Assembly: GCA_964017235.1 (NCBI GenBank)
Contig: OZ024931.1
Coordinates: 124,383,530-124,447,529 of the forward strand
DNA length: 64,000 nt
Source: Sabellastarte sp. h YS-2021
Lineage: Eukaryota > Annelida > Polychaeta > Sabellida > Sabellidae
Direction of reading: 5' to 3'
Part shown: one piece after another, positions 1 to 64,000 of the stretch
Layout of the letters: each line of letters begins with the position of its first letter
Position numbering within the stretch: the first letter of the stretch is position 1
Notes under the pieces: generated by a model
What the model was told of the DNA's origin: nothing
The model's database searches: none
What the model saw: only the letters and a program-made list of their open reading frames with translations
Program-made: the position numbers and the translations under genes

Positions 1-784
1 TGCTACATCATAGTGTTATCTGGGTTTGGCTGTTAGTGTGTCAGGCCAATTTCTCTAAACCTACTGCGCTTACACATTATTGGTCAGTTACTTAGGCATA
101 GCTGAGCAATATTTTTTTTATATTGTCACAGTTGAGTAAATCACTTTAACCTACCTTTTCATTCATTGCTTTGAAATGTGAAAACAACCTATAGGAAATC
201 ATGTCCTTCGAATACATTGACAGTTATGTATGTGCAGTGTACTTCATTTCTTAAGTACATCAATTACTAAATGTTACAGCTCTATGAATTTTTTGTGTAC
301 CAAGTAATGACATTTATATTATTCTTTTCTGTTACAATTTATTAAAAGTTTATAAATTATAAAATGCATTTAGAATTTTAACTTTGGTGATTACTGATGA
401 ATATATAACTGAAAACATTGTTTTTCAAAGTTTACTCATGATGCTATTAAACTTTGTCACATTTCATGACATTATAATGGTTGAAATGATGTCTTTACGT
501 TACACTTGTACATGTTTTTAAAAATTGCTGAAGTAACAAGTACATCCACTATGATATTGCTCTTTATTTTGATATCTTTTCTTGTCATTGTATAAGTTAC
601 AGTGTTGTTCAATTACTATTGATCTTATATTATCATCTATAATATATTTTGTTGTCTGTTGTTCATAATTTAAATAAATGTAGCAATCATTGACTGGACT
701 TACAATTCATGCTGGAAAGGCTGTTTGTGCAATGTGACTTCTCATTGCATACTCCTGCATCATATTAGGTGGGGGGTTGATATT
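1..784. other. AT-rich intergenic DNA, no gene seen
   Basis: No open frame with recognisable protein similarity, no convincing exon and no repeat structure seen up to the SINE that starts near 799. Confidence 0.5.
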
Positions 785-798
785 CCCAGCGTCATTAT

Positions 799-1033
799 AG
801 GGGCCACGGTGGCAGAGTGTTAACACTCTCGCCTCCCACCTCTGTGGCCGGGGTTCGATCCCCGTCATAGCCGTAAGTGGGAAAGCTGGTAGTTGCTTGC
901 CGTTGGTCGGCAGTTTACAGTACACAACCCTAGCGAACTATATGTACTGGTTTCCTCTGCCCTTCCAACTACCCGTCGTGATATGACCTGTACAGTGTTG
1001 AAAGCGACGTAAAACCCCAAATAAACAAACAAA
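799..1033 (+). mobile_element. tRNA-derived SINE (family 1), with target-site duplication
   Basis: The 5' end reads like a tRNA: an A-box-like stretch in the GGCAGAGTGTTAACACTC region and a B box GGGTTCGATCCCC at about 852-864. A conserved central body follows, ending in an AC-rich tail of AAAC units. It is flanked by a 14-bp direct repeat, cccagcgtcattat, at 785-798 and 1034-1047, the mark of target-primed insertion. Three more copies lie on the other strand at 2.8, 39.4 and 44.4 kb. The layout (tRNA head, conserved core, LINE-like tail) resembles the core-domain SINEs described in molluscs. The exact family is not assigned. Confidence 0.88.
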
Positions 1034-1371
1034 CCCAGCGTCATTATGAACATTCTCTTGGTCAACTGCATTAGTAAAAATAAATTTATGAATATCTATT
1101 TTATGCAAAAAAAGTTGCATCAATATAAAAAAAAATGTTACTGGTACCTGTTTTATGTAAAACAGTCTGTAATAGATTGTGCCAATTTGACCCCAAGATA
1201 TCCCCAGACAGACCATCTCTCATACCACAGACATTCATTTGGTATTCCTGAAGGACCCTTTTGTATTTCACTCGCAATTATTATGACTCTCAACAAGTTT
1301 TCATTTAAACTGCCAGATGATAAGAGGTGAATGTACCTGTCTTTTTCACTTTAAGGATTACAATGTCAAAA

Positions 1372-3410
1372 TCAATGAAATCCTAAAACAAGTGCATAAA
1401 TGTTGAATTTTGAAAAAAAAACACCTGATACTTCTGGCATTGCCATGGTTTTGGCAATATTGGGCAGAATAGAACAGGTAGCTATTAACGTGCATGCTGC
1501 TGTTGGTTCCATCCTGACCTCACCATGCATTACATGCCACCTCTTTAACTGTCCAAATCCTCTTTCAATTACACTTCTAGTTTTCTTATGGGAGCTTAAA
1601 ATAGAAAAATTTTATAACAATCACGAAGTTGCATGATGAAATAATTATTCATGACAATATCAAGATATTGTACTGTATGTTAAGGTAAAAATTAAAAAGT
1701 AAAATTGACTAATACAATTTTGAATGAACAGAGGTACACAACCCTATCTTTTCAGTTTAGTTTGCCTTAAATTTGTTGTTCAGGAACATTACTTCAATTT
1801 ATCCCAACACTAAATACTGTCATTAAACATTTGTTACAATTGGCTGAATTGTGACTAAAAACACAATATACAGTTCAATCCAAACAATGTGGGTATAATC
1901 AACAAAATGTAAAATGACGAAAGGTTCACAATAGGGAAAACAGAAATACATTTATAACATTAATGCGTTACTTAAAAAAAATTAAATTAAAATTTTCAAC
2001 AGCAACATGGATTCACAATGTTTTTATAATTAACAAGTGAGACATTTCCAAGGGCAGGGAATAACATCTGGAAAATTTAAACATGGCAAACATGTGTTCT
2101 CCCCCACAGTGTTGTGTAACATTTCACTTAATAATATATAAACACATTCCACTGAAGGATTACCTTTTTTATCAGTTAGAAAATTCTGCCACAAAAGTAA
2201 AAAAAAACAACTTTCTTTTTCATAATGCACTCTTACAAATTGCTGTCACTTTGATAAAGTTAGCACATGTATGTTATGTTTATATTTACTTCGACTTCAT
2301 TTGCATATTCAAATACGATTTCCTGTAAGCACCTGTTATGTGAAGGTAATTCGAAAGTTTTTCTGTGCACATACTGCAGTTGTTGTTTCTTGGTGCTTTG
2401 AAAATTGGGGGTGGAAGGATGTTAACTATGAATAGCATGTATTTTATGTCTACTGTGAACATACGAACCTATTGTATCTCCTTTCACTGGTATTTTGAGA
2501 ATTTTGGAAAGGTGTAAGCAACCAGTTTTTGTTCGGATACCCACTATCTCCAAGCAGCAGTCCAGAAGGAATTTCACCAGCTTCAAACAAATTCCATAAA
2601 TTTGACATTCTCAAAATCCAGCTGTCATGCATAGAGCCAGGCCACTGTACCACAAGGTTTGTTATCACAATCTTGATTCATAACCATTTGAACATTGATT
2701 GAATGATAACCTTTTCGGTTTACATATGTGGTGCCATAATTCGAATATGAGTCCCATCTATTGCGCCAATGACATTAGGGAAAGATGAAATTTCATAAAA
2801 TCCCTGCTATTTGGGGTTTTTCGTCGCTTTCAACACTGTACAGGTCATATCACGACGGGTAGTTGGAAGGGCAGAGGAAAGGAAACCAGTACATACAGTT
2901 CATTAGGGTTCTGTACTGTAAACTGCCGACCAACAGCAAGCAACTACCAGCTTTCCCACTTGAGGCCGTGCCGAGGATCGAACCCGGCCTCAGAGGTGGG
3001 AGGTGAGAGTGTTACCACTCTGCCACCGTGGCCCCAACAAAGTAATAAACTGGTTGACAATTCTTGAAACTGAAGGCTGTGAAATGCTATTGGTGTCCCC
3101 GATTAACATTTGGAAAGATCCTGTTGCACAAAATCGCAGTGCGGTACAAATTTTCATTGGCAATATATGATATAGCACGAGTTCTGTTACATACAGGACT
3201 CAAGTCATGTTGCAAAAGATTGCATAAGAAAGTCACTCCAGCCTTTGTAAATCTAAATCTCTCATAAAAATCCTTCTCATCAAAAAGTTCCATCGGATTT
3301 GTCCAGTCACGGAAAACACGTTCACATCGCAACTGTCTATTTGCATGCAATTGATACAAAAACATGAAATATGCCATCTTTTTTCTTAAGTTAAGAAAGG
3401 TCTTGACCAT
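1372..3410 (-). pseudogene. HARBI1/Harbinger-type transposase, two exons, frameshifted and split by a SINE
   Basis: Reading leftwards from 3410, the helical N-terminal region has RVFRDWTNP and RFRFTKAGV, then ALRFCATGSFQ and SISQPSVSRIVNQ. The frame is then broken by a SINE (2811-3035) and resumes with FPNVIGAIDGTHIRI, which carries the first catalytic Asp. GDSGYPNKNWLLTP supplies the second Asp. An intron follows (donor after 2469, acceptor before 1594), and joining gives RRYNSSHKKTRSVIER with the catalytic Glu in VIERGFGQLK. The exon ends at a TGA at 1372-1374. At least two small frameshifts lie between the first and second Asp. All three catalytic DDE residues survive, so decay is incomplete. 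It could be a dead Harbinger copy or a decayed HARBI1-like host gene; the intron leaves both open. Confidence 0.85.
2811..3035 (-). mobile_element. tRNA-derived SINE (family 1) inside the HARBI1-like pseudogene
   Basis: Reverse-orientation copy of the SINE at 799-1033. Its tail end reads ttggggtttttcgtcgcttt near 2811 and its tRNA head ends at gtggcccc near 3035. It cuts the transposase between SVSRIVNQFITLL and the FYEISSFPNVIG block. I found no clear target-site duplication. Confidence 0.85.
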
Positions 3411-3414
3411 TCTT

Positions 3415-3571
3415 AGATTTAAACATTATTCTTAGAAAAATTCTAAGAATGAGAAAAAATTCTAAGTATAAGAATTTAGTGAATACCAAAAATTCTTATT
3501 CTTAGAATTTTCTAAGAAACATTCTAAGAAAATTCTTATTCTTAGTATAAGAATGTTAGTGAATATGGGCC
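3415..3571. repeat. AT-rich palindromic repeats upstream of the HARBI1-like pseudogene
   Basis: Several overlapping near-palindromes built on attcttagaattttctaaga recur here, ending in tagtgaatatgggccca. The position just beyond the transposase start would fit the subterminal repeats of a Harbinger end. No matching left end was found, so this is tentative. Confidence 0.45.
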
Positions 3572-4700
3572 CAGGATTTAAGATACCCAAGGAGAATGTT
3601 ATGATCTATAGTGTCGAATGCACATATATTTATATTTATGTATGTACAAGTGCATCATGTAAAATGGCAAATTTTTCCTCGAATACATGTAATTTGTAAC
3701 GGTTGAGGTAAACATTTTTGTCTAAGCTCAGTTTCCATTTCAGAGTGTACTTATAAACATTAAACAATAGGTTACTTCCATTCTCCTTACATTTATCAGT
3801 GAAATATTTACCAGTTAGTATAACATAATTGATAAGATAACAATGCTTTGGCATGTAGTTAACAAGACCCAAAGTATATTGAGAATAGCAAAATTGACAG
3901 ATATATTGAATAATGTACTCAGCCAATTAGATATTTGGATCCAGAGAAAGTATTCACTTCTTTACAGTAATAAAAGTAATGTTCCAGATTATCTATTTGG
4001 CCACATTAGACACAGTCAGGAGATGGTTTTATGCCCCATTTATGAAGATTGAGATTACATGTAAATACTCTGTGCACAATCTTATATTGTAAAATTATTA
4101 AATAATTGTCCAACAAGATTTTGTAAGGCAGTTGATCCACTGTTATGTAATCTGTAGTGACTGTTTAGGACTCATAGAACTTCAATCAAACTTCAACCTA
4201 TAGGTAAGTCTCATTTAATTTACAATTATACAGAAAAGCAGGATCATAATAATGTCAGAACAAGTGCAAATATAAATAGCGAGGACTATCTGATAGATAT
4301 AATACACAAATGGCCCAGTCAATAAAATTCGCCATCAGCTATTAGTGGACCTGGCATACATCTGGAGTTTGTGCAGCCCCAACCCAAAATACGGACACCC
4401 TTCTTGAAATGCTTACCTCAAATCATGGGTTGATGTCTAGAGTCCTGAGATGTTCCATGTGGATTAGGGCTCAACACTTAGACTGTACCACTGAGGCCTA
4501 GGAACTAAGTTACTATTTGCAGGAATGGGAAAGGTTATTAATTCTGAGGTGTTTTGGTAAAATCATAAATACCTTGCTCACATATTTTGTTTATAATAAT
4601 GTTAATGTTGTCGTTTGCTGTGATAACAGGTCCAATGAACCAATGGGTTTATTGTTTCTATTATCTTGTTCAAACATTAAGTGAAAAAAAATATTGTGAT
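3572..4700. other. Intergenic DNA, no gene seen
   Basis: AT-rich, with short open frames only (69-96 codons) and no recognisable protein or splice structure. It lies beyond the 3' end of the neuropeptide-type gene. Confidence 0.4.
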
Positions 4701-4706
4701 ACATAA

Positions 4707-4712
4707 TTTATT
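4707..4712 (-). promoter_or_regulatory. Candidate polyadenylation signal AATAAA of the neuropeptide-type gene
   Basis: The minus strand reads AATAAA about 157 nt after the TAG stop codon at 4869-4871, a plausible distance for a short 3' UTR. Confidence 0.45.
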
Positions 4713-4868
4713 TCACATTACTTTAGCATAATTAGATATGATGCATAATTTGTCTCAACAAAAAAGTATTTTTTAAATATCTCAATGTCGGTATGTATGC
4801 TGTCTCTGTCGTCATTTTTCAAATTCACTGATGCTAGAATCCTTGTTGGCCAGCTCTTGGAGTGAAAT

Positions 4869-6967
4869 CTACTCATTAGATCTACTCATGTGAACACCCC
4901 ATGGAGTCTGAGCTGGTGTTTCTGCAGCTCTTCTCTTCAGTATTTTGTTATTGCCAAAGGGAGTCTGAGCTGGTGGTGCTGCAACCCTTTTCTTCAGTAT
5001 TTTGTTAACACCCCATGGAGTCTGATCTGGTGTTTCTGCAGCACTTCTCTTCAGTATTTTGTTAACACCCCATGGAGTCTGATCTGGTGTTTCTGCAGCA
5101 CTTCTCTTCAGTATTTTGTTAACACCCCATGGAGTCTGATCTGGTGTTTCTGCAGCACTTCTCTTCAGTATTTTGTTAACACCCCATGGAGTCTGATCTG
5201 GTGTTTCTGCAGCACTTCTCTTCAGTATTTTGTTAACACCCCATGGAGTCTGAGCTGGTGTTTCTGCAGCACTTCTCTTCAGTATTTTGTTAACACCCCA
5301 TGGAGTCTGATCTGGTGTTTCTGCAGCACTTCTCTTCAGTATTTTGTTAGCACCCCATGGAGTCTGAGCTGGTGTTTCTGCAGCCATTCTCTTCAGTATT
5401 TTGTTAACACCCCATGGAGTCTGATCTGGTGTTTCTGCAGCACTTCTCTTCAGTATTTTGTTAGCACCCCATGGAGTCTGATCTGGTGTTTCTGCAGCAC
5501 TTCTCTTCAGTATTTTGTTAACACCCCATGGAGTCTGAGCTGGTGTTTCTGCAGCACTTCTCTTCAGTATTTTGTTAGCACCCCATGGAGTCTGAGCTGG
5601 TGTTTCTGCAGCACTTCTCTTCAGTATTTTGTTAGCACCCCATGGAGTCTGATCTGGTGTTTCTGCAGCACTTCTCTTCAGTATTTTGTTAACACCCCAT
5701 GGAGTCTGAGCTGGTGTTTCTGCAGCCATTCTCTTCAGTATTTTGTTAACACCCCATGGAGTCTGAGCTGGTGTTTCTGCAGCACTTCTCTTCAGTATTT
5801 TGTTAGCACCCCATGGAGTCTGATCTGGTGTTTCTGCAGCACTTCTCTTCAGTATTTTATTAGCACCCCATGGAGTCTGAGCTGGTGTTTCTGCAGCACT
5901 TCTCTTCAGTATTTTGTTAGCACCCCATGGAGTCTGATCTGGTGTTTCTGCAGCACTTCTCTTCAGTATTTTGTTAACACCCCATGGAGTCTGAGCTGGT
6001 GTTTCTGCTGCCATTCTCTTCAGTATTTTGTTAACACCCCATGGAGTCTGAGCTGGTGTTTCTGCAGCACTTCTCTTCAGTATTTTGTTAGCACCCCATG
6101 GAGTCTGATCTGGTGTTTCTGCAGCACTTCTCTTCAGTATTTTGTTAACACCCCATGGAGTCTGAGTTAGTGTTTCTGCAGCACTTCTCTTCAGTATTTT
6201 GTTAACACCCCATGGAGTCTGATCTGGTGTTTCTGCAGCACTTCTCTTCAGTATTTTGTTATTGCCATACGGAGTCTGACCTGGTGGTGCTGCAACCCTT
6301 CTCTTCAGTATTTTGTTAACACCCCATGGAATCTGATCTGGTGAACCTATCACACTTCTCTTTAGTATTTTGCCACCATCACCATATGGAACGTCGACTA
6401 AGGAAAATAAAGGATGTGATTTTGCAAGTTACATTTAAATTTAGGTTTCACTATAAACAGGCTATAAATTGCCATAGCCACTTGGTCTGTTATAGCATTG
6501 CATTGTTAATTTACAGCACAAGTACAGTTCTCATAATATACCTCTTGAAACACCATATATGGAAATCAACTAAACCAGAACATTAGGAATAGAATATATT
6601 TTTGAAACTAAATAATGCATACTTCCATATATAGTTGAAATTGTCTCTGGTGCCAAGTTAAACTTGAAATTGTAGATTTTATCTCACTGCTGACTGATTT
6701 TAATGATGTCACTAATAACTGTTGATATCAAAAGCATAAAGTTTGTTCTGAGAATAAAACCAATTTTGTTTGATGGCATCACTGAATATATTCATATCAG
6801 CACAATACAATTATGAATATTATCACATCAAACATATGGTATTTATGGTTCAAAGTATGTTTAATCTTTGTCTTATTCATTATTTGGATACCTTTAAAGA
6901 TTGCTGTGGCATGGTTCATTAATGCCAATATGGCAAACATCCGTACATGTAGGAACACAGACATCAT
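4869..6967 (-). CDS. Multi-copy neuropeptide-type precursor (unclassified), two coding exons
   Basis: Coding exons 6967-6892 and 6397-4869 join to 534 residues. Exon 1 encodes 25 residues with a hydrophobic core (FAILALMNHATAIF), a typical signal peptide. It is preceded by the acceptor cttttcag at about 6970, so a 5' noncoding exon is implied, and followed by donor AAAG|GTATCC. Exon 2 starts after ttttccttag, and the phase-1 junction matches exactly. After a short leader ending GGKILKR come 25 units of 19 residues plus a final truncated one. The consensus is SAAETPDQTPWGVNKIL followed by Lys-Arg. Residue 7 alternates D/A and residue 13 alternates V/A. No Gly precedes the KR sites, so mature peptides would carry a free C-terminus and would not be amidated. 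The architecture is that of a secreted, convertase-cleaved prohormone. I do not recognise the peptide as any known neuropeptide family. Confidence 0.85.
4890..6345 (-). repeat. 57-bp coding minisatellite (neuropeptide units)
   Basis: About 25 nearly identical 57-bp units, in frame and with no stop. Variation is mostly at two codons (GAT/GCT and GTT/GCT on the coding strand). Units 5-9 and 10-14 have the same order of variants (DA, AV, Met-AV, DA, AA), indicating a recent five-unit, 285-bp duplication. The outermost units (PYGNN and PFGNN types) are the most divergent. Confidence 0.95.
6398..6891 (-). other. Intron of the neuropeptide-type gene
   Basis: 494 nt. Donor GTATCC at 6891 and acceptor CCTTAG ending at 6398, with a pyrimidine-rich tract tttattttcc before the AG. 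Phase 1. No repeat recognised inside. Confidence 0.8.
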
Positions 6968-6969
6968 AG

Positions 6970-8524
6970 CTGAAAAGAAAGATTAGACAAGGTTAAATTG
7001 TGGATTTTACATGGCATTTCACAAGATGGGATATTGCTTACCCATATATTGTTTTAAGCTGGGTTCAGTCCATGAACACACACGCCAGAGCCAAGTAATC
7101 ATTTTCCAAACCTTACATTCATCACTAAAGTCCCAAAACAGGTGTTGACAAAACTTGAGATTAGTAAAATTAATTGTTTATCCTTCCCTGTTCATGTAAT
7201 ATTACAATGGTGAGTGGGGATGTTGGTGGAGGTGGTAGTGTTACATTTGCAGAAAACTACTCATTACTTGGACAACCAGATTCTGCACTCATAAAATTTT
7301 ATCTTAATTGAAAATTTTCTCTGTCAGCAAATAAAGTGTATAAAGTTTTAATCAGCCCACTGTACACCTACATTCTTTACTTCCATGTATTTACCAATAA
7401 ATATTCTTAAAGTCCACAGTGCATGAAAAAAAAGTTTCTTTAAAACTTTGTACATGGGTGCCAGAGAGTAAGACAATCCCAGTAAAGAAAACCAGACATC
7501 AATCAGAGCATCCCCCACTGAGATACAGCCTCTCAAAGTGGCATATAGAATAACATTCCTGAAAACATGTGTGGAGGTGTTGTGATGAAATAAAAGGTAC
7601 ACAACTGCACATTTGCAATGGTTTCTGTTCTAAATGTATTGGGAAGGATTGGATGTAATTAAATATGAAGTTTTACTCCAGCCGTGTAGCCCAATATAAT
7701 GACCAGATGGTTTTATAAATTGTCACTGTCCATTCTTAATGGTCAACTAGAGCTAGTAATGAATATTGATCTGTTCATTCAAAAATAATACAAATGTACC
7801 ATTTACTGTTCAACCTTGGGCTAACTTTTGCTGTTTTGATAATAAGGAGTTTGGATAATCATGAATGCCGTAAAATTGATCCCACTTTGAGAAAATGTGG
7901 AAAGAACTGGGTGAAGAACATGCTTATCAATACATTTAAAAACTGACACACTATCAGAAGCTGCATTGTTACACTATAAAACTACACACTTATTCACTAT
8001 TTTGGACACAAGTTACAGTCAAATTGTAGTGTTAATTATTAATTGTAAGACTATTATTTGTGTGTGACCAGAATATATTTCAAGTTAATTTGATAGAAGA
8101 ATCTTTCCACTAAGTATTGGAAACAAAAATTATTTTTTGGACTGAAGCTGACCCTTTCCACGACAGTTTATAAAACACTAATTTCACTTCATTTTACACT
8201 ATTTTGTATTGTAAACATTGAGATCAGAGTTTTGAATCACCCTGTATGACGTGGCACAGTTTCAGAGAGGGATCTGTTTGTTTTTCCCAAGTGTCAGATT
8301 TAACTGGCTTTTAATGTGCTTTCTATTGGGAGTTTGAAGATGGGACTTGGCAGGTGTGTTGTTACACACATAATCTGCATAGGGATGAAAAAAAAATTTT
8401 CATGCATTGTGGTCTTTAAATATATGCAACAAGATATATATGATAGTTGTTGTATTTATATGTAGGTATAATAGCAAAACTTTCCAAATGGTCAATACCA
8501 AATATATAAATATATATGCCTGGA
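6970..8524. other. Upstream flank of the neuropeptide-type gene, no coding gene seen
   Basis: The acceptor at 6970 implies a 5' noncoding exon somewhere in this stretch or beyond, but I cannot place it. One 84-codon minus-strand frame (7348-7602) starts near an AG but has no recognisable similarity. Confidence 0.35.
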
Positions 8525-8700
8525 TTAAGAATGTGATCCGGATCACTTTCAAAATTAAAATGCCTATTCCTTATTCCATTGTCAACATTTCCTGAACATT
8601 TTATTAAAATCCGTTCATATTTATTTAATTATTTAAAAACAGTCAAACAAACAAACAAACACAGCCACACAAGCAAACATAGGCTCCTTGGTGGAACTAA
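8525..8700 (+). mobile_element. 3'-end-like fragment of a non-LTR element (RTE-type tail)
   Basis: It contains gatccggatcact, then ttaaaatccgttcata and a run of AAAC units followed by ggctccttggtgga. I recognise this order of motifs from the 3' ends of RTE-like LINEs and their SINEs in invertebrates. No coding part is seen here. Confidence 0.5.
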
Positions 8701-9169
8701 TAACAATTTTGAACTGTAGTTCTTGGTAAAGTTCAAGATTTCCTCAAAGGAACTGTGAAGATTTGCTCCAACTAAAATCATACCAGATCATACCACTTGC
8801 ATGAAACGAGAGCAGGTGTTTTATAATCTTATTTTAACACACTGAAGTTCTAAACACAGCTCTTTTAATCATGTTGGAAGAGTACTCTATCACTGTGTAT
8901 TGATTACAACTGGTCTTACAAAAACAGTTTACTTGGCATGGAAAAATGAGAAAAAATTATCTTGTTAAATATCTTTATTAATGTAAAGTAGAATGTGAAA
9001 TGTATCTTTTTGCGCTAAATAACTGTTAGAACAGTCACCACTTAATTGACTTATGTAAATAAATAATAAGATAATAATGTAACAAGTCCAGGAAATCTAC
9101 TGGTTGTTCAAATGTCTTGCTTGTATGCTATAAGAATATTGTGATGAAATGTTATTAGTGATATTGATG

Positions 9170-11545
9170 AGGGTGTTCCACTGGGGCCGACTTGTCAGTA
9201 ACTATAAATTTTTTGAGAAATGTTTACAGAGTTGGTTAGGACCGGTTGTAATTGCACGGCTTGTCACGTTGGATTGGAAAAATATCAAACATGTTTGATA
9301 TTTCATGGACCCACCCTGACTCTGTCTCCGGACCTTGAAACCGTCCTGTCATGAATCTCTATGGTTTCTCAGACACACTTGTCGTCTTGTTCTATATTGC
9401 AAACCATCTTGTCTGGAAGCACTTCTCGTACACACCAAACCGGCCTGTTGTAAAAAACCCAAAAAAACAATTGGACCTCAAGAAGTCGGAAAGACTTTGC
9501 GTTACAAGAATTTTTGACATTATTTTTGAATGATTTTGACCCTTGGATCAGACCTTCTCAGTTTTGACTTTTGAGAAAATTTTGAAGTTCTCCAAAGATT
9601 TTGATAGTTTAGAAAGTTTTAAAGTTTGCCAGATAAAGATGCTTAAAAATTATATTTTCAATGAGTTTCAATGTGCGACATTTTTTTAGACCTTGTGTTG
9701 AGGGATTTGTGATTTGGTTGGAAATAGTTTTGAAACTTGTTGGAATGTATTAGATTTTTATTTTGGAAATTTATAGGAAGCAACATCGGCTCAAATAAAA
9801 GTTCTTGGAATAATTGGGTGGTCCTGAAAAGGTCTGATAGATGCCAGCTTCTTCTGTCCCCAAGGTAGCATCGCAGATCCTGTCTTATTGTCAAGCCATT
9901 ACACTCACATGATTGAAGCTGTCTTTCAGTAGGTCTCGCTGATGTTTGGTTTCCCTCAATTCCTGTAATTGTCATCTGGCACGTACACCACCTGTTCATT
10001 TTGTAGGGCCGCTACATTATTTGCTGGGGTGGGTGCTCTGTCTGCCAGGCCCTGGTGTGTCCTCAGCGTGTTGTGCGACACCACAAAACAATGTTTCTGA
10101 CAACCTTTGGCCGTTTCTCCCTGGTGCCCAGTAGTACCCTAAATCTGCTCACTAATATTCCAAATGCATTATTCACCATCCACCTGCCGCTGGAGATCCT
10201 GTAGTTTGCTGTTCTCTCTTCCCTTGTGAGTTGTCTTCTGCTGTAGGGTTTCACCATCCATGGTATCAAGGCAAAGGCATCGTCACCCAGCAAGAAATAG
10301 TGCAAATCTGGTCCTCCGTCCCCCATCGGTTCAAGTGGTGGAAGCATCAAGGTGCCCGATGAGGATCCACTTGATCCAACATCTACCTGGAGGAATTTGT
10401 ATTCTCTGTTGAACAGAGTTAGCAGCACCAGGGAAAAAATCCCTTGTAGTTGCAATGTTCACTCCCAGATTTCTATGGCTTCTTCATAGCGATATGTTTC
10501 CCAGCTGGTGCCCCTACAGCATGGGGATATTCCATCTGGTTCTAAACTTCTCCCTCACATTTGTCCAGTCTTCGGGTTTAGTAGGGCAGGACAAATACTC
10601 TTCCTCGAATTCATCAAAGATGGCTCGGCAGACCTGGGGGACGAATTTACAGATGGTGGTTTGGCCAACCAGCCAGTGTTACTGCAATGAGTGGTATATC
10701 TTTCCTGTTGTCAGCTGTCTCAGTGTTATTGCCAGTTTCAACCCAACTTCTAAGGGCTTCTTTAAATGGGTCACTGACTCCTTGATGCCGTGGCATATGC
10801 GTTCCTCAATGAGGTAAAAAAGGCAGGTGGCCTGGTAATTCTGGTAACCTGGGGTATCAGCCTGTGTTAAGTTGACCGGGAGGTTTCTGTAGCATCCTCT
10901 TTCTTCTCTTTGAAGTATCCATGGCATGAAACAGGGGTTTGGTGGCTTTCTTCTTCTCCTGGGTGGTGGCTGTTGCTGTGGTGAAGGTGTTCCCTGTAGG
11001 GCAGGTGCTGGTCCTGGGTTCAGAATTGTCCTTTTCTGTCTACATATCATGATGATGATCAAAATATTAAAATCAATAAAAACAAAAGTACCCTAAGCTT
11101 CTGTAGATGTGTAGTTGGCATCTCTGCAGTGATAAGTGATAATTTACAGCAGCCAGAAGGGGTTTATATAGTATGGATTTGATCCTAACTCTCGATCCTG
11201 ACTCCAGAAATTAATCAGTCAGGGTGTGTTGGGAAAATGCTCCAGTCCTGCCAGTTTGTAAGTATGGCTTGTCGGGGGCTGATATGGCTTGTTTGTTAGG
11301 GGTTTACAGCTTGTCCTGGTGGCTTCCCATCTAGTGGTGGAGAGAAACATCCCGACCCCAAGTCAGGTCGGGATCTTGATGCAGACAAGCTAGGTTGCAC
11401 TATGTCCTGTTGGGGAGGTGAAACTGACCCAAAATTTTCACACGATTTTGTTCTGGCTTATGCTTTTGGATCCCTGACTTTGGCAAGCGACCCTAGAGAG
11501 TCGTAGAGTCAATTATAGTGTTGGTTCCAGTAGAACAGCCCCTTA
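9170..11545 (-). mobile_element. Harbinger-type DNA transposon (copy 2)
   Basis: It encloses the transposase pseudogene. The candidate ends are inverted: gggtgttccactgg at about 9172 and, read in reverse, ggctgttctactgg ending near 11544. No clean 3-bp TAA-type duplication is seen at these ends, so the borders are approximate. A palindrome atcaaacatgtttgat at about 9288 is shared with the short element at 30407-31126. Confidence 0.6.
9840..11062 (-). pseudogene. Harbinger/PIF transposase (DDE_Tnp_4-like), degenerate
   Basis: In order on the minus strand: a Pro/Arg-rich leader; a helical N-terminal region with ERICHGIKESV and GLKLAITLRQLTTGKIYHSL; the first catalytic block as GAPAGKHIAMKKP; then EYKFLQVDVGSSGSSSG, LLGDDAFALIPWMVKPYSRR and WMVNNAFGILVSRFRVLL; then a degraded C-terminus. 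Family members normally read DGKH in the first block and VENAFG in the third. Here the first Asp is Ala and the Glu is Asn, so two of the three catalytic acids are lost, while the second Asp (GDDAF) remains. Frame changes occur near 10680-10450 and after 10063. It is an inactive relic. Confidence 0.85.
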
Positions 11546-11589
11546 AAGAAAGAAAAATGGTTTACTTTTGTTTCTTAGCTAGGAATCTC

Positions 11590-11690
11590 ATGAAAATCCT
11601 AAAATTTTCAGTAATTTCCTAAAATTCCTGAAATATTCGAGCATGATTTTCATGAATTCTTAAAATTTTAAGAATGATTGATTAATTTAG
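11590..11690. repeat. AT-rich palindromic stretch
   Basis: Repeated overlapping motifs of the cctaaaattttcag and catgaattcttaaaatttt type, similar in character to 13040-13160. The origin is not identified. Confidence 0.4.
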
Positions 11691-11947
11691 CAGTTAACAT
11701 TCCGTATACGTATATCGGAATAATAGGTCATGCTTTACTTTAATTGCTACAATGTCAAAATTAATTCAATGGATAGTAGATCATTTAGATGAGGTTCACA
11801 GAAGGAATATTCATGAATTTCAATCACTTTTTGAGTATTTCATGTGGCTGATTATGATTATGTATGTGGCTTGCATTAGCTTCATATCACAAAGTCGTAG
11901 TGTTGTCTGCATATGGGGTTACTTTTCTGGTCTTACTACTTTAAATC

Positions 11948-12276
11948 TGCCACTTTGGCCTAGCGGGTAACACACTTGTCTAGGAACTCAGAGGACGTGG
12001 GTTCAATCCCAGGTACAGGCAGATACATAGTGGCTCAGATGACCACTTAAAATGGCGGTCCTCTGTCATTGGGTCCTATCCCCAGTGGCAGGTTAAAGAA
12101 CCTCAAGGACGTTGATAAATGGTCATCCTTGAGCCTCTATCTTCCAGTTAGGGGAATGTCAGTTACTTGTGAGTTGGGGGCTGTACCTGTACAGTCGGAT
12201 TGGTTAAATAGTGCTTTGAGTCCTGTTGTATATGGAGATATTGCGCTGAGTATAAATACATAATAATAATAATAAT
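11948..12276 (+). mobile_element. tRNA-derived SINE (family 2) with (AAT)n tail
   Basis: The head reads tttggcctagcgggtaacac (A-box region), and B box gtgggttcaatcccaggt follows near 12000. The body continues to atattgcgctgagtataaat and a run of AAT units (about 12260-12276). The tail resembles those of CR1/RTE-mobilised SINEs. Its sequence is unrelated to family 1. Confidence 0.78.
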
Positions 12277-12279
12277 TAA

Positions 12280-13500
12280 ATACTTCAAGCATATTACTAT
12301 TGAACTCATCCATCCTACAAATCTCCTTTAAATTGGTCTTGCACAAAAGCAGACATAGCTTTCTTTTTCACAGATTCAATATATAAAAAATTACTTTAAG
12401 GGTCAATATTTGACAATGCGTATCAACATCATTGATATAAATTTCACTTTACTTATAAACAACTATTAATATCAACATAGAAATAAAATATACCGATGAA
12501 ACTTGTCAGAATTGTACCCTTTTGTTTCGTCCTCACACGTTTGAAATCTTCATTTTCAATAATGCTGACTACCTCAGGCTCAGTTGTCTTGTTCTATTTA
12601 TTATACTAGGAACTTTTTTTGATTGTAAATATTTATGATTAATTACTTAGGAATAATTACGGAAAAGCGTTCACTAGAAACTATTAGCTAGCGATTAGAA
12701 TCAAGTTTGCACCCAATGTTTATAAAAATTACCATGTATTTTTTTTTAAAAATATATTGTCAAACTCAATTATTTAACTGGTTGGATTTGTCTGAAAAAA
12801 TTGCTATGAAAGTACCTACAATGTTTTAATTTGACAGGTTTACTAAGTAAGGTAATGTATAGCCCCAAAAGTACATTAATTTGTATATTATTTTTAAACA
12901 ATATCAAGTACTTACCCTCTTTTTAAAGGCAGCCCTGATTCATAATATAGCTATTTCATTGTTTTTCATGTTACTTATAAAATAAATCTTGAACATTTCA
13001 CAATTTAACTGAGCTTCAACCAGCAAAACGGTATAATATATCATCAGATATTTCAGGAATTTCATGAATTTACTGGAAATTTTTAGAAAATTCGCGAAAT
13101 TGATGACTAAATCAGTAATTTCATGAAATCTCTAAAACATTCAGGAATTTGGCGAATTTCCCTGTTACACAACTTGAATATAATTTATAAGTTACAACAT
13201 TTCACATTTTGCTTATTAAACGATATATATCACTAAATAATAGTTATTAGATTGTCATATTTTTACTATAGAATGCACCTTTTACCTCCTTAACTTATTC
13301 GTGCTCTGAAATTGTAACTTGTTCGTCCTAGTATACTTTTTGGTGTTGTGAAATATACCTTGTAGTAAACTTACAAAAAGTAACATATGAAGAGAAGCTT
13401 GTCATTAAATTGTTAGATTTATATATGTGTATTTCTGTATAATACTTTTTATGAAAACAAATATTCACTGATTTTAGCTTAGATAATGTGTGAAGCAATT
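12280..13500. other. AT-rich intergenic DNA, no gene seen
   Basis: No recognisable coding sequence. 13040-13160 holds loose palindromic repeats of the caggaatttcatgaattt type. Confidence 0.4.
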
Positions 13501-14078
13501 GTTTGACAAAACCAGGGAACACACGCATTCCCTGAAAATTTTAGGGAATATGTGTATTCCCTGATAACACATATTCATTGCAACATATATACATATACAA
13601 GTGTGTTTCTCATATTTTTAGGGTAAAAATATATTCATCTTTTAAGTTAGTTTAGTTGTAAATCTTAGTTGTTCATCTTAATCATACTCAACTACTTGAA
13701 ATGGATGGTTTAGTTGTTAATCTTAGTTGTTAACCTTAGTCATACTCAACTACTTAAAAAGGATAGTTTTTCAAATTAATAGATTTTTTACTTATTAACT
13801 GTCAATGTACAATAAATACTTAAAGCCTTGAGAGAAAATTACTATGACAAGCTGATATCTAATGTTATCTGATGATGTTGGAGGTTATAGATCTAGAGGT
13901 TATATTACATAAACAAGGTAAAGCCTTTTTACGATGATACAAAGTTGCTTTCTCAGTAATTTCTAGTTAGGGAATATGTGTATTCTCTGGTCAGCAAAAC
14001 CATTGCTGCTTTAGAGAATATGCACATTCCCTGAAAATTTCACGTATTCCCTGATTCCCCGATTAAGCATATTCAGTG
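13501..14078. repeat. Palindromic 'ggaatatgtgtattcc' repeats and a 62-bp tandem duplication
   Basis: Inverted motifs such as gggaatatgtgtattccc occur at about 13540-13562 and again in weaker form at about 13970-14060. Between them, about 13647-13708 and 13709-13770 are tandem copies of a 62-bp unit containing catactcaactactt. Function unknown. Confidence 0.6.
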
Positions 14079-14079
14079 T

Positions 14080-15755
14080 AACATATCTATACATATATAT
14101 TTTTTTAGATATTGAAAAAAGAGTCAATCTCATTATTATAAACTGCTGTCTAACACTTTGGATTGGTCAAAGATTCACAAACAGGAAACCACCCTTTTCT
14201 TTGGTTTTGAAAAATTACCAATGACCTTTCAAATGACAAATACAAATCTACATATATATAACTATGATACAACAGTTCTCTATGGCCCTGCATAGTTTCA
14301 AATGAATCACCCCATTCTCGAGTACATATTGTAATGTGTAATGAGAAGACAGTGAAAGTATTACCTGCTGGATGTGATTTTCTAACCGGTTCTGGTATTA
14401 TGTTGCTTATTAATTTGTATATATGTCCATGTGAATCATATCAGATCGCTAGTAAAAGATTATGTCATTGTAATATGATGTGAGTCTCAAAAATGATTTA
14501 ATTTAATTTAATATCAACACATTGCACAAATAACATTACAGCAGGCAGTCGTCCTGTTTCAATGCATGTTGCACATGTTTATCATTGTTGATATTTAAGA
14601 CAAGGTTATAGACATAGTACACAATTATAGTGCCACAGAGAACTGCAAGTGCTTTGACACTGGAGGAACTATGACCTCAATCTCCAAAAATTGTTCATGT
14701 TACAGATACCGACAGCTGAAAGATATTAAATCAGGATGAAACTTGAGACACCAACAGGCAACATGTATTTCTGAACAAATAGACACCTTTTGTAATTTGT
14801 GTAAGTTTTTTTATTTTTATATGTGTTCCTGTAGATTATAAAATAGTATGCCTTTTTGTTTGGTTTTTCCCCTTTTGCATAATTATAGTTAAATATGGAT
14901 ATTACGTCATGGAGAAAGCACAAGGAACAGCCTTCGGCCCTCGTACATTCGTATTACGAATCTACTGTTCCAAGTGCTTTCTCTGACTTAAAATACTGTA
15001 TAATAATAGTATGCTAGTAGTTTTTTGGTTTTTAGTTATTTCTACATTTTGAAAGACGTTTCTCAAAGCATGGAAATATTATTAGTTACTTTCCAAAATA
15101 ATCACATTACCATTACTTGTTGTGAATATGTCAAATCATAAACATTTCAGCCTAAATAAGATCTTAAATACTAGATCTTGTTGGTGTAGTGTTGATATTT
15201 GTTTAATTTATCAAAATACCAGTTATCGCTTTATTCTGTTGAGGGGAAACATATCTCTAGTACTCAGCTGAACAATAATGTCATACAGATTTGTCTACTT
15301 AGTATTTTGGAACTCAGAATTTTGGAGCACTGACAAAAACAGTTTTTTTAACTCTGGCATTTGATAAAGTGTGTAAAAAGAAATTTAGAAAGCATTATCT
15401 AGCACCAGCAAGATCTAGTTACTCATGACTTACTCCAATTAAAGAATATAATTATAATTATACCTATTTTATGTATCTCATAAAGGTGGAAAATACAAGA
15501 ATGTAAAAGTGATGTTAAAGGTGTATTAAACAGTAAAAGTCTTCAAAGAATAAACAAATTACTATTATTTAGTGAATCAAAAGATACCTGTATAGTTACA
15601 ATTAAGAATACTAAATTAACATCTTCAATTGATGCAAAAGTGTCTCTAGAAATTCAAGAAAATCTTCAAAATGGGTTCAATTTAAATAGTTTTTACCTCA
15701 GTTAAAGTATAAAAAGACTTTTGCCTTTTTTAAAATTATAGTGAGTGCATGACCT
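14080..15755. other. AT-rich intergenic DNA, no gene seen
   Basis: Short open frames only; no domain, splice structure or RNA gene recognised. Confidence 0.4.
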
Positions 15756-15760
15756 TGCAT

Positions 15761-15880
15761 TAATAGACCTTTTTACAGTTGATAAAATAACTGTTAAAGA
15801 TTTCAGATCTGTCATTTTATTAATAGACCTTTTTAAAGTTGATAAAATAACTGTTAAAGATTTCAGATCTGTCATTTTAG
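15761..15880. repeat. Tandem duplication of 60 bp
   Basis: Two nearly identical 60-bp copies (15761-15820, 15821-15880) starting taatagaccttttt. They differ at about two positions, so the duplication is recent. Confidence 0.9.
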
Positions 15881-15919
15881 GTCAGATCTGATAAAATGCC
15901 CTCTTAAAAAAACTAGTCT

Positions 15920-18480
15920 TCTCAGACATCAATATTTTACCACTTTTCGCAAGCTCCTCAATACGCATACCCAAGTTAAGGAGCAGGACATACCAAAGCA
16001 TCCGCACATTGTTTTTTTGTAAACATTCTTGCTGCAAAACGTTTCGACAGGAAATGACAGAAAGCCTGACAACATGGAAACTCTGCCAGAAATCGCATCC
16101 AATACCATGTTGCTGTCAACAAATTCATTGGTTAAGGAATGTGCTGATATACCCCACTAACTCCTGTTAGTATTATCACAAATCACTCAATCATGGAGGG
16201 TAGCTTGCCCAATTGTTTTAAAACAACACATTACTCACATTACTACTGAAAAATTATAGACCTGTGTCTAATCTAATTTTTTATGTCAAAATTAATTGTG
16301 AACGTTGTGGTTAAACAGATAAGCATACAGGAGTTTTCACTCCTCTGAGATGGCACTGCTCAAGATCCAAAATGACATATCTACATCCGTGGACTTAGGA
16401 AAAGGCTGTCACTCTCACATTATTAGATCTGTCCACAGTTTTTGACCAGATAAATCACTCCATTTTACTTACAGATTGAAAACTCAAAGTTGGGGTTTTA
16501 CATCCAGTTCAACAGCCAGGGTCATAGTGGGACAAGTCCTCAGCATTGCCACTTGTGGGACATGAACCCACACAGAGGAGACAGCCTGTGACAAGATGCC
16601 AAACTTGCCTTACATGATTGCCTAGAAGAATGGATTGTTGTTGACAGTACTTTGTTGGTGTGGATAAATTTCTACCTTACCAACCACAAACGGAAAATTA
16701 AACTAGGAGACAGTTTTTCTAAGGCTTTTTATCTGTCTTTTAGCATCCCCAAGGTTCTGTTCTAGGTCGCCTCCTGTTACTCTCCATACTAGTCCCCGTA
16801 GTCATTTCATTGTTTTAATGCCACATACCAACTGGATGCTGATGACATCCAGATTTATTTGGCAATAAACTCTAGGACTCTAGCTTTGTGGAGCTGACTG
16901 TCTTTTTTTCTGTTCAGGAGTGGATGAATGGTGTGAAGTTGAAACTTAACCCTGACAAGACTGAATTCATCATCACTGGTGATAAATATACCAGAGAGTC
17001 TCTTACACCAAAATTTCCTGTGATATTCCTTCAAAGCTCTGTCTCCAAAGCAGTGGAAGTAAAATAATCTAGATGTCACTTTTTCAACAGTGGTGTCAGG
17101 GCACCACGACTGTCAGTCCTCCATTCCAGGGGGTCTAGCTAGTGGGGTAGTGTGATCAACACATATGGTTATATTACCAACTACTGCCTTAAATTACAAA
17201 TTCAGAGGTCACCACATGGTTCAAGCTTATTGATTGGCTGGGCCTAGTGATGCAGAACACAATGCCTGGTTATTCTGCAGTTTGAATCCATAAGCCATTG
17301 GGAAAGGACTTGTTGTGCATGAATTTCACTTCCCACCCGCCCATCCCTCTTTTAATAATCATTTCAGTTTTAGTGGTAAACCAAAGGTATCGTTTTATTC
17401 TACAGTGTTTAATAATTGTGTTAATCCATTGTTTTCACCTTGTAGGGGAAGTTTTATGTATATATATGATATTTTTATCTAATCTTATCTAATTCATGTC
17501 AGGGTTCTCAGCTGTATTTGGGGCCACCTTTGCTTCTCCACACGTTGGCCCAGTATACACTTGGTTGGCAAGTGTCAAAATTGGTCCTCCTTCGTTAGAC
17601 ATAGAACTTTCGTGGCCTCAATCGCAACTCTTTACTGTTATGCCGCATTGTAATGAACCATGTAATATAAATATGATTAACTTAAATTGAGGTGACTTAT
17701 GGATGATGAACTAAACTGTAAATAAGTTATGGTCACCTTAGTATATCATTGTTTTGACAGTTAATCTACAGTATTGATTATATAACATTTTACATATATT
17801 TACATCATAAAAGCATACAGTAGTAGTCTCATATCATAATTGGTCATGATTATTGTATTTACTCAATAAAAATTAAAGCTCCGCACCTTGGTGTGTAATT
17901 GATGACTCCAGGGGTGGTAGGGACTGAACTTGGAAAAAACTTTTGACAATCATATAGCTAAGATATGCTGTGTCTATTACTATCACCTCAGGGATTTGTG
18001 ATGTAGCCATAAATTTCTAACTGTTGATACTGTAGTTTTTGTGGCAACGCTATGGTCACCAGTTGAATAGACTACTGTAATTCCCTATTATGTGCGATTA
18101 GCAAGGCCAGTGTTATTCAACGTAAGTTCAAAAAGCTCTCTGCCTTATTGTTTTCATACTGGACAGAACTAGTCATGTCACACCCCATCTAGTAAACTAC
18201 ACTGGCTTCCCATTTCATATCGTATCCTTTTCAAATATAGCCTCATTTTTAAAGCCATAAATTTCTCCATGTGTCATCATTGATCACATTTAGTAGTCTG
18301 GCTTGTGGCAGACTATCGGTGTCTCAGTCTGTCCCAGAAAGACCATCAGCAGGCATGGTTTTGCCAGAGCTGCAATGGAGGAATGGAACAGCTTCCAGAT
18401 CCCAACAGACCATTTCAAGCTTTAGAAGCCAACCTAAGGCTTACCTGTTTAGACTAAAAACCCATCCCCCAAGTCATCCT
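15920..18480 (+). mobile_element. Degenerate CR1-like LINE (reverse transcriptase and C-terminus)
   Basis: In several frames the order of motifs follows CR1-type ORF2. INHSIMEGSLPNCFK lies near 16180 and a relic of the LDLSTVFDQINHSIL block near 16420. YLTNHKRKIKLGDS and SIPQGSVLG follow near 16680-16765, and the catalytic block is DADDIQIYL near 16838 (normally YADDTQIYL). LKLNPDKTEFIITG lies near 16940 and SRLDYCNSLLC near 18060. The end carries the WNS..P type block near 18370 and a KTH motif near 18455. Many stops and frameshifts, and at least one other repeat is inserted (16497-16630). It was long ago inactivated. Confidence 0.8.
16497..16630 (-). mobile_element. tRNA-like SINE fragment (family 3)
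   Basis: It shares gttcaacagccagggtcat and a reversed B-box-like tcatgtcccac / gaacccacacag region with copies at 33832-33905 and 44260-44400. It sits inside the CR1-like LINE. Confidence 0.6.
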
Positions 18481-18510
18481 TCCTTAGCAGGAGCATTTGC
18501 TTGGTCTAAG

Positions 18511-18712
18511 AACTGTCCATTTTTGGTTCTGGGGAATTAGAGGATGCTCATCAATCTTGCACTATACAAATGCTTCTGTAACTTCATAGTAGAAGGTGGA
18601 TTTTGGACACCAACTGTCCATTTTTGGTTCTGGGGAATTAGAGGATGCTCATCAATCTTGCACTATACAAATGCTTCTGTAACTTCATAGTAGAAGGTGG
18701 ATTTTGGACACC
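18511..18712. repeat. Tandem duplication of 101 bp at the end of the CR1-like LINE
   Basis: 18511-18611 and 18612-18712 are essentially identical, each beginning aactgtccatttttggttct. The unit includes cactatacaaatgcttct, which is the 3' end also seen inverted at 33285-33310. Confidence 0.92.
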
Positions 18713-18879
18713 AACTGTACAATGAGAGAGGAATATTATTACACATGTTAACTAATGCCAATTGGTACAACAGTGGGAATGTCCCAAATATACTCTAATT
18801 AATTTTTGCTCTGTATTTAGATTGGGTATTACGGTCAATTTGATTTCACAGCCATTGAAATACAATAAGTCTCATGTGG

Positions 18880-20060
18880 ACTCTGATGTGGAGAATGGGC
18901 TCCAAAGTTGAAATGACTAGAGACTGTTTCTCTTATGTATTGTTTCCCACATTCCAAACAGCTAAGTATATTACATTTTGTAATTCACAAGTGTAATAAG
19001 GTTTGTTGGGTATATTAATACATTTGTATTTTCTGTTAGTGTGGTGACTTACAAATGTGTCTTTTGCAGTAATCAGTGGACAGTAAGCGCATTTACCTAA
19101 TCTTGTGCATACTGTAGGTTTGTCCCTCAATTGTGACTGCTTTTCAGGGTAAGATATTTTGTTTAATGTTTGGACATTGCTAAGATTTGGTAGTCTTTTG
19201 TATCAAATTAGCTGTTTATGAGGGAATATTTTTTAAACTCTGGAACATTTTCTTTAATGTTCCAATTGGCCATGATGAATTAAGCTATTTTGCGGTTTTA
19301 GTATTATATCTGGTAACCATTACCAGTGTTTTTATCAGTGTTTTCAGGCTTTTAGTGTCAGTAAGTAGTTCTGCTTAACTGAATTTAATTGCTCTACTGT
19401 AGTGAGTCTTGAGGTGTTATGTGGATAACACCCATTCATGTAGATGTTTTGTGCACTAAATTCGAAGTCTGTTTAATATGCAGATCTGTAGTCTAAGTGG
19501 CCTTTTAAATTATACTATCTAGATGTGCACTAGTGTAATGGAGGTGTAGGTGGGTGTCTTGTGTAATGTTGTTATAAGTTTCCTGTTAGTATTAAACTTT
19601 ACAGTTTTGTCTAGAAAATTAATACTAGTGTTACTTCTCAATTGAATTTATAGCATTTATTTAGATAAGAGGCAAAATCCTTGCATTTGTCCTCTCTATG
19701 GGCCCATACAATGAAGATATCATCTATAAACCTTTTCAATGTCAGTGGTTTTAAGGGGCTAAGTTTAAAATTTATTCGTAAAATATTGACATGATTTGGT
19801 GTCACAGCAGTTCCCATTGCTGTTCCTGCTAAAACAAGTGTATGTTATGTAGAACCAATTTAATCAAGTCTAAAATGCAGGTGCTAATGGACCCTTTTTG
19901 TGGGTCCTTGCAGAGTTGGTTTGCAACAGCTACTAGCTGTTCATGATTTGTAATGTTTCTGTTCAAGTCAGTTACATCTACCGTGGCTAACAGTGCTCCT
20001 TATGGTGTGATATCCAGTAGTATGATTTTGGATAAAAACCTTGTGTGTCTCTTATGTAAA
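18880..20060 (-). mobile_element. Penelope-like element, reverse transcriptase and endonuclease relic
   Basis: On the minus strand, LLATVDVTDLNRNI (normally TLDVTSLYTNIP) is followed by LDLIKLVLHNIHLF, then AMGTAVTPNHVNIL, then the catalytic block LKRFIDDIFIVWAHRED. Further on at 19130-18930 is a cysteine-containing region ending CELQNVIYLAVWNVGN, which matches the start of the GIY-YIG endonuclease of Penelope-like elements (NVIYLIxC). Stops and frame changes throughout. The 110-codon frame just upstream (20104-20436) has no recognised similarity and may be flank. Confidence 0.78.
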
Positions 20061-20870
20061 AGTTAGCTTATGTAAAAATTTAGACACCTAGTTAAATGAT
20101 TAATTAAGTGACAAAATGCCAGGGATACCATTTTGGGAATTGGGTGTGGGAATTTGCCTTTTTAAAGTAACTCCTAGCTAAAGCCAGTTTTTTCCTATGG
20201 AGTGTCTTAGTCTTAAGGTAAATGGATTTGTGCTCATTCTGGTAGGATGTTCTATTTTCCTGATTAACTGAGTCATTCCTCTTCTTCTTGGTAGGTTGTT
20301 TAGTTGTGTCATTTTGTGCTGAGGCTAGGTTAGCTGCTGCATGTTTAGGCAATTTGATGGTGTAGTTACTTGGTGTGGCTTTTGGGAAATGTTTATCTAA
20401 GGCTGGCGTAATTGTGGAGGTGGACTGAATGCCCATAGTATTGACGGCAGTGACTCTTGACTAGCACTAGCAGACATGATAGTGTCCATAGAAACAGAAA
20501 ATAAAATTATCTAGTGCCTTTATCGAGAGGCTAATGGCCTGACATAAAAAGTTATATTTATTTATTTATTGCCACCGTCTTATAAAAAGTGTCTCATCAG
20601 AGGTAAGTTATCAGAAATAGCTCCTGCAGTGGGGCACAACATAAATCACTACAGTCAGCAGGAGGAGCTGTGTTTGGTAAATTAGGTATTCAAATTTATT
20701 GCAATGGTAGCCTCTGATGAGACCTTTTCCATAAGAAATGTTGATTTGCAAATCAAGGTTTAAGGAATGCACAAAAAAAACCGAGCTGATATCTTGACAC
20801 ATTTTAAGGAAAGGAAAATCAATATTGCCCATTTCCAAGGTACACATTTACTTGAAAGTGACGTTGCTTT

Positions 20871-21060
20871 ACCAACAAGACCGAAAGAGGTATTGGTCTG
20901 CGAGCACCAGTCACAGAGCCATCAGAGACTGCGGTAGTGCACCAATGTGGTCACCCATCCAAGTACTAATGTAGCCCATTGCCGCTTAACTTCAGTGAAG
21001 AGACAGATACTCATCACACTACACCACAGTTCATGAAAGTCCAGACACAAAAAAAATGGT
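20871..21060 (-). mobile_element. 5S rRNA-derived SINE (SINE3 type), copy 1
   Basis: Read on the minus strand, gaagttaagcggcaatgggc followed by tagtacttggatgggtgacc reproduces the internal promoter region of animal 5S rRNA (A box and C box). The sequence then continues into an unrelated body ending near ctctttcggtcttg. The copy at 35605-35815 shares both head and body, so this is a SINE family and not a stray 5S gene. Confidence 0.85.
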
Positions 21061-21289
21061 AAAAGTAATTCCTAGAAGCGGGAGCCTTGCTAGAGCTCGC
21101 ACTTAAAAAGATTGATGAATGGTGACATATAGTAAGTGGTCACCGAAGTAATTCCTCGGGTGTACCAATATTATCGAACAGTAACTTTTAATACAAAGTT
21201 ATATTATCCAAAAAGACTTGCTGGGAATTATCTAAATTTACCATGAAAAGTAAGCTAAATGCCATTAAATTTAATAACATTATATTGTT

Positions 21290-21720
21290 CCAGTAATGAC
21301 AGTCCCAAGTTGTTTAATTAAGTTCAAAATTTACTTTGCAGTGAAAGTAGCGATTATGATGTAATATGTGGTGATTTTAATCTAGTTTTGAACCATCACA
21401 CGGGCACTTTTAACTATAAAATAATCCTAACTCCAGACAGAAGGTCATAAATATGATCAATGACTTGAATCTCTGTGATATGTACAGAGTTACACAGATC
21501 CACATTTGATACACCTTCAAGCAATCAAGACTAGATTTCCTATTGATTCCTTTTTCATCCAATATTCTAGACATAGTGAAAAATTGAGATGTAAAACTAA
21601 TATAGATGAGGCCATTTGATGGTAGAGTGAGAACTAATCTTAAATAATTTAATATATGGAAAAGGAATTTTGAAATTCAATAGCTTGCTATCCATCCATG
21701 CTTATGTTGATTTTATAAAC
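21290..21720 (+). pseudogene. L1/Tx1-like LINE endonuclease fragment
   Basis: It reads SESSDYDVICGDFNLVLN (the GDFN active-site block), then MINDLNLCDMYRVT and RLDFLLI with interrupting stops. The order matches the middle of an APE-type endonuclease of L1/Tx1 LINEs. No reverse transcriptase follows. Confidence 0.8.
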
Positions 21721-22780
21721 AAAGGGCAACTAAAATATGCAGTCCATGTGCATGACTTAAAGGTCATAGGCAACAGTTTTAACAGTATCATAAAAAATAC
21801 AGATATATTATAAAAGTCTATTTTTTGTAAAAAATAGTTGTGCCTCAGAGAGGCTACTCATATTATTCTCCTGGTTTTTTGTTACATTTTTCCATACTCG
21901 TAACAACTGTCAACATTATTTTTCACTCGATATCTTTTGTAAATGACACAGGTTCATTGACAATGTAATCAAACAGTCTTCTTGGTGTGATCTTTTCAAA
22001 CATATAGATGTTAAAGAGTATTGTTCTGTATTTTATACAATTTATTTGTTTACCAAGTCTCGTCCTGATGGAATCAACTGCATAAGCAGACTTGAAAAGG
22101 CCTAGTACAGGTTCCCTAGATAATAAGGGATACGGAGAGGTTGGATACAAATTTAAACAGAAAAAAATAAACATTTCCTTTCTTTGCCATATGATATAAA
22201 TAGTCTTTTGGATTTCAAAAAGTTAATCTTCTCATTAGAGGACTGGACCTTATAATTTAGTTCCAGAAGCCCAGAGTGAGATAATGCAGTTTTCTAGCAA
22301 TATGATCATGGTTGAAAAATAAACATGTCTTAATATTGTTGGAAAGGCAAGAAAAGACAAAATAAGTACGAAATTTGGAGACTTGTGCCACCCATTTAGC
22401 ATCAACTCTAGTGAAGGACACATTTATGCAGATTGTATGCACAACAGTATGGTGAAATCCCCAACATATTTACATGCTGTTATTTATATGATGGGGGTTT
22501 TTCCTCTTGAAAGCATGTTACCACAGCTGTCATGCTGGGTTTTCTAACTGTGGATCTCTGTTATTGTAGAACACAAAAAACCAGATGTGTTCTTTATTGT
22601 TGAGAGTTTACTTAGAGAACATCAAAGTGAAAAGTATATAAATGAATGAAATAGGTTTAACACTTTCCAAGAGTATTTGTATGAATATTGCTTTGTTTTA
22701 GTGTAAAGGTCAAAAGAATTTTTTTGAACTTAGAAATTGGAAAGTCCCTTCGATGGCTGTTCTATAATGGAGATCCCATT
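21721..22780. other. AT-rich DNA, no gene seen
   Basis: Probably decayed LINE sequence next to the endonuclease fragment, but no further motif can be read. Confidence 0.35.
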
Positions 22781-22782
22781 GT

Positions 22783-22811
22783 ATACCCTGTCCCCAATAG
22801 GGACAGGGTAT
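22783..22811. repeat. Perfect 12-bp-stem hairpin
   Basis: ataccctgtccc, a 5-nt loop, then gggacagggtat. No T-run follows, so it is not an obvious Pol III terminator. Confidence 0.85.
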
Positions 22812-23276
22812 ATTAATTTGTCATTATCCATGGATAAAAACGGTCAAATTTTATATTAGCTTTCCAAGTGACATTGTGATTGGTGCTAGAAAACCTTTCG
22901 ATTGATTTCCAGATTCCCCCCAATTGCTTTGAAATTTTATGAAGGCCTATACCATCGCCAATACAAATATAGCTTTAGGATAGTGAAAGATCACATAAAG
23001 CTTTTGACAAATTTAAACAATATGAATTTATCAGGGACACACATGATTCGTCCAGACCATTCCAAAAGTTTAATCATCATTTCAAGGCTGGTCTTGAAGG
23101 CTCTCAAACTTTATGATTGTGATTTATGGACCCCCAAATGAAAAGTTTAATTTTTCAAATCCTCAAAAATGGACTATTTTTAAGATCTATAATCTATTAG
23201 GGGGATCAGCATATTTGAACATTCCTATTTTATGGTGAATTCTATTTGAAAGATTATCAAAAAATACAAAGCAAAT

Positions 23277-23521
23277 GTGGGAACTTCACACTTGTCCTTT
23301 TTTCATCACCCTTATATGTATCCGTTATTGCCCGTATCCCTGATATTTTGGTATAAAACAGTGTACTCATCCATGTCCTTGATTAGGAAAGAAAAAAGTC
23401 ATTCTTTACAGACACGGGTAGCAACTACAATGATTTATACCAAAAGATCTAGGGTATCACGGTAAAGGGAATAACGGACATGAATATGGGTGATGAAAAA
23501 AGGGACAGGTGAAGTTCCCAC
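23277..23521. mobile_element. Foldback (hairpin) MITE, about 245 bp
   Basis: Arms 23277-23357 and 23434-23521 are imperfect inverted copies of about 80-88 bp, both starting gtgggaacttcac and ending ggtataaa at the loop. The loop is about 76 bp. No coding sequence. I found no clear target-site duplication. Confidence 0.8.
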
Positions 23522-23524
23522 TTA

Positions 23525-24080
23525 AGTTGGAACTTCATGGAAAAGATATTTTTTTTGGTGTGTGGGAAAGATGTCCAATCGAAAAAATACCTGAAAAGAA
23601 TGAATACTACATATTTTGTATCCCTGAAAAAATGTCTTTTGAGAAATAAAAAACAAGCAATTTAATGAACACTTGCAAAATATGCAAGGTAAGATTAGGT
23701 TCATTTTAGTCCTTTCCATTATCGCAAATAGCATTATTTTACAAACCCTTCCCTATATTTAATTGCCTGAACAGTTACCCTTAAAAATGTATTCAAGTTC
23801 TGAATTGTATTGTGATAAAAAACTGGTTTTAGTGGTTAAGAGTGTGTTGTTATAAATTACTATCCAGATTATGCCATATGAATGAAGTTTGATTCATGCA
23901 AACAGTGATATAGTTTCAAAAGCAGCTACCCTTTCAAAGTCTAAACTGAATAATGTTGATGTTATTAGACGTTATTTGTACACATTTTGTTTTGTATGTT
24001 TTCGAGGATGGGTTTTATTTGCATTATCCCACTGTGATATAAATGCCTTAAAAATAAACTTTAATTTTTTTTAGATATTG
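23525..24080. other. AT-rich DNA, no gene seen
   Basis: Short frames only, with no recognisable similarity. Confidence 0.35.
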
Positions 24081-24282
24081 CTGATTTATTTTTTATGCAG
24101 CATTTTTTTTCCAAAATACAAAATATACAGAATATACAGGAGGTATTCTTGTAAGGAGGTATTGTTTCCAGGAGATATTCTTTCTGGGAGACATTCTTTA
24201 AGCAGGCAGTTTCCTTGATTTGCTTTTTTACCACACCAACTAGATCTGGCGAGCTGAGCTGTCCCAGGAACCATATCTGAAA

Positions 24283-24660
24283 TCATATTTCATCATTAAA
24301 CAACATTAAGTCCATATGTGGCAAAATCCATTGTGGATCTGAAACATACTGTTGTAATTTAACATGATCTTGATGCGTGTCACCCCATCTGGATAGCAAA
24401 TCCACCACAGTGCTTTTGACTCCAGCAATATGGGTGATATGAATCGTAATGTTATATAATGCTGTCAATAACTAAATATTCCGGACACATGTGGCTAAGA
24501 TATGATATCTGGCTTTGCCACTATTCAGTACTTCCACCACAGGGAGGTTATCGCCATCAATTCGTATTTTTTTTGTTTGACAATATGGGACCCCATATCT
24601 TAATGGCAACCATGATATTTATCATTTCAAGGTGGTTGATACTGACCTACCGCTTCTCCA
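24283..24660 (-). pseudogene. DIRS-type retroelement fragment (RNase H region)
   Basis: The minus strand reads, with frameshifts, IKIWGPILSNKK, then VLNSG-like residues, then ITHIAGVKSTVVDLLSRW followed by PQWILPHMDLMLFNDEI. HIaGxxNxvADlLSRW and WixxHxxLxLLN are the pattern seen at the RNase H end of DIRS/Ngaro elements. A short piece of the same sequence also borders the second LINE copy at 28.57 kb. Confidence 0.65.
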
Positions 24661-25254
24661 TTTTTCCACTTCAATGCTAATCCTAAATTTAATGTGTGGT
24701 TCTTATGTATTTTAAATTCCATTATCAACAACTTTATCATTTAAAACTTATCTTTCTCTTTAGTCCAAAATTTAATAAACTTAACCTTAGTGTTAAAACA
24801 TAGGTGATTATATTTTAGAAAAATGTAGTTCAACTTATGTATATGAAATTAAGATCACCTTTACTCAAAGAATAATTGAATTTTAAAAATCTATTTAAGA
24901 TGCCCTTAGTCAGATGTGTAAATATGTACCTAGTAATAGTGTTGTGGTTTGCATCAAATAACGTTAAATTCCAAACTTACTTCTTTCCTCCAAATCTCAT
25001 TGGGTGCCTGGCAGAAAATGTGTAGTATTAATGTTTCTAATAAGATTCTATTCAATTTATTCAGCTTAAACATTGTCTTCAGCATATTGTATAAGTGTTG
25101 CCGGATCACATATCTGTAGTGACAGTGATTAATAATATGGGTATTGGTCATGGAAAAAAACAATACAACTAAAATAACTAGAATTTCAAACTATAGCTAG
25201 ATATGTCTGATATTTGATAAGGTTAGTAAATGTGACTGAAATGTTGTATTAAGT
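24640..25254 (+). mobile_element. LINE remnant copy 1, left part
   Basis: Similar over long stretches to 28590-28967 and 29860-30020 (for example gtattttaaattccat, aaaacataggtgatt and catggaaaaaaacaatacaa). The last part reads as a DHxxVV..INN block like the end of an APE endonuclease. It is broken at 25257 by a Harbinger element and resumes at 27992. Confidence 0.65.
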
Positions 25255-25587
25255 TAAGCGGCCAGTTACACTTCCAAGGATACCCTACAGATCGTTGGTT
25301 TTGGGGAGGGGGAATGTTTGGCAAATGAGTGATTTACGGACACACCAAAGATAATTCTATGGATGATAAGAATGCCACAAGGACGTTTGGACCACAGCAC
25401 AGTGGAAACACTCCAGGACACGCCAGGACAACATAAGGATGCACCAGGACATCTCAAGGACACCCCAGATGGGTATACAGACCGTGCAGACACTCACTGA
25501 TGGGGTTTATGGATCGTATTTTTCCTCACGGCTGTCAGCTTATAGATAAGGGAATTTTGTTAACATAACATTGCAGGTGCCTCAATG

Positions 25588-25603
25588 GAGGGGGGGGGGG
25601 GGG
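25588..25603 (+). repeat. Poly-G run
   Basis: A run of about 14-16 G inside the Harbinger element; its length may be unreliable in assembly. Confidence 0.9.
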
Positions 25604-25789
25604 TAGTGACCACTGGATATCTGGATACCAATGGCTATAAAAGTGGGTAAGGTCCAGCTCACTAGCCAGATACAATGTTGATGCCAGTATGGACAGACAC
25701 GACTTGCACAACTTCAACTCTTACTGTTAGAAATGGAGAAGCAGTTACTCATCATTTCAGCTATGATAGAGAGGGTGAGAAGCAGATGG

Positions 25790-26195
25790 GGTCTGCTAGG
25801 GGGTCTTTCAGTTATTAGACAGAGAAGACACATAAGACATTGATTCAGGGCTTGGCTAACCCGGGCAGAGCTTGAAGAAGAGGGTCACTACAGCACACTG
25901 ATGCCAGGGCTCCAGTTAGATGATCGTATGGCATACCAAAACTTCCTCCAGATGCCACCTGAGCTCTATCAAGAGCTGGAGCAGAGAATCGCTGCTGAGT
26001 TTCAAAGGGACCTTGATGAGAGATCCCATGAGTCCAGGAGTCAAGCTGGCAGTAACCCTCAGACATCTCGCCACTGGTGACAGCTACAACACCCTGCAGT
26101 ATGCCTTCAGGGTGGCCAGTTCGTCCATCGAGAAGTTTGTGCCTGAAGTCTGTGACGCTATCACCAGGGCCTATAGAGATCAGGTGATGCAGTGC
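25790..26195 (+). pseudogene. Harbinger transposase, N-terminal half only
   Basis: The frame at 25840-26020 reads LTRAELEEEGHYSTLMPGL and YQNFLQMPPELYQELEQRI. After a one-base frame change near 26022 it continues MSPGVKLAVTLRHLATGDSY, YAFRVASSSIEKFVPEVCDA and RDQVMQCP. This matches the helical N-terminal region of PIF/Harbinger transposases. The catalytic core that should follow (DGKH, GDDAF, VENAFG blocks) is absent: similarity stops near 26195 where the minus-strand partner gene begins. The element therefore cannot encode its own nuclease. Confidence 0.85.
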
Positions 26196-26239
26196 CCCTG
26201 TTGCATCTTGATGGCACCGAAGCTGACATCCTATGACGT

Positions 26240-27218
26240 GTTTTGAATGTTGCTGAAGTACTGACTGTCAACTGAGGGTGGATTCGTTGGTGGTGAGAGG
26301 GTGAATCCTGTTGGTGTGCTGGTGAGTGGTGGGCTGCCTTGGCGTCTAATGTCTGGTGTTGTAACGGGTGGCAACATGACACACAGCTGTGATGAAGTGG
26401 TGCTCTGTGACATTTGCTGCTGTGATGCTTGCTGACTGTGTTGTTGTGTGGGCTGCAGCTGTAAACTTTGGACAGTTTGTTGATGATGATGTATCCTGGA
26501 ACGGTTCTATGTGCATGGTCTCCCATCTGGATGATCAGCCCACTGCTGCACTGGCTTGAGAAGCAGATGACTTGGGAGCCCTGAATACACTTTTTGCTTT
26601 AAGATGGCGCACAATGTGGTCCTGAGGAAGTCAAAATTGTCTCTGGTCCATTTCTGCCTCTCTGTCAGCTGTGGTTCCCTCTGTGGCTCTGGAACCCCTG
26701 GGGTTCCCCTATGGCTCTGGAACCATCTTTGGCAGGCATTCATCTTCATCCAAATTGTTCTCCTCACAAAACTTATCCCACACAATCTCCCTCTTGGACC
26801 TATCCTTGCAGCCCAGTAAACTTGCTGTAGAATTTAGTTGTCACTCAAAATGTCCACTAATTTCTGCTCCCCCTCAACACCGAACAGAACAGTGGTTTTC
26901 TTGCTCCTTTTGTCAGCCTTGCCCTTGCCTTTGGCCTTGCCCTTCTCTGTCCCCCTAGCAGCTTCTGTATCCTGTGTATCCTCATCACTTGAATCCGAAT
27001 CCTGCTGTATCTCCAGCCCAATTTCACCCTGTTCTGTATCCAACATCTCCAGAGGATCCTCCACTGCCACCACCAGCTCCTCCATCCAGCTGCCTACTGG
27101 CTCTGCTGAGTCTCAACTTATCCACCTTTGGACTCCTGGTCCATGCCTGGCTGGACATCCTCTCTCCCCCATGACTGCCTCTCCTCTTGGACCTTTTCTT
27201 TGGTGGCATTTTACACAA
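26240..27218 (-). pseudogene. MADF/Myb-like DNA-binding protein of a Harbinger element
   Basis: It starts MPPKKRSKRRGSHGGERM, with basic and Gly-rich N-terminal stretches. After a frame change it gives EDPLEMLDTEQGEIGLEIQ, an acidic Ser/Asp-rich segment, a Lys-rich GKAKGKGKADKRSKK and then FGVEGEQKLVDILSDN. That last block is the start of a MADF-type domain (KLxxxLxxNP.LY). The domain continues past a stop as ARIDPREIVWDKFCEENN-like residues, then RWFQSHRG and LTERQKWTRDNFDFLR. PIF/Harbinger elements usually carry such a second, Myb/SANT- or MADF-like protein that helps the transposase bind DNA. Internal stop and frameshifts. The C-terminal His/Thr/Ser-rich tail extends toward the transposase relic. 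Confidence 0.75.
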
Positions 27219-27991
27219 ATATTCACCAAATTCCCATTTTGAAAAAAAAAATCCTCAAAAGTTTTGACTAAATATGCCAACAAGATATATCTCAAACATA
27301 TACAGTATAAGCTGTAAAGTTCCAAAAATTCATGGATCCTCATCGAGATGCCAAAATTGTATGAGCAAAGGTTAAGCAAAGTGCCCTTATATAGGCTTTC
27401 GTCCATGAGAAAGCATCTTTCTGTAACTTCTTGAGTGTTATGAGAAACAACAGTTCTATCCGTAAACCCGTCCTTATTGTCCTTGAGGTGTGTTTATCAT
27501 CCATAAACCTCGCCCATATTGTCCATGGACAGGTCCATGAATATCGATGCATATCCGCAGACAAATTTCATATCTGTGACCTTCTTCCAGGACCATTCTT
27601 ATTGGTCCTTACAGCCTCCGGAGATATCCGTAGTAATTTTCCCAGCCTTTATTGGCGCAGATGAGTCAAGGATATATCACAGATGCCACGAGGACATCCC
27701 CCGATTGCTTTAAGGATGCTAGGGACGAGTTACGGACGAGATATGGATAAATTATGGATATCAATTACAGATAAGATCCGCAAACTATTTATGGAAAAAT
27801 CAAGCAGTTTAATTTTTCTGTAGCATGCTTGCAGACCAATTGCATCAGTGGCGGATGCCACAAGGACAATAAGGACGTTATGGATAAGTTCACAGATGCA
27901 AAATATGATCTGTAAATCACTCAAACTTTTCCATATTAGGTAAAATGCCGCGATCCGGCGGACCATCCTTGGATGTGTAACTGGGGTCTAA

Positions 27992-28470
27992 GACTAATGT
28001 TAATCAAGCATATAATATTTTTTTTGTAAATTGGTTCAAAGATTCTTTGAAAGTTATAAAAGATGTAATCTTGTAAAAATATGCAATAAATAGACGAAAA
28101 AAGAATAAAGAAAGAATAAACAATGGATAACAAAATTTTTATATTTTTTTATATAAAGTGTGTAAAAGCGTTATACTGGTAATTCATAAAACCACTAGAT
28201 GTTGGTAAATAGAATAGGTGCAAAAATATCAAAGTACATTAAACAGCCTTCTTAAATTATGGTAAAATCCTGTTGTAATGTTACATTAGAGAAAAAAACA
28301 AACAAATGTAACAATAAAGAAACTTCGGTAGTATAATCAAAAGTCTAATACTAGATCGATACAGTAGACTCTAATCATCCTGATAGTTTTGAATGTATAT
28401 CATGTAACATCAAATTTAGGTATGGGTGTCACAGTGTCATTGTTTGTCATAAAATACACATAAATAGTGA
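27992..28470 (+). mobile_element. LINE remnant copy 1, right part
   Basis: Continues copy 1 after the Harbinger insertion. It shares ccactagatgttggta, the aatcatcctgatagttttga block and neighbouring sequence with 30100-30400. Non-coding now. Confidence 0.7.
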
Positions 28471-28589
28471 AATCTTGATAGATAAGTCTTTTTTTTTTGT
28501 TGATGAAATGACAGAAAAAGGTGCTTCACTACTTCATCCCAATCACCTGCAAATTATATATTTCAAATCATCAAGGTGCATAGCACCTA

Positions 28590-30403
28590 CCTCTGCTCCA
28601 TTTCTCCACTTCAGTTCTAAGCCTATAATATATAGTTCCTATGTATTTTAAATTCCATCATCAACAACTTCACCATTTAAAGCTTATCATTCTCTTTAGT
28701 CCCAAATCAAATCAACTTAACCTTAACGTTAAAACATAGGTGATTTTGTTTCAGAAAAAAATTAGTCGAACTTAATTATAAGAAATTAAGATCACAATTT
28801 ATTTGCTGAAAATAATGTTACTAACGTTCTAACTTGATGTCGTACATTATGTTAGAGCCACCTTATTGATAACTCAAAGAGTAAAGAAATTAAAAAAAAA
28901 CTATTTAAGATGGCCCTTAATTTGATGTGTTTCCATATCTAGATATAGTGTTGCGGTATGCATAAAAAGAGAGGTTTAGTGTTATGTTTTGGTTATGAAA
29001 ACGTAAACGCAAACTTATTTACATCAGCAGTAGAAGGTATCAGGTGACTTTTAGCATTTTTGGAGTTTATTAGGTTACGTTATATACGTAAAGGGTGCCT
29101 CCCTTACGTTCTCTCACCCCTATCTATTTTATTTAAAAACTACACACTACAAATAAATATAACACAACCCCATAGGCAGATAAATATGTACACCATGTTT
29201 TGGTCTGGTTTCAGTTCACTATATTTTCCCATATGAATACCAGCTAGAGGTATGATTGCAAATGATGCTTCTTTTGTATCACATCAAAGAAACTACGTTG
29301 ACCTGCACTCGTTCATATGGACGTATTGCTAAACCCTTATTTGACAAACGTATCCTCTTCAAACTTAACGTATCTCTTACGGAAATTATTTTACGGTAGG
29401 TAGCTGTCAAACGCATCACTAAACCTCTCTATTGTGAAATGCCAAACATGCCTCATTCCTTCAGATCTCATGGGGGAGAGTGGTAGAAAAATTGTGAGTA
29501 AATGTTAATAATAAGATTTTATTTGATTTATTCAGATTTAACGTTACTGTCAGCACATTTTGTAAGTTATATCAGGAAGAGTGGTTTCAAGGTCAGGGAT
29601 CCCACTGATCACTTGATCTCCAACTTTAAACTGCATTAAAAACAAGTAAGACTGCTTTAATTTGTGTTGATTTCAATGGAGATTTATTGAAGTATAAAAA
29701 TTCTATTAATACAAAGGGTTTCCAGAACTGCTTATGCAGTCTTGGCCTTACCCTCTGATTAAGGATCCCTGCAGAATAACATATATATGCCTGCTACTTT
29801 GGTTGATAATGGTAAATTTCTAATCAATTCAAAAGTGATATTTTGAAATGTGATATTAGTGATCACTTATCCGTAGTGGCAGTAATAAATAACGTGGGTA
29901 CTAGTCATGGAAAAAAACAATACAATTAAAATAGCTAGAATTTTTAAAAATAACAAGATAAGTAAGATGTTTGATAAGGTGAGTAAATATGACTGGAATG
30001 TTCTATTGAATAAGACTGATCTTAATGAAGCATAAAATCATTTTTGTTTTTAATTTATAATTATTTATTTCTGTGATTTACTTGATATCATGTCTAATTT
30101 CATCAACAATTTTTGTCAGTAAATTACTTCTCTGCAAGTTAGAATATATGTTATCTTGTAAATATGCAAGAAACAGGCATAAATAAATAAAGCATGTTAA
30201 AAGCGTTATATTGGTAATTCACCACTAGATGTTGGTATATTGAATAGGTGCCAAAATACCAAATTACGTTTACTAATTACAGTGAAAAGCCTGTCACGAT
30301 GTATTGATTCATCAGAGAAAAAATATAATAATAAAGAACCGCGCGGGGGTATAATTAAAAGTCTGATAGATCGATACAGCAATCATCCTGATAGTTTTGA
30401 ATG
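28590..30403 (+). mobile_element. LINE remnant copy 2 (endonuclease region)
   Basis: Second copy of the sequence at 24.64-28.47 kb. 29650-29880 reads VDFNGDLLKYKNSINTKGF, CSLGLTL, then a degraded PxRIT..ATLxDN block and DISDHLSVVAVINN. This is the C-terminal half of an APE endonuclease of a CR1/Jockey-like LINE. 30290-30400 reads SSEKKYNN and IIKSLIDRYSNHP-type residues of the linker to the reverse transcriptase. It is interrupted by a 463-bp MITE (28968-29430) and a 720-bp MITE (30407-31126), then resumes. Confidence 0.72.
28968..29430. mobile_element. MITE with agagaggtttagtg terminal inverted repeats
   Basis: The ends agagaggtttagtg (28968-28981) and cactaaacctctct (29417-29430) are exact inverted repeats. 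The paralogous LINE copy at about 24970 lacks the insert, which confirms it as an insertion. No coding capacity. The superfamily is not assigned because I cannot fix the duplication length. Confidence 0.78.
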
Positions 30404-30406
30404 TAA

Positions 30407-31126
30407 TGCCCTTGTTCCACCAAAGGATTAAGCCCCGATCCTGTCGGCGACCCTTAATCGTGGGTAGTCTTGGAAAAAATGGAAAAAAAATTGACCAATG
30501 GGGTGGAAGACAGAATCGGTATGAAGGTCTGGGATTAACTACAGATCGGCCTCAGGACGCCCCAGGAGGCCCCAGACAGTCCCTAACTGGTCTGGGACTA
30601 AGAACAGACTAAGCCATTTTTCTGGTTGGTTTGAACCACGATCCTGTCGTAGACAAACCGACTGGGTCCCAGGACGCCTCAGGCCTCCTGGGACTAAGCC
30701 CCGACTAACCCAGGATTAAGTCCCGACCCCACAAGGTGTCCTGAGGCGTCCCCAGGCGTCCCCAGACCGAGATAGCCGATTTTTGCTTTGCAATGGGACT
30801 AAGGGTCGCAGGAAGCCTGGGACTAAGGTATAGAGGGTCTGGGACTAAGGGTCGGCGACTAAGGGTCGCAGGCGGCCTGGGACAACATAGGACTGTGTAA
30901 ATTTGATCTGAGGAGGCCTGAGGAAGCCTGGGACTGGACATTTTGTTTATGGCGGGAAAAAATAATCGGTTGGGGTCGGGAGAAATATCAAACATGTTTG
31001 ATTTCTCACACGGCCTCAACCGACCACAACCGACCCTTACAGGAAGCCTGGGACTAAGCATATTTTTGAAACCGACCCTCAAAAACCCTTAATCGGGAGC
31101 CTTAGTCGTGTGGTGGAACACCCACA
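30407..31126. mobile_element. Harbinger-related MITE, 720 bp, GC-rich, with TAA duplication
   Basis: The ends share TTGTTCCACC / TGTTCCACC as inverted repeats, with TAA on both sides (30404-30406, 31127-31129). The interior is full of inverted ctgggactaag / cttaatcg-type motifs and is much richer in GC than its surroundings. It carries atatcaaacatgtttgat near 30986, the same palindrome as the Harbinger at 9.3 kb, whose end also reads gtgttccac. This suggests a non-autonomous derivative of that family. Confidence 0.78.
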
Positions 31127-31205
31127 TAACCAACAGGATGTTGTAAACAAATTAAATGAGTTCTTTATAAATGATTGGCCTAGTTTGGACAAATAACATC
31201 AAAGT
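31127..31205 (+). mobile_element. LINE remnant copy 2, continuation
   Basis: After the MITE, the frame reads NQQDVVNKLNEFFINDWPSL, the pre-reverse-transcriptase motif of CR1/Jockey LINEs (xxIANxFNEFFVNIG). Similarity then fades. Confidence 0.65.
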
Positions 31206-31754
31206 AACAAATAACAATATAAATGTGTGCACCTATGTTAAACCTTCTGTAAATATGTATTCTGGTGTGTCTGGTGTCTGGATCCGGTAAATAAATCAGC
31301 AGGATTAGACTTGACCCCAAGATTTGAACCCAAGATAATCACTACCCCCATCTCCCAGACAGTCTTATAGATTGACCGGAGTGAAGAAGGTGAGTCATAA
31401 AGAGGCTGATATAAGACATCGTATATAAACTTGTAAGCTTTGATAAGTCAACCACTCAAAATAATTGTGGAGATGCTTTCAGTCTATACGTTTCAAAACA
31501 TGGCAAACAATACACAGTTACAAGGGGAGGGTGTGTGTGTGTGTGTGATAAGAGTTTAACATGTAAGACATCCTGAAGTACATAATATTAGTCACTATTA
31601 CTTACAAGTTACAACTTTGGTAAATTGAGCACTCAAAAACACTGGTGGGATGATCATATAAATATATTGCGACCTTATAGTATTACACTTAGTGGGTACT
31701 TGTAAAGTTACTGGTGAATATTTCATTGCAGGCAGGTTGTTTTCCAAATTTTAG
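31206..31754. other. Upstream region of the MINPP1-like gene
   Basis: No coding sequence recognised. A (TG)n microsatellite lies at about 31530-31548. An acceptor-like ttttccaaattttag precedes the first coding exon, so a 5' noncoding exon may lie here or further upstream. Confidence 0.4.
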
Positions 31755-31768
31755 GTTTTGGGGAAGTC

Positions 31769-34700
31769 ATGTCTCAGAGTATATTAGATATACATGTACT
31801 GTGTTGTACAGTGAGCATATATCTGTCTGTAGTTATTGCTGTAACAAATGGATACTGTTATAATACAGATCCAAATCCATACAGATTTTATACCACAGAA
31901 ACCAGATATGATGTGGTACTGGAAACCAAAACAAGTACACACCTCAATACTTCACGGATTGAAGGTAGAATTTAATAATGCTTTAGTATTATGCTGTGTT
32001 ATGTTTGCTGTATGTATTGAAATTGTTTCCAGTACTAGCTCTTGTTGATTTAATTTATTTTGATATGTAATATGGGTTGAGGAAGTTGTGTATAGTTGCT
32101 GTTTAGAATTCATATTCCATAAAACGCTTTTAAAATGTTACTTAAAGATCTTTTGTAATGGAAGTATCTAACACTATTTGTTTTAAGAAATGTATATTTA
32201 ACTATGTACAAGAGCTAAAATTATATATTCTCTGTTAAGTTATTCCATATCATACAGTGTTATCTAGCTGATGTTATATAACCACTGGTGTTTGCATGAA
32301 AATATAGTGTGTTTTACCCTCTGGTAATTTAACAGTGCTTCACAATCATGATATATTAATAGTGACAACATTCATGTATTTTATTAAGATACCTAGATAT
32401 ACTAGGTTGAGATGTTGTGTTATCAGTATGAAGCTTTGCAAATACTGGCCTCCCACGTTTGTGGTGGATTATTTGAATTCATGGAACATACGCCGAACCC
32501 CAAATGTACCCAGATGTACAATTATCATCCTGATATTGATCTGCCTTTTTCAAAGGTTGTGAACCCTCTGTGTTCTACCTGTTGGCACGACATGGATCAA
32601 GATATCCCAATTCTGACACCATCCGAAGTATGGAGGAAACATTGCCACAATATCAAGACATCATTGCATCAGCAGGTTAGAAATTCAATATAAATGCATG
32701 TAATTTACTCTGATTTAAATTTATAGTTTAAGTGGGCTTTCAATGCTGTGTTGTAATGGTATCTTTTTTCCAATTTTTAGATAAAATGAACTTATTTCTG
32801 CTTTTGCATTAGACATCCAATGTGTTGATACCCACCTGTATTAAATTTCTAAAATATATTTTTTTAAAATTAAGCAACATTTATTCCCCAAAAGACTGTC
32901 ATTTTAATAAGAATACTCCACGATTTAACTACACACCTAAGTAGTAATTTGGTAAATTGGTAAGTTGTTGAGGTTAAACTGATGCGTGAAAGTGTTTCAC
33001 CATTATGTGATAAAATAGACATGCAGTTACAATTTTGATATGAGAAGACTTTTCCTTATATATGTAAAGACTGAGTGTAAACTCTGTGTGACTTGTGTCA
33101 TATTTGTTTTGCTAGATTCAATGCCCTGTACTGAAGATGCTGATGCTATAGCACAATGGCAGATGAGGATAGAGGAAGGTGATGGTTTGATGTTGGCAGA
33201 AACAGGATGGCAAGAAATGAGAGACATGGGTTGGTAGGATGAATTGCTTCAACCAAGAATGCACCAAACTGTTTGCATATAATAATAATAACAATAATAG
33301 AAGCATTTGTATAGCGAATAATTGATGAGGATTCTCTTATGTGCTGGAATCAAAACAGGATAGTCCTAAAACCGACCAAAGTCGTAACTCAGTAAGCGTC
33401 TGATAGGAGAGGATGACTATAGTGGTTTGTATGCTAGTCTAAACAGGCAAGTCTTGAGTTGGCTTCTAAAGCTTGCAATGCTCAGTTGGGATCTGACATT
33501 TAAGTTTGAACCTGTTCCATTCCACTGGTGTGGCCAAGGCAAAACCATGCCTACCTATGGCCTTTCTTGGATGGACTGAGGAAACTGAATGATTTATTTC
33601 CAAGAGTGATATGATAATCTCATACTCATGTCATCTTCAAGCTTATGAAAATGGAAAAAAAACTATTTCAAATCAGACAAAGAATAAGGAACTTGTGTTC
33701 ATTAAACACTATGTTGTTTGTGTTAATGGTACCTCTTAATACAATAAAAGTTTGTGATTTCTTCAAAATAAAGTTTCGTATTGGCTTGTGTCATTTTTCG
33801 GTGTGTATAGGCAAGTTGTCTCATGTCAGTTCAAAATTAGAGTGTTATGTCAGTTCAGTAGCCAGGGTCATATGGGGACAGGCCCTTGGCATTAAGGATC
33901 CACAGCAGAAACATAACTTCATAGTTGAATCCATTTAAAAGCTGTGTGATATTACTATATAAACTGAATTAGTACTCTATCTATTGAAATGCTGTGTGGT
34001 ATTACTCTACAAACTGATTTCCTACATAATCTATTTAAAAGCTGTGTGATATGACCATATAAAACTGAATTGCTACTTATTCTATTTAAAACTGTGCGAT
34101 ATTACTGTATAAAATACTACTGAATCTATTTTAAAATGCTCTGAGCTATTACCATATAAATTTTAACTGCATTGTTGTAATGCGATCATCCATTTTTAAT
34201 TTAATCTTAGTTCAAACATGTTACATTTTTTTGTGTTTAGCACAAAGGTTTTCATTGAGCTTCCCAGAAGTCCTAGGCAAAGACTATGATAGTTCTTGGT
34301 TTGAGTTCAAACACACAGAGTCAGAGAGAACCAGGGACTCTGCTAGAGCTTTTGCTGAGGGATTGTTCGGCAGTTTTGGTGAGTTTTTCACTGCTTCAGG
34401 GGTCATACCTGTTCTACATATTTCTATCTTAAGCTCTGTGAATTCAGATATACTTTGACATAAAGACTAAAAATTTAAAAAAAAAACCCAAAAAACCCAA
34501 AACAAACAAGCTTGTTGCATAGATGTGTGTGTATAGATGTATCAATTTCTCATCAGAATTTCTGCAAACAGATTATTGTTAGAATTCTAATTAGAATTCT
34601 TGTAATCATTTTTCAATCAGCAAAACGATATATGTGACAAGCCTGAAATTGGGCAATTTTTAGTTCAATCAGTTCTTGTTACTTTACTATCTACCTGCTA

Positions 34701-37700
34701 AATGACTGTTACTGTGTCTAGACCACATTCTTTTGCAATATGGGTTTGTACAACTATCTTACACTATTTGCTGTTTCACTTTAACCCACAGCTTAAAACA
34801 AAGAAAAGTGTGCCAACCCACTTGCAGCCAATTTTAGCTCATTGTATGGCCAAATACAATCAGAGATATTTTATAACATCTCTGTTCATCTGGAGATGTG
34901 TGAAAGTAACATTAGGACCATAAGTATGGCATCCAGTTATGGGGGTTTCATGTGATGAATGAATAATGTTAAAAAGATAGTGTAATAAAATTAGCATTAG
35001 TATTCCTGTTATTCTTTAATGCTATGTTACCCATTGCAAAGGGATGATCTTGGGTTGAAAGGCTAGAATCAGGGAGGCTTTAGCATCCTCTAATCTACAA
35101 CTGGGTGTACACCACTGCCATGCATTGTTAATTGTTCTGTTATCTCATAGATGGTGTGGAGATAGAACAACTTCCAAAGGATGGCGACTGGCTGCTTTAC
35201 TTCTATGAAAACTGCGAGAAATACCTGGACACGGTAAAACTTATATGTTATCTACAATATGCAGCTCCCACTGTAGCTGGGCACAACTAGAACATGAAGT
35301 CGTTACTTATGCTCATTTTATGTGTTATTACTTTATGTGGCTCCCGCCAACCAACACTTGATTTGCAATTTTTAAGTGTGGATTTTATGTTCACATGCAG
35401 ACAAAATTAAAATTGATCAAATGAAAAAAAAAACTAGAAAAACATCTGGAGAGCACAGACCTCCAACCAGAAGCTCATTTCACACCCAATTTTTTGTTGT
35501 TGTTGTTGCTAGGATTATAGCCACTATTTCCTATATTTTTTCGCCAAGCAATCTGATGATTAATAATGGAGGTATATACATATATACTGAAAATTGGCCC
35601 TCACCATGATAAAACAAGGCTGAAAGGGGTTTCGGTCTACTAGTACCAGACGGAAGGCCATCAAAGAAGTGCACCAAAGCGGTCACCCATTCCAGTACTA
35701 ACATAGCCCACTGCCACTTAACTTCGGTGAACAGACAGATACTCATCCGACTGCCCCCACAATTCATGAAAGTCCGAAGACAAATAAAGTGATTCCTAGA
35801 AGTGCCAGCCTGGTTTCATGTGCCATGTCAACTTTATTAATTTTTTTTGCAAACATGTCAACCTTGGTGGAGCAAAAGACTCTCTAAAAGAATGAATCAG
35901 TTTTTTTAGAATGTGAATATATTATCAGTTTTGATCATTTTTACTATTTAGTTAAATAAAAAGAGGCAATCCCTCCCCACTTTCTTTCCTTTTTGTTCAC
36001 AAATAGAATGATAATCAACAGGTGCAGACCAAGAATAGATTGACAACCCAATAACTATCATCTTGAAGCAAGCCTTACCCCTATCATGAAATTGAATGGA
36101 CATTGTAAGGATTTAAATACCTGTTAATAAAGCATATGTAATTGAGATTTTTATATAAAAAATGTTTCATAACTGGAAATGGACAAATGTTGCTGAGCCG
36201 GATGTCAATTGGTTTTCTATAGTCTATATTGTGGCAAGTTAAGGTGGGGGCAAAACAACATTAAACTACATTTGTCAGTAGATTGTGTACATGTATAGGT
36301 TGCCTTAAAATTGACAGACTTAATCCGTGGGGCTAGGTTGAGATTTAACATCAAACCTTAGCATCATTTTGATCAAGTTTGGCAAAATGACTGATTATCA
36401 AGTTTGGCAGATAATCTTGGATTCAAATCATGACATGTAGAGAACCAGTTATAACTTGTTCCAGTACGACCTCAGCTGTTACCATGGTGACGTAGAATGA
36501 AAATGTCAGAATATTTGATCCCAGTCTGATCTTGTTATCAAATACGTATTTGAAAGGTTCAAATTATTTATAGGATTTCATCTAATTACTTGTGTAAACA
36601 GAGTTATATTTTTTCAATTCTGTAATTTTCACTGAATTAAATCCCTTCAAATATGTTTTATTTATATATTTTGAATCATAGCTTATGTGAATATTTTCTT
36701 CATTTATTAGTGAAAAGGGTTATATTTCAAGGTACTAGAGAAGATGAAGATGTATGAAAGTTTTAGAAATGGTCCAGAAATTGCTGAAGTTTTAGGGAGA
36801 ATCCATAACCGAACTGGCATACCACTAGATAGTGCAGGTAATTGTGTCATAAACAAAGCATCATAATCACAGATCATATTTTGTGTTTAGTTTGTTACTT
36901 AACACTGAGATAACTATATCATCAAAGAGGCACAAATTACTATTACAAATCGCTGAAATGTATTAATTAGTGCATGAGGCTTCAAATAGAAAACTTATAA
37001 CTATCACTAATATTATATATGGATAATAATAATCAATTTTGCCAATCATTTAACTATAAATTGTCAGTCAATACTTAGAACGATAACTATTACAACAGTC
37101 ATTTTTAACAATTTTAATGGTGAAGGAAAGCTTAAATAATATAATGATGATTTCAAATAAGACTGGATCTGTATGTCCCTTTAGTATTAGGCTTTCTATG
37201 GTTTTAAAAAGTGGTCCTTTACCTTTAAGTATAGTATCAACAAAAGAATCTTATATCCTGTCTCCTGCTCATACAGTATCCACCCTACAATTGTGATAAT
37301 ATCATCTTAATATTACGGAAGAGTATTGGGGTGAGCATTTCTTTTCTAGAATTGTAGACTTGTAGTGACATTTTGAAAGCACTGACAATATGATCTTGTC
37401 ACACATAATAACACTAAATGTGTCTTTGTTATTTTAGAACCCCTGTAAATATACGACCATCCATTTTTTTTTCAATTCAAAATTCCCTGCTAAACGATAG
37501 TATATTAAACAAAATGGTACATTGATTACAATTTTACACTCCATGCAACAATGATGCAGTCATAAAGATAATAGCATGATTTAAACTTTTAGAATCCCTA
37601 TAGATATGACCCCTTTATAAACATAAAATCTCTGTGTACATTTTATAAGCCCCTTTAAATGGTTCTTACCATAAATATAATATCATCTGAAATTGTATTG

Positions 37701-39091
37701 TGATTGCATACTTAACATAGTAGCCTTTACTTGTTTACATTAAAACCTTTTTTAAATGCAACCCTGTCAAAAACACACACAAAAAGGACTTTTTTCTATA
37801 CATTTTAGAAGCTCTTGATCTCCTTCACGACTCTTGTTCTTTTGAGTACCAAGTGTATGGTGACTCACCATGGTGTGCATCTTTTATCAAAGAAGATTTG
37901 GAAGTGTATGAATATGCAGAAGACATCCAGTATCATTGGACAGATGGCTACGGGGATTCTCTGAACTATGAACAAACGTGTGAACTCCTCAAAGATATTG
38001 TTCATTATCTCAGGTACCTTTCTTTGCAACTTGACAAGCATCAATCAATCAATCAATCAGTTAATCTGATGACAAAGCTGCACAGATAAATAAATAGGGA
38101 AATGAGACATGTCTTTTAATGTACTTGAACTGGTGGTTCATTATAATCATCATTGCCCAAATGACTCGATCACATGATATAGTCCCTGACATCATTAGTA
38201 GTAATTTGACTTATCTGTTTCAAACTAGCTTATGTCTCCTTTCTCGGGCATATGTTAAAATACTTATTATATATTTTTCTGATTCAGACTTGATGAAAAA
38301 GAACCTGATCCAGCCTATAGAGTGCTAACCAGGTTTGCCCATTCAGGAGCTCTGTTCATGCTCTATGCCAGGCTGGGTTTGTTCAACGATGGGTACAACC
38401 TCACTGATTCAGGTTATGAAGAAAGCAAAGACAGGATGTGGAGGGCCAGTCTTATCAATCCTATGTCTGGGAATATAGCATTCGTCAGGTGAGTATGGGC
38501 TGGATGATATTTTTCCAAAGTGGAGGTTCTCTTGTGTGGGATAGTGTGTATATATATTTTTAAAATGTATAATACACAATATAATAATAAAACCTGTTGC
38601 TAAAATAATAAAATGTGGAGTAACAACTCATTTTTTCCATATAAATGTCAATGACAAATTGCTGTTTTGTGTACAATATTTGCTGTGAGATCACATTCCA
38701 AGATAGATATCTCTTTCCAAATTTTGTTAGTGATATTTTATTATATTATATCCTTAAAATAGCAATATTTATGAAATTTAAAATAAATTTTAAATGTGTA
38801 CTTATGAGAAATTCAGTGTAAAAGTGATGCTTCTGACATAATTTCAGGTATACTTGCACCAATGGAGAAGAAGATAAGGTTGCTGTATATGAAAATGAGG
38901 CACTGATTACGCTTCCTGTTTCGGGCTGTACCGATGGGATTTGTCCTGTCAGTGCACTGATCGATGAATGGGTACCTATAACCAGCACATGTGACATCCA
39001 TGACATCTGTAATGTTGAAAATAGTTCTGCCACAGAACTGACTGCATCATGTACAGCACTCTTTGTAAGCTTGATGTTATTGATAATTTGA
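31769..39091 (+). CDS. MINPP1-like: Multiple inositol polyphosphate phosphatase-like protein (MINPP1 family), nine exons
   Basis: Coding exons: 31769-31964, 32556-32675, 33116-33229, 34241-34378, 35151-35233, 36732-36837, 37809-38013, 38288-38488, 38848-39091. All have GT-AG borders and matching phases and sum to 1407 nt, 468 residues; human MINPP1 is close to this length. The N-terminus has a signal-peptide-like hydrophobic stretch, then FYTTETRYDVV. Exon 2 holds LLARHGSRYP, the histidine-phosphatase RHGxRxP nucleophile motif. Later blocks match MINPP1 in order: FYENCEKYLD, NGPEIAEVLGRI, CSFEYQ...SPWC, YHWTDGYGDSLNY and the LINPMSGNIAFV type. The family removes phosphates from InsP5/InsP6 in the ER or outside the cell. 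The proton-donor motif HAE reads HSG in FAHSGALF. The last 15 residues are hydrophobic and could be a GPI signal. Confidence 0.93.
32561..32596 (+). other. Histidine-phosphatase active-site motif (RHGSRYP) in exon 2
   Basis: It reads PSVFYLLARHGSRYP in the frame fixed by the exon 1 phase. The other two frames of this exon contain stops or no similarity, so the 93-codon open frame that spans it (32412-32693) is not the coding frame. Confidence 0.9.
33285..33560 (-). mobile_element. CR1-like LINE 3' end, in intron 3 of the MINPP1-like gene
   Basis: Reverse complement of the same 3' end as at 18290-18590: the WNxLP-type block (ggaatggaacag region), ttagaagccaac, then ctatacaaatgcttct and an (AAT)n tail at about 33283-33300. 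5'-truncated. Confidence 0.75.
33832..33905 (-). mobile_element. SINE family 3 fragment in intron 3
   Basis: Contains gttcagtagccagggtcat and ggacaggcccttggcatt, like 16497-16630 and 44260-44400. Confidence 0.5.
33925..34165. repeat. Degenerate 60-bp minisatellite in intron 3
   Basis: About four copies of a unit containing ctatttaaaagctgtgtgat followed by attac-tataaaactgaatt, spaced 55-65 bp apart, with many substitutions. Confidence 0.75.
35605..35815 (-). mobile_element. 5S rRNA-derived SINE (SINE3 type), copy 2, in intron 5
   Basis: The minus strand reads gaagttaagtggcagtgggc, then tagtactggaatgggtgacc, the 5S rRNA A- and C-box region, followed by the body shared with 20871-21060 (ctggtactagtagaccgaaa region). 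More diverged in the C box than copy 1. Confidence 0.82.
38039..38062 (+). repeat. (ATCA)n microsatellite in intron 7
   Basis: About five tetranucleotide units, just after the exon 7 donor. Confidence 0.85.
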
Positions 39092-39383
39092 AGCTGGTAT
39101 GGTAGTCACTATACTGTGTAATAACGATGTCTTTGTGTGTGTAATCGGATTAAAATGTGGGATTTCAGAAGAGTGTAACACAGAAATGGCATTTTCCTTT
39201 GACATTGGTGGAGTTGGAAATAATTCACCATTCCCCGACCCCCCAACAAAAACTATATTTATTACATTTATCTGTACATCTAAATGTGACTACTAAAATA
39301 TTGTATGGCTACATTCATAATGTACTCATATGTACGACTATGTACAACAACATTATGCATATATATTATACTTTGTAACCATT

Positions 39384-39389
39384 AATAAA
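39384..39389 (+). promoter_or_regulatory. Candidate polyadenylation signal of the MINPP1-like gene
   Basis: AATAAA about 290 nt after the stop codon. It lies inside the 18-bp target-site duplication of the SINE that follows, so the insertion has copied it (second copy at about 39632-39637). Confidence 0.4.
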
Positions 39390-39619
39390 TTTGTTTATTT
39401 GGGGTTTTACGTCGCTTTCAACACTGTACAGGTCATATCACGACCGGTAGTTGGAAGGGCAGAGAAAACCAGTACATATAGTTCGCTAGGGTTCTGTACT
39501 GTAAACTGCCGACCAACGGCAAGCAACTACCAGCTTTCCCACTTACGGCCATGACGGGGATCGAACCCCGGCCGCAGAGGTGGGAGGCGAGAGTGTTACC
39601 ACTCTGCCACCGTGGCCCC
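39390..39619 (-). mobile_element. tRNA-derived SINE (family 1) just downstream of the MINPP1-like gene
   Basis: Complete reverse-orientation copy with a perfect 18-bp duplication tttgtaaccattaataaa at 39372-39389 and 39620-39637. The B box reads gggttcgatccccg-like on the minus strand. Little diverged from the copy at 799-1033, so probably a young insertion. Confidence 0.93.
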
Positions 39620-39639
39620 TTTGTAACCATTAATAAAAG

Positions 39640-42600
39640 AATAAAACATATACAGTTACAGCTAAAAGGTCAAGGTCACCAGGTCAAGCAAAATATCAAA
39701 TGTGTCACCCACTACGGGCTAAGGCCAAGCCAAGCTGTAGCCAAGTGAACCAAGATAATTCAAACTAAAAGGTCACACGCTAGGTCCCAAGGTCATATAA
39801 TTCCATGCAGCAGGAGCAAGTAATAAAGAAAATTAAGCGGCATACAAAGGGTGAAGGCCACAAATGTGTGGCAGGTCAGCCACCAAATAGGTGACTAAGC
39901 AATGAAATATAGCCATCCAACCTAGGACAAGGGTAATGACCATAAGACATAAAAGTACAGTAAAATATAATACATAATGGAGACAGGGAAAATGCGAGGT
40001 CGCCGCATGAAGTAAGTTAAAGATCCAAGAAAGCAGACAGTAACATGTCATGGTATAAGATGTGGTAGATAAGTTAATTGTGAAAGATAAGAATAGTTAT
40101 AGTACTACAGTTAGGAAAATGATTACAACAAGTAATTATAGTTACTAATACACATAGTCAAAAAAGAATAGTTGAAAGTTCTAGTTAAGAAATTATTTCA
40201 ACCGATATTTCTCATTACTATTATGCCTAATTAAACATGAAGCTAGTCATAGCACAAAAGGTAATCATTAACCGATTTAAAATCATATAAGCAATTGCAT
40301 TTGATCATATGGTCCAGATAGTCCACATCGATCCAGATGAAACATAACTTGACAATATGGTCCCAACGCATCCCACACACACAGGATCCAACATCCTTGC
40401 AAAAAATCTCCAGAAGAATCTCCAGACAAACACACTCTTCATGTTATACTAGTTACACTTCCATTTCTTTATAAGATGCCTGTTCCAAGGTGTAAACAAT
40501 ATCACAACCTTCACACCATGTAACCAGCCAATCTGACATTCTGTAGCATAGACAATAACAGTCCTTATAGAGTGTAATCCACTGTCCAGTCTAGAGGAAC
40601 AAAGCATCAGACACAGCTTATAACTGAGAAGTAACTCCATAGTCCAACAAATTTTAAATGTAACCAGAGGCGAGTCCTAGAAGAGTGCAAGTAATCCACA
40701 CTTTCTTAATTGAAAACATCAAGTATTGCACTCTCTCTAAGCAAGATGTTATTGTTCATAGAAACTTATATAATTGATACTATTAATGTGTTTATATGTG
40801 TATGTAAAATGAGTTTAAGCAATGTCGCCTCAAAAGAGCAAACCCTGTAACATATGTGGTGTTGGGTAGTGCATCTTCTGACTGGTGTTCATCATGTATT
40901 GCACACTTTATAATCATATTATGATTCATTTGAAGTTTTTGTGACAGATGCTGTGTTTTTTATAATAAAGTCAACAACCAGAACTAACACAATGATTACC
41001 ATGATTACAGTAAAGCTTGAATAACAGACTCTTTAGTGTTTTCTAATTAAATGACATTATAAAATAATAATTTTTAGTATTGTTTGTGTGATAATAAACT
41101 CATGGTGCTAAACATTTGTTGTAAGCAAAGATAGGTTGCATGCTATTATGATTTATAATTGTCAGATTCTAATATATACATAGTCTTGGTTTGTAATAAG
41201 TTGTTGAATGGTGTTTATATGTACATAAAGGTCTCTATGATTGTCTTTGAGGAGTACTTGTAAATAAAATGCTATGGCTTGTATGTTTTATTTCTTTCAG
41301 GTTGCCAAGAAACAATGAACTATTAAACTTTTCTCTTGGATGTTGTTCACAAATATTAATAAGTTAAAATTTAAGTTTACCAACACTTGAGTGTAGTACT
41401 GTACACTAAGGTAATAAATACTTAAACTAAATACTATTTACAAAAGCGCACAATTACTTTAATACAAAAACTGAAATAAATGTGATGAAAATAGCACAAG
41501 TGTATCGTAATAATGGGGCCAAAAGGAAAACAATAAAGCATACTTTCGAGATTTAGAGACAAGAATGAAATCAAACACACAACTAGAATACACAATAAAT
41601 AGCAACGACATCAAAGTAAACCCACACGACTAGATTGTCTTTAACTAAACAAAAAATTGAAAAAAAAGAGTCAACTTCTCTTGAATAATTTATTATAGCT
41701 GATATATTTTCAGTTAACAAATCTTTCATTTTATATATGTTATAACAATTTAATCCTGTATTACCTAGATGAATGTAGTATGTTGAAATATGTTTGACTG
41801 TATCTAGAAACTGACATGGAAGGCACCAGGGCATATCTTCATTCATCAACAAGTAACTATGCATCAGATATATGTCCCATATGGCCTGGAGTAATTATCA
41901 AGGTCAGGGGAAGGTTAAATATGATAACAGCAGTAGTTTGGAAATTTTTTTTTATATCTTAGGAAGTAAAGATTTTAAAATTTAAAAGCCAGATTGAGAA
42001 ATTTTAAAAACACCAAGCCTAACTAAAGAGACTGTGGGATGAGGCGTGCAAGATCAAAGGAATGGTAGAGGAAGCTATAGAAGCATCCTGGAGTAGGTCC
42101 ACACAGATGAGCTCCGCCAGAGCCCATGTGCCATACTATTTTGAAACATTTTGTTATCAAATGCAAATGTGCAAGATACAATGAGGACTGGCTTGGGTTA
42201 AAAGCTGTAAAAAATAAACCAGAAAATGTATACACATTATCAGCCAGTGTGGTTCTTTTTTATCTGAATTAGCGGATTACATTGTAAATAAAACAAAATT
42301 ATGCCACAGTGATGTAGCTATGCAACCATACATAACTTCACCATTAAGTAAACCTAACTTGTGCAGGACTGTTGCGGAAGTTGGGTAAAAAAGACCTTGA
42401 GTTAAATTTTTTACAAAATTATTTTATTTTATGCGTATAATAATCCAAATGAATGTGATGGTGTCATATAACTTCTCCATCAAAAGTTAAAACACTGAAT
42501 TCGCAGAAATAGCGAGAAAATTTTTGCAAGAAATTCTCAAAGTAACAGAGAAAGAAGTATTTACAGTGATAAATACGTAGCTGTTAGTTTATCACCCAAA

Positions 42601-43740
42601 CCTGATTTTGTTTACATTATTATTTGTTTTCATTATGTAACAAATAAACTTATGTTTAGCTACTTAGTATAGCATGTAAGCTGTGGCTTATTGGTGCTGG
42701 TAAGACTCTACCTTTGTACTCATATAAGCTCTCATATTATGGACTGAGATCTTTTCTTTTAAAAAGCTTTAAGCAAGAAAAAATTAAAATTTAAATGTGA
42801 TCACACACTCTGTAAATTATACCTCAAGGCAATTAACTGGGATCAAAATGGTTAAGGGTATCAAAGGACAAATAACTGTACATATATGCAGAATTTTGAT
42901 TGACTTGCATTTTGTTATTAAAATCCTATCCAATATATTTAATATATTATCTTAACATTCATATGCTGTTCTCATATGACACCAAGTTTATTGTCGCTGT
43001 GTTGTGAAATAAAGGATTTTTAGAAAGATAGAGTGACCAACTTTCACATTTATCAATGTAGATAACTATTAAGTTGTAGGCTCATTTCCCTGAATTACAG
43101 TTACAATGATAATATTCATTTTCAGAAAAAACTTATAAAGTGGGTTTATATGACTCTGAATAAGGACTCATTAGTACTTGCGTGGTTCCAACTCAAGTTT
43201 TTCTGATCTTTATTCACTTTTAAACTTCTTTTAATAATCTTCAAATGGACAAGTGTAAAAAATTACAATGTGGGCATAAATATTGAAGTTTGCAGTCCCC
43301 CCATCCCAAGGCAGAGACAACACTAGGTTGCAGAACTCAGTGTTTACTATACACAACATGGTATAAATATATTAACAAGTTCATAAATGTGACTAAATCT
43401 ATAGTTATTTACAGTGCATGTAAAGCAAATAACAAAGCATTAAATCCCAAGGCGTACACAATAAATGTATAAATCATTACTATAATAGTGATACTATTAC
43501 ATGCATATTACAAGTCATAAGTACACAAAGCCACTGTTAAAGGCTGCGATGTATAAAATTATAACAAACGCCAATAATTGAAATGAAATCACATTTATAC
43601 AATTTGCCTTAATTCATGGCAAGTGTTAGTTAAGGTCATCCATCAAGGTAGGACAGAGGCTTAAAGTGTCAAGACCAACTACCAGACTGTGAACAACCTA
43701 TGGACCCACCCTCACGAGATGAGGTGATTAGTAACATAGG
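39640..43740. other. Long gene-poor stretch, unidentified repeats
   Basis: 39650-40660 has denser GC and looks like non-coding repeat DNA (ggtcaaggtcacc motif, shared with about 47840), but I cannot assign it to an element. A short open frame at about 42015-42185 has no recognisable similarity. Nothing else seen. Confidence 0.4.
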
Positions 43741-43890
43741 AGATTTTGTTTGTATATTAAAACCCGTATAAATATGATCTTGTTAAAAACATAAAACAAA
43801 AGGTAAATTTATATCTTTATCAATATTTCAGAAAACCCTCGATGTTGCATCTTTTGTCAAAGAGGATTTGGAGGTGCATGAGGTGTGATA
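43740..43890 (+). pseudogene. Relic of MINPP1-like exon 7 and its preceding intron
   Basis: After atatttcag, the frame reads TLDVASFVKEDLEVHE, against SPWCASFIKEDLEVYE in exon 7 of the gene 6 kb upstream. The preceding intron end is also similar (ttaaaacc... and aaaaacataaaacaaaa). The exon stops after about 16 codons at a GTGTGA, with no matching exons nearby, so this is a broken partial duplication. Confidence 0.75.
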
Positions 43891-44259
43891 TCGTAACTTG
43901 TGGTATATATTTTGCCATTACATTTACACCGAATTGAATTGGAGCTGTATTAAACCCTTAAGTGTCACATCGATAAACAACGAAAGAATTTGCAATACAT
44001 TTTAAGTATATATTTATGATTAATCCTGTGGCTTTGTGTTGCCGCGCTCGTCCATTATCTGCCGGAAGTACCGTCCTTTTATAGAGGTCATTAAGTACTC
44101 ACCCTCTCACTTTATTTCTACAATAAAATTATAGTGTTAATATATCTGATTTTAAGCAAAGATGGGTGTCATATGAAAGTAATACAGCATGAAGGTATGT
44201 AATTGTTACATACAGGTTTGGTTTGCTTTAAGATAAATAATAATCAAATGTGAAATGTG

Positions 44260-44400
44260 GAGTTTTATGTCCCGTTCAACAGCCATGGTTGTATTGGGAG
44301 AGGTCCTCACATTGTCATTTGTGGGAGTTGAACCCACACAGTGGTGGGAGTTGAACCCACACAGTGGTGAGAGCCTATGATGCCAAACTTTGCTGACCCC
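44260..44400 (-). mobile_element. tRNA-like SINE (family 3) with an internal 23-bp duplication
   Basis: cgttcaacagccatggttg at 44274 and a reversed B box (ggagttgaaccc). The 23-bp block 44321-44343 is repeated exactly at 44344-44366, which duplicates the promoter-like box. Confidence 0.65.
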
Positions 44401-44432
44401 CTAAACTGCACAGAACCTTTTGAAAGTGATGT

Positions 44433-44662
44433 TCAATTTTATTTATTTGGGTTTTTATGTTGCTTTCAGCACTGCATAGGTCATATCACGACGGGCAGTT
44501 TTATAGGAAGAGGAAACCAGTACATACAGTTGGTCAAGGTTCTGTACTGTAAATTGTTGACATCTGTAAGAAACGATTAAACTTTCCCACATAAGGTCCA
44601 GGGTTTGAATCGCCGGCCTTCGATGGCAGGAGATTGTGTTACCACTGTGCCATCATTGCCCC
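44433..44662 (-). mobile_element. Degenerate tRNA-derived SINE (family 1)
   Basis: Clear but diverged copy: ttatttgggtttttatgttgcttt at the tail side, cacgacgggcagtt in the core, and a decayed tRNA head near 44600-44662. Older than the other three copies. Confidence 0.8.
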
Positions 44663-45123
44663 CTAATGTTCAAATTGTTAACAATACCAAATCCTAGGTG
44701 ACAACAAAGAAACAAGGTGGAAACCATTACATATTAGACCTTTTACAACGTCCTTCCTAGTATAGCCACCATATGTTGAGTATACCATATGATTTCAACA
44801 ATCCCTCGGAATCAAATTATGAAATTGTATAAGTGTCTTTGAATGGGTTATCATTATTTGATTCACTAAATTTTCTGACATAGTGATTTTAACATAAAAA
44901 TTGAGCATTATGACCAGTCGCATAAATAGGGAAACAGTGGCTAAGACTTCTTGTTTTAAGCACCCCTAAAATGCTTCAAAACCATGTTGTAAATTAATCT
45001 GACGGTATATATGTGGTATATTACTTGACGAAATAACAGTCCACTGGTGAAGAAGCTCCCTTTTCAAGATCTAAATTTAACACAAAAATGTCATAACACC
45101 AAATATAGATTTATGCTGCTAAT

Positions 45124-45195
45124 ACTACATACTTAACATGTATTCATTTATCTAATTATCTACAATTACCTGGTATAGGCTGTAACCAGGAACAG
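45124..45195 (+). repeat. 72-bp direct repeat, left copy
   Basis: cttaacatgtattcatttat through acctggtatagg matches 57220-57290 with only a few differences. The region between was about 1.7 kb before the LINE insertions. Confidence 0.85.
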
Positions 45196-45349
45196 TCCCT
45201 GTCCCCAACCCCAAGAAAGACGCACTGGGGTTATATATTTTTATTATACAATAAATGTTACTACTAAAAATACTTTAAAAAGACATATAACACAGAAGAC
45301 ATGGAAGAGTACATAATGTATGTTAATAAAGGAGCATGAACTGGTATTT

Positions 45350-47760
45350 TTTTTTTTTTTTTTTAGTTTTTTTTTCCACTTTATTGATTCATCAATATCA
45401 GATTTACATCATCAATGACAGTATACATTGCACAATCGGTACACATACTATTCATAGCTACATAGACTGACGTTTATGTACATACCAAAAACATACAAAA
45501 AAACAATAACCTCAACTATATTAGGGCCTTTGTATTTTCTTTTGAATTTATTAATGATATATACTTTTGTTCATAGTATCTTTTTTTTAATATTATTTTT
45601 AGATGGTCCATTTTTGGCAAGAGTTTCTGTTTTGCACACAAAAATATATATTCCCTTGTTAAAATTAATATAAAATTCATTGGCAGAAAATTCTGGTTTT
45701 GGACTAGGTATCCAAACAATTTATTTACTTCACCTAACACATAATTTTGATTAATTTTTTCCTTTATCCATTCAAGAATGCTAGACCATAAGATTTGAAC
45801 TTTACTGCATTGTGTGAACAAATGCTGAATTGTTTCCACACTATTACCACATATGCCACATGTATTTGAATCTACAATCTTAAGTTTAAACAGGTAACTC
45901 CAGGTAGCTAATATATTATGTATCAATTTGTATTGGAACCAGATGGTTGAGTTATCTGTTGTTACCCTGAAGGAAATTTTATATATTAGCGACCACACTT
46001 CTTTAGATAAAATTGTCACCAATCTTAGATTCCATCTTGTCTCGCACTGTCTTGGTAATTCTGATTTACTTTTAATAAAGATATTATAGTAGGTTTTACT
46101 ACTCAAATTTTGTTTCAAAAATGTCCAAACGTGAAATGGAATATATGGTCTTGTCAGCATATAGTCACCTGATCATGAATACCTACCATTTTTTTAAAAA
46201 GATAATATTCTAATATATTCACACTAAAACGGTAGTCTTGACTAAGTTGTTTTCTGGATAAAAGAACACCAACAGAGTCAACCAAATCACCAATAATTCT
46301 TATGCCTTGTTTTTCCCAATGTGGGAGGAACATATCTTTCTGTATCCTTTCATTGAGCCATACATTTAAATGCAGAATGTCACTGTTTGATTTTATCTCC
46401 TGTTGAGTACAGAATTCCATGTAATAATTAAAAACATTATTCCAAAAGAGATTACACTTCTCCAATATTTTTGGCACCACCCCGGACCTAATGAGTTAAT
46501 TCTTGAAAGATTGCCCACTGTATCCAGCAGTAGGTTTAACCAGGGTGCATTTGTATTTGAAATTATTTTCCTTATCCATGTCAATTTCAGTGATTTCTTG
46601 AAGAGGATAATATCCACCATTTTTAGACCACCATTAATTTTTCAGCACATAGATCCTGTCTATTTATTTTTTCTGGTTTAGTATTCCAAAAAAATCCAAA
46701 TATTTCCTTACTTAATGCTTTCAAGAAGTTTTCTGGAGTAGGGATAGTTAAAAATAAGTGTGTGAATTTAGAAGCTATGAGGGTTTTTATTACTGTTATC
46801 TTCCCTAAAGGGGTCAAGTGTCGTGTATTCCAATTTTTAATTATTTTTCTTGCTTTAATAATTGCTTTATCATAATTTAAATTCGGTATCTTATTTAGAT
46901 CCACTGGAAAGGAGATTCCTAAGAGGCCAAACTCTGTGGTGTCCAAATCTAATTTTGCTTTTACGTTTAATTGTTTTTACATTTACTCTTGCATCCTATC
47001 CATATTAGCTTTGTTTTGTCTGAGTTCATTTTTAATCCAGAAAGGGAGGCATATATTTCCAGGATGTTCAGGGTTGCTTGAAGGGAGCCCAAGCTTCCGT
47101 CCAAAATTATAGTTGTGTCATCTGCAAACTGTACAATCTTATGTTCTGTTTTACCTATTATTATCCCTTTCAAACCAGTGTTTGATACTATCATTATGTT
47201 TAATATTTCTCCTGCAATTAGGAATAGATATTGTGCAATTGGATCTCCTGATCTGCAGCCTTTCTCTATCGGTATCGGGTCGGAAAGGAACCCCACATTG
47301 TTGTACCCTTGCTTGTATGTCATTATTAAACAGCTTAATCCATTTCATAATAGAATCATCAAAGCCAAAGAGCATCATTGATTTATATATGAATTCCCAT
47401 GATGTTGAATCGAATGCTTTCTCGAAGTCTATACTAACCAAAAGACCAGGGATGTTTTGTTTTTTTGTTTCGAATAACAGATCATAAATTAGTCTAGTAC
47501 AGTCACTTATAGATCTTCCTTTCAGGAAACCTGTTTGATTTTTCGCAATTATTATATCTAATTGTGGTTTAATACGCATTGCTATGGACAATGATGAAAT
47601 TTATATGTAGAGCACAGCAATGAAATTGGTCTCCAATTTTTTTAGAAATTTTCTATCTTTGTTCCCTTTTGGTAGACAGGTTATTATGCTTTCCTTTAGA
47701 GTAGTTGACAATTTGCCTTTTTTAAAACAACTATTTAGTGCATTTCTCACAAAATACTTT
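45350..47760 (-). mobile_element. LINE B: 5'-truncated L1/Tx1-like retrotransposon with target duplication
   Basis: Poly-A tail (poly-T on the plus strand, 45350-45375) and an exact 14-bp duplication atgaactggtattt at 45336-45349 and 47761-47774 mark a target-primed insertion. The coding part begins inside the reverse transcriptase: LPKGNKDRKFL; TGFLKGRSISDCTRLIYDLL; IDFEKAFDSTSWEF; GCRSGDPIAQYLFLIAGE; catalytic FADDTTIILDG; then LLGISFPVDL and LTPLGKITVIKTLI. The C-terminus is 214 residues with a CGICGNSVETIQHLFTQC zinc motif. It is spread over six frame segments, so it is dead despite the clean ends. Related to, but a different family from, LINE A. Confidence 0.92.
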
Positions 47761-50130
47761 ATGAACTGGTATTTACTTATGCTTAGAACTTAAGGGGTGA
47801 AAACAATACCTTGATCAATGACAAACAGATGTGAATTAAGGTCAAAGGTCAAGGTCACCCAAACAGATCATGAACCTTGAGTTAAGAAGTGGAGAGGTCC
47901 CACCAGGTGAGTAGGTCATAATATAGTATAAAACATGTAGAACTATGACAGAAATGTGATATAATAATGAAAAGAAGAGCCCTATCTGGTAAGGAAATAA
48001 GGACCATATCAAGGCATAATTAAAATTATATGAATAAGTAAAGATAAAAACAAGTGATTTAGCAGACAGATACAATTAAACTATGCATATAAAGTTTGTT
48101 GGGCAACAATTCTTCAGTCAGGTCATTTATCATACTTTTTCACTATACACAGAGGCTGTAGACAAGGTGATCCCATTGCGTCCTACCTTTTCCTACTAGC
48201 TGCCCAGATTTTATATCTTATGATAATTTATAACTGTAGTATTAATGGTATCACAATAAACAGTCAACAGTAAAAATTTCACATTTTTTCTGATGACACT
48301 ACTCTATTCCTTGATGGCACTAAGGACTCTCTTGAAGCAGCTCTTAATACACTAGAAATTTTTGGTTCACTTTCAGGTCTAGTAGTTAATAAAGATAAGA
48401 CAAAACTTATTTGGTTAGGCAAAAAAAAACGTTCAACTGACATGTATGACACCTGTGAGAATTTGCTTTGGGGAGCATCTGAATTTGATTTGCTAGGGAT
48501 TCATTTCTCTGTTGACCTAGAGAACATTACTACTTTGAATTTTACACCAATTCTGAACAAATGTGAAAAAATTCTATATCAATGGAAGCGGAGAAGATTG
48601 ACGCCGCTCGGAAAAATCACGGTGGTGAAAACCTTTATTCTTTCAAGTTTTAACCATATTTTTAGCTCTCTTCCTATAACAAATAACATTTTGGTAAAAA
48701 AATTGAATAACCTTTTGTATTCATTTGTGTGGGATAACAAGCCCGATAAAGTAAATAGAAAATTGATTACAAACTCTTACATAAATGGGGGTCTTAATAT
48801 GGTTGATATTGATATTTTCATAAAATGTCAGAAGTAGCATGGGTAAAGCGACTAGTTCAGACTCCAAATGCTCCTTGGGCAAAACTCTTTTCAAGTTTGA
48901 TTTCTATTGATAACTTTTATTTACTGGGTCCACTATGGGCCAAAATTACTGCAAGTAACATAACAAATCTTTTTTGGAAGGACGTTTTAATGTCATGGAG
49001 CTTTTTGCTTTATGAAAGAAATCCAGCTAATATTGAATCCCTTATATGTCCAGTTTGGTATAATCCTCAAATTATAACCGAACCTCTTTTTTATCCACAT
49101 TGGTACAAGGCAGGAATTACAACTTCCTTAGATCTCCTCAACAATGCTGGCAGCATGAAAACTCTAGAAGAACTTAAAAATCAGTTCAATATTAAATCCA
49201 ATTTTTTAGAGTACTTACGATTACAAAGATGTCTCAAAAGATACTTTACAAATTCTAATGTCCATACACTCAACCTTTCAAGACCTTTCCTGCCTCCAAA
49301 TCTGAAAATTCTAATCAGTCAGAAAAATGGCTGTAGGCAGCTATATCAACAATTGAACAAACAGGTTGAAAATCATTTTTTTTAAATTTTTTTTTATTTA
49401 CCCTTTTGTAACAATATTGGTGCAAGATAACCTTGGGAGGGCGAGGGTAGCAAACCCTCCGTCAAGGTGTATTTCCAGTGCCATTTCATACATAGTATGA
49501 AAAATGAATTTTAGTATACTAACAAAAGATATTTCCATTTGATACTTTGTAGGGTGTTTGTTAAATTGATTTAATAAAAGAAAACCCTGTTCACACGGTC
49601 TTAATAACTGTTACCAAATATACCATGTATATCAAGACAGAATGTTTTCTAAAACTAAGATAATTGTAAAGATTTACGAAAAGATAAACAATTACAAGAA
49701 TGTTTCAAATTAGCACATAAACTGTTTTTATAAAACTTGTAATACAGTGTACATTCTAATTCACACAGAAGTGAAGCACAGCAGGATAGTCCCACCCCCA
49801 GTTAAGCCTTTTGCTGCTGAAGTAGGGAAAACTATTCCGACTGTTTCACTTCAAAAAAACAATACATCCAATTAATATTTGCAAGAACCTTTTCTAAAGT
49901 CATTTGAGAACAGTCTGACAGTTAAAATGAATACGAAGGACCAAAAATAAGCAGTTTTATAACTATCATAAGTGAAACAGCATACATTTAATCATATTTT
50001 TCATGCTTTTTCTTTGATAACTGTTAAGCAATGAAGAATCAAAAACCTCTCCATAAAAAGATAACCGTTCTTTTATTGTGTTTGCAATATTCACCGATTT
50101 ATAGTCTGAATTGTTCCAACTACATTTAGA

Positions 50131-53100
50131 TCATGTACTGAAAATGGCATAACTCACAATAACTATACATATGTTTCTATTTTCACTTAAATAATTCTGA
50201 CAAGGTATACCTAATATTATATGCTTAAGGGTAATATTTAGCTTGAGACAATTGCTCAGTATACACCAAATATGTTTCATCCTTGGACAACTGTACAACA
50301 GATGACTAATATCTTCTGATTCACCACAGAAAGTACATTTTGTTGAGGAACTTTTCCCCCATTTTCCTAGCTTTTCCCCACAGGGCAGTATATTTAGCAA
50401 TATTTTGTACTTAAACTCTGAAAATTTTTTGTATCTGAGTGTCTTAAAATTGGTGAGATAAATATTTTCCCAGTCATTTTTATTTATTTCAGCCTGAAAT
50501 TTCCTTTGCCACATGTATTCTGTGTATGGTCTTTCAGTTTTTTTGCCCAAAAGTACCACATATATTTCTTTGGAATTAATTTCATTTGGATTGAAAATTT
50601 TTGTCTTTGTGCATAATGTTAATTTTTGGTAAAGTGAAACTTGGGTAAACCTACATACACTAGTGTCACAATGCCTCAGGGCATTTTTGCTGATAATGTT
50701 TTTCAAAATAAAGACTTCACTCATCCAGTTAGTTTTAACTGTTAGTTTCTGTAATATGTTATGTTCTGATATAAAAGAGCCATCGTGTTCAACAAGATCT
50801 TTTACATGTAAAAACCCACTTTCTAACCAGTTTTTGTAATAAAGACATTTGCCTTTTGATTTGAAATATTCATTACCCCACAATGGCTGTGACAGAATTT
50901 CTACAGTATTCAACTTGTTAATTGGTCTTATAGTTTTACACAAGTTATAAGATATTATAATTTGCTGATAGAAAGGTGGTACCTTTAAGAATACCCCAAA
51001 CTCGTCAATTTTGCGAAAGTTCATTTTTAGAAGTAGGTTTGTGGTAATAGACATTTTTGCAAGATACATGTTAAGTATTTCAGCTATTGAACTTTCTTCA
51101 TTCAGAAGCTTTGGAATCCAGGAGGTTTTTAAAGCATGATGTTTTGTAACAATGTCTATCATGTTTAGGCCTCCATCCCTAGAAGTAGCAATAACAATGT
51201 TTTTTTTTAATTTATGAGTTTTGCCCCATAAGAATTTGAAAAGCATTCCATCTAATTTTTTCATTATATGAGTCGGTGTATATAATATTGTCAAGTTGTA
51301 TATCAACCTAGGAACAATAAGATTGTTGATCACAACTATTTTACCATAATATGTTAATGTCCTACTGCTCCAGATTAACAGAAGCTTTTCAATTTCACTT
51401 ATTTTCTTCTCCCAGTTCCATTTCTCACACTCCTTTTGATCTGTTCCTACATAGATACCTAGACATTTCACTGGACATTTTGAAAACTTAACTCCTTCAA
51501 ATATATTTGGGTTATGCTTTAAAGCACCAAGCCATATGCCTTCACATTTGTCTACATTCAGCTCTAGCCCAGAAATTGTTCCAAATTTTTTTACTCTTTC
51601 CAATGCATTGATAACTGACTGTTCATTTTCTAGGGTCAAAGTTGTGTCATCTGCATATTGGGTAAGTTTTGTTGTTTTTTTTAAAAGTTTGATACCGTTT
51701 ATATCATTTGCTTCCCTGATTTCAATGGCTAGGAATTCCACGGCAAGTATAAATAGCAGTGCTGAGACAGCACAGCCTTGTCTGATACCTCTGGCCATTT
51801 GTGATTCACTAGAAATCCACCCATTATTTTTCACACTAAATGTTGGTTTGTTATATAAAATTTCTATCCAATGAATAAACTGCTTACCAAAGCCATATTT
51901 TTTCAGACAACCAAACATAAAATTCCAGTCAAGACTATCAAAAGCCTTTTTAAAATCCAAACAGATTATTGCACCTGGTTTATTACCATCTTCACAATAT
52001 TGTATAATATCGTCTATTAACCTTGCACTAAAACCAATGTATCTATTTTTAATATATCCACTTTGATCACAGGAAATTAGGTTAGGAATAACTTTTTGGA
52101 GACGTTTTGCAAGGACAAATGTTAAGATTTTATATTCGCAATTTGTAAGACTAATCGGCCTGTAGTTTTTTAATAAAGCCTTATTGCCTTTCTTGAAAAT
52201 TAGTGTGATTATAGACTTCCGCATACTATCAGGTAAAATACCTTTGCAGAAAGTTTCATCAATCATTCTCATATAAAGGGGTTCAATTTGATTCCAGAAA
52301 ACTTGATAAAATTCAGGAGTGAGACCATCACTACCTGGTGACTTATCCTTTTTTAGATTACTAATAGTTTCACGCACTTCTTGAGTTGTAAGTGGACTCT
52401 CGCATAATCTAAATTGTTTGTCATTTAAGGATTTCACTTCGGTAAATTTGCTTAAATATTCATTTATTGTGTCAACAGATATATTTGTCTTCCTATATAA
52501 ATTGCTGTAAAATTTTAAGGCAGTTTTTAAAATTTCTCGATCATTTTCAATTTCTCTCCCTTCATCACAAATTTTTGTGATAACATTGCCAGTTTGCCGT
52601 TGCTTTTCAATGTTTAAAAAATATTTTGATGGGATGTCACCCTCCTCAACCCATTTAATTCGTGCTCTTATACATGAGCCTTTTGCTTTTAGATTAAAAA
52701 AGTTCCTTTGTTTACTTTCAAGTTCTGACTTGAGTAAATTATTATATTCTAATAGCTTTCTATCATTATCATTTAAACTATCTTTGGTATCCAAGGTAAG
52801 GATAGTTTTATTAACCTTGTCTAACTGATTTTGAATGTCCCAGATAAGCTGATATGATTTTAGATACTGATATTCTTGCGAAGTTTCAGCAATGATTTCT
52901 TTGACTCTATCATTATATTCCTTGTCATTTAGGATGCTATTATTAAGTTTCCAGTAACCTGGACCCTTTTTATGTAGGTTAATTTTGAACGATATCTTCA
53001 AGGCAGAGTGATCTATGACTCCTGGATTTTTAATGGGTTGTGTCACTGCATTATTTTGTAATTCATATGTCATATCTTGGGATATAAGGATGTAATCAAT

Positions 53101-53730
53101 CCTACTGTAGCTATTGGATTTTTTGTCATAATAAGTATAGCCAGGTGTGTTTGGATTGGTAAGTAACCAACTATCTTTTAGTTTACATTTTAATAGTAGT
53201 TTTTCAAACAAATCAACACTTTTGTCAACTTTTCTAGCAGTAGGGAATCTGTCTGATCCATGTAGACAGCAATTCATATCCCCTGCGACAATAACATTTT
53301 GTAGGTTATCTGCATATTTCAAAATCCATTGGGTTAATTTTTCAAAGAAAAACCCCCTCTCCCCTTCACTTGTTGGTGCATAGACCGAGACAATAGTAAA
53401 TATAGTATCATGTATTTGGACATTTATAAGTAGGATTCTACCATCATTACTTGAAAAACTGCTGATAACATCACCCTTAAAGTTTTGTTTGAACATTACA
53501 GCCACTCCTCTACTATGACTGGAGTCAGTCAGAGATAATAAAACACTTCCTTTCCAACTAGCCTTAAAATAGGGTTCAAAAGTTTTTGTACAAAAAGTTT
53601 CTTGCAGACAAATTATATCATATTTTTCATTTTCTAGCCATGAGAATAGCTTTTGCCTTTTGTTGTTATCATTTAAACCACGGCAATTATAGGATATTAC
53701 TTGTAGATTATTTGTCATTGTTCTTTTCAA
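50131..53730 (-). CDS. LINE C ORF2: APE endonuclease plus reverse transcriptase, 1199 codons
   Basis: Makes the nick and copies the element RNA into the target. Residues 1-240 are an APE-type endonuclease: ISYNCRGLN, CLQETF, SVYAPTSEGE, AGDMNC, SRIDYILIS and a final IDHSAL. The reverse transcriptase has KDKSPGSDGLTPEF, LIFKKG...NYRPISLTN, LDFKKAFDSLDW (about 596), GIRQGCAVSALLF, the catalytic YADDTT (about 692) and CLGIYVG. A C-terminal zinc motif CTFCGESEDISHLLYSC sits at about 1130. It overlaps ORF1 by 23 nt in another frame, so translation must start internally or by re-initiation. The stop at 50131 looks secondary: the same frame stays open for about 46 further codons. Otherwise intact. 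Confidence 0.93.
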   Translation of the reverse strand: MKRTMTNNLQVISYNCRGLNDNNKRQKLFSWLENEKYDIICLQETFCTKTFEPYFKASWKGSVLLSLTDSSHSRGVAVMFKQNFKGDVISSFSSNDGRILLINVQIHDTIFTIVSVYAPTSEGERGFFFEKLTQWILKYADNLQNVIVAGDMNCCLHGSDRFPTARKVDKSVDLFEKLLLKCKLKDSWLLTNPNTPGYTYYDKKSNSYSRIDYILISQDMTYELQNNAVTQPIKNPGVIDHSALKISFKINLHKKGPGYWKLNNSILNDKEYNDRVKEIIAETSQEYQYLKSYQLIWDIQNQLDKVNKTILTLDTKDSLNDNDRKLLEYNNLLKSELESKQRNFFNLKAKGSCIRARIKWVEEGDIPSKYFLNIEKQRQTGNVITKICDEGREIENDREILKTALKFYSNLYRKTNISVDTINEYLSKFTEVKSLNDKQFRLCESPLTTQEVRETISNLKKDKSPGSDGLTPEFYQVFWNQIEPLYMRMIDETFCKGILPDSMRKSIITLIFKKGNKALLKNYRPISLTNCEYKILTFVLAKRLQKVIPNLISCDQSGYIKNRYIGFSARLIDDIIQYCEDGNKPGAIICLDFKKAFDSLDWNFMFGCLKKYGFGKQFIHWIEILYNKPTFSVKNNGWISSESQMARGIRQGCAVSALLFILAVEFLAIEIREANDINGIKLLKKTTKLTQYADDTTLTLENEQSVINALERVKKFGTISGLELNVDKCEGIWLGALKHNPNIFEGVKFSKCPVKCLGIYVGTDQKECEKWNWEKKISEIEKLLLIWSSRTLTYYGKIVVINNLIVPRLIYNLTILYTPTHIMKKLDGMLFKFLWGKTHKLKKNIVIATSRDGGLNMIDIVTKHHALKTSWIPKLLNEESSIAEILNMYLAKMSITTNLLLKMNFRKIDEFGVFLKVPPFYQQIIISYNLCKTIRPINKLNTVEILSQPLWGNEYFKSKGKCLYYKNWLESGFLHVKDLVEHDGSFISEHNILQKLTVKTNWMSEVFILKNIISKNALRHCDTSVCRFTQVSLYQKLTLCTKTKIFNPNEINSKEIYVVLLGKKTERPYTEYMWQRKFQAEINKNDWENIYLTNFKTLRYKKFSEFKYKILLNILPCGEKLGKWGKSSSTKCTFCGESEDISHLLYSCPRMKHIWCILSNCLKLNITLKHIILGIPCQNYLSENRNICIVIVSYAIFST

Positions 53731-54865
53731 TTATGCTTTCCTTCAGAGTTACCAATAATTTACCCATCTTGTTCTTTCCGGGCCATACACCCCTTTTGAC
53801 GGTCAAGCACTGCTCTTTCGTAAGTCCAGTAGACCAAAACAAGTCCCCTGGAACAGCTTCAGCAATCACCGTATCAGAGTTTAGAAGTGCCTCACAGAAT
53901 TCCGGACAGCCGTTGGACTTGGCACGAAGAACCTGCTCCATAACCTTCTCTTTCTCATCTATCCAGTTTGGGTTGAAAGGAAGAAAGCTGGCTTCAACTT
54001 TGGCTTGATATGCACTCTTTGCCTCAAGGATTCTTTCAGCAATTTTATCCTTTCCAGTCTGGATTGCCTTAGAATACTGATAGGCATGCTCAGAGGACCT
54101 GTGTGACATCCCGAAGACCTTGATTTCACAAGGGTAGAAGTTACTGAGGGGATCTGCCTTTCCTGCAAAAGCTGTTACATGTTTCAGCTGTTGCTTTGCA
54201 GTTCCTGAACACTCTTTATCCCCTGGGCCATGATTCTTCCCCTTGCAGACTATACAACAGGGCTCACTCGTGCATTGTTTTCTGTAGTGGCCATCCTGGT
54301 GACAGTTTGTGCAGTATTTATTACTGGGACTTGGCTGATCTCTGTGGAAGATCCTGACACTTGTGTCTCCTATCCAAGTTTTTCTTGGCAAGGGATCATC
54401 AAAACTGTCCACAAATACAATGCGCTCACCATTTAACCAGTCTGTCAACTCATTATTTTCATTCCTTGCTTTTGCAAACTCAACTTTCCCCCTTAGTTTA
54501 ATACCCTGGGTAATCAAGTATTGTTCAATGCCTTTGTTTCCCTTTGATAGGGGCAAGTCCTTGATTGTTACTTTCATAACACTTTGGTCTGTTTCCCCCT
54601 CAGCCAGTCTTGCTCTCATTGGATTGTTGTTGAACACATTCACACAATGGTCTCTAATTTCCACCTTGTTGGCAAGAACTGTTACCCTGGCCTCTTTAGT
54701 TTTCAGGTATATTCTCCACAACATGCCAATTCTTTGAACACCCAACAGGCTGTCCTTCTTAATCCTTTTGCAAACTGCCTCACATAGTTCATATTCTTTC
54801 AAAGTCTTGAAATCAGGTATTTCTCCAGCCTTCACAAACACAGGGTCCACTTTTGGTAATTCCAT
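53708..54865 (-). CDS. LINE C ORF1: RNA-binding protein with zinc knuckles and a C-terminal NADAR domain
   Basis: 385 residues, intact. Residues 1-180 resemble the N-terminal region of Tx1-type ORF1 proteins. Two CCHC knuckles follow: CTNCHQDGHYRKQC (185-198) and C204-C207-H212-C219, expected to bind nucleic acid. Residues 232-376 match the NADAR/YbiA (DUF1768) fold: DPLSNFYPCEIKV, SSEHAYQYSKA, FNPNWIDEKEKVMEQVLRAK, EAVPGDLFW, and GKNKMGKLL. NADAR proteins act on ADP-ribose-type N-glycosidic bonds (YbiA acts on riboflavin intermediates, others remove ADP-ribose from nucleic acid), with the conserved Ser-Asn-Phe, Glu-His and Trp blocks present here. What a retrotransposon gains from it is unknown. 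Confidence 0.9.
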   Translation of the reverse strand: MELPKVDPVFVKAGEIPDFKTLKEYELCEAVCKRIKKDSLLGVQRIGMLWRIYLKTKEARVTVLANKVEIRDHCVNVFNNNPMRARLAEGETDQSVMKVTIKDLPLSKGNKGIEQYLITQGIKLRGKVEFAKARNENNELTDWLNGERIVFVDSFDDPLPRKTWIGDTSVRIFHRDQPSPSNKYCTNCHQDGHYRKQCTSEPCCIVCKGKNHGPGDKECSGTAKQQLKHVTAFAGKADPLSNFYPCEIKVFGMSHRSSEHAYQYSKAIQTGKDKIAERILEAKSAYQAKVEASFLPFNPNWIDEKEKVMEQVLRAKSNGCPEFCEALLNSDTVIAEAVPGDLFWSTGLTKEQCLTVKRGVWPGKNKMGKLLVTLKESIIEKNNDK

Positions 54866-56019
54866 AATTCTTCTTTGTTAGGCAAAAAAAAACACTTCCT
54901 AGGTGTTAATTAATGTCTTTGTGGTGCAGAGGTTCTAAGCACTGTGTACACAATTCACTAATTAACTTATACAATCTATCTTCAGAAAATGTTTAAATAT
55001 TTCACAGTTTTCAGATTTTTTTCATCAAAATGATCATAATATACAAGTCAAAAATATGAAAATTATATATCCACAGATTCTGTGCAGTATTATGCACAAT
55101 ATGGTATAATTTTGAAAGCCAGAAACTAAATTATCCTTGTTCAAAAAAGAAAAAAAACTCACAGTAAGGTGTATGAAGTTGATGCTTGACAGGAATATTG
55201 GTTGGGTTGAAAATCATGTCCTTAGAAACAAATGGTGTACTACACTAAATATTGATATTAATGAAAAAGATTGGGAACAAATCTACAAAATTTGCTTCAA
55301 AACATTGCAAATAAACAACCTAGTTTGGTTCCAATATAGAATTATCCACAGAATTCTGGGAACTCATTCATATATGAGAAAATTAAAGATCAGTGCCACC
55401 TCTTCATGTAGATTTTGTAATACATGTGAAGAGACATTGATTCATTTATTCACATCCTGCCCTGTCGTCCTGGAATTTTGAAACAATTTAAAGAAATGGC
55501 TCCAGCAGCAATTCAATTTATACCTGGACCTAAGTCCGCACACAATTATATTTGGTGTCCTAGAAATGGACATTGACTTTTTCGCAAGAAACTGTGTTAT
55601 TCTCATTGCAAAAAAATTCATTTTTGATAGTGCAAGAAATGCCAAAATATTAAGTACTATGAGATTCAGAGCCTACTTCAAATGTATCCTCACTGACCAG
55701 GAATTTATATCAAAAATAAATTGCTGTACAGAAAAATTTCAGGCAAATTGGTCGTTGTTTAAAAATCTATGAGTAACCAATTAGCCTTGTCCTTCTGTAC
55801 TGTTTAAGTATTTGTCTTCTTTATTATTAAATGATTTACCCATGTCAGTCATGTGTTTGCTTTTGTACTTCTTTCTTTAACTTTCTTTATGCTATTAGAG
55901 TGTAAACATTTTCTGCTTTCTTTCGATGTTATGTGCTTAAATTGATTTTCATGTATGCTGTTTGTATATACATTTTTGTTTTTTCAAAAATAAAAATTTA
56001 AAAAAAAAGTTCGTTGGGC

Positions 56020-56375
56020 ACTAAGCCAGGACAGTCTAAACAGCTTGCACCATGGTTGGCAATAGTGCCAGGCCAGTTCATACAATCCATTCATAGTTGG
56101 GCAAAAGAGCCAGGACAGTCCATAAATTCCACTCCACTGGGTGCGAGGCGCCTGGACAGTCCTACCAATAAATTAACAACTCTGGCTACCAACCAATACA
56201 GAAGCCAGAGTATAAAACTTCCATTCATTCAGTTGGGCACCTACAGGTGCCAGGACAGTCTTATCACACAGGTGGGTGCCCCATGGCACCAGGTCAGTCT
56301 ATTATAACACTGCATTCCTGGATAGGTGTTGGGTGCACCATTGCACCAGGACAGTCCATCATAGATAAGATAAGA
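56020..56375 (+). repeat. Hairpin repeat array (about 45 bp spacing)
   Basis: Seven loose copies of gttgggtgc-N-gcaccaggacagtc at about 56016, 56050, 56095, 56135, 56225, 56275 and 56330. Several have self-complementary cores, such as ggcacc-taca-ggtgcc. LINE A is inserted in the first copy. Inverted relatives occur at 63580-63775. Confidence 0.7.
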
Positions 56376-56379
56376 TAAT

Positions 56380-57000
56380 GTAACATGGATGAAGAAGCAG
56401 GCTATGAGCCCCAACACAGGCTGCATAACTAAACATGAGCCAATCTCTTCCGGTCCATAGTAGTGGAAAATTCACCATGACATAAAAATATACTAGCAGG
56501 CGCTCTCCTGATACTAATAGGCTCCCTGCTACCAGAGCCCCAGGGATAGATGAAGCACAGCAGGTGAGGCAGCCACACCACGTCCTCAGCCATATAACAT
56601 GATAACTGTATTATGAAGATTGAGGAGCACATCCTGATACGTAACTGCAGGCCACACGGGATATCCATCCACTTAAACTTGGACAGGGAAGCCAACCAGG
56701 TAGACTGACGAGCTCCTGCAGGAGACATCTGGCAACGGGGAAAGGAGGCCATTGACAGACCACATCATATCAGGCCAACCAGTCAAGCTGGCGAGCCCAA
56801 GAGACAGCTTCTGCAACACATTCGGCATGAAGACTTCATGACAGGAGGCTCGGACCCACTTGTAGAGCAGTTAACCACCAAGTAGGAGAGGTAGACCAGC
56901 AGTGATGATGGCAGCAAGACATCGGGAGAGGGAGCCCCCACAGCCAGGCAGACCTGAAACTGAAAAATCTGATAGCCAACATGATATTGACAAATATAAG
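56380..57000. other. GC-richer unidentified repeat DNA
   Basis: No protein similarity on either strand. Together with the flanking hairpin repeats and the 72-bp direct repeat it may be the inside of a non-coding element. Nothing more can be said. Confidence 0.35.
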
Positions 57001-57219
57001 GGGGGTTTACACTTGGGGTGGGGGAAAATTTTTCATGTGTTCAGGTCACCTTCTAAATTCAAAGTGACCAATTGACCAGCTATTGGGAAGGTCACGCTTC
57101 ACTGACCAATCACAGAGGTGATATCAAATACACATGGGGACAAGAACCTACAATAAAAAGTTACATTACGGTGGCACCAGGACTGAGCCCCGAGACACCC
57201 AAATGTCTCCCAGCACAGT

Positions 57220-57290
57220 CATACTTAACATGTATTCATTTATCTAACTATCTACAATTACCTGGTATAGGGTCTAACCAGGAAGAATAA
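57220..57290 (+). repeat. 72-bp direct repeat, right copy
   Basis: Matches 45124-45195 (see there). Confidence 0.85.
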
Positions 57291-57800
57291 AAACAAGTAA
57301 TTGACAAGTTGTCCTCTTTGAGAAAATCAAAAAAAAAGAGTATAATCCAGATTGCTTTTAATATATGTAAATGCAAATAAGTCAATTGAAGCGCCACAGA
57401 TCAGAATGAAAATTCCAACAGTTATTTAGTTCACTAATATCTCTAACAACCAAACTGTCCAGACTTGTTCAAACAAAAATATGTTACTGAAGGTTTGTGG
57501 TTGTACAGGATATCCAAAAATATGTGTATTTGTTATCCACCATGCATTTGTTTGACCTGCAGGACATTCTGACAGAAAATATTTTCTATGTATACTGGAC
57601 TCAAAGGTATCGCATTAATAGGCAAAAGTAGTGATATTTTTGTGTGGATATTTACAGCTATAAGTTGCTAAATTTGTAAGTAGGTCTATTGCAAAGCTAG
57701 AATGGAAAATTGTGAAGTGGGTTTAATTATCTACTCTTGAAACTCCAGTCAGGTAAAACAATTGGTGATGAATTCAATTGATCTTGTGGACAGTGCACGA
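57291..57800. other. Intergenic DNA before the PAN/lectin gene
   Basis: No gene or repeat recognised. Confidence 0.4.
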
Positions 57801-57806
57801 GACACC

Positions 57807-57814
57807 TATATAAG
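57807..57814 (+). promoter_or_regulatory. TATA-like box of the PAN/lectin gene
   Basis: tatataag about 165 nt before the ATG at 57976. A start of transcription about 30 nt downstream would leave a 5' UTR near 140 nt with no intron needed. Confidence 0.45.
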
Positions 57815-57975
57815 TGAGCTTGTTAATTGAATTTAGTAGATATCCTCTGTTAAGACATTGGGTTTCATGTAAGCTTAGCCATTTGCTTTATGTATTCTTC
57901 TGCTAGGCATTTCTGTGCTTTTATTTATGCCTTGATTCATTGAATTAAAAACAATTGATAAAAATTAAATTTAGA

Positions 57976-59639
57976 ATGGAGAGAGAACGTTATTTAGAGA
58001 TAATGCTGTTTTGGATATTTAATATCCAGTGGGCCAATGTAAATTGTGCTGTGGAACAGTATACATTGATAACATCACACAACTGTGATGGGAATGACAG
58101 GATTCTTACTGATCTTTATGAGCCACATCAAAACCATATCATCTGTGAAGGGATTTGCACATGGTATGAGCCTTGTGTTGCTTTTGTATTAGAAACCAAA
58201 GATGGCTTCACCTACTGTCACATTAAGTGTAAATGTGAACCTAAACCAGACACTGCTGTTTTCAAGGTATACATGAAAGACCAGACTATTCTGTACAGAC
58301 CAAATAAATTGAGTGATTCTTGGCTGGTGCACACTAATACTAGTACAAATGGTGTTGCCTTAACATCATTCTACAGTGGGAGTGAACTGGACTGCATATT
58401 TTTGTGTCTATTTCATGAAGGAGATTGTGTTGGCATTAATCAGTACCATGTAGATGGAGAAACTAACCAAGGACTGTGCATTCTACTGCAAAAACGCATT
58501 ACGTTACAACCAAATCCAAGAATGAACACTATATGGATAGATAAAAATCCCTTGCAGGTCATCACTAACTATCTTGAATCTTCTACTAAATTTGCTTCAC
58601 ACACCTGTAGTCATTTGGTTATTAAGCACCACATAAGTACCATGACATTTCTTCATACTTATGTGTGTGCTGAAACCTGTATTCACAGACACAAATGTGT
58701 AGCTTTCACAGTAAATCTGGATGATTGAAAAGATCTTGCAATCCTGGTAACCTGCAAAGCAATGCTAACCATGATGCTTACATTATAAAAGCTAAAAATA
58801 TGGTTACATCAAAAGGTACCAACCATTATGCTTTGTTCACTGATAGACTTATGACAAAATTAGAAGCCCAAAATGAATGCTTGGCTGTTGGTCGCCATGT
58901 GGTTGCCCTGGAATCAGAATCAGAATTTAATGATTTTAAAGTTTTAATCCAAGTTTATGCCATACTCACCACCCCAATTTGGACAAGTCTGGATCTGAGT
59001 TACAAGGCCTGGCAACTAGATGTTATTGATGGTAGTAATCACAGTACAGCTGCTCTATCTTGGACTCTTCCATGGAGCAAAACTCATCCAATTTTAAATA
59101 TGAGGTATGGGCTCCTGAATCAAACATCAAGTGAGTTTATCAGTGATGATGGGACTATGAAAGCTTATGTAGTATGTGAAGGTTATGGGCCATTCAAGGT
59201 ATATGGATCTCAGGAGATAGATGTAGATGGGGAGGATGGAATGACACTTTTAACAAACATAAATAATGGCTTTGTTGATTGCATGACAGTAAGTGACAGA
59301 AATCCGGTTGGTGCAGAGTACACCTTTGAATTACCAACTTTCACACCAGATGCCAACACCCTTCTTGTAAGGATCAGTGGGTCTAAACCATTTGGGGAGA
59401 ACAAGCAGCATTTCTCTTTGATGTTTGCAAAGAGTCTTACATATACTTCAGATGGAAGAAATATTCAAGAGGCATACTATGGACACTGTCAATGGATTAC
59501 TGAATTTTCTTGGGACAACCTTGAAGAAGGCAAAATGTTTTCAACTTTGCAATTTCATTGTGAATGTGGACACCAGTGTTCCAAATTGTATCTTAAATTC
59601 TTCAAAGATGTTCTCATATGTGATATATCTATTCCATAA
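57976..59639 (+). CDS. Secreted PAN/Apple and C-type-lectin-like protein, intronless, one frameshift
   Basis: The first ATG at 57976 starts a signal peptide (LEIMLFWIFNIQWANVNCA). Three PAN/Apple-like, Cys-rich modules follow (starting SHNCDGN, FYSGSELDC, ASHTCSH). The first frame ends in TGA at 58726-58728 after AFTVNLDD. The next frame resumes at once as KRSCNPGNLQS, completing the third module. Losing one base near 58726 explains this. The second frame gives a C-type-lectin-like domain (LEAQNECLAVGRHVVALES, IWTSLDL, AYVVCE) lacking the inner Cys pair and calcium-binding motifs. An unclassified C-terminal region of about 150 residues ends with a CECGHQC cluster. A role as a secreted adhesion or recognition protein is inference. 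Pseudogene or sequence error cannot be separated here. Confidence 0.75.
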
Positions 59640-59809
59640 AATTCAAAGACTTTGGCTATTTCTGATAATGACCATTCTCTTTTGTACAAAAAACTGTAAT
59701 ATGATAACATGTGATTATCGAGTTTTTAAGTGATATTTGGTTATAGTTATTTTCTATATATTTTTGTAAGATTTTATTTTGAATCTAAATTATTTTATTA
59801 ACGCTCGAT

Positions 59810-61020
59810 GATAGGAGAGGGTTATTGTAATCAGTTTGTTTCTGTCAGTCTGTCTGTCTGTCTGTGCACCGTTTTGCCCTTATAACTCAAAAACTATACC
59901 ATCAATCGAGCTCAAATTTGGTGGGTAGATATTTCATGGGGTACAGACGGAATCTTCCAAATTTGGTGTAATTTGTTTGAAAATTAAAGTCAGGAGACAG
60001 GTTTTTAAATTTTTAATTGGGTATATACAGTGAAACCTACTCGTCTTCAAAAATCAATATAATGATAGGATTTCCTCCTCATAAATTCTTGCCTCATCAG
60101 ATATCCTCTGTGGCTGTGAGTGTAATGTGTAGAACTTGTAATCTCATGGTTGGGGTTCAATACCAGTCAATTCTAAATTTTTTTTTTTTTAATTTTTTTT
60201 TTAGGTTTTTTTTAGCAATTTTTTTAAAGGTCTTTTAAAAAGAAAAGAAAAAAAACACAGCATCTAAAATTTTACTGTTCAAAAAAAAACTTTAACCAAG
60301 ATAAAGCCATACAGAGAAATCTATTTTCTTTATTGCATAAGTAAAAAAATCAATATTTTGCTGTCTGATGATGTCATTACTTAATGATGTCACAATGCAA
60401 TTGTCATTGTGAGGTCACAAAACCTAGCTTGTGATATGTGTGATATACTTCTTCTCATTAAATTTATGTCTTGAAATTGACATAAATACAACTGAGAGGG
60501 AAGTGGTGTATTTGTCATGTTTATTTATTTCTGTGTTTTTTTTGTTTTTTTTTTGTTTGTTTGTTTCAATTTCTTGACAGTCCATCACAAAAATTTACCC
60601 TGAGTAATTTTGACCAAGAAGTGGCTTTTAACCAATATTTTTACCTCTACCAGGAATTTATGTTTGTTGTGTGCTTTTTTGTCTATTTGTCTGCCTGTTT
60701 TTGGTGTTTAGATTACTCCAGAACTAATGAACAGATCTTTATAAAAAAATTGTGAGTAGGACCTGGTGAAAGGAAGAAATTACTAATTTTTGGGAAAGAC
60801 GTGGATCATATTTTGGATACAAAAAAATCATGAATTTTCATAGGTCCCATTTCAATGTATTTTAATGATTTTAGCTTTCTACTTCATATTTCTTCTAAAG
60901 TAATTAATAAATTTTGATGTCAAATTTGAAGTAGGAAGGGACTAGCCATGGGAAGGAGTGATTATAGTTTAGGAAAGATCCAATTAATATATTGGATACC
61001 AAGAAGCCTCCAGAATTTCT
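59810..61020 (+). repeat. Probable mobile-element-derived repeat DNA with (CTGT)n
   Basis: ctgtctgtctgtctgtgcac at about 59850 is followed by aactcaaaaactat...caaatttggtgggtag. At about 60710 comes gattactccagaactaatgaacagatctttat...gtgagtag, a second block of the same style. Such paired 'unary' sentences recur in invertebrate non-coding repeats. Element type not determined; poly-T/A runs at 60180-60260. Confidence 0.45.
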
Positions 61021-61800
61021 GGAAATGCCACCATGATGGATGTGTGTTATACTTTATAACACTTGTGAGACTGGTCACATCGAGTCGAGCGTTTTGCTCT
61101 CTCTGAGTGCATCTTGTTTCTTTATTGCAGTTAGTTTACGTGTTTTCAAAGGGTTCTGTTATTTGAAAACAATGTCATTAAAAGTAATATTGCATTGCAA
61201 TAGCAAAGACAGTACTACCTAAGACGCACACTTTTTTCCTATACTCCAGAATGTTTTGGTAAATGTGCTAAATGTGTTTATAATAAAGACAAAATGTTTG
61301 TATATACACGCTTTTCTTTGTGAACTCACCTCTGTACCACTGCTTATTAAATGTTAATTCTGTAGCTGTCTTTTAACAATTATTTGTACTTTAATTCACA
61401 AACTGTTGGTATTGATGAAGTTTCACATGTTTACTGAACGGCACCTTGATTAAACATGTCCCTCCAAATTTTACCATAATCTCACAGTCATTGGTTTACA
61501 TTCATCTTATTTAGCAAGGATTTCCGTATTGGCCCAGTTATGCATTGAAATGAACACACATTTTAAAGTTTTTGAAGTGATCAACAAGTCAAAGTGGCAT
61601 AGGTATCAAGCAGAAATGTTGGCATTTTAAAAATGGTATTGTTTTTAGTTGGGGTCAATGGCTGTTTTATTTTCCTTTTTTGCAAACTTTTTATTTGTGC
61701 TGAAGGGCATCTTACAGTGGAAGTGCCCCAGTCAAATAAATTAACCTAAACAGATAACAGAAATACGGAAGCTCTGAACTGCTCTGAAGTTTTTTTTATT
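61021..61800. other. AT-rich intergenic DNA, no gene seen
   Basis: Short frames only. Confidence 0.4.
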
Positions 61801-61804
61801 TTAC

Positions 61805-61945
61805 TAACTTGAATATACGAGTTAACTTGAATATTCAAGTTAATAACTGGAATATTCAAGTTAATAACTTGAATGTACAAGTTACTAACTTGAAAATACC
61901 AGTTACCTAACTTGAATATATCAGTTAACTAACTTGTATATACGA
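61805..61945. repeat. Palindromic minisatellite (aacttgaatattcaagtt)
   Basis: About seven degenerate units of 17-21 bp. One, 61824-61841, is a perfect 18-bp palindrome. Every unit is built on gttaactaacttgaata. Confidence 0.85.
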
Positions 61946-62313
61946 ATATATGTTCAGGTCTTAAGAATGAAATTACTGGTCAAACTGTTGCTTAAATTGT
62001 AAAGTTATCTTAAAGAAGGAACGTTTTACGGGATTTTAGAGCTATATTATAATACAAAGATATCTATTATGCAAGGGCAATAGCCTCCACTTCTACTCCA
62101 ATTTTGAAGTTATAAAATTGAAATAAATTTAGCTACTTGAGAAATGGTAATACACTGAACCTCTAATGATTCACATTTTATCAGAGAAGTGGCCAATGTG
62201 TAACTAATACATTTACAAACAATACCAGTCCATCGACTTGCATGAAATATCAATGGGCCATTGTTCCAATTTTTCATATTCCTATTTGAAATGAGATGTT
62301 GTCAGTGCAATAC

Positions 62314-62454
62314 ATCAAATAACTTATCAATAATTTGAGCCTCTATATTTGATTGTAACTCAGAACCCTTGTCTCCTAAAATTATCAAATAACTTATCAA
62401 TAATTTGAATCTCTATATTGTATTGTAACTCAGTAACACTTGTCTCTTAAAATT
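62314..62454. repeat. Tandem duplication of 70 bp
   Basis: 62314-62383 and 62384-62454 share atcaaataacttatcaataa through cttgtctc-taaaatt with about six differences. Confidence 0.88.
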
Positions 62455-63570
62455 AAAGTTCTATTTCATCCTGCTGTTTTTCTCATGGTAGGAATAGACT
62501 CCCTTAATGAATTTGTTAGTGTAGTTACCGGAATACAGCCTAATATACTATATCCTGTTAAAATATGTATTCATTAATTAATAATTTTGGTGTCATCCAT
62601 AACAAAGATAATTGAAGTTAAAAGGTATGACAGGTATATTCTTATGGCCTGATCACACTGTGTATGCCCTGTGTCAATATAATTCACCATTCTTCCTTGT
62701 ACCACCAAACTTCTGTGATAAATCTTGCATGTAAGAATCAAATCATGCATACCCAGTTAAAAATCATGCCTACATGTATTAGCAATAAATTTATAAAAAT
62801 CTGATAGCATTATATAACTAGTTCCATCATGGATATCTTGTAATATTTATAAACAATAAACTGACAAAATAATGTGTGCACATTTGAATTTAAAAAAAAA
62901 ATCCTTTTTTAGATCTTACTTAATAAATTGTGTTATTATTTTTCCAAGAGAAATATTTGGTTTAGCGAAGCAGCTGAAAGATTCTAATCAATGAAGCTTA
63001 CTCTGCTTTGTTATGAGCTATGTGTATAATAACAAATGGTATGTATATATTTTGATAATCCAAATTATTAGTTCTTATATCTATTGAAAATATGCTGCAG
63101 TGATTCATATTACACACAAAACACACTGAAATTGTGGAAGTATTCAGTGTACTCTAACGTTATATAAGGCAGTTAGAAATTCGAATAATGTTGCTACAGA
63201 TTTTTTCAAAAAACGTAAATATTTATCTTGTTATAGTTAGTAACCAATTTGGCCATAGTTTATGTCATTTTGTAAAATAAACTAAAAAAAATGTAAACAC
63301 AAAAGAAAACAGTTTTCTGCTTTCCTCCCTCTGTACAGAGATGATAAGAGGAGCACCTGCTTGTGTCTGTTATCTGTCAAGATGTATAATATTACTGTGT
63401 ATGGGTAGAGATTGGATCATTTACACATCTATAGGCTGCAGTTTATGTGTGGCCTGCCATCATCTTTGTGTGTATATGTATGTTAATAACATGCATGGTA
63501 GCTTGGCATGCAGTTTTGGATTGATCTGGCGTGGGCTTGCACCCCACGAGTGTCAGTTAGCTTTAATGTA
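62455..63570. other. AT-rich intergenic DNA, no gene seen
   Basis: A 76-codon frame at 63341 has no recognisable similarity and lies next to the repeat array. Confidence 0.4.
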
Positions 63571-63579
63571 GACATGTCT

Positions 63580-63778
63580 TTAATGGACTGTCTTGGAGCT
63601 TGCTAGGGCCCAACTGTCTGTTTGGACTGCGATGGCGCAGTGTTCTGCTTACATCTGAGGGATTGATAGACTGCCCAGGTATCTTGTGCCCAACAGCTGT
63701 TTACTAGAGCTAGTCACTCATTTCATTAGTTCATGATTGAAAAGACTGTCCGGGCACAGTTTGGCGCCCAACAGACAA
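63580..63778 (-). repeat. Hairpin repeat array, inverted copies
   Basis: At least three copies of gactgtc...gcccaac (about 63587, 63670, 63745), the reverse complement of the family at 56020-56375. The last reads gactgtccgggcacagtttg followed by gcgcccaac. Confidence 0.65.
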
Positions 63779-64000
63779 TAGTTACATTATTTTATTTACA
63801 TTTTTATGATGTAACCTTTTTTATCCCTAATTTTTGCTGGGCCAATTAGTTGGTCATTTTTGGTAGTAATTGTATTGTTTACTTTCTATGGCCTGAATAT
63901 CTTGTGCCTGCTAGTTTGCATATTTAACTGTAACTGGATTACATGGGGATCTTTACTATGAGTATCTTTATCAACTCACATTGTATTGTGACCTTAGTCT

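Follow-up and report, generated by a model that had tools for sequence, protein, structure and literature searches.

A predicted multi-copy precursor of non-amidated peptides in the annelid Sabellastarte sp.

A tandem repeat that stays open in one reading frame may encode a secreted precursor from which many similar peptides are cut, may encode a repetitive protein that is used whole, or may be open by accident. The question arises for a 57-base repeat on the minus strand of contig OZ024931.1 of the sabellid polychaete Sabellastarte sp. h YS-2021 (assembly GCA_964017235.1), within a stretch of 64,000 nucleotides that we refer to as the window. A preliminary description had proposed an unclassified neuropeptide-type precursor for this locus. 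We considered whether the gene model, the structure of the array and comparison with known peptide families bear out that proposal.

Gene model, peptides and genomic surroundings

The proposed gene has two exons (Table 1). The coordinates of its start codon (6967), the end of its stop codon (4869) and its candidate intron (6891-6398) check out, and with the predicted splice the reading frame runs unbroken from exon A into exon B to give a product of 534 aa. The acceptor tract of exon A is 87% pyrimidine, and its donor, GTATCC, is weak. Ten GT dinucleotides occur in the open frame that begins at 6967, and the one at 6891 is the only one in phase 1, as needed by the acceptor at 6397. Among nine AGs listed near the start of exon B, three (6397, 6346 and 6337) require phase 1, and a pyrimidine-rich tract precedes only 6397. 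Given the predicted splice, MMSVFLHVRMFAILALMNHATA scores as an N-terminal signal peptide in a rule-based test. The product is of low complexity and rich in Ala, Pro, Thr and Lys, with no Cys and only 2 Tyr.

Table 1. Features of the predicted precursor gene (positions in the window)
Feature	Position	Strand	Remarks
Exon A	6892..6969	-	acceptor ...ttcttttcag/CT; ATG 6967; 25 codons plus one base; donor AAAG/GTATCC
Predicted signal peptide MMSVFLHVRMFAILALMNHATA	6902..6967	-	predicted cleavage after A-T-A; rule-based test
Predicted phase-1 intron	6398..6891	-	494 bases, gt...ttccttag; from sequence only
Exon B, repeat region and stop codon (4871-4869)	4869..6397	-	
Unit 1, degenerate: VDVPYGDGGKIL-KR	6357..6397	-	intron splits first codon
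Unit 2: SVIGSPDQIPWGVNKIL-KR	6300..6356	-	
Unit 3, divergent: (R)VAAPPGQTPYGNNKIL-KR	6243..6299	-	
Units 4-25, 22 copies: [S/M]AAETPxQTPWG[V/A]NKIL-KR, x = D or A	4989..6242	-	
Unit 26, divergent, near twin of unit 3: (R)VAAPPAQTPFGNNKIL-KR	4932..4988	-	
Unit 27, C-terminal remnant: (R)AAETPAQTPWGVHMSRSNE	4872..4931	-	without cleavage site
AATAAA polyadenylation signal	4707..4712	-	157 bases past stop; second AATAAA starts at 4653

TRF reports the 57-base unit in 26.0 copies over 4889-6372, with 93% matches and 0% indels. By translation the array comprises 27 units with P[WYF]G (24 with Trp, 2 with Tyr and 1 with Phe), and in 26 of them KIL is followed by two or three basic residues (KR, KRR or KKR). 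Because Leu precedes that site, no amidation Gly is present in any of the 26 units that have one. Exceptions within units 4-25 are unit 5, with LT for Px, and unit 25, which ends in KK, followed by R. Unit 27 has lost its core and closes with the C-terminal end HMSRSNE. Processing at the basic sites is predicted to release 25 peptides, 23 with 17 aa and two with 16 aa, the latter having the form VAAPP[G/A]QTP[Y/F]GNNKIL (units 3 and 26). Computed monoisotopic masses of the predicted peptides include 1825.92, 1797.89, 1781.93, 1753.90 and 1636.89 Da; two of the peptides, MAAETPAQTPWGVNKIL (1825.940) and SAAETPDQTPWGVNKIL (1825.921), are near-isobaric at 0.02 Da apart. The complete peptides have a net charge of about -1 to +1 and contain no Cys.

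Most of the preliminary description survives this inspection, with amendments. The signal exon is indeed in phase with the repeat exon, and the absence of amidation is upheld for all 26 sites. The figure of about 25 copies of a 17-residue peptide is right in number, but two of the 25 predicted peptides are one residue shorter. A basic site after every unit, said to be KR throughout, is found as a di- or tribasic site in all units save unit 27, and the same unit lacks NKIL-KR; unit 1 is degenerate. The middle of the peptide was called acidic; position 7 in units 2-27 is Asp in 13 of 26 cases, but Ala in 11, Thr in one and Gly in one.

Several other elements lie in the window. Pieces of a DDE_Tnp_4 transposase, presumably of Harbinger type, flank the peptide gene at 1375-2677 and 10066-10458, both on the minus strand, and the frames on the left side are interrupted. 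The region 3566-9275 matches nothing elsewhere in the window at E <= 1e-3, save the array against itself, and so is not apparently part of a local transposon. At 37809-39091 (+) are exons, with ends placed by eye, of a spliced gene resembling branch 2 of the histidine phosphatase superfamily, which we take to be possibly MINPP1-like; its His_Phos_2 match (E 0.00033, 20.6 bits) is just under the cut-off of 23.6. Two long overlapping frames occupy 57952-59639 (+); the first matches a PAN domain weakly and below cut-off (E 0.032), and either an intron or a frameshift may account for the change of frame. A dispersed repeat of 220-230 bases is present in four copies, at 800-1023 (-), 2808-3035 (+), 39396-39619 (+) and 44444-44662 (+), which are 74-91% identical to the copy at 2808-3035; the copy at 39396 includes a tRNA-like GATCGAACCCC stretch, and the element is probably a SINE. 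A LINE at 50131-54877 (-) encodes an ORF2 of 1199 aa (endonuclease, reverse transcriptase and zf-RVT) and, upstream, an ORF1 of 389 aa with a NADAR domain (E 1.1e-20). In the part of the source consulted, an ORF1 with NADAR is described for Tx1 LINEs of the Pacific oyster, Crassostrea gigas, and the domain also for some Gypsy elements of the brown alga Ectocarpus (PMC12477816). With its spliced gene, transposase pieces and LINE the window has an animal character; the NADAR ORF1 makes a lophotrochozoan origin plausible, but given the algal case it does not point to one species.

Database searches and known peptide families

The precursor has no match above threshold in Pfam, NCBIfam or PDB. A Pfam match to STPRs (E 0.00013, 22.7 bits against a gathering score of 27) was dismissed as a repeat artefact. 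Three shorter fragments compared with Pfam gave only Inovirus_capsid in two (E 0.42 and 0.13) and nothing in the third, and NCBIfam gave only PRK10057.1, below cut-off at E 7.5. Rfam at its gathering score and a tRNA scan were empty, and bacterial promoter and terminator predictions are not applicable here. The one tblastn match in IMG/VR, to locus L001 (E 9e-5), was rejected as chance because it lies antisense inside a 613-aa frame that, judged from its sequence, we took for an RNA phage replicase. IMG/VR gave no match to the degenerate back-translated pattern, and a scan of prokaryote genomes matched three stretches, none of which was confirmed. The prokaryote, phage, plasmid and viral negatives carry little weight because those collections are not of animals.

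Short motifs were also sought in the literature. TPWG had no match in the literature on neuropeptide precursors, and among the matches listed for NKIL in the neuropeptide literature none is molluscan by title. Matches to motifs of 5-8 letters in papers on Plasmodium, imaging and frog foam are unrelated to judge by title and abstract. The main texts of PMC8557429, PMC6425005, PMC4200219, PMC5996578, PMC8398477, PMC3890597, PMC4990251, PMC4408573 and PMC7737342 have no match to PWG. When KIL, PWG, PFG, PYG and close variants were sought in the same main texts, the relevant match in the text available was the name PFGx8amide (PMC4200219, PMC5996578); the main-text negative is weak because most precursor sequences sit in supplements. 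The status of the peptides as orphans is thus provisional, based as it is on profile libraries and main-text motif searches.

Known families were compared by inspection of their published descriptions, taken here from excerpts. The pedal peptide/orcokinin precursors likewise have a signal peptide and carry numerous non-amidated peptides of comparable length, set between cleavage sites, as in starfish ArPPLNP2 with 13 copies of 19-mers (PMC5814872); multiple non-amidated peptides are equally predicted here, with Leu rather than Gly at the basic site. The family is defined in the excerpt by hydrophobic Phe, Leu or Met at one N-terminal and two C-terminal positions (PMC5814872). By inspection our consensus has Leu17 alone, although Trp, Val or Ile might substitute. 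The FDSIG or [F/L]DRLGSG motif of the excerpted descriptions (PMC4990251, PMC5814872) is absent, and the constant part is instead the C-terminal PWGxNKIL. The FCAPs are likewise lophotrochozoan and multi-copy, are usually of 13 aa, and appear without an amide in the scallop list as excerpted (PMC5996578, PMC6425005). Scallop FCAPs, however, resemble SLDRLGGAFIHGY or MLDRLGSGLI (PMC5996578), a motif that is absent here, and the FCAP core as excerpted, LDxLGG / xDRxGxG, is absent by inspection from all 27 units.

Oyster PFGx8amide, compared here by name only, is counted among repetitive precursors and would, by its name, contain a Pro-Phe-Gly core; the present units have five residues after P[WYF]G and lack an amidation Gly. 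More generally, the Gly before the basic site that marks the amidated molluscan families (APGWamide, FMRFamide, myomodulin, PFGx8amide and others) is found in 0 of 26 units. The WI peptides of Platynereis, grouped here with MIP, are non-amidated and contain Trp, but the WI/MIP pattern as excerpted has two Trp, in W-x6-7-W-[G/I/L] (PMC3890597). The W-x6-7-W motif does not occur here, as 24 units have one Trp and three have none. Fungal Kex2-processed repeat proteins and alpha pheromones also have a signal peptide and near-identical repeats with KEX2 sites between them, and in the excerpt consulted the authors themselves note that fungal KEX2-processed proteins resemble animal neuropeptide precursors (PMC6339444). 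Those proteins are fungal, whereas introns several hundred bases long occur in the window, as does a LINE whose ORF1 carries NADAR as in oyster.

The motifs of the families compared are therefore wanting, in line with the preliminary description, but the label 'unclassified' is to be read as provisional, since the comparison was made by inspection of excerpted descriptions. Its statement that the copy number is unusually high is not supported. FCAP precursors in molluscs have 6-28 copies, with 28 in Lottia (PMC6425005, in excerpt), and scallop precursors have 24 copies for FMRFamide and 21 for FCAP1 (PMC5996578, in excerpt), so that the array falls within the known range.

Array history, chance and alternative readings

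When units 4-25 are typed by positions 1, 7 and 13, types recur at a lag of five units in 8 of 17 comparisons, and every other lag from 1 to 11 gives 0-5 matches. The recurrence at lag 5 suggests that blocks of about five units were duplicated within an older array while the array ends escaped homogenisation. Units 2, 3 and 26 carry 8, 11 and 11 changes from the consensus, those of units 3 and 26 being mostly shared; all 30 fall in codons 1-13, which leaves codons 14-19, those that encode NKILKR, unchanged. Unit 1 retains KILKR with one synonymous change, in its Leu codon. Elsewhere the NKILKR codons have one change each in units 10 and 25, of which one is synonymous and one turns Arg to Lys. 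Over 26 of the 27 copies (unit 1 being too short and unit 27 included), there are 62 non-synonymous and 10 synonymous changes and 2 that pass through a stop intermediate, counts that shared ancestry inflates. Mutation alone would give about 71% non-synonymous, 25% synonymous and 4% stop, and by this comparison the copies give no sign of purifying selection on the protein. The invariance of KR could therefore be due merely to recent duplication. The evidence for constraint is positional, namely that the changes in units 2, 3 and 26 lie outside the NKILKR codons; as the clustering extends to third positions, exchange between copies may explain part of it.

Openness of the array by itself is weak evidence for a coding function. 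When 5000 random 57-mers of the window were treated as tandem units, 91% had at least one open frame, 31% were open with a dibasic site and 11% open with KR; for 5000 dinucleotide shuffles of the unit the figures are 98, 30 and 10%. Two of the six frames of the consensus unit are open, and an antisense frame at 4866-6170 (+), with 434 open codons of Trp/Cys-rich repeat, spans most of the array and was taken as a shadow frame of the 57-base unit. These figures would suit a non-coding tandem repeat that is open by chance, a reading that is nonetheless very improbable given the matching signal-peptide exon, the well-placed position of the only phase-1 GT in its frame, the acceptor, the polyadenylation signal and a reading frame that divergent end copies retain. 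Against chance the signal exon adds most, being more informative than the open frame. A rule-based scan of both strands of the window for in-phase signal-peptide-like exons found 41 candidate ATGs, 20 of them on the minus strand; in core hydrophobicity exon A ranks only 17th of the 41. Seven minus-strand ATGs, two of them within exon A itself, have a donor score of at least 4, and with seven on the whole minus strand one would fall by chance in the 600 or so bases upstream in roughly 5-7% of cases. An added demand for a pyrimidine-rich acceptor no more than 10 bases from the ATG, a filter picked post hoc with the result known, retains two exons on both strands, exon A and one at 63341 (+). If the unfiltered figures are multiplied as if independent, the probability that this array is due to chance comes out near 1%.

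A coding array might still not be a source of peptides. The gene could encode a secreted repetitive structural or matrix protein, such as those of mucus, glue, shell or egg coat, whose repeats contain KR without being cut there; the low-complexity composition and the failure to see purifying selection among copies would fit, as would an AlphaFold2 model with roughly one strand to each unit. That pattern is of low confidence. For exon B alone (508 aa, single sequence) the mean pLDDT is 44 and every residue stays below 70, far below what a real solenoid needs, and the hint of a beta solenoid was dropped; such a value fits an unfolded pro-chain and lends no support to a folded repeat protein, with the caution that single-sequence AlphaFold2 models are often poor. 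We consider a structural protein improbable, as a di- or tribasic site after KIL is retained even in divergent end copies, only two Tyr and no Cys occur among 534 residues, and STPRs, the sole Pfam match at E <= 0.01, is under its gathering score and does not recur with any of three shorter fragments. Two further readings overlap with a prohormone. A strongly diverged true member of the pedal peptide/orcokinin or FCAP families would share the common architecture of signal peptide, many copies, intervening cleavage sites and non-amidated peptides of about 13-19 residues, but it is unlikely, because by eye FDSIG, [F/L]DRLGSG, LDxLGG...HGY and the three Phe/Leu/Met positions of the excerpted descriptions are absent from all 27 units. 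Exocrine peptides (pheromone, antimicrobial or venom-type) from a multi-copy precursor are less easily set aside, if still doubtful, since any KR-processed repeat precursor has the same anatomy, which in the excerpt consulted is common to fungal KEPs and alpha pheromones (PMC6339444). The predicted net charge of about -1 to +1 and the lack of Cys would speak against a typical cationic antimicrobial peptide and a typical disulfide toxin alike.

Predicted processing and significance

The repeat, its frame and phase, the cleavage sites and the absence of an amidation Gly can be read directly from the sequence. We favour, with a probability of roughly 0.8, the interpretation of the gene as a predicted secreted, convertase-processed, multi-copy peptide prohormone, because of the in-phase gene model with its signal peptide, phase-1 intron, pyrimidine-rich acceptors and polyadenylation signal, and because of the basic site that follows KIL in nearly all units and is kept in divergent copies. 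The likeliest use of the peptides is a putative neuropeptide role. What had been proposed at the outset thus stands for the architecture of a secreted, multi-copy, non-amidated precursor and for the lack of a match to the families compared, whereas neural use and unclassified status did not carry over at the same strength.

In the mechanism that we propose, the signal peptide would direct the 534-aa chain into the secretory pathway, where, to judge from the anatomy of the precursor, a subtilisin-type prohormone convertase would cleave after the KR, KKR or KRR that closes each unit and carboxypeptidase E-like trimming would strip the basic residues. The expected products are some 25 peptides, each 16-17 residues long, non-amidated and sharing the C-terminal core P-[W/Y/F]-G-x-N-K-I-L. 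They would most likely be released by neurons or by secretory cells of another kind to signal through a receptor that is probably a GPCR. Within the array, unequal exchange in blocks may have enlarged and homogenised the middle, and the end copies would have diverged in their N-terminal half with the core retained.

Genes of this kind are already well known, so the value of the present one lies in its unmatched sequence. Tentatively, and at somewhat under even odds, the peptides may represent an undescribed, lineage-restricted non-amidated family that is defined by this core, has about 25 similar copies per gene and acts on a receptor without a paired ligand. If the peptides are made, SAAETPDQTPWGVNKIL and its variants, for which exact masses are given above, would be a concrete ligand for orphan peptide receptors, and the array would be a clear case of an increase in peptide dosage through expansion, with divergent copies remaining at both ends.
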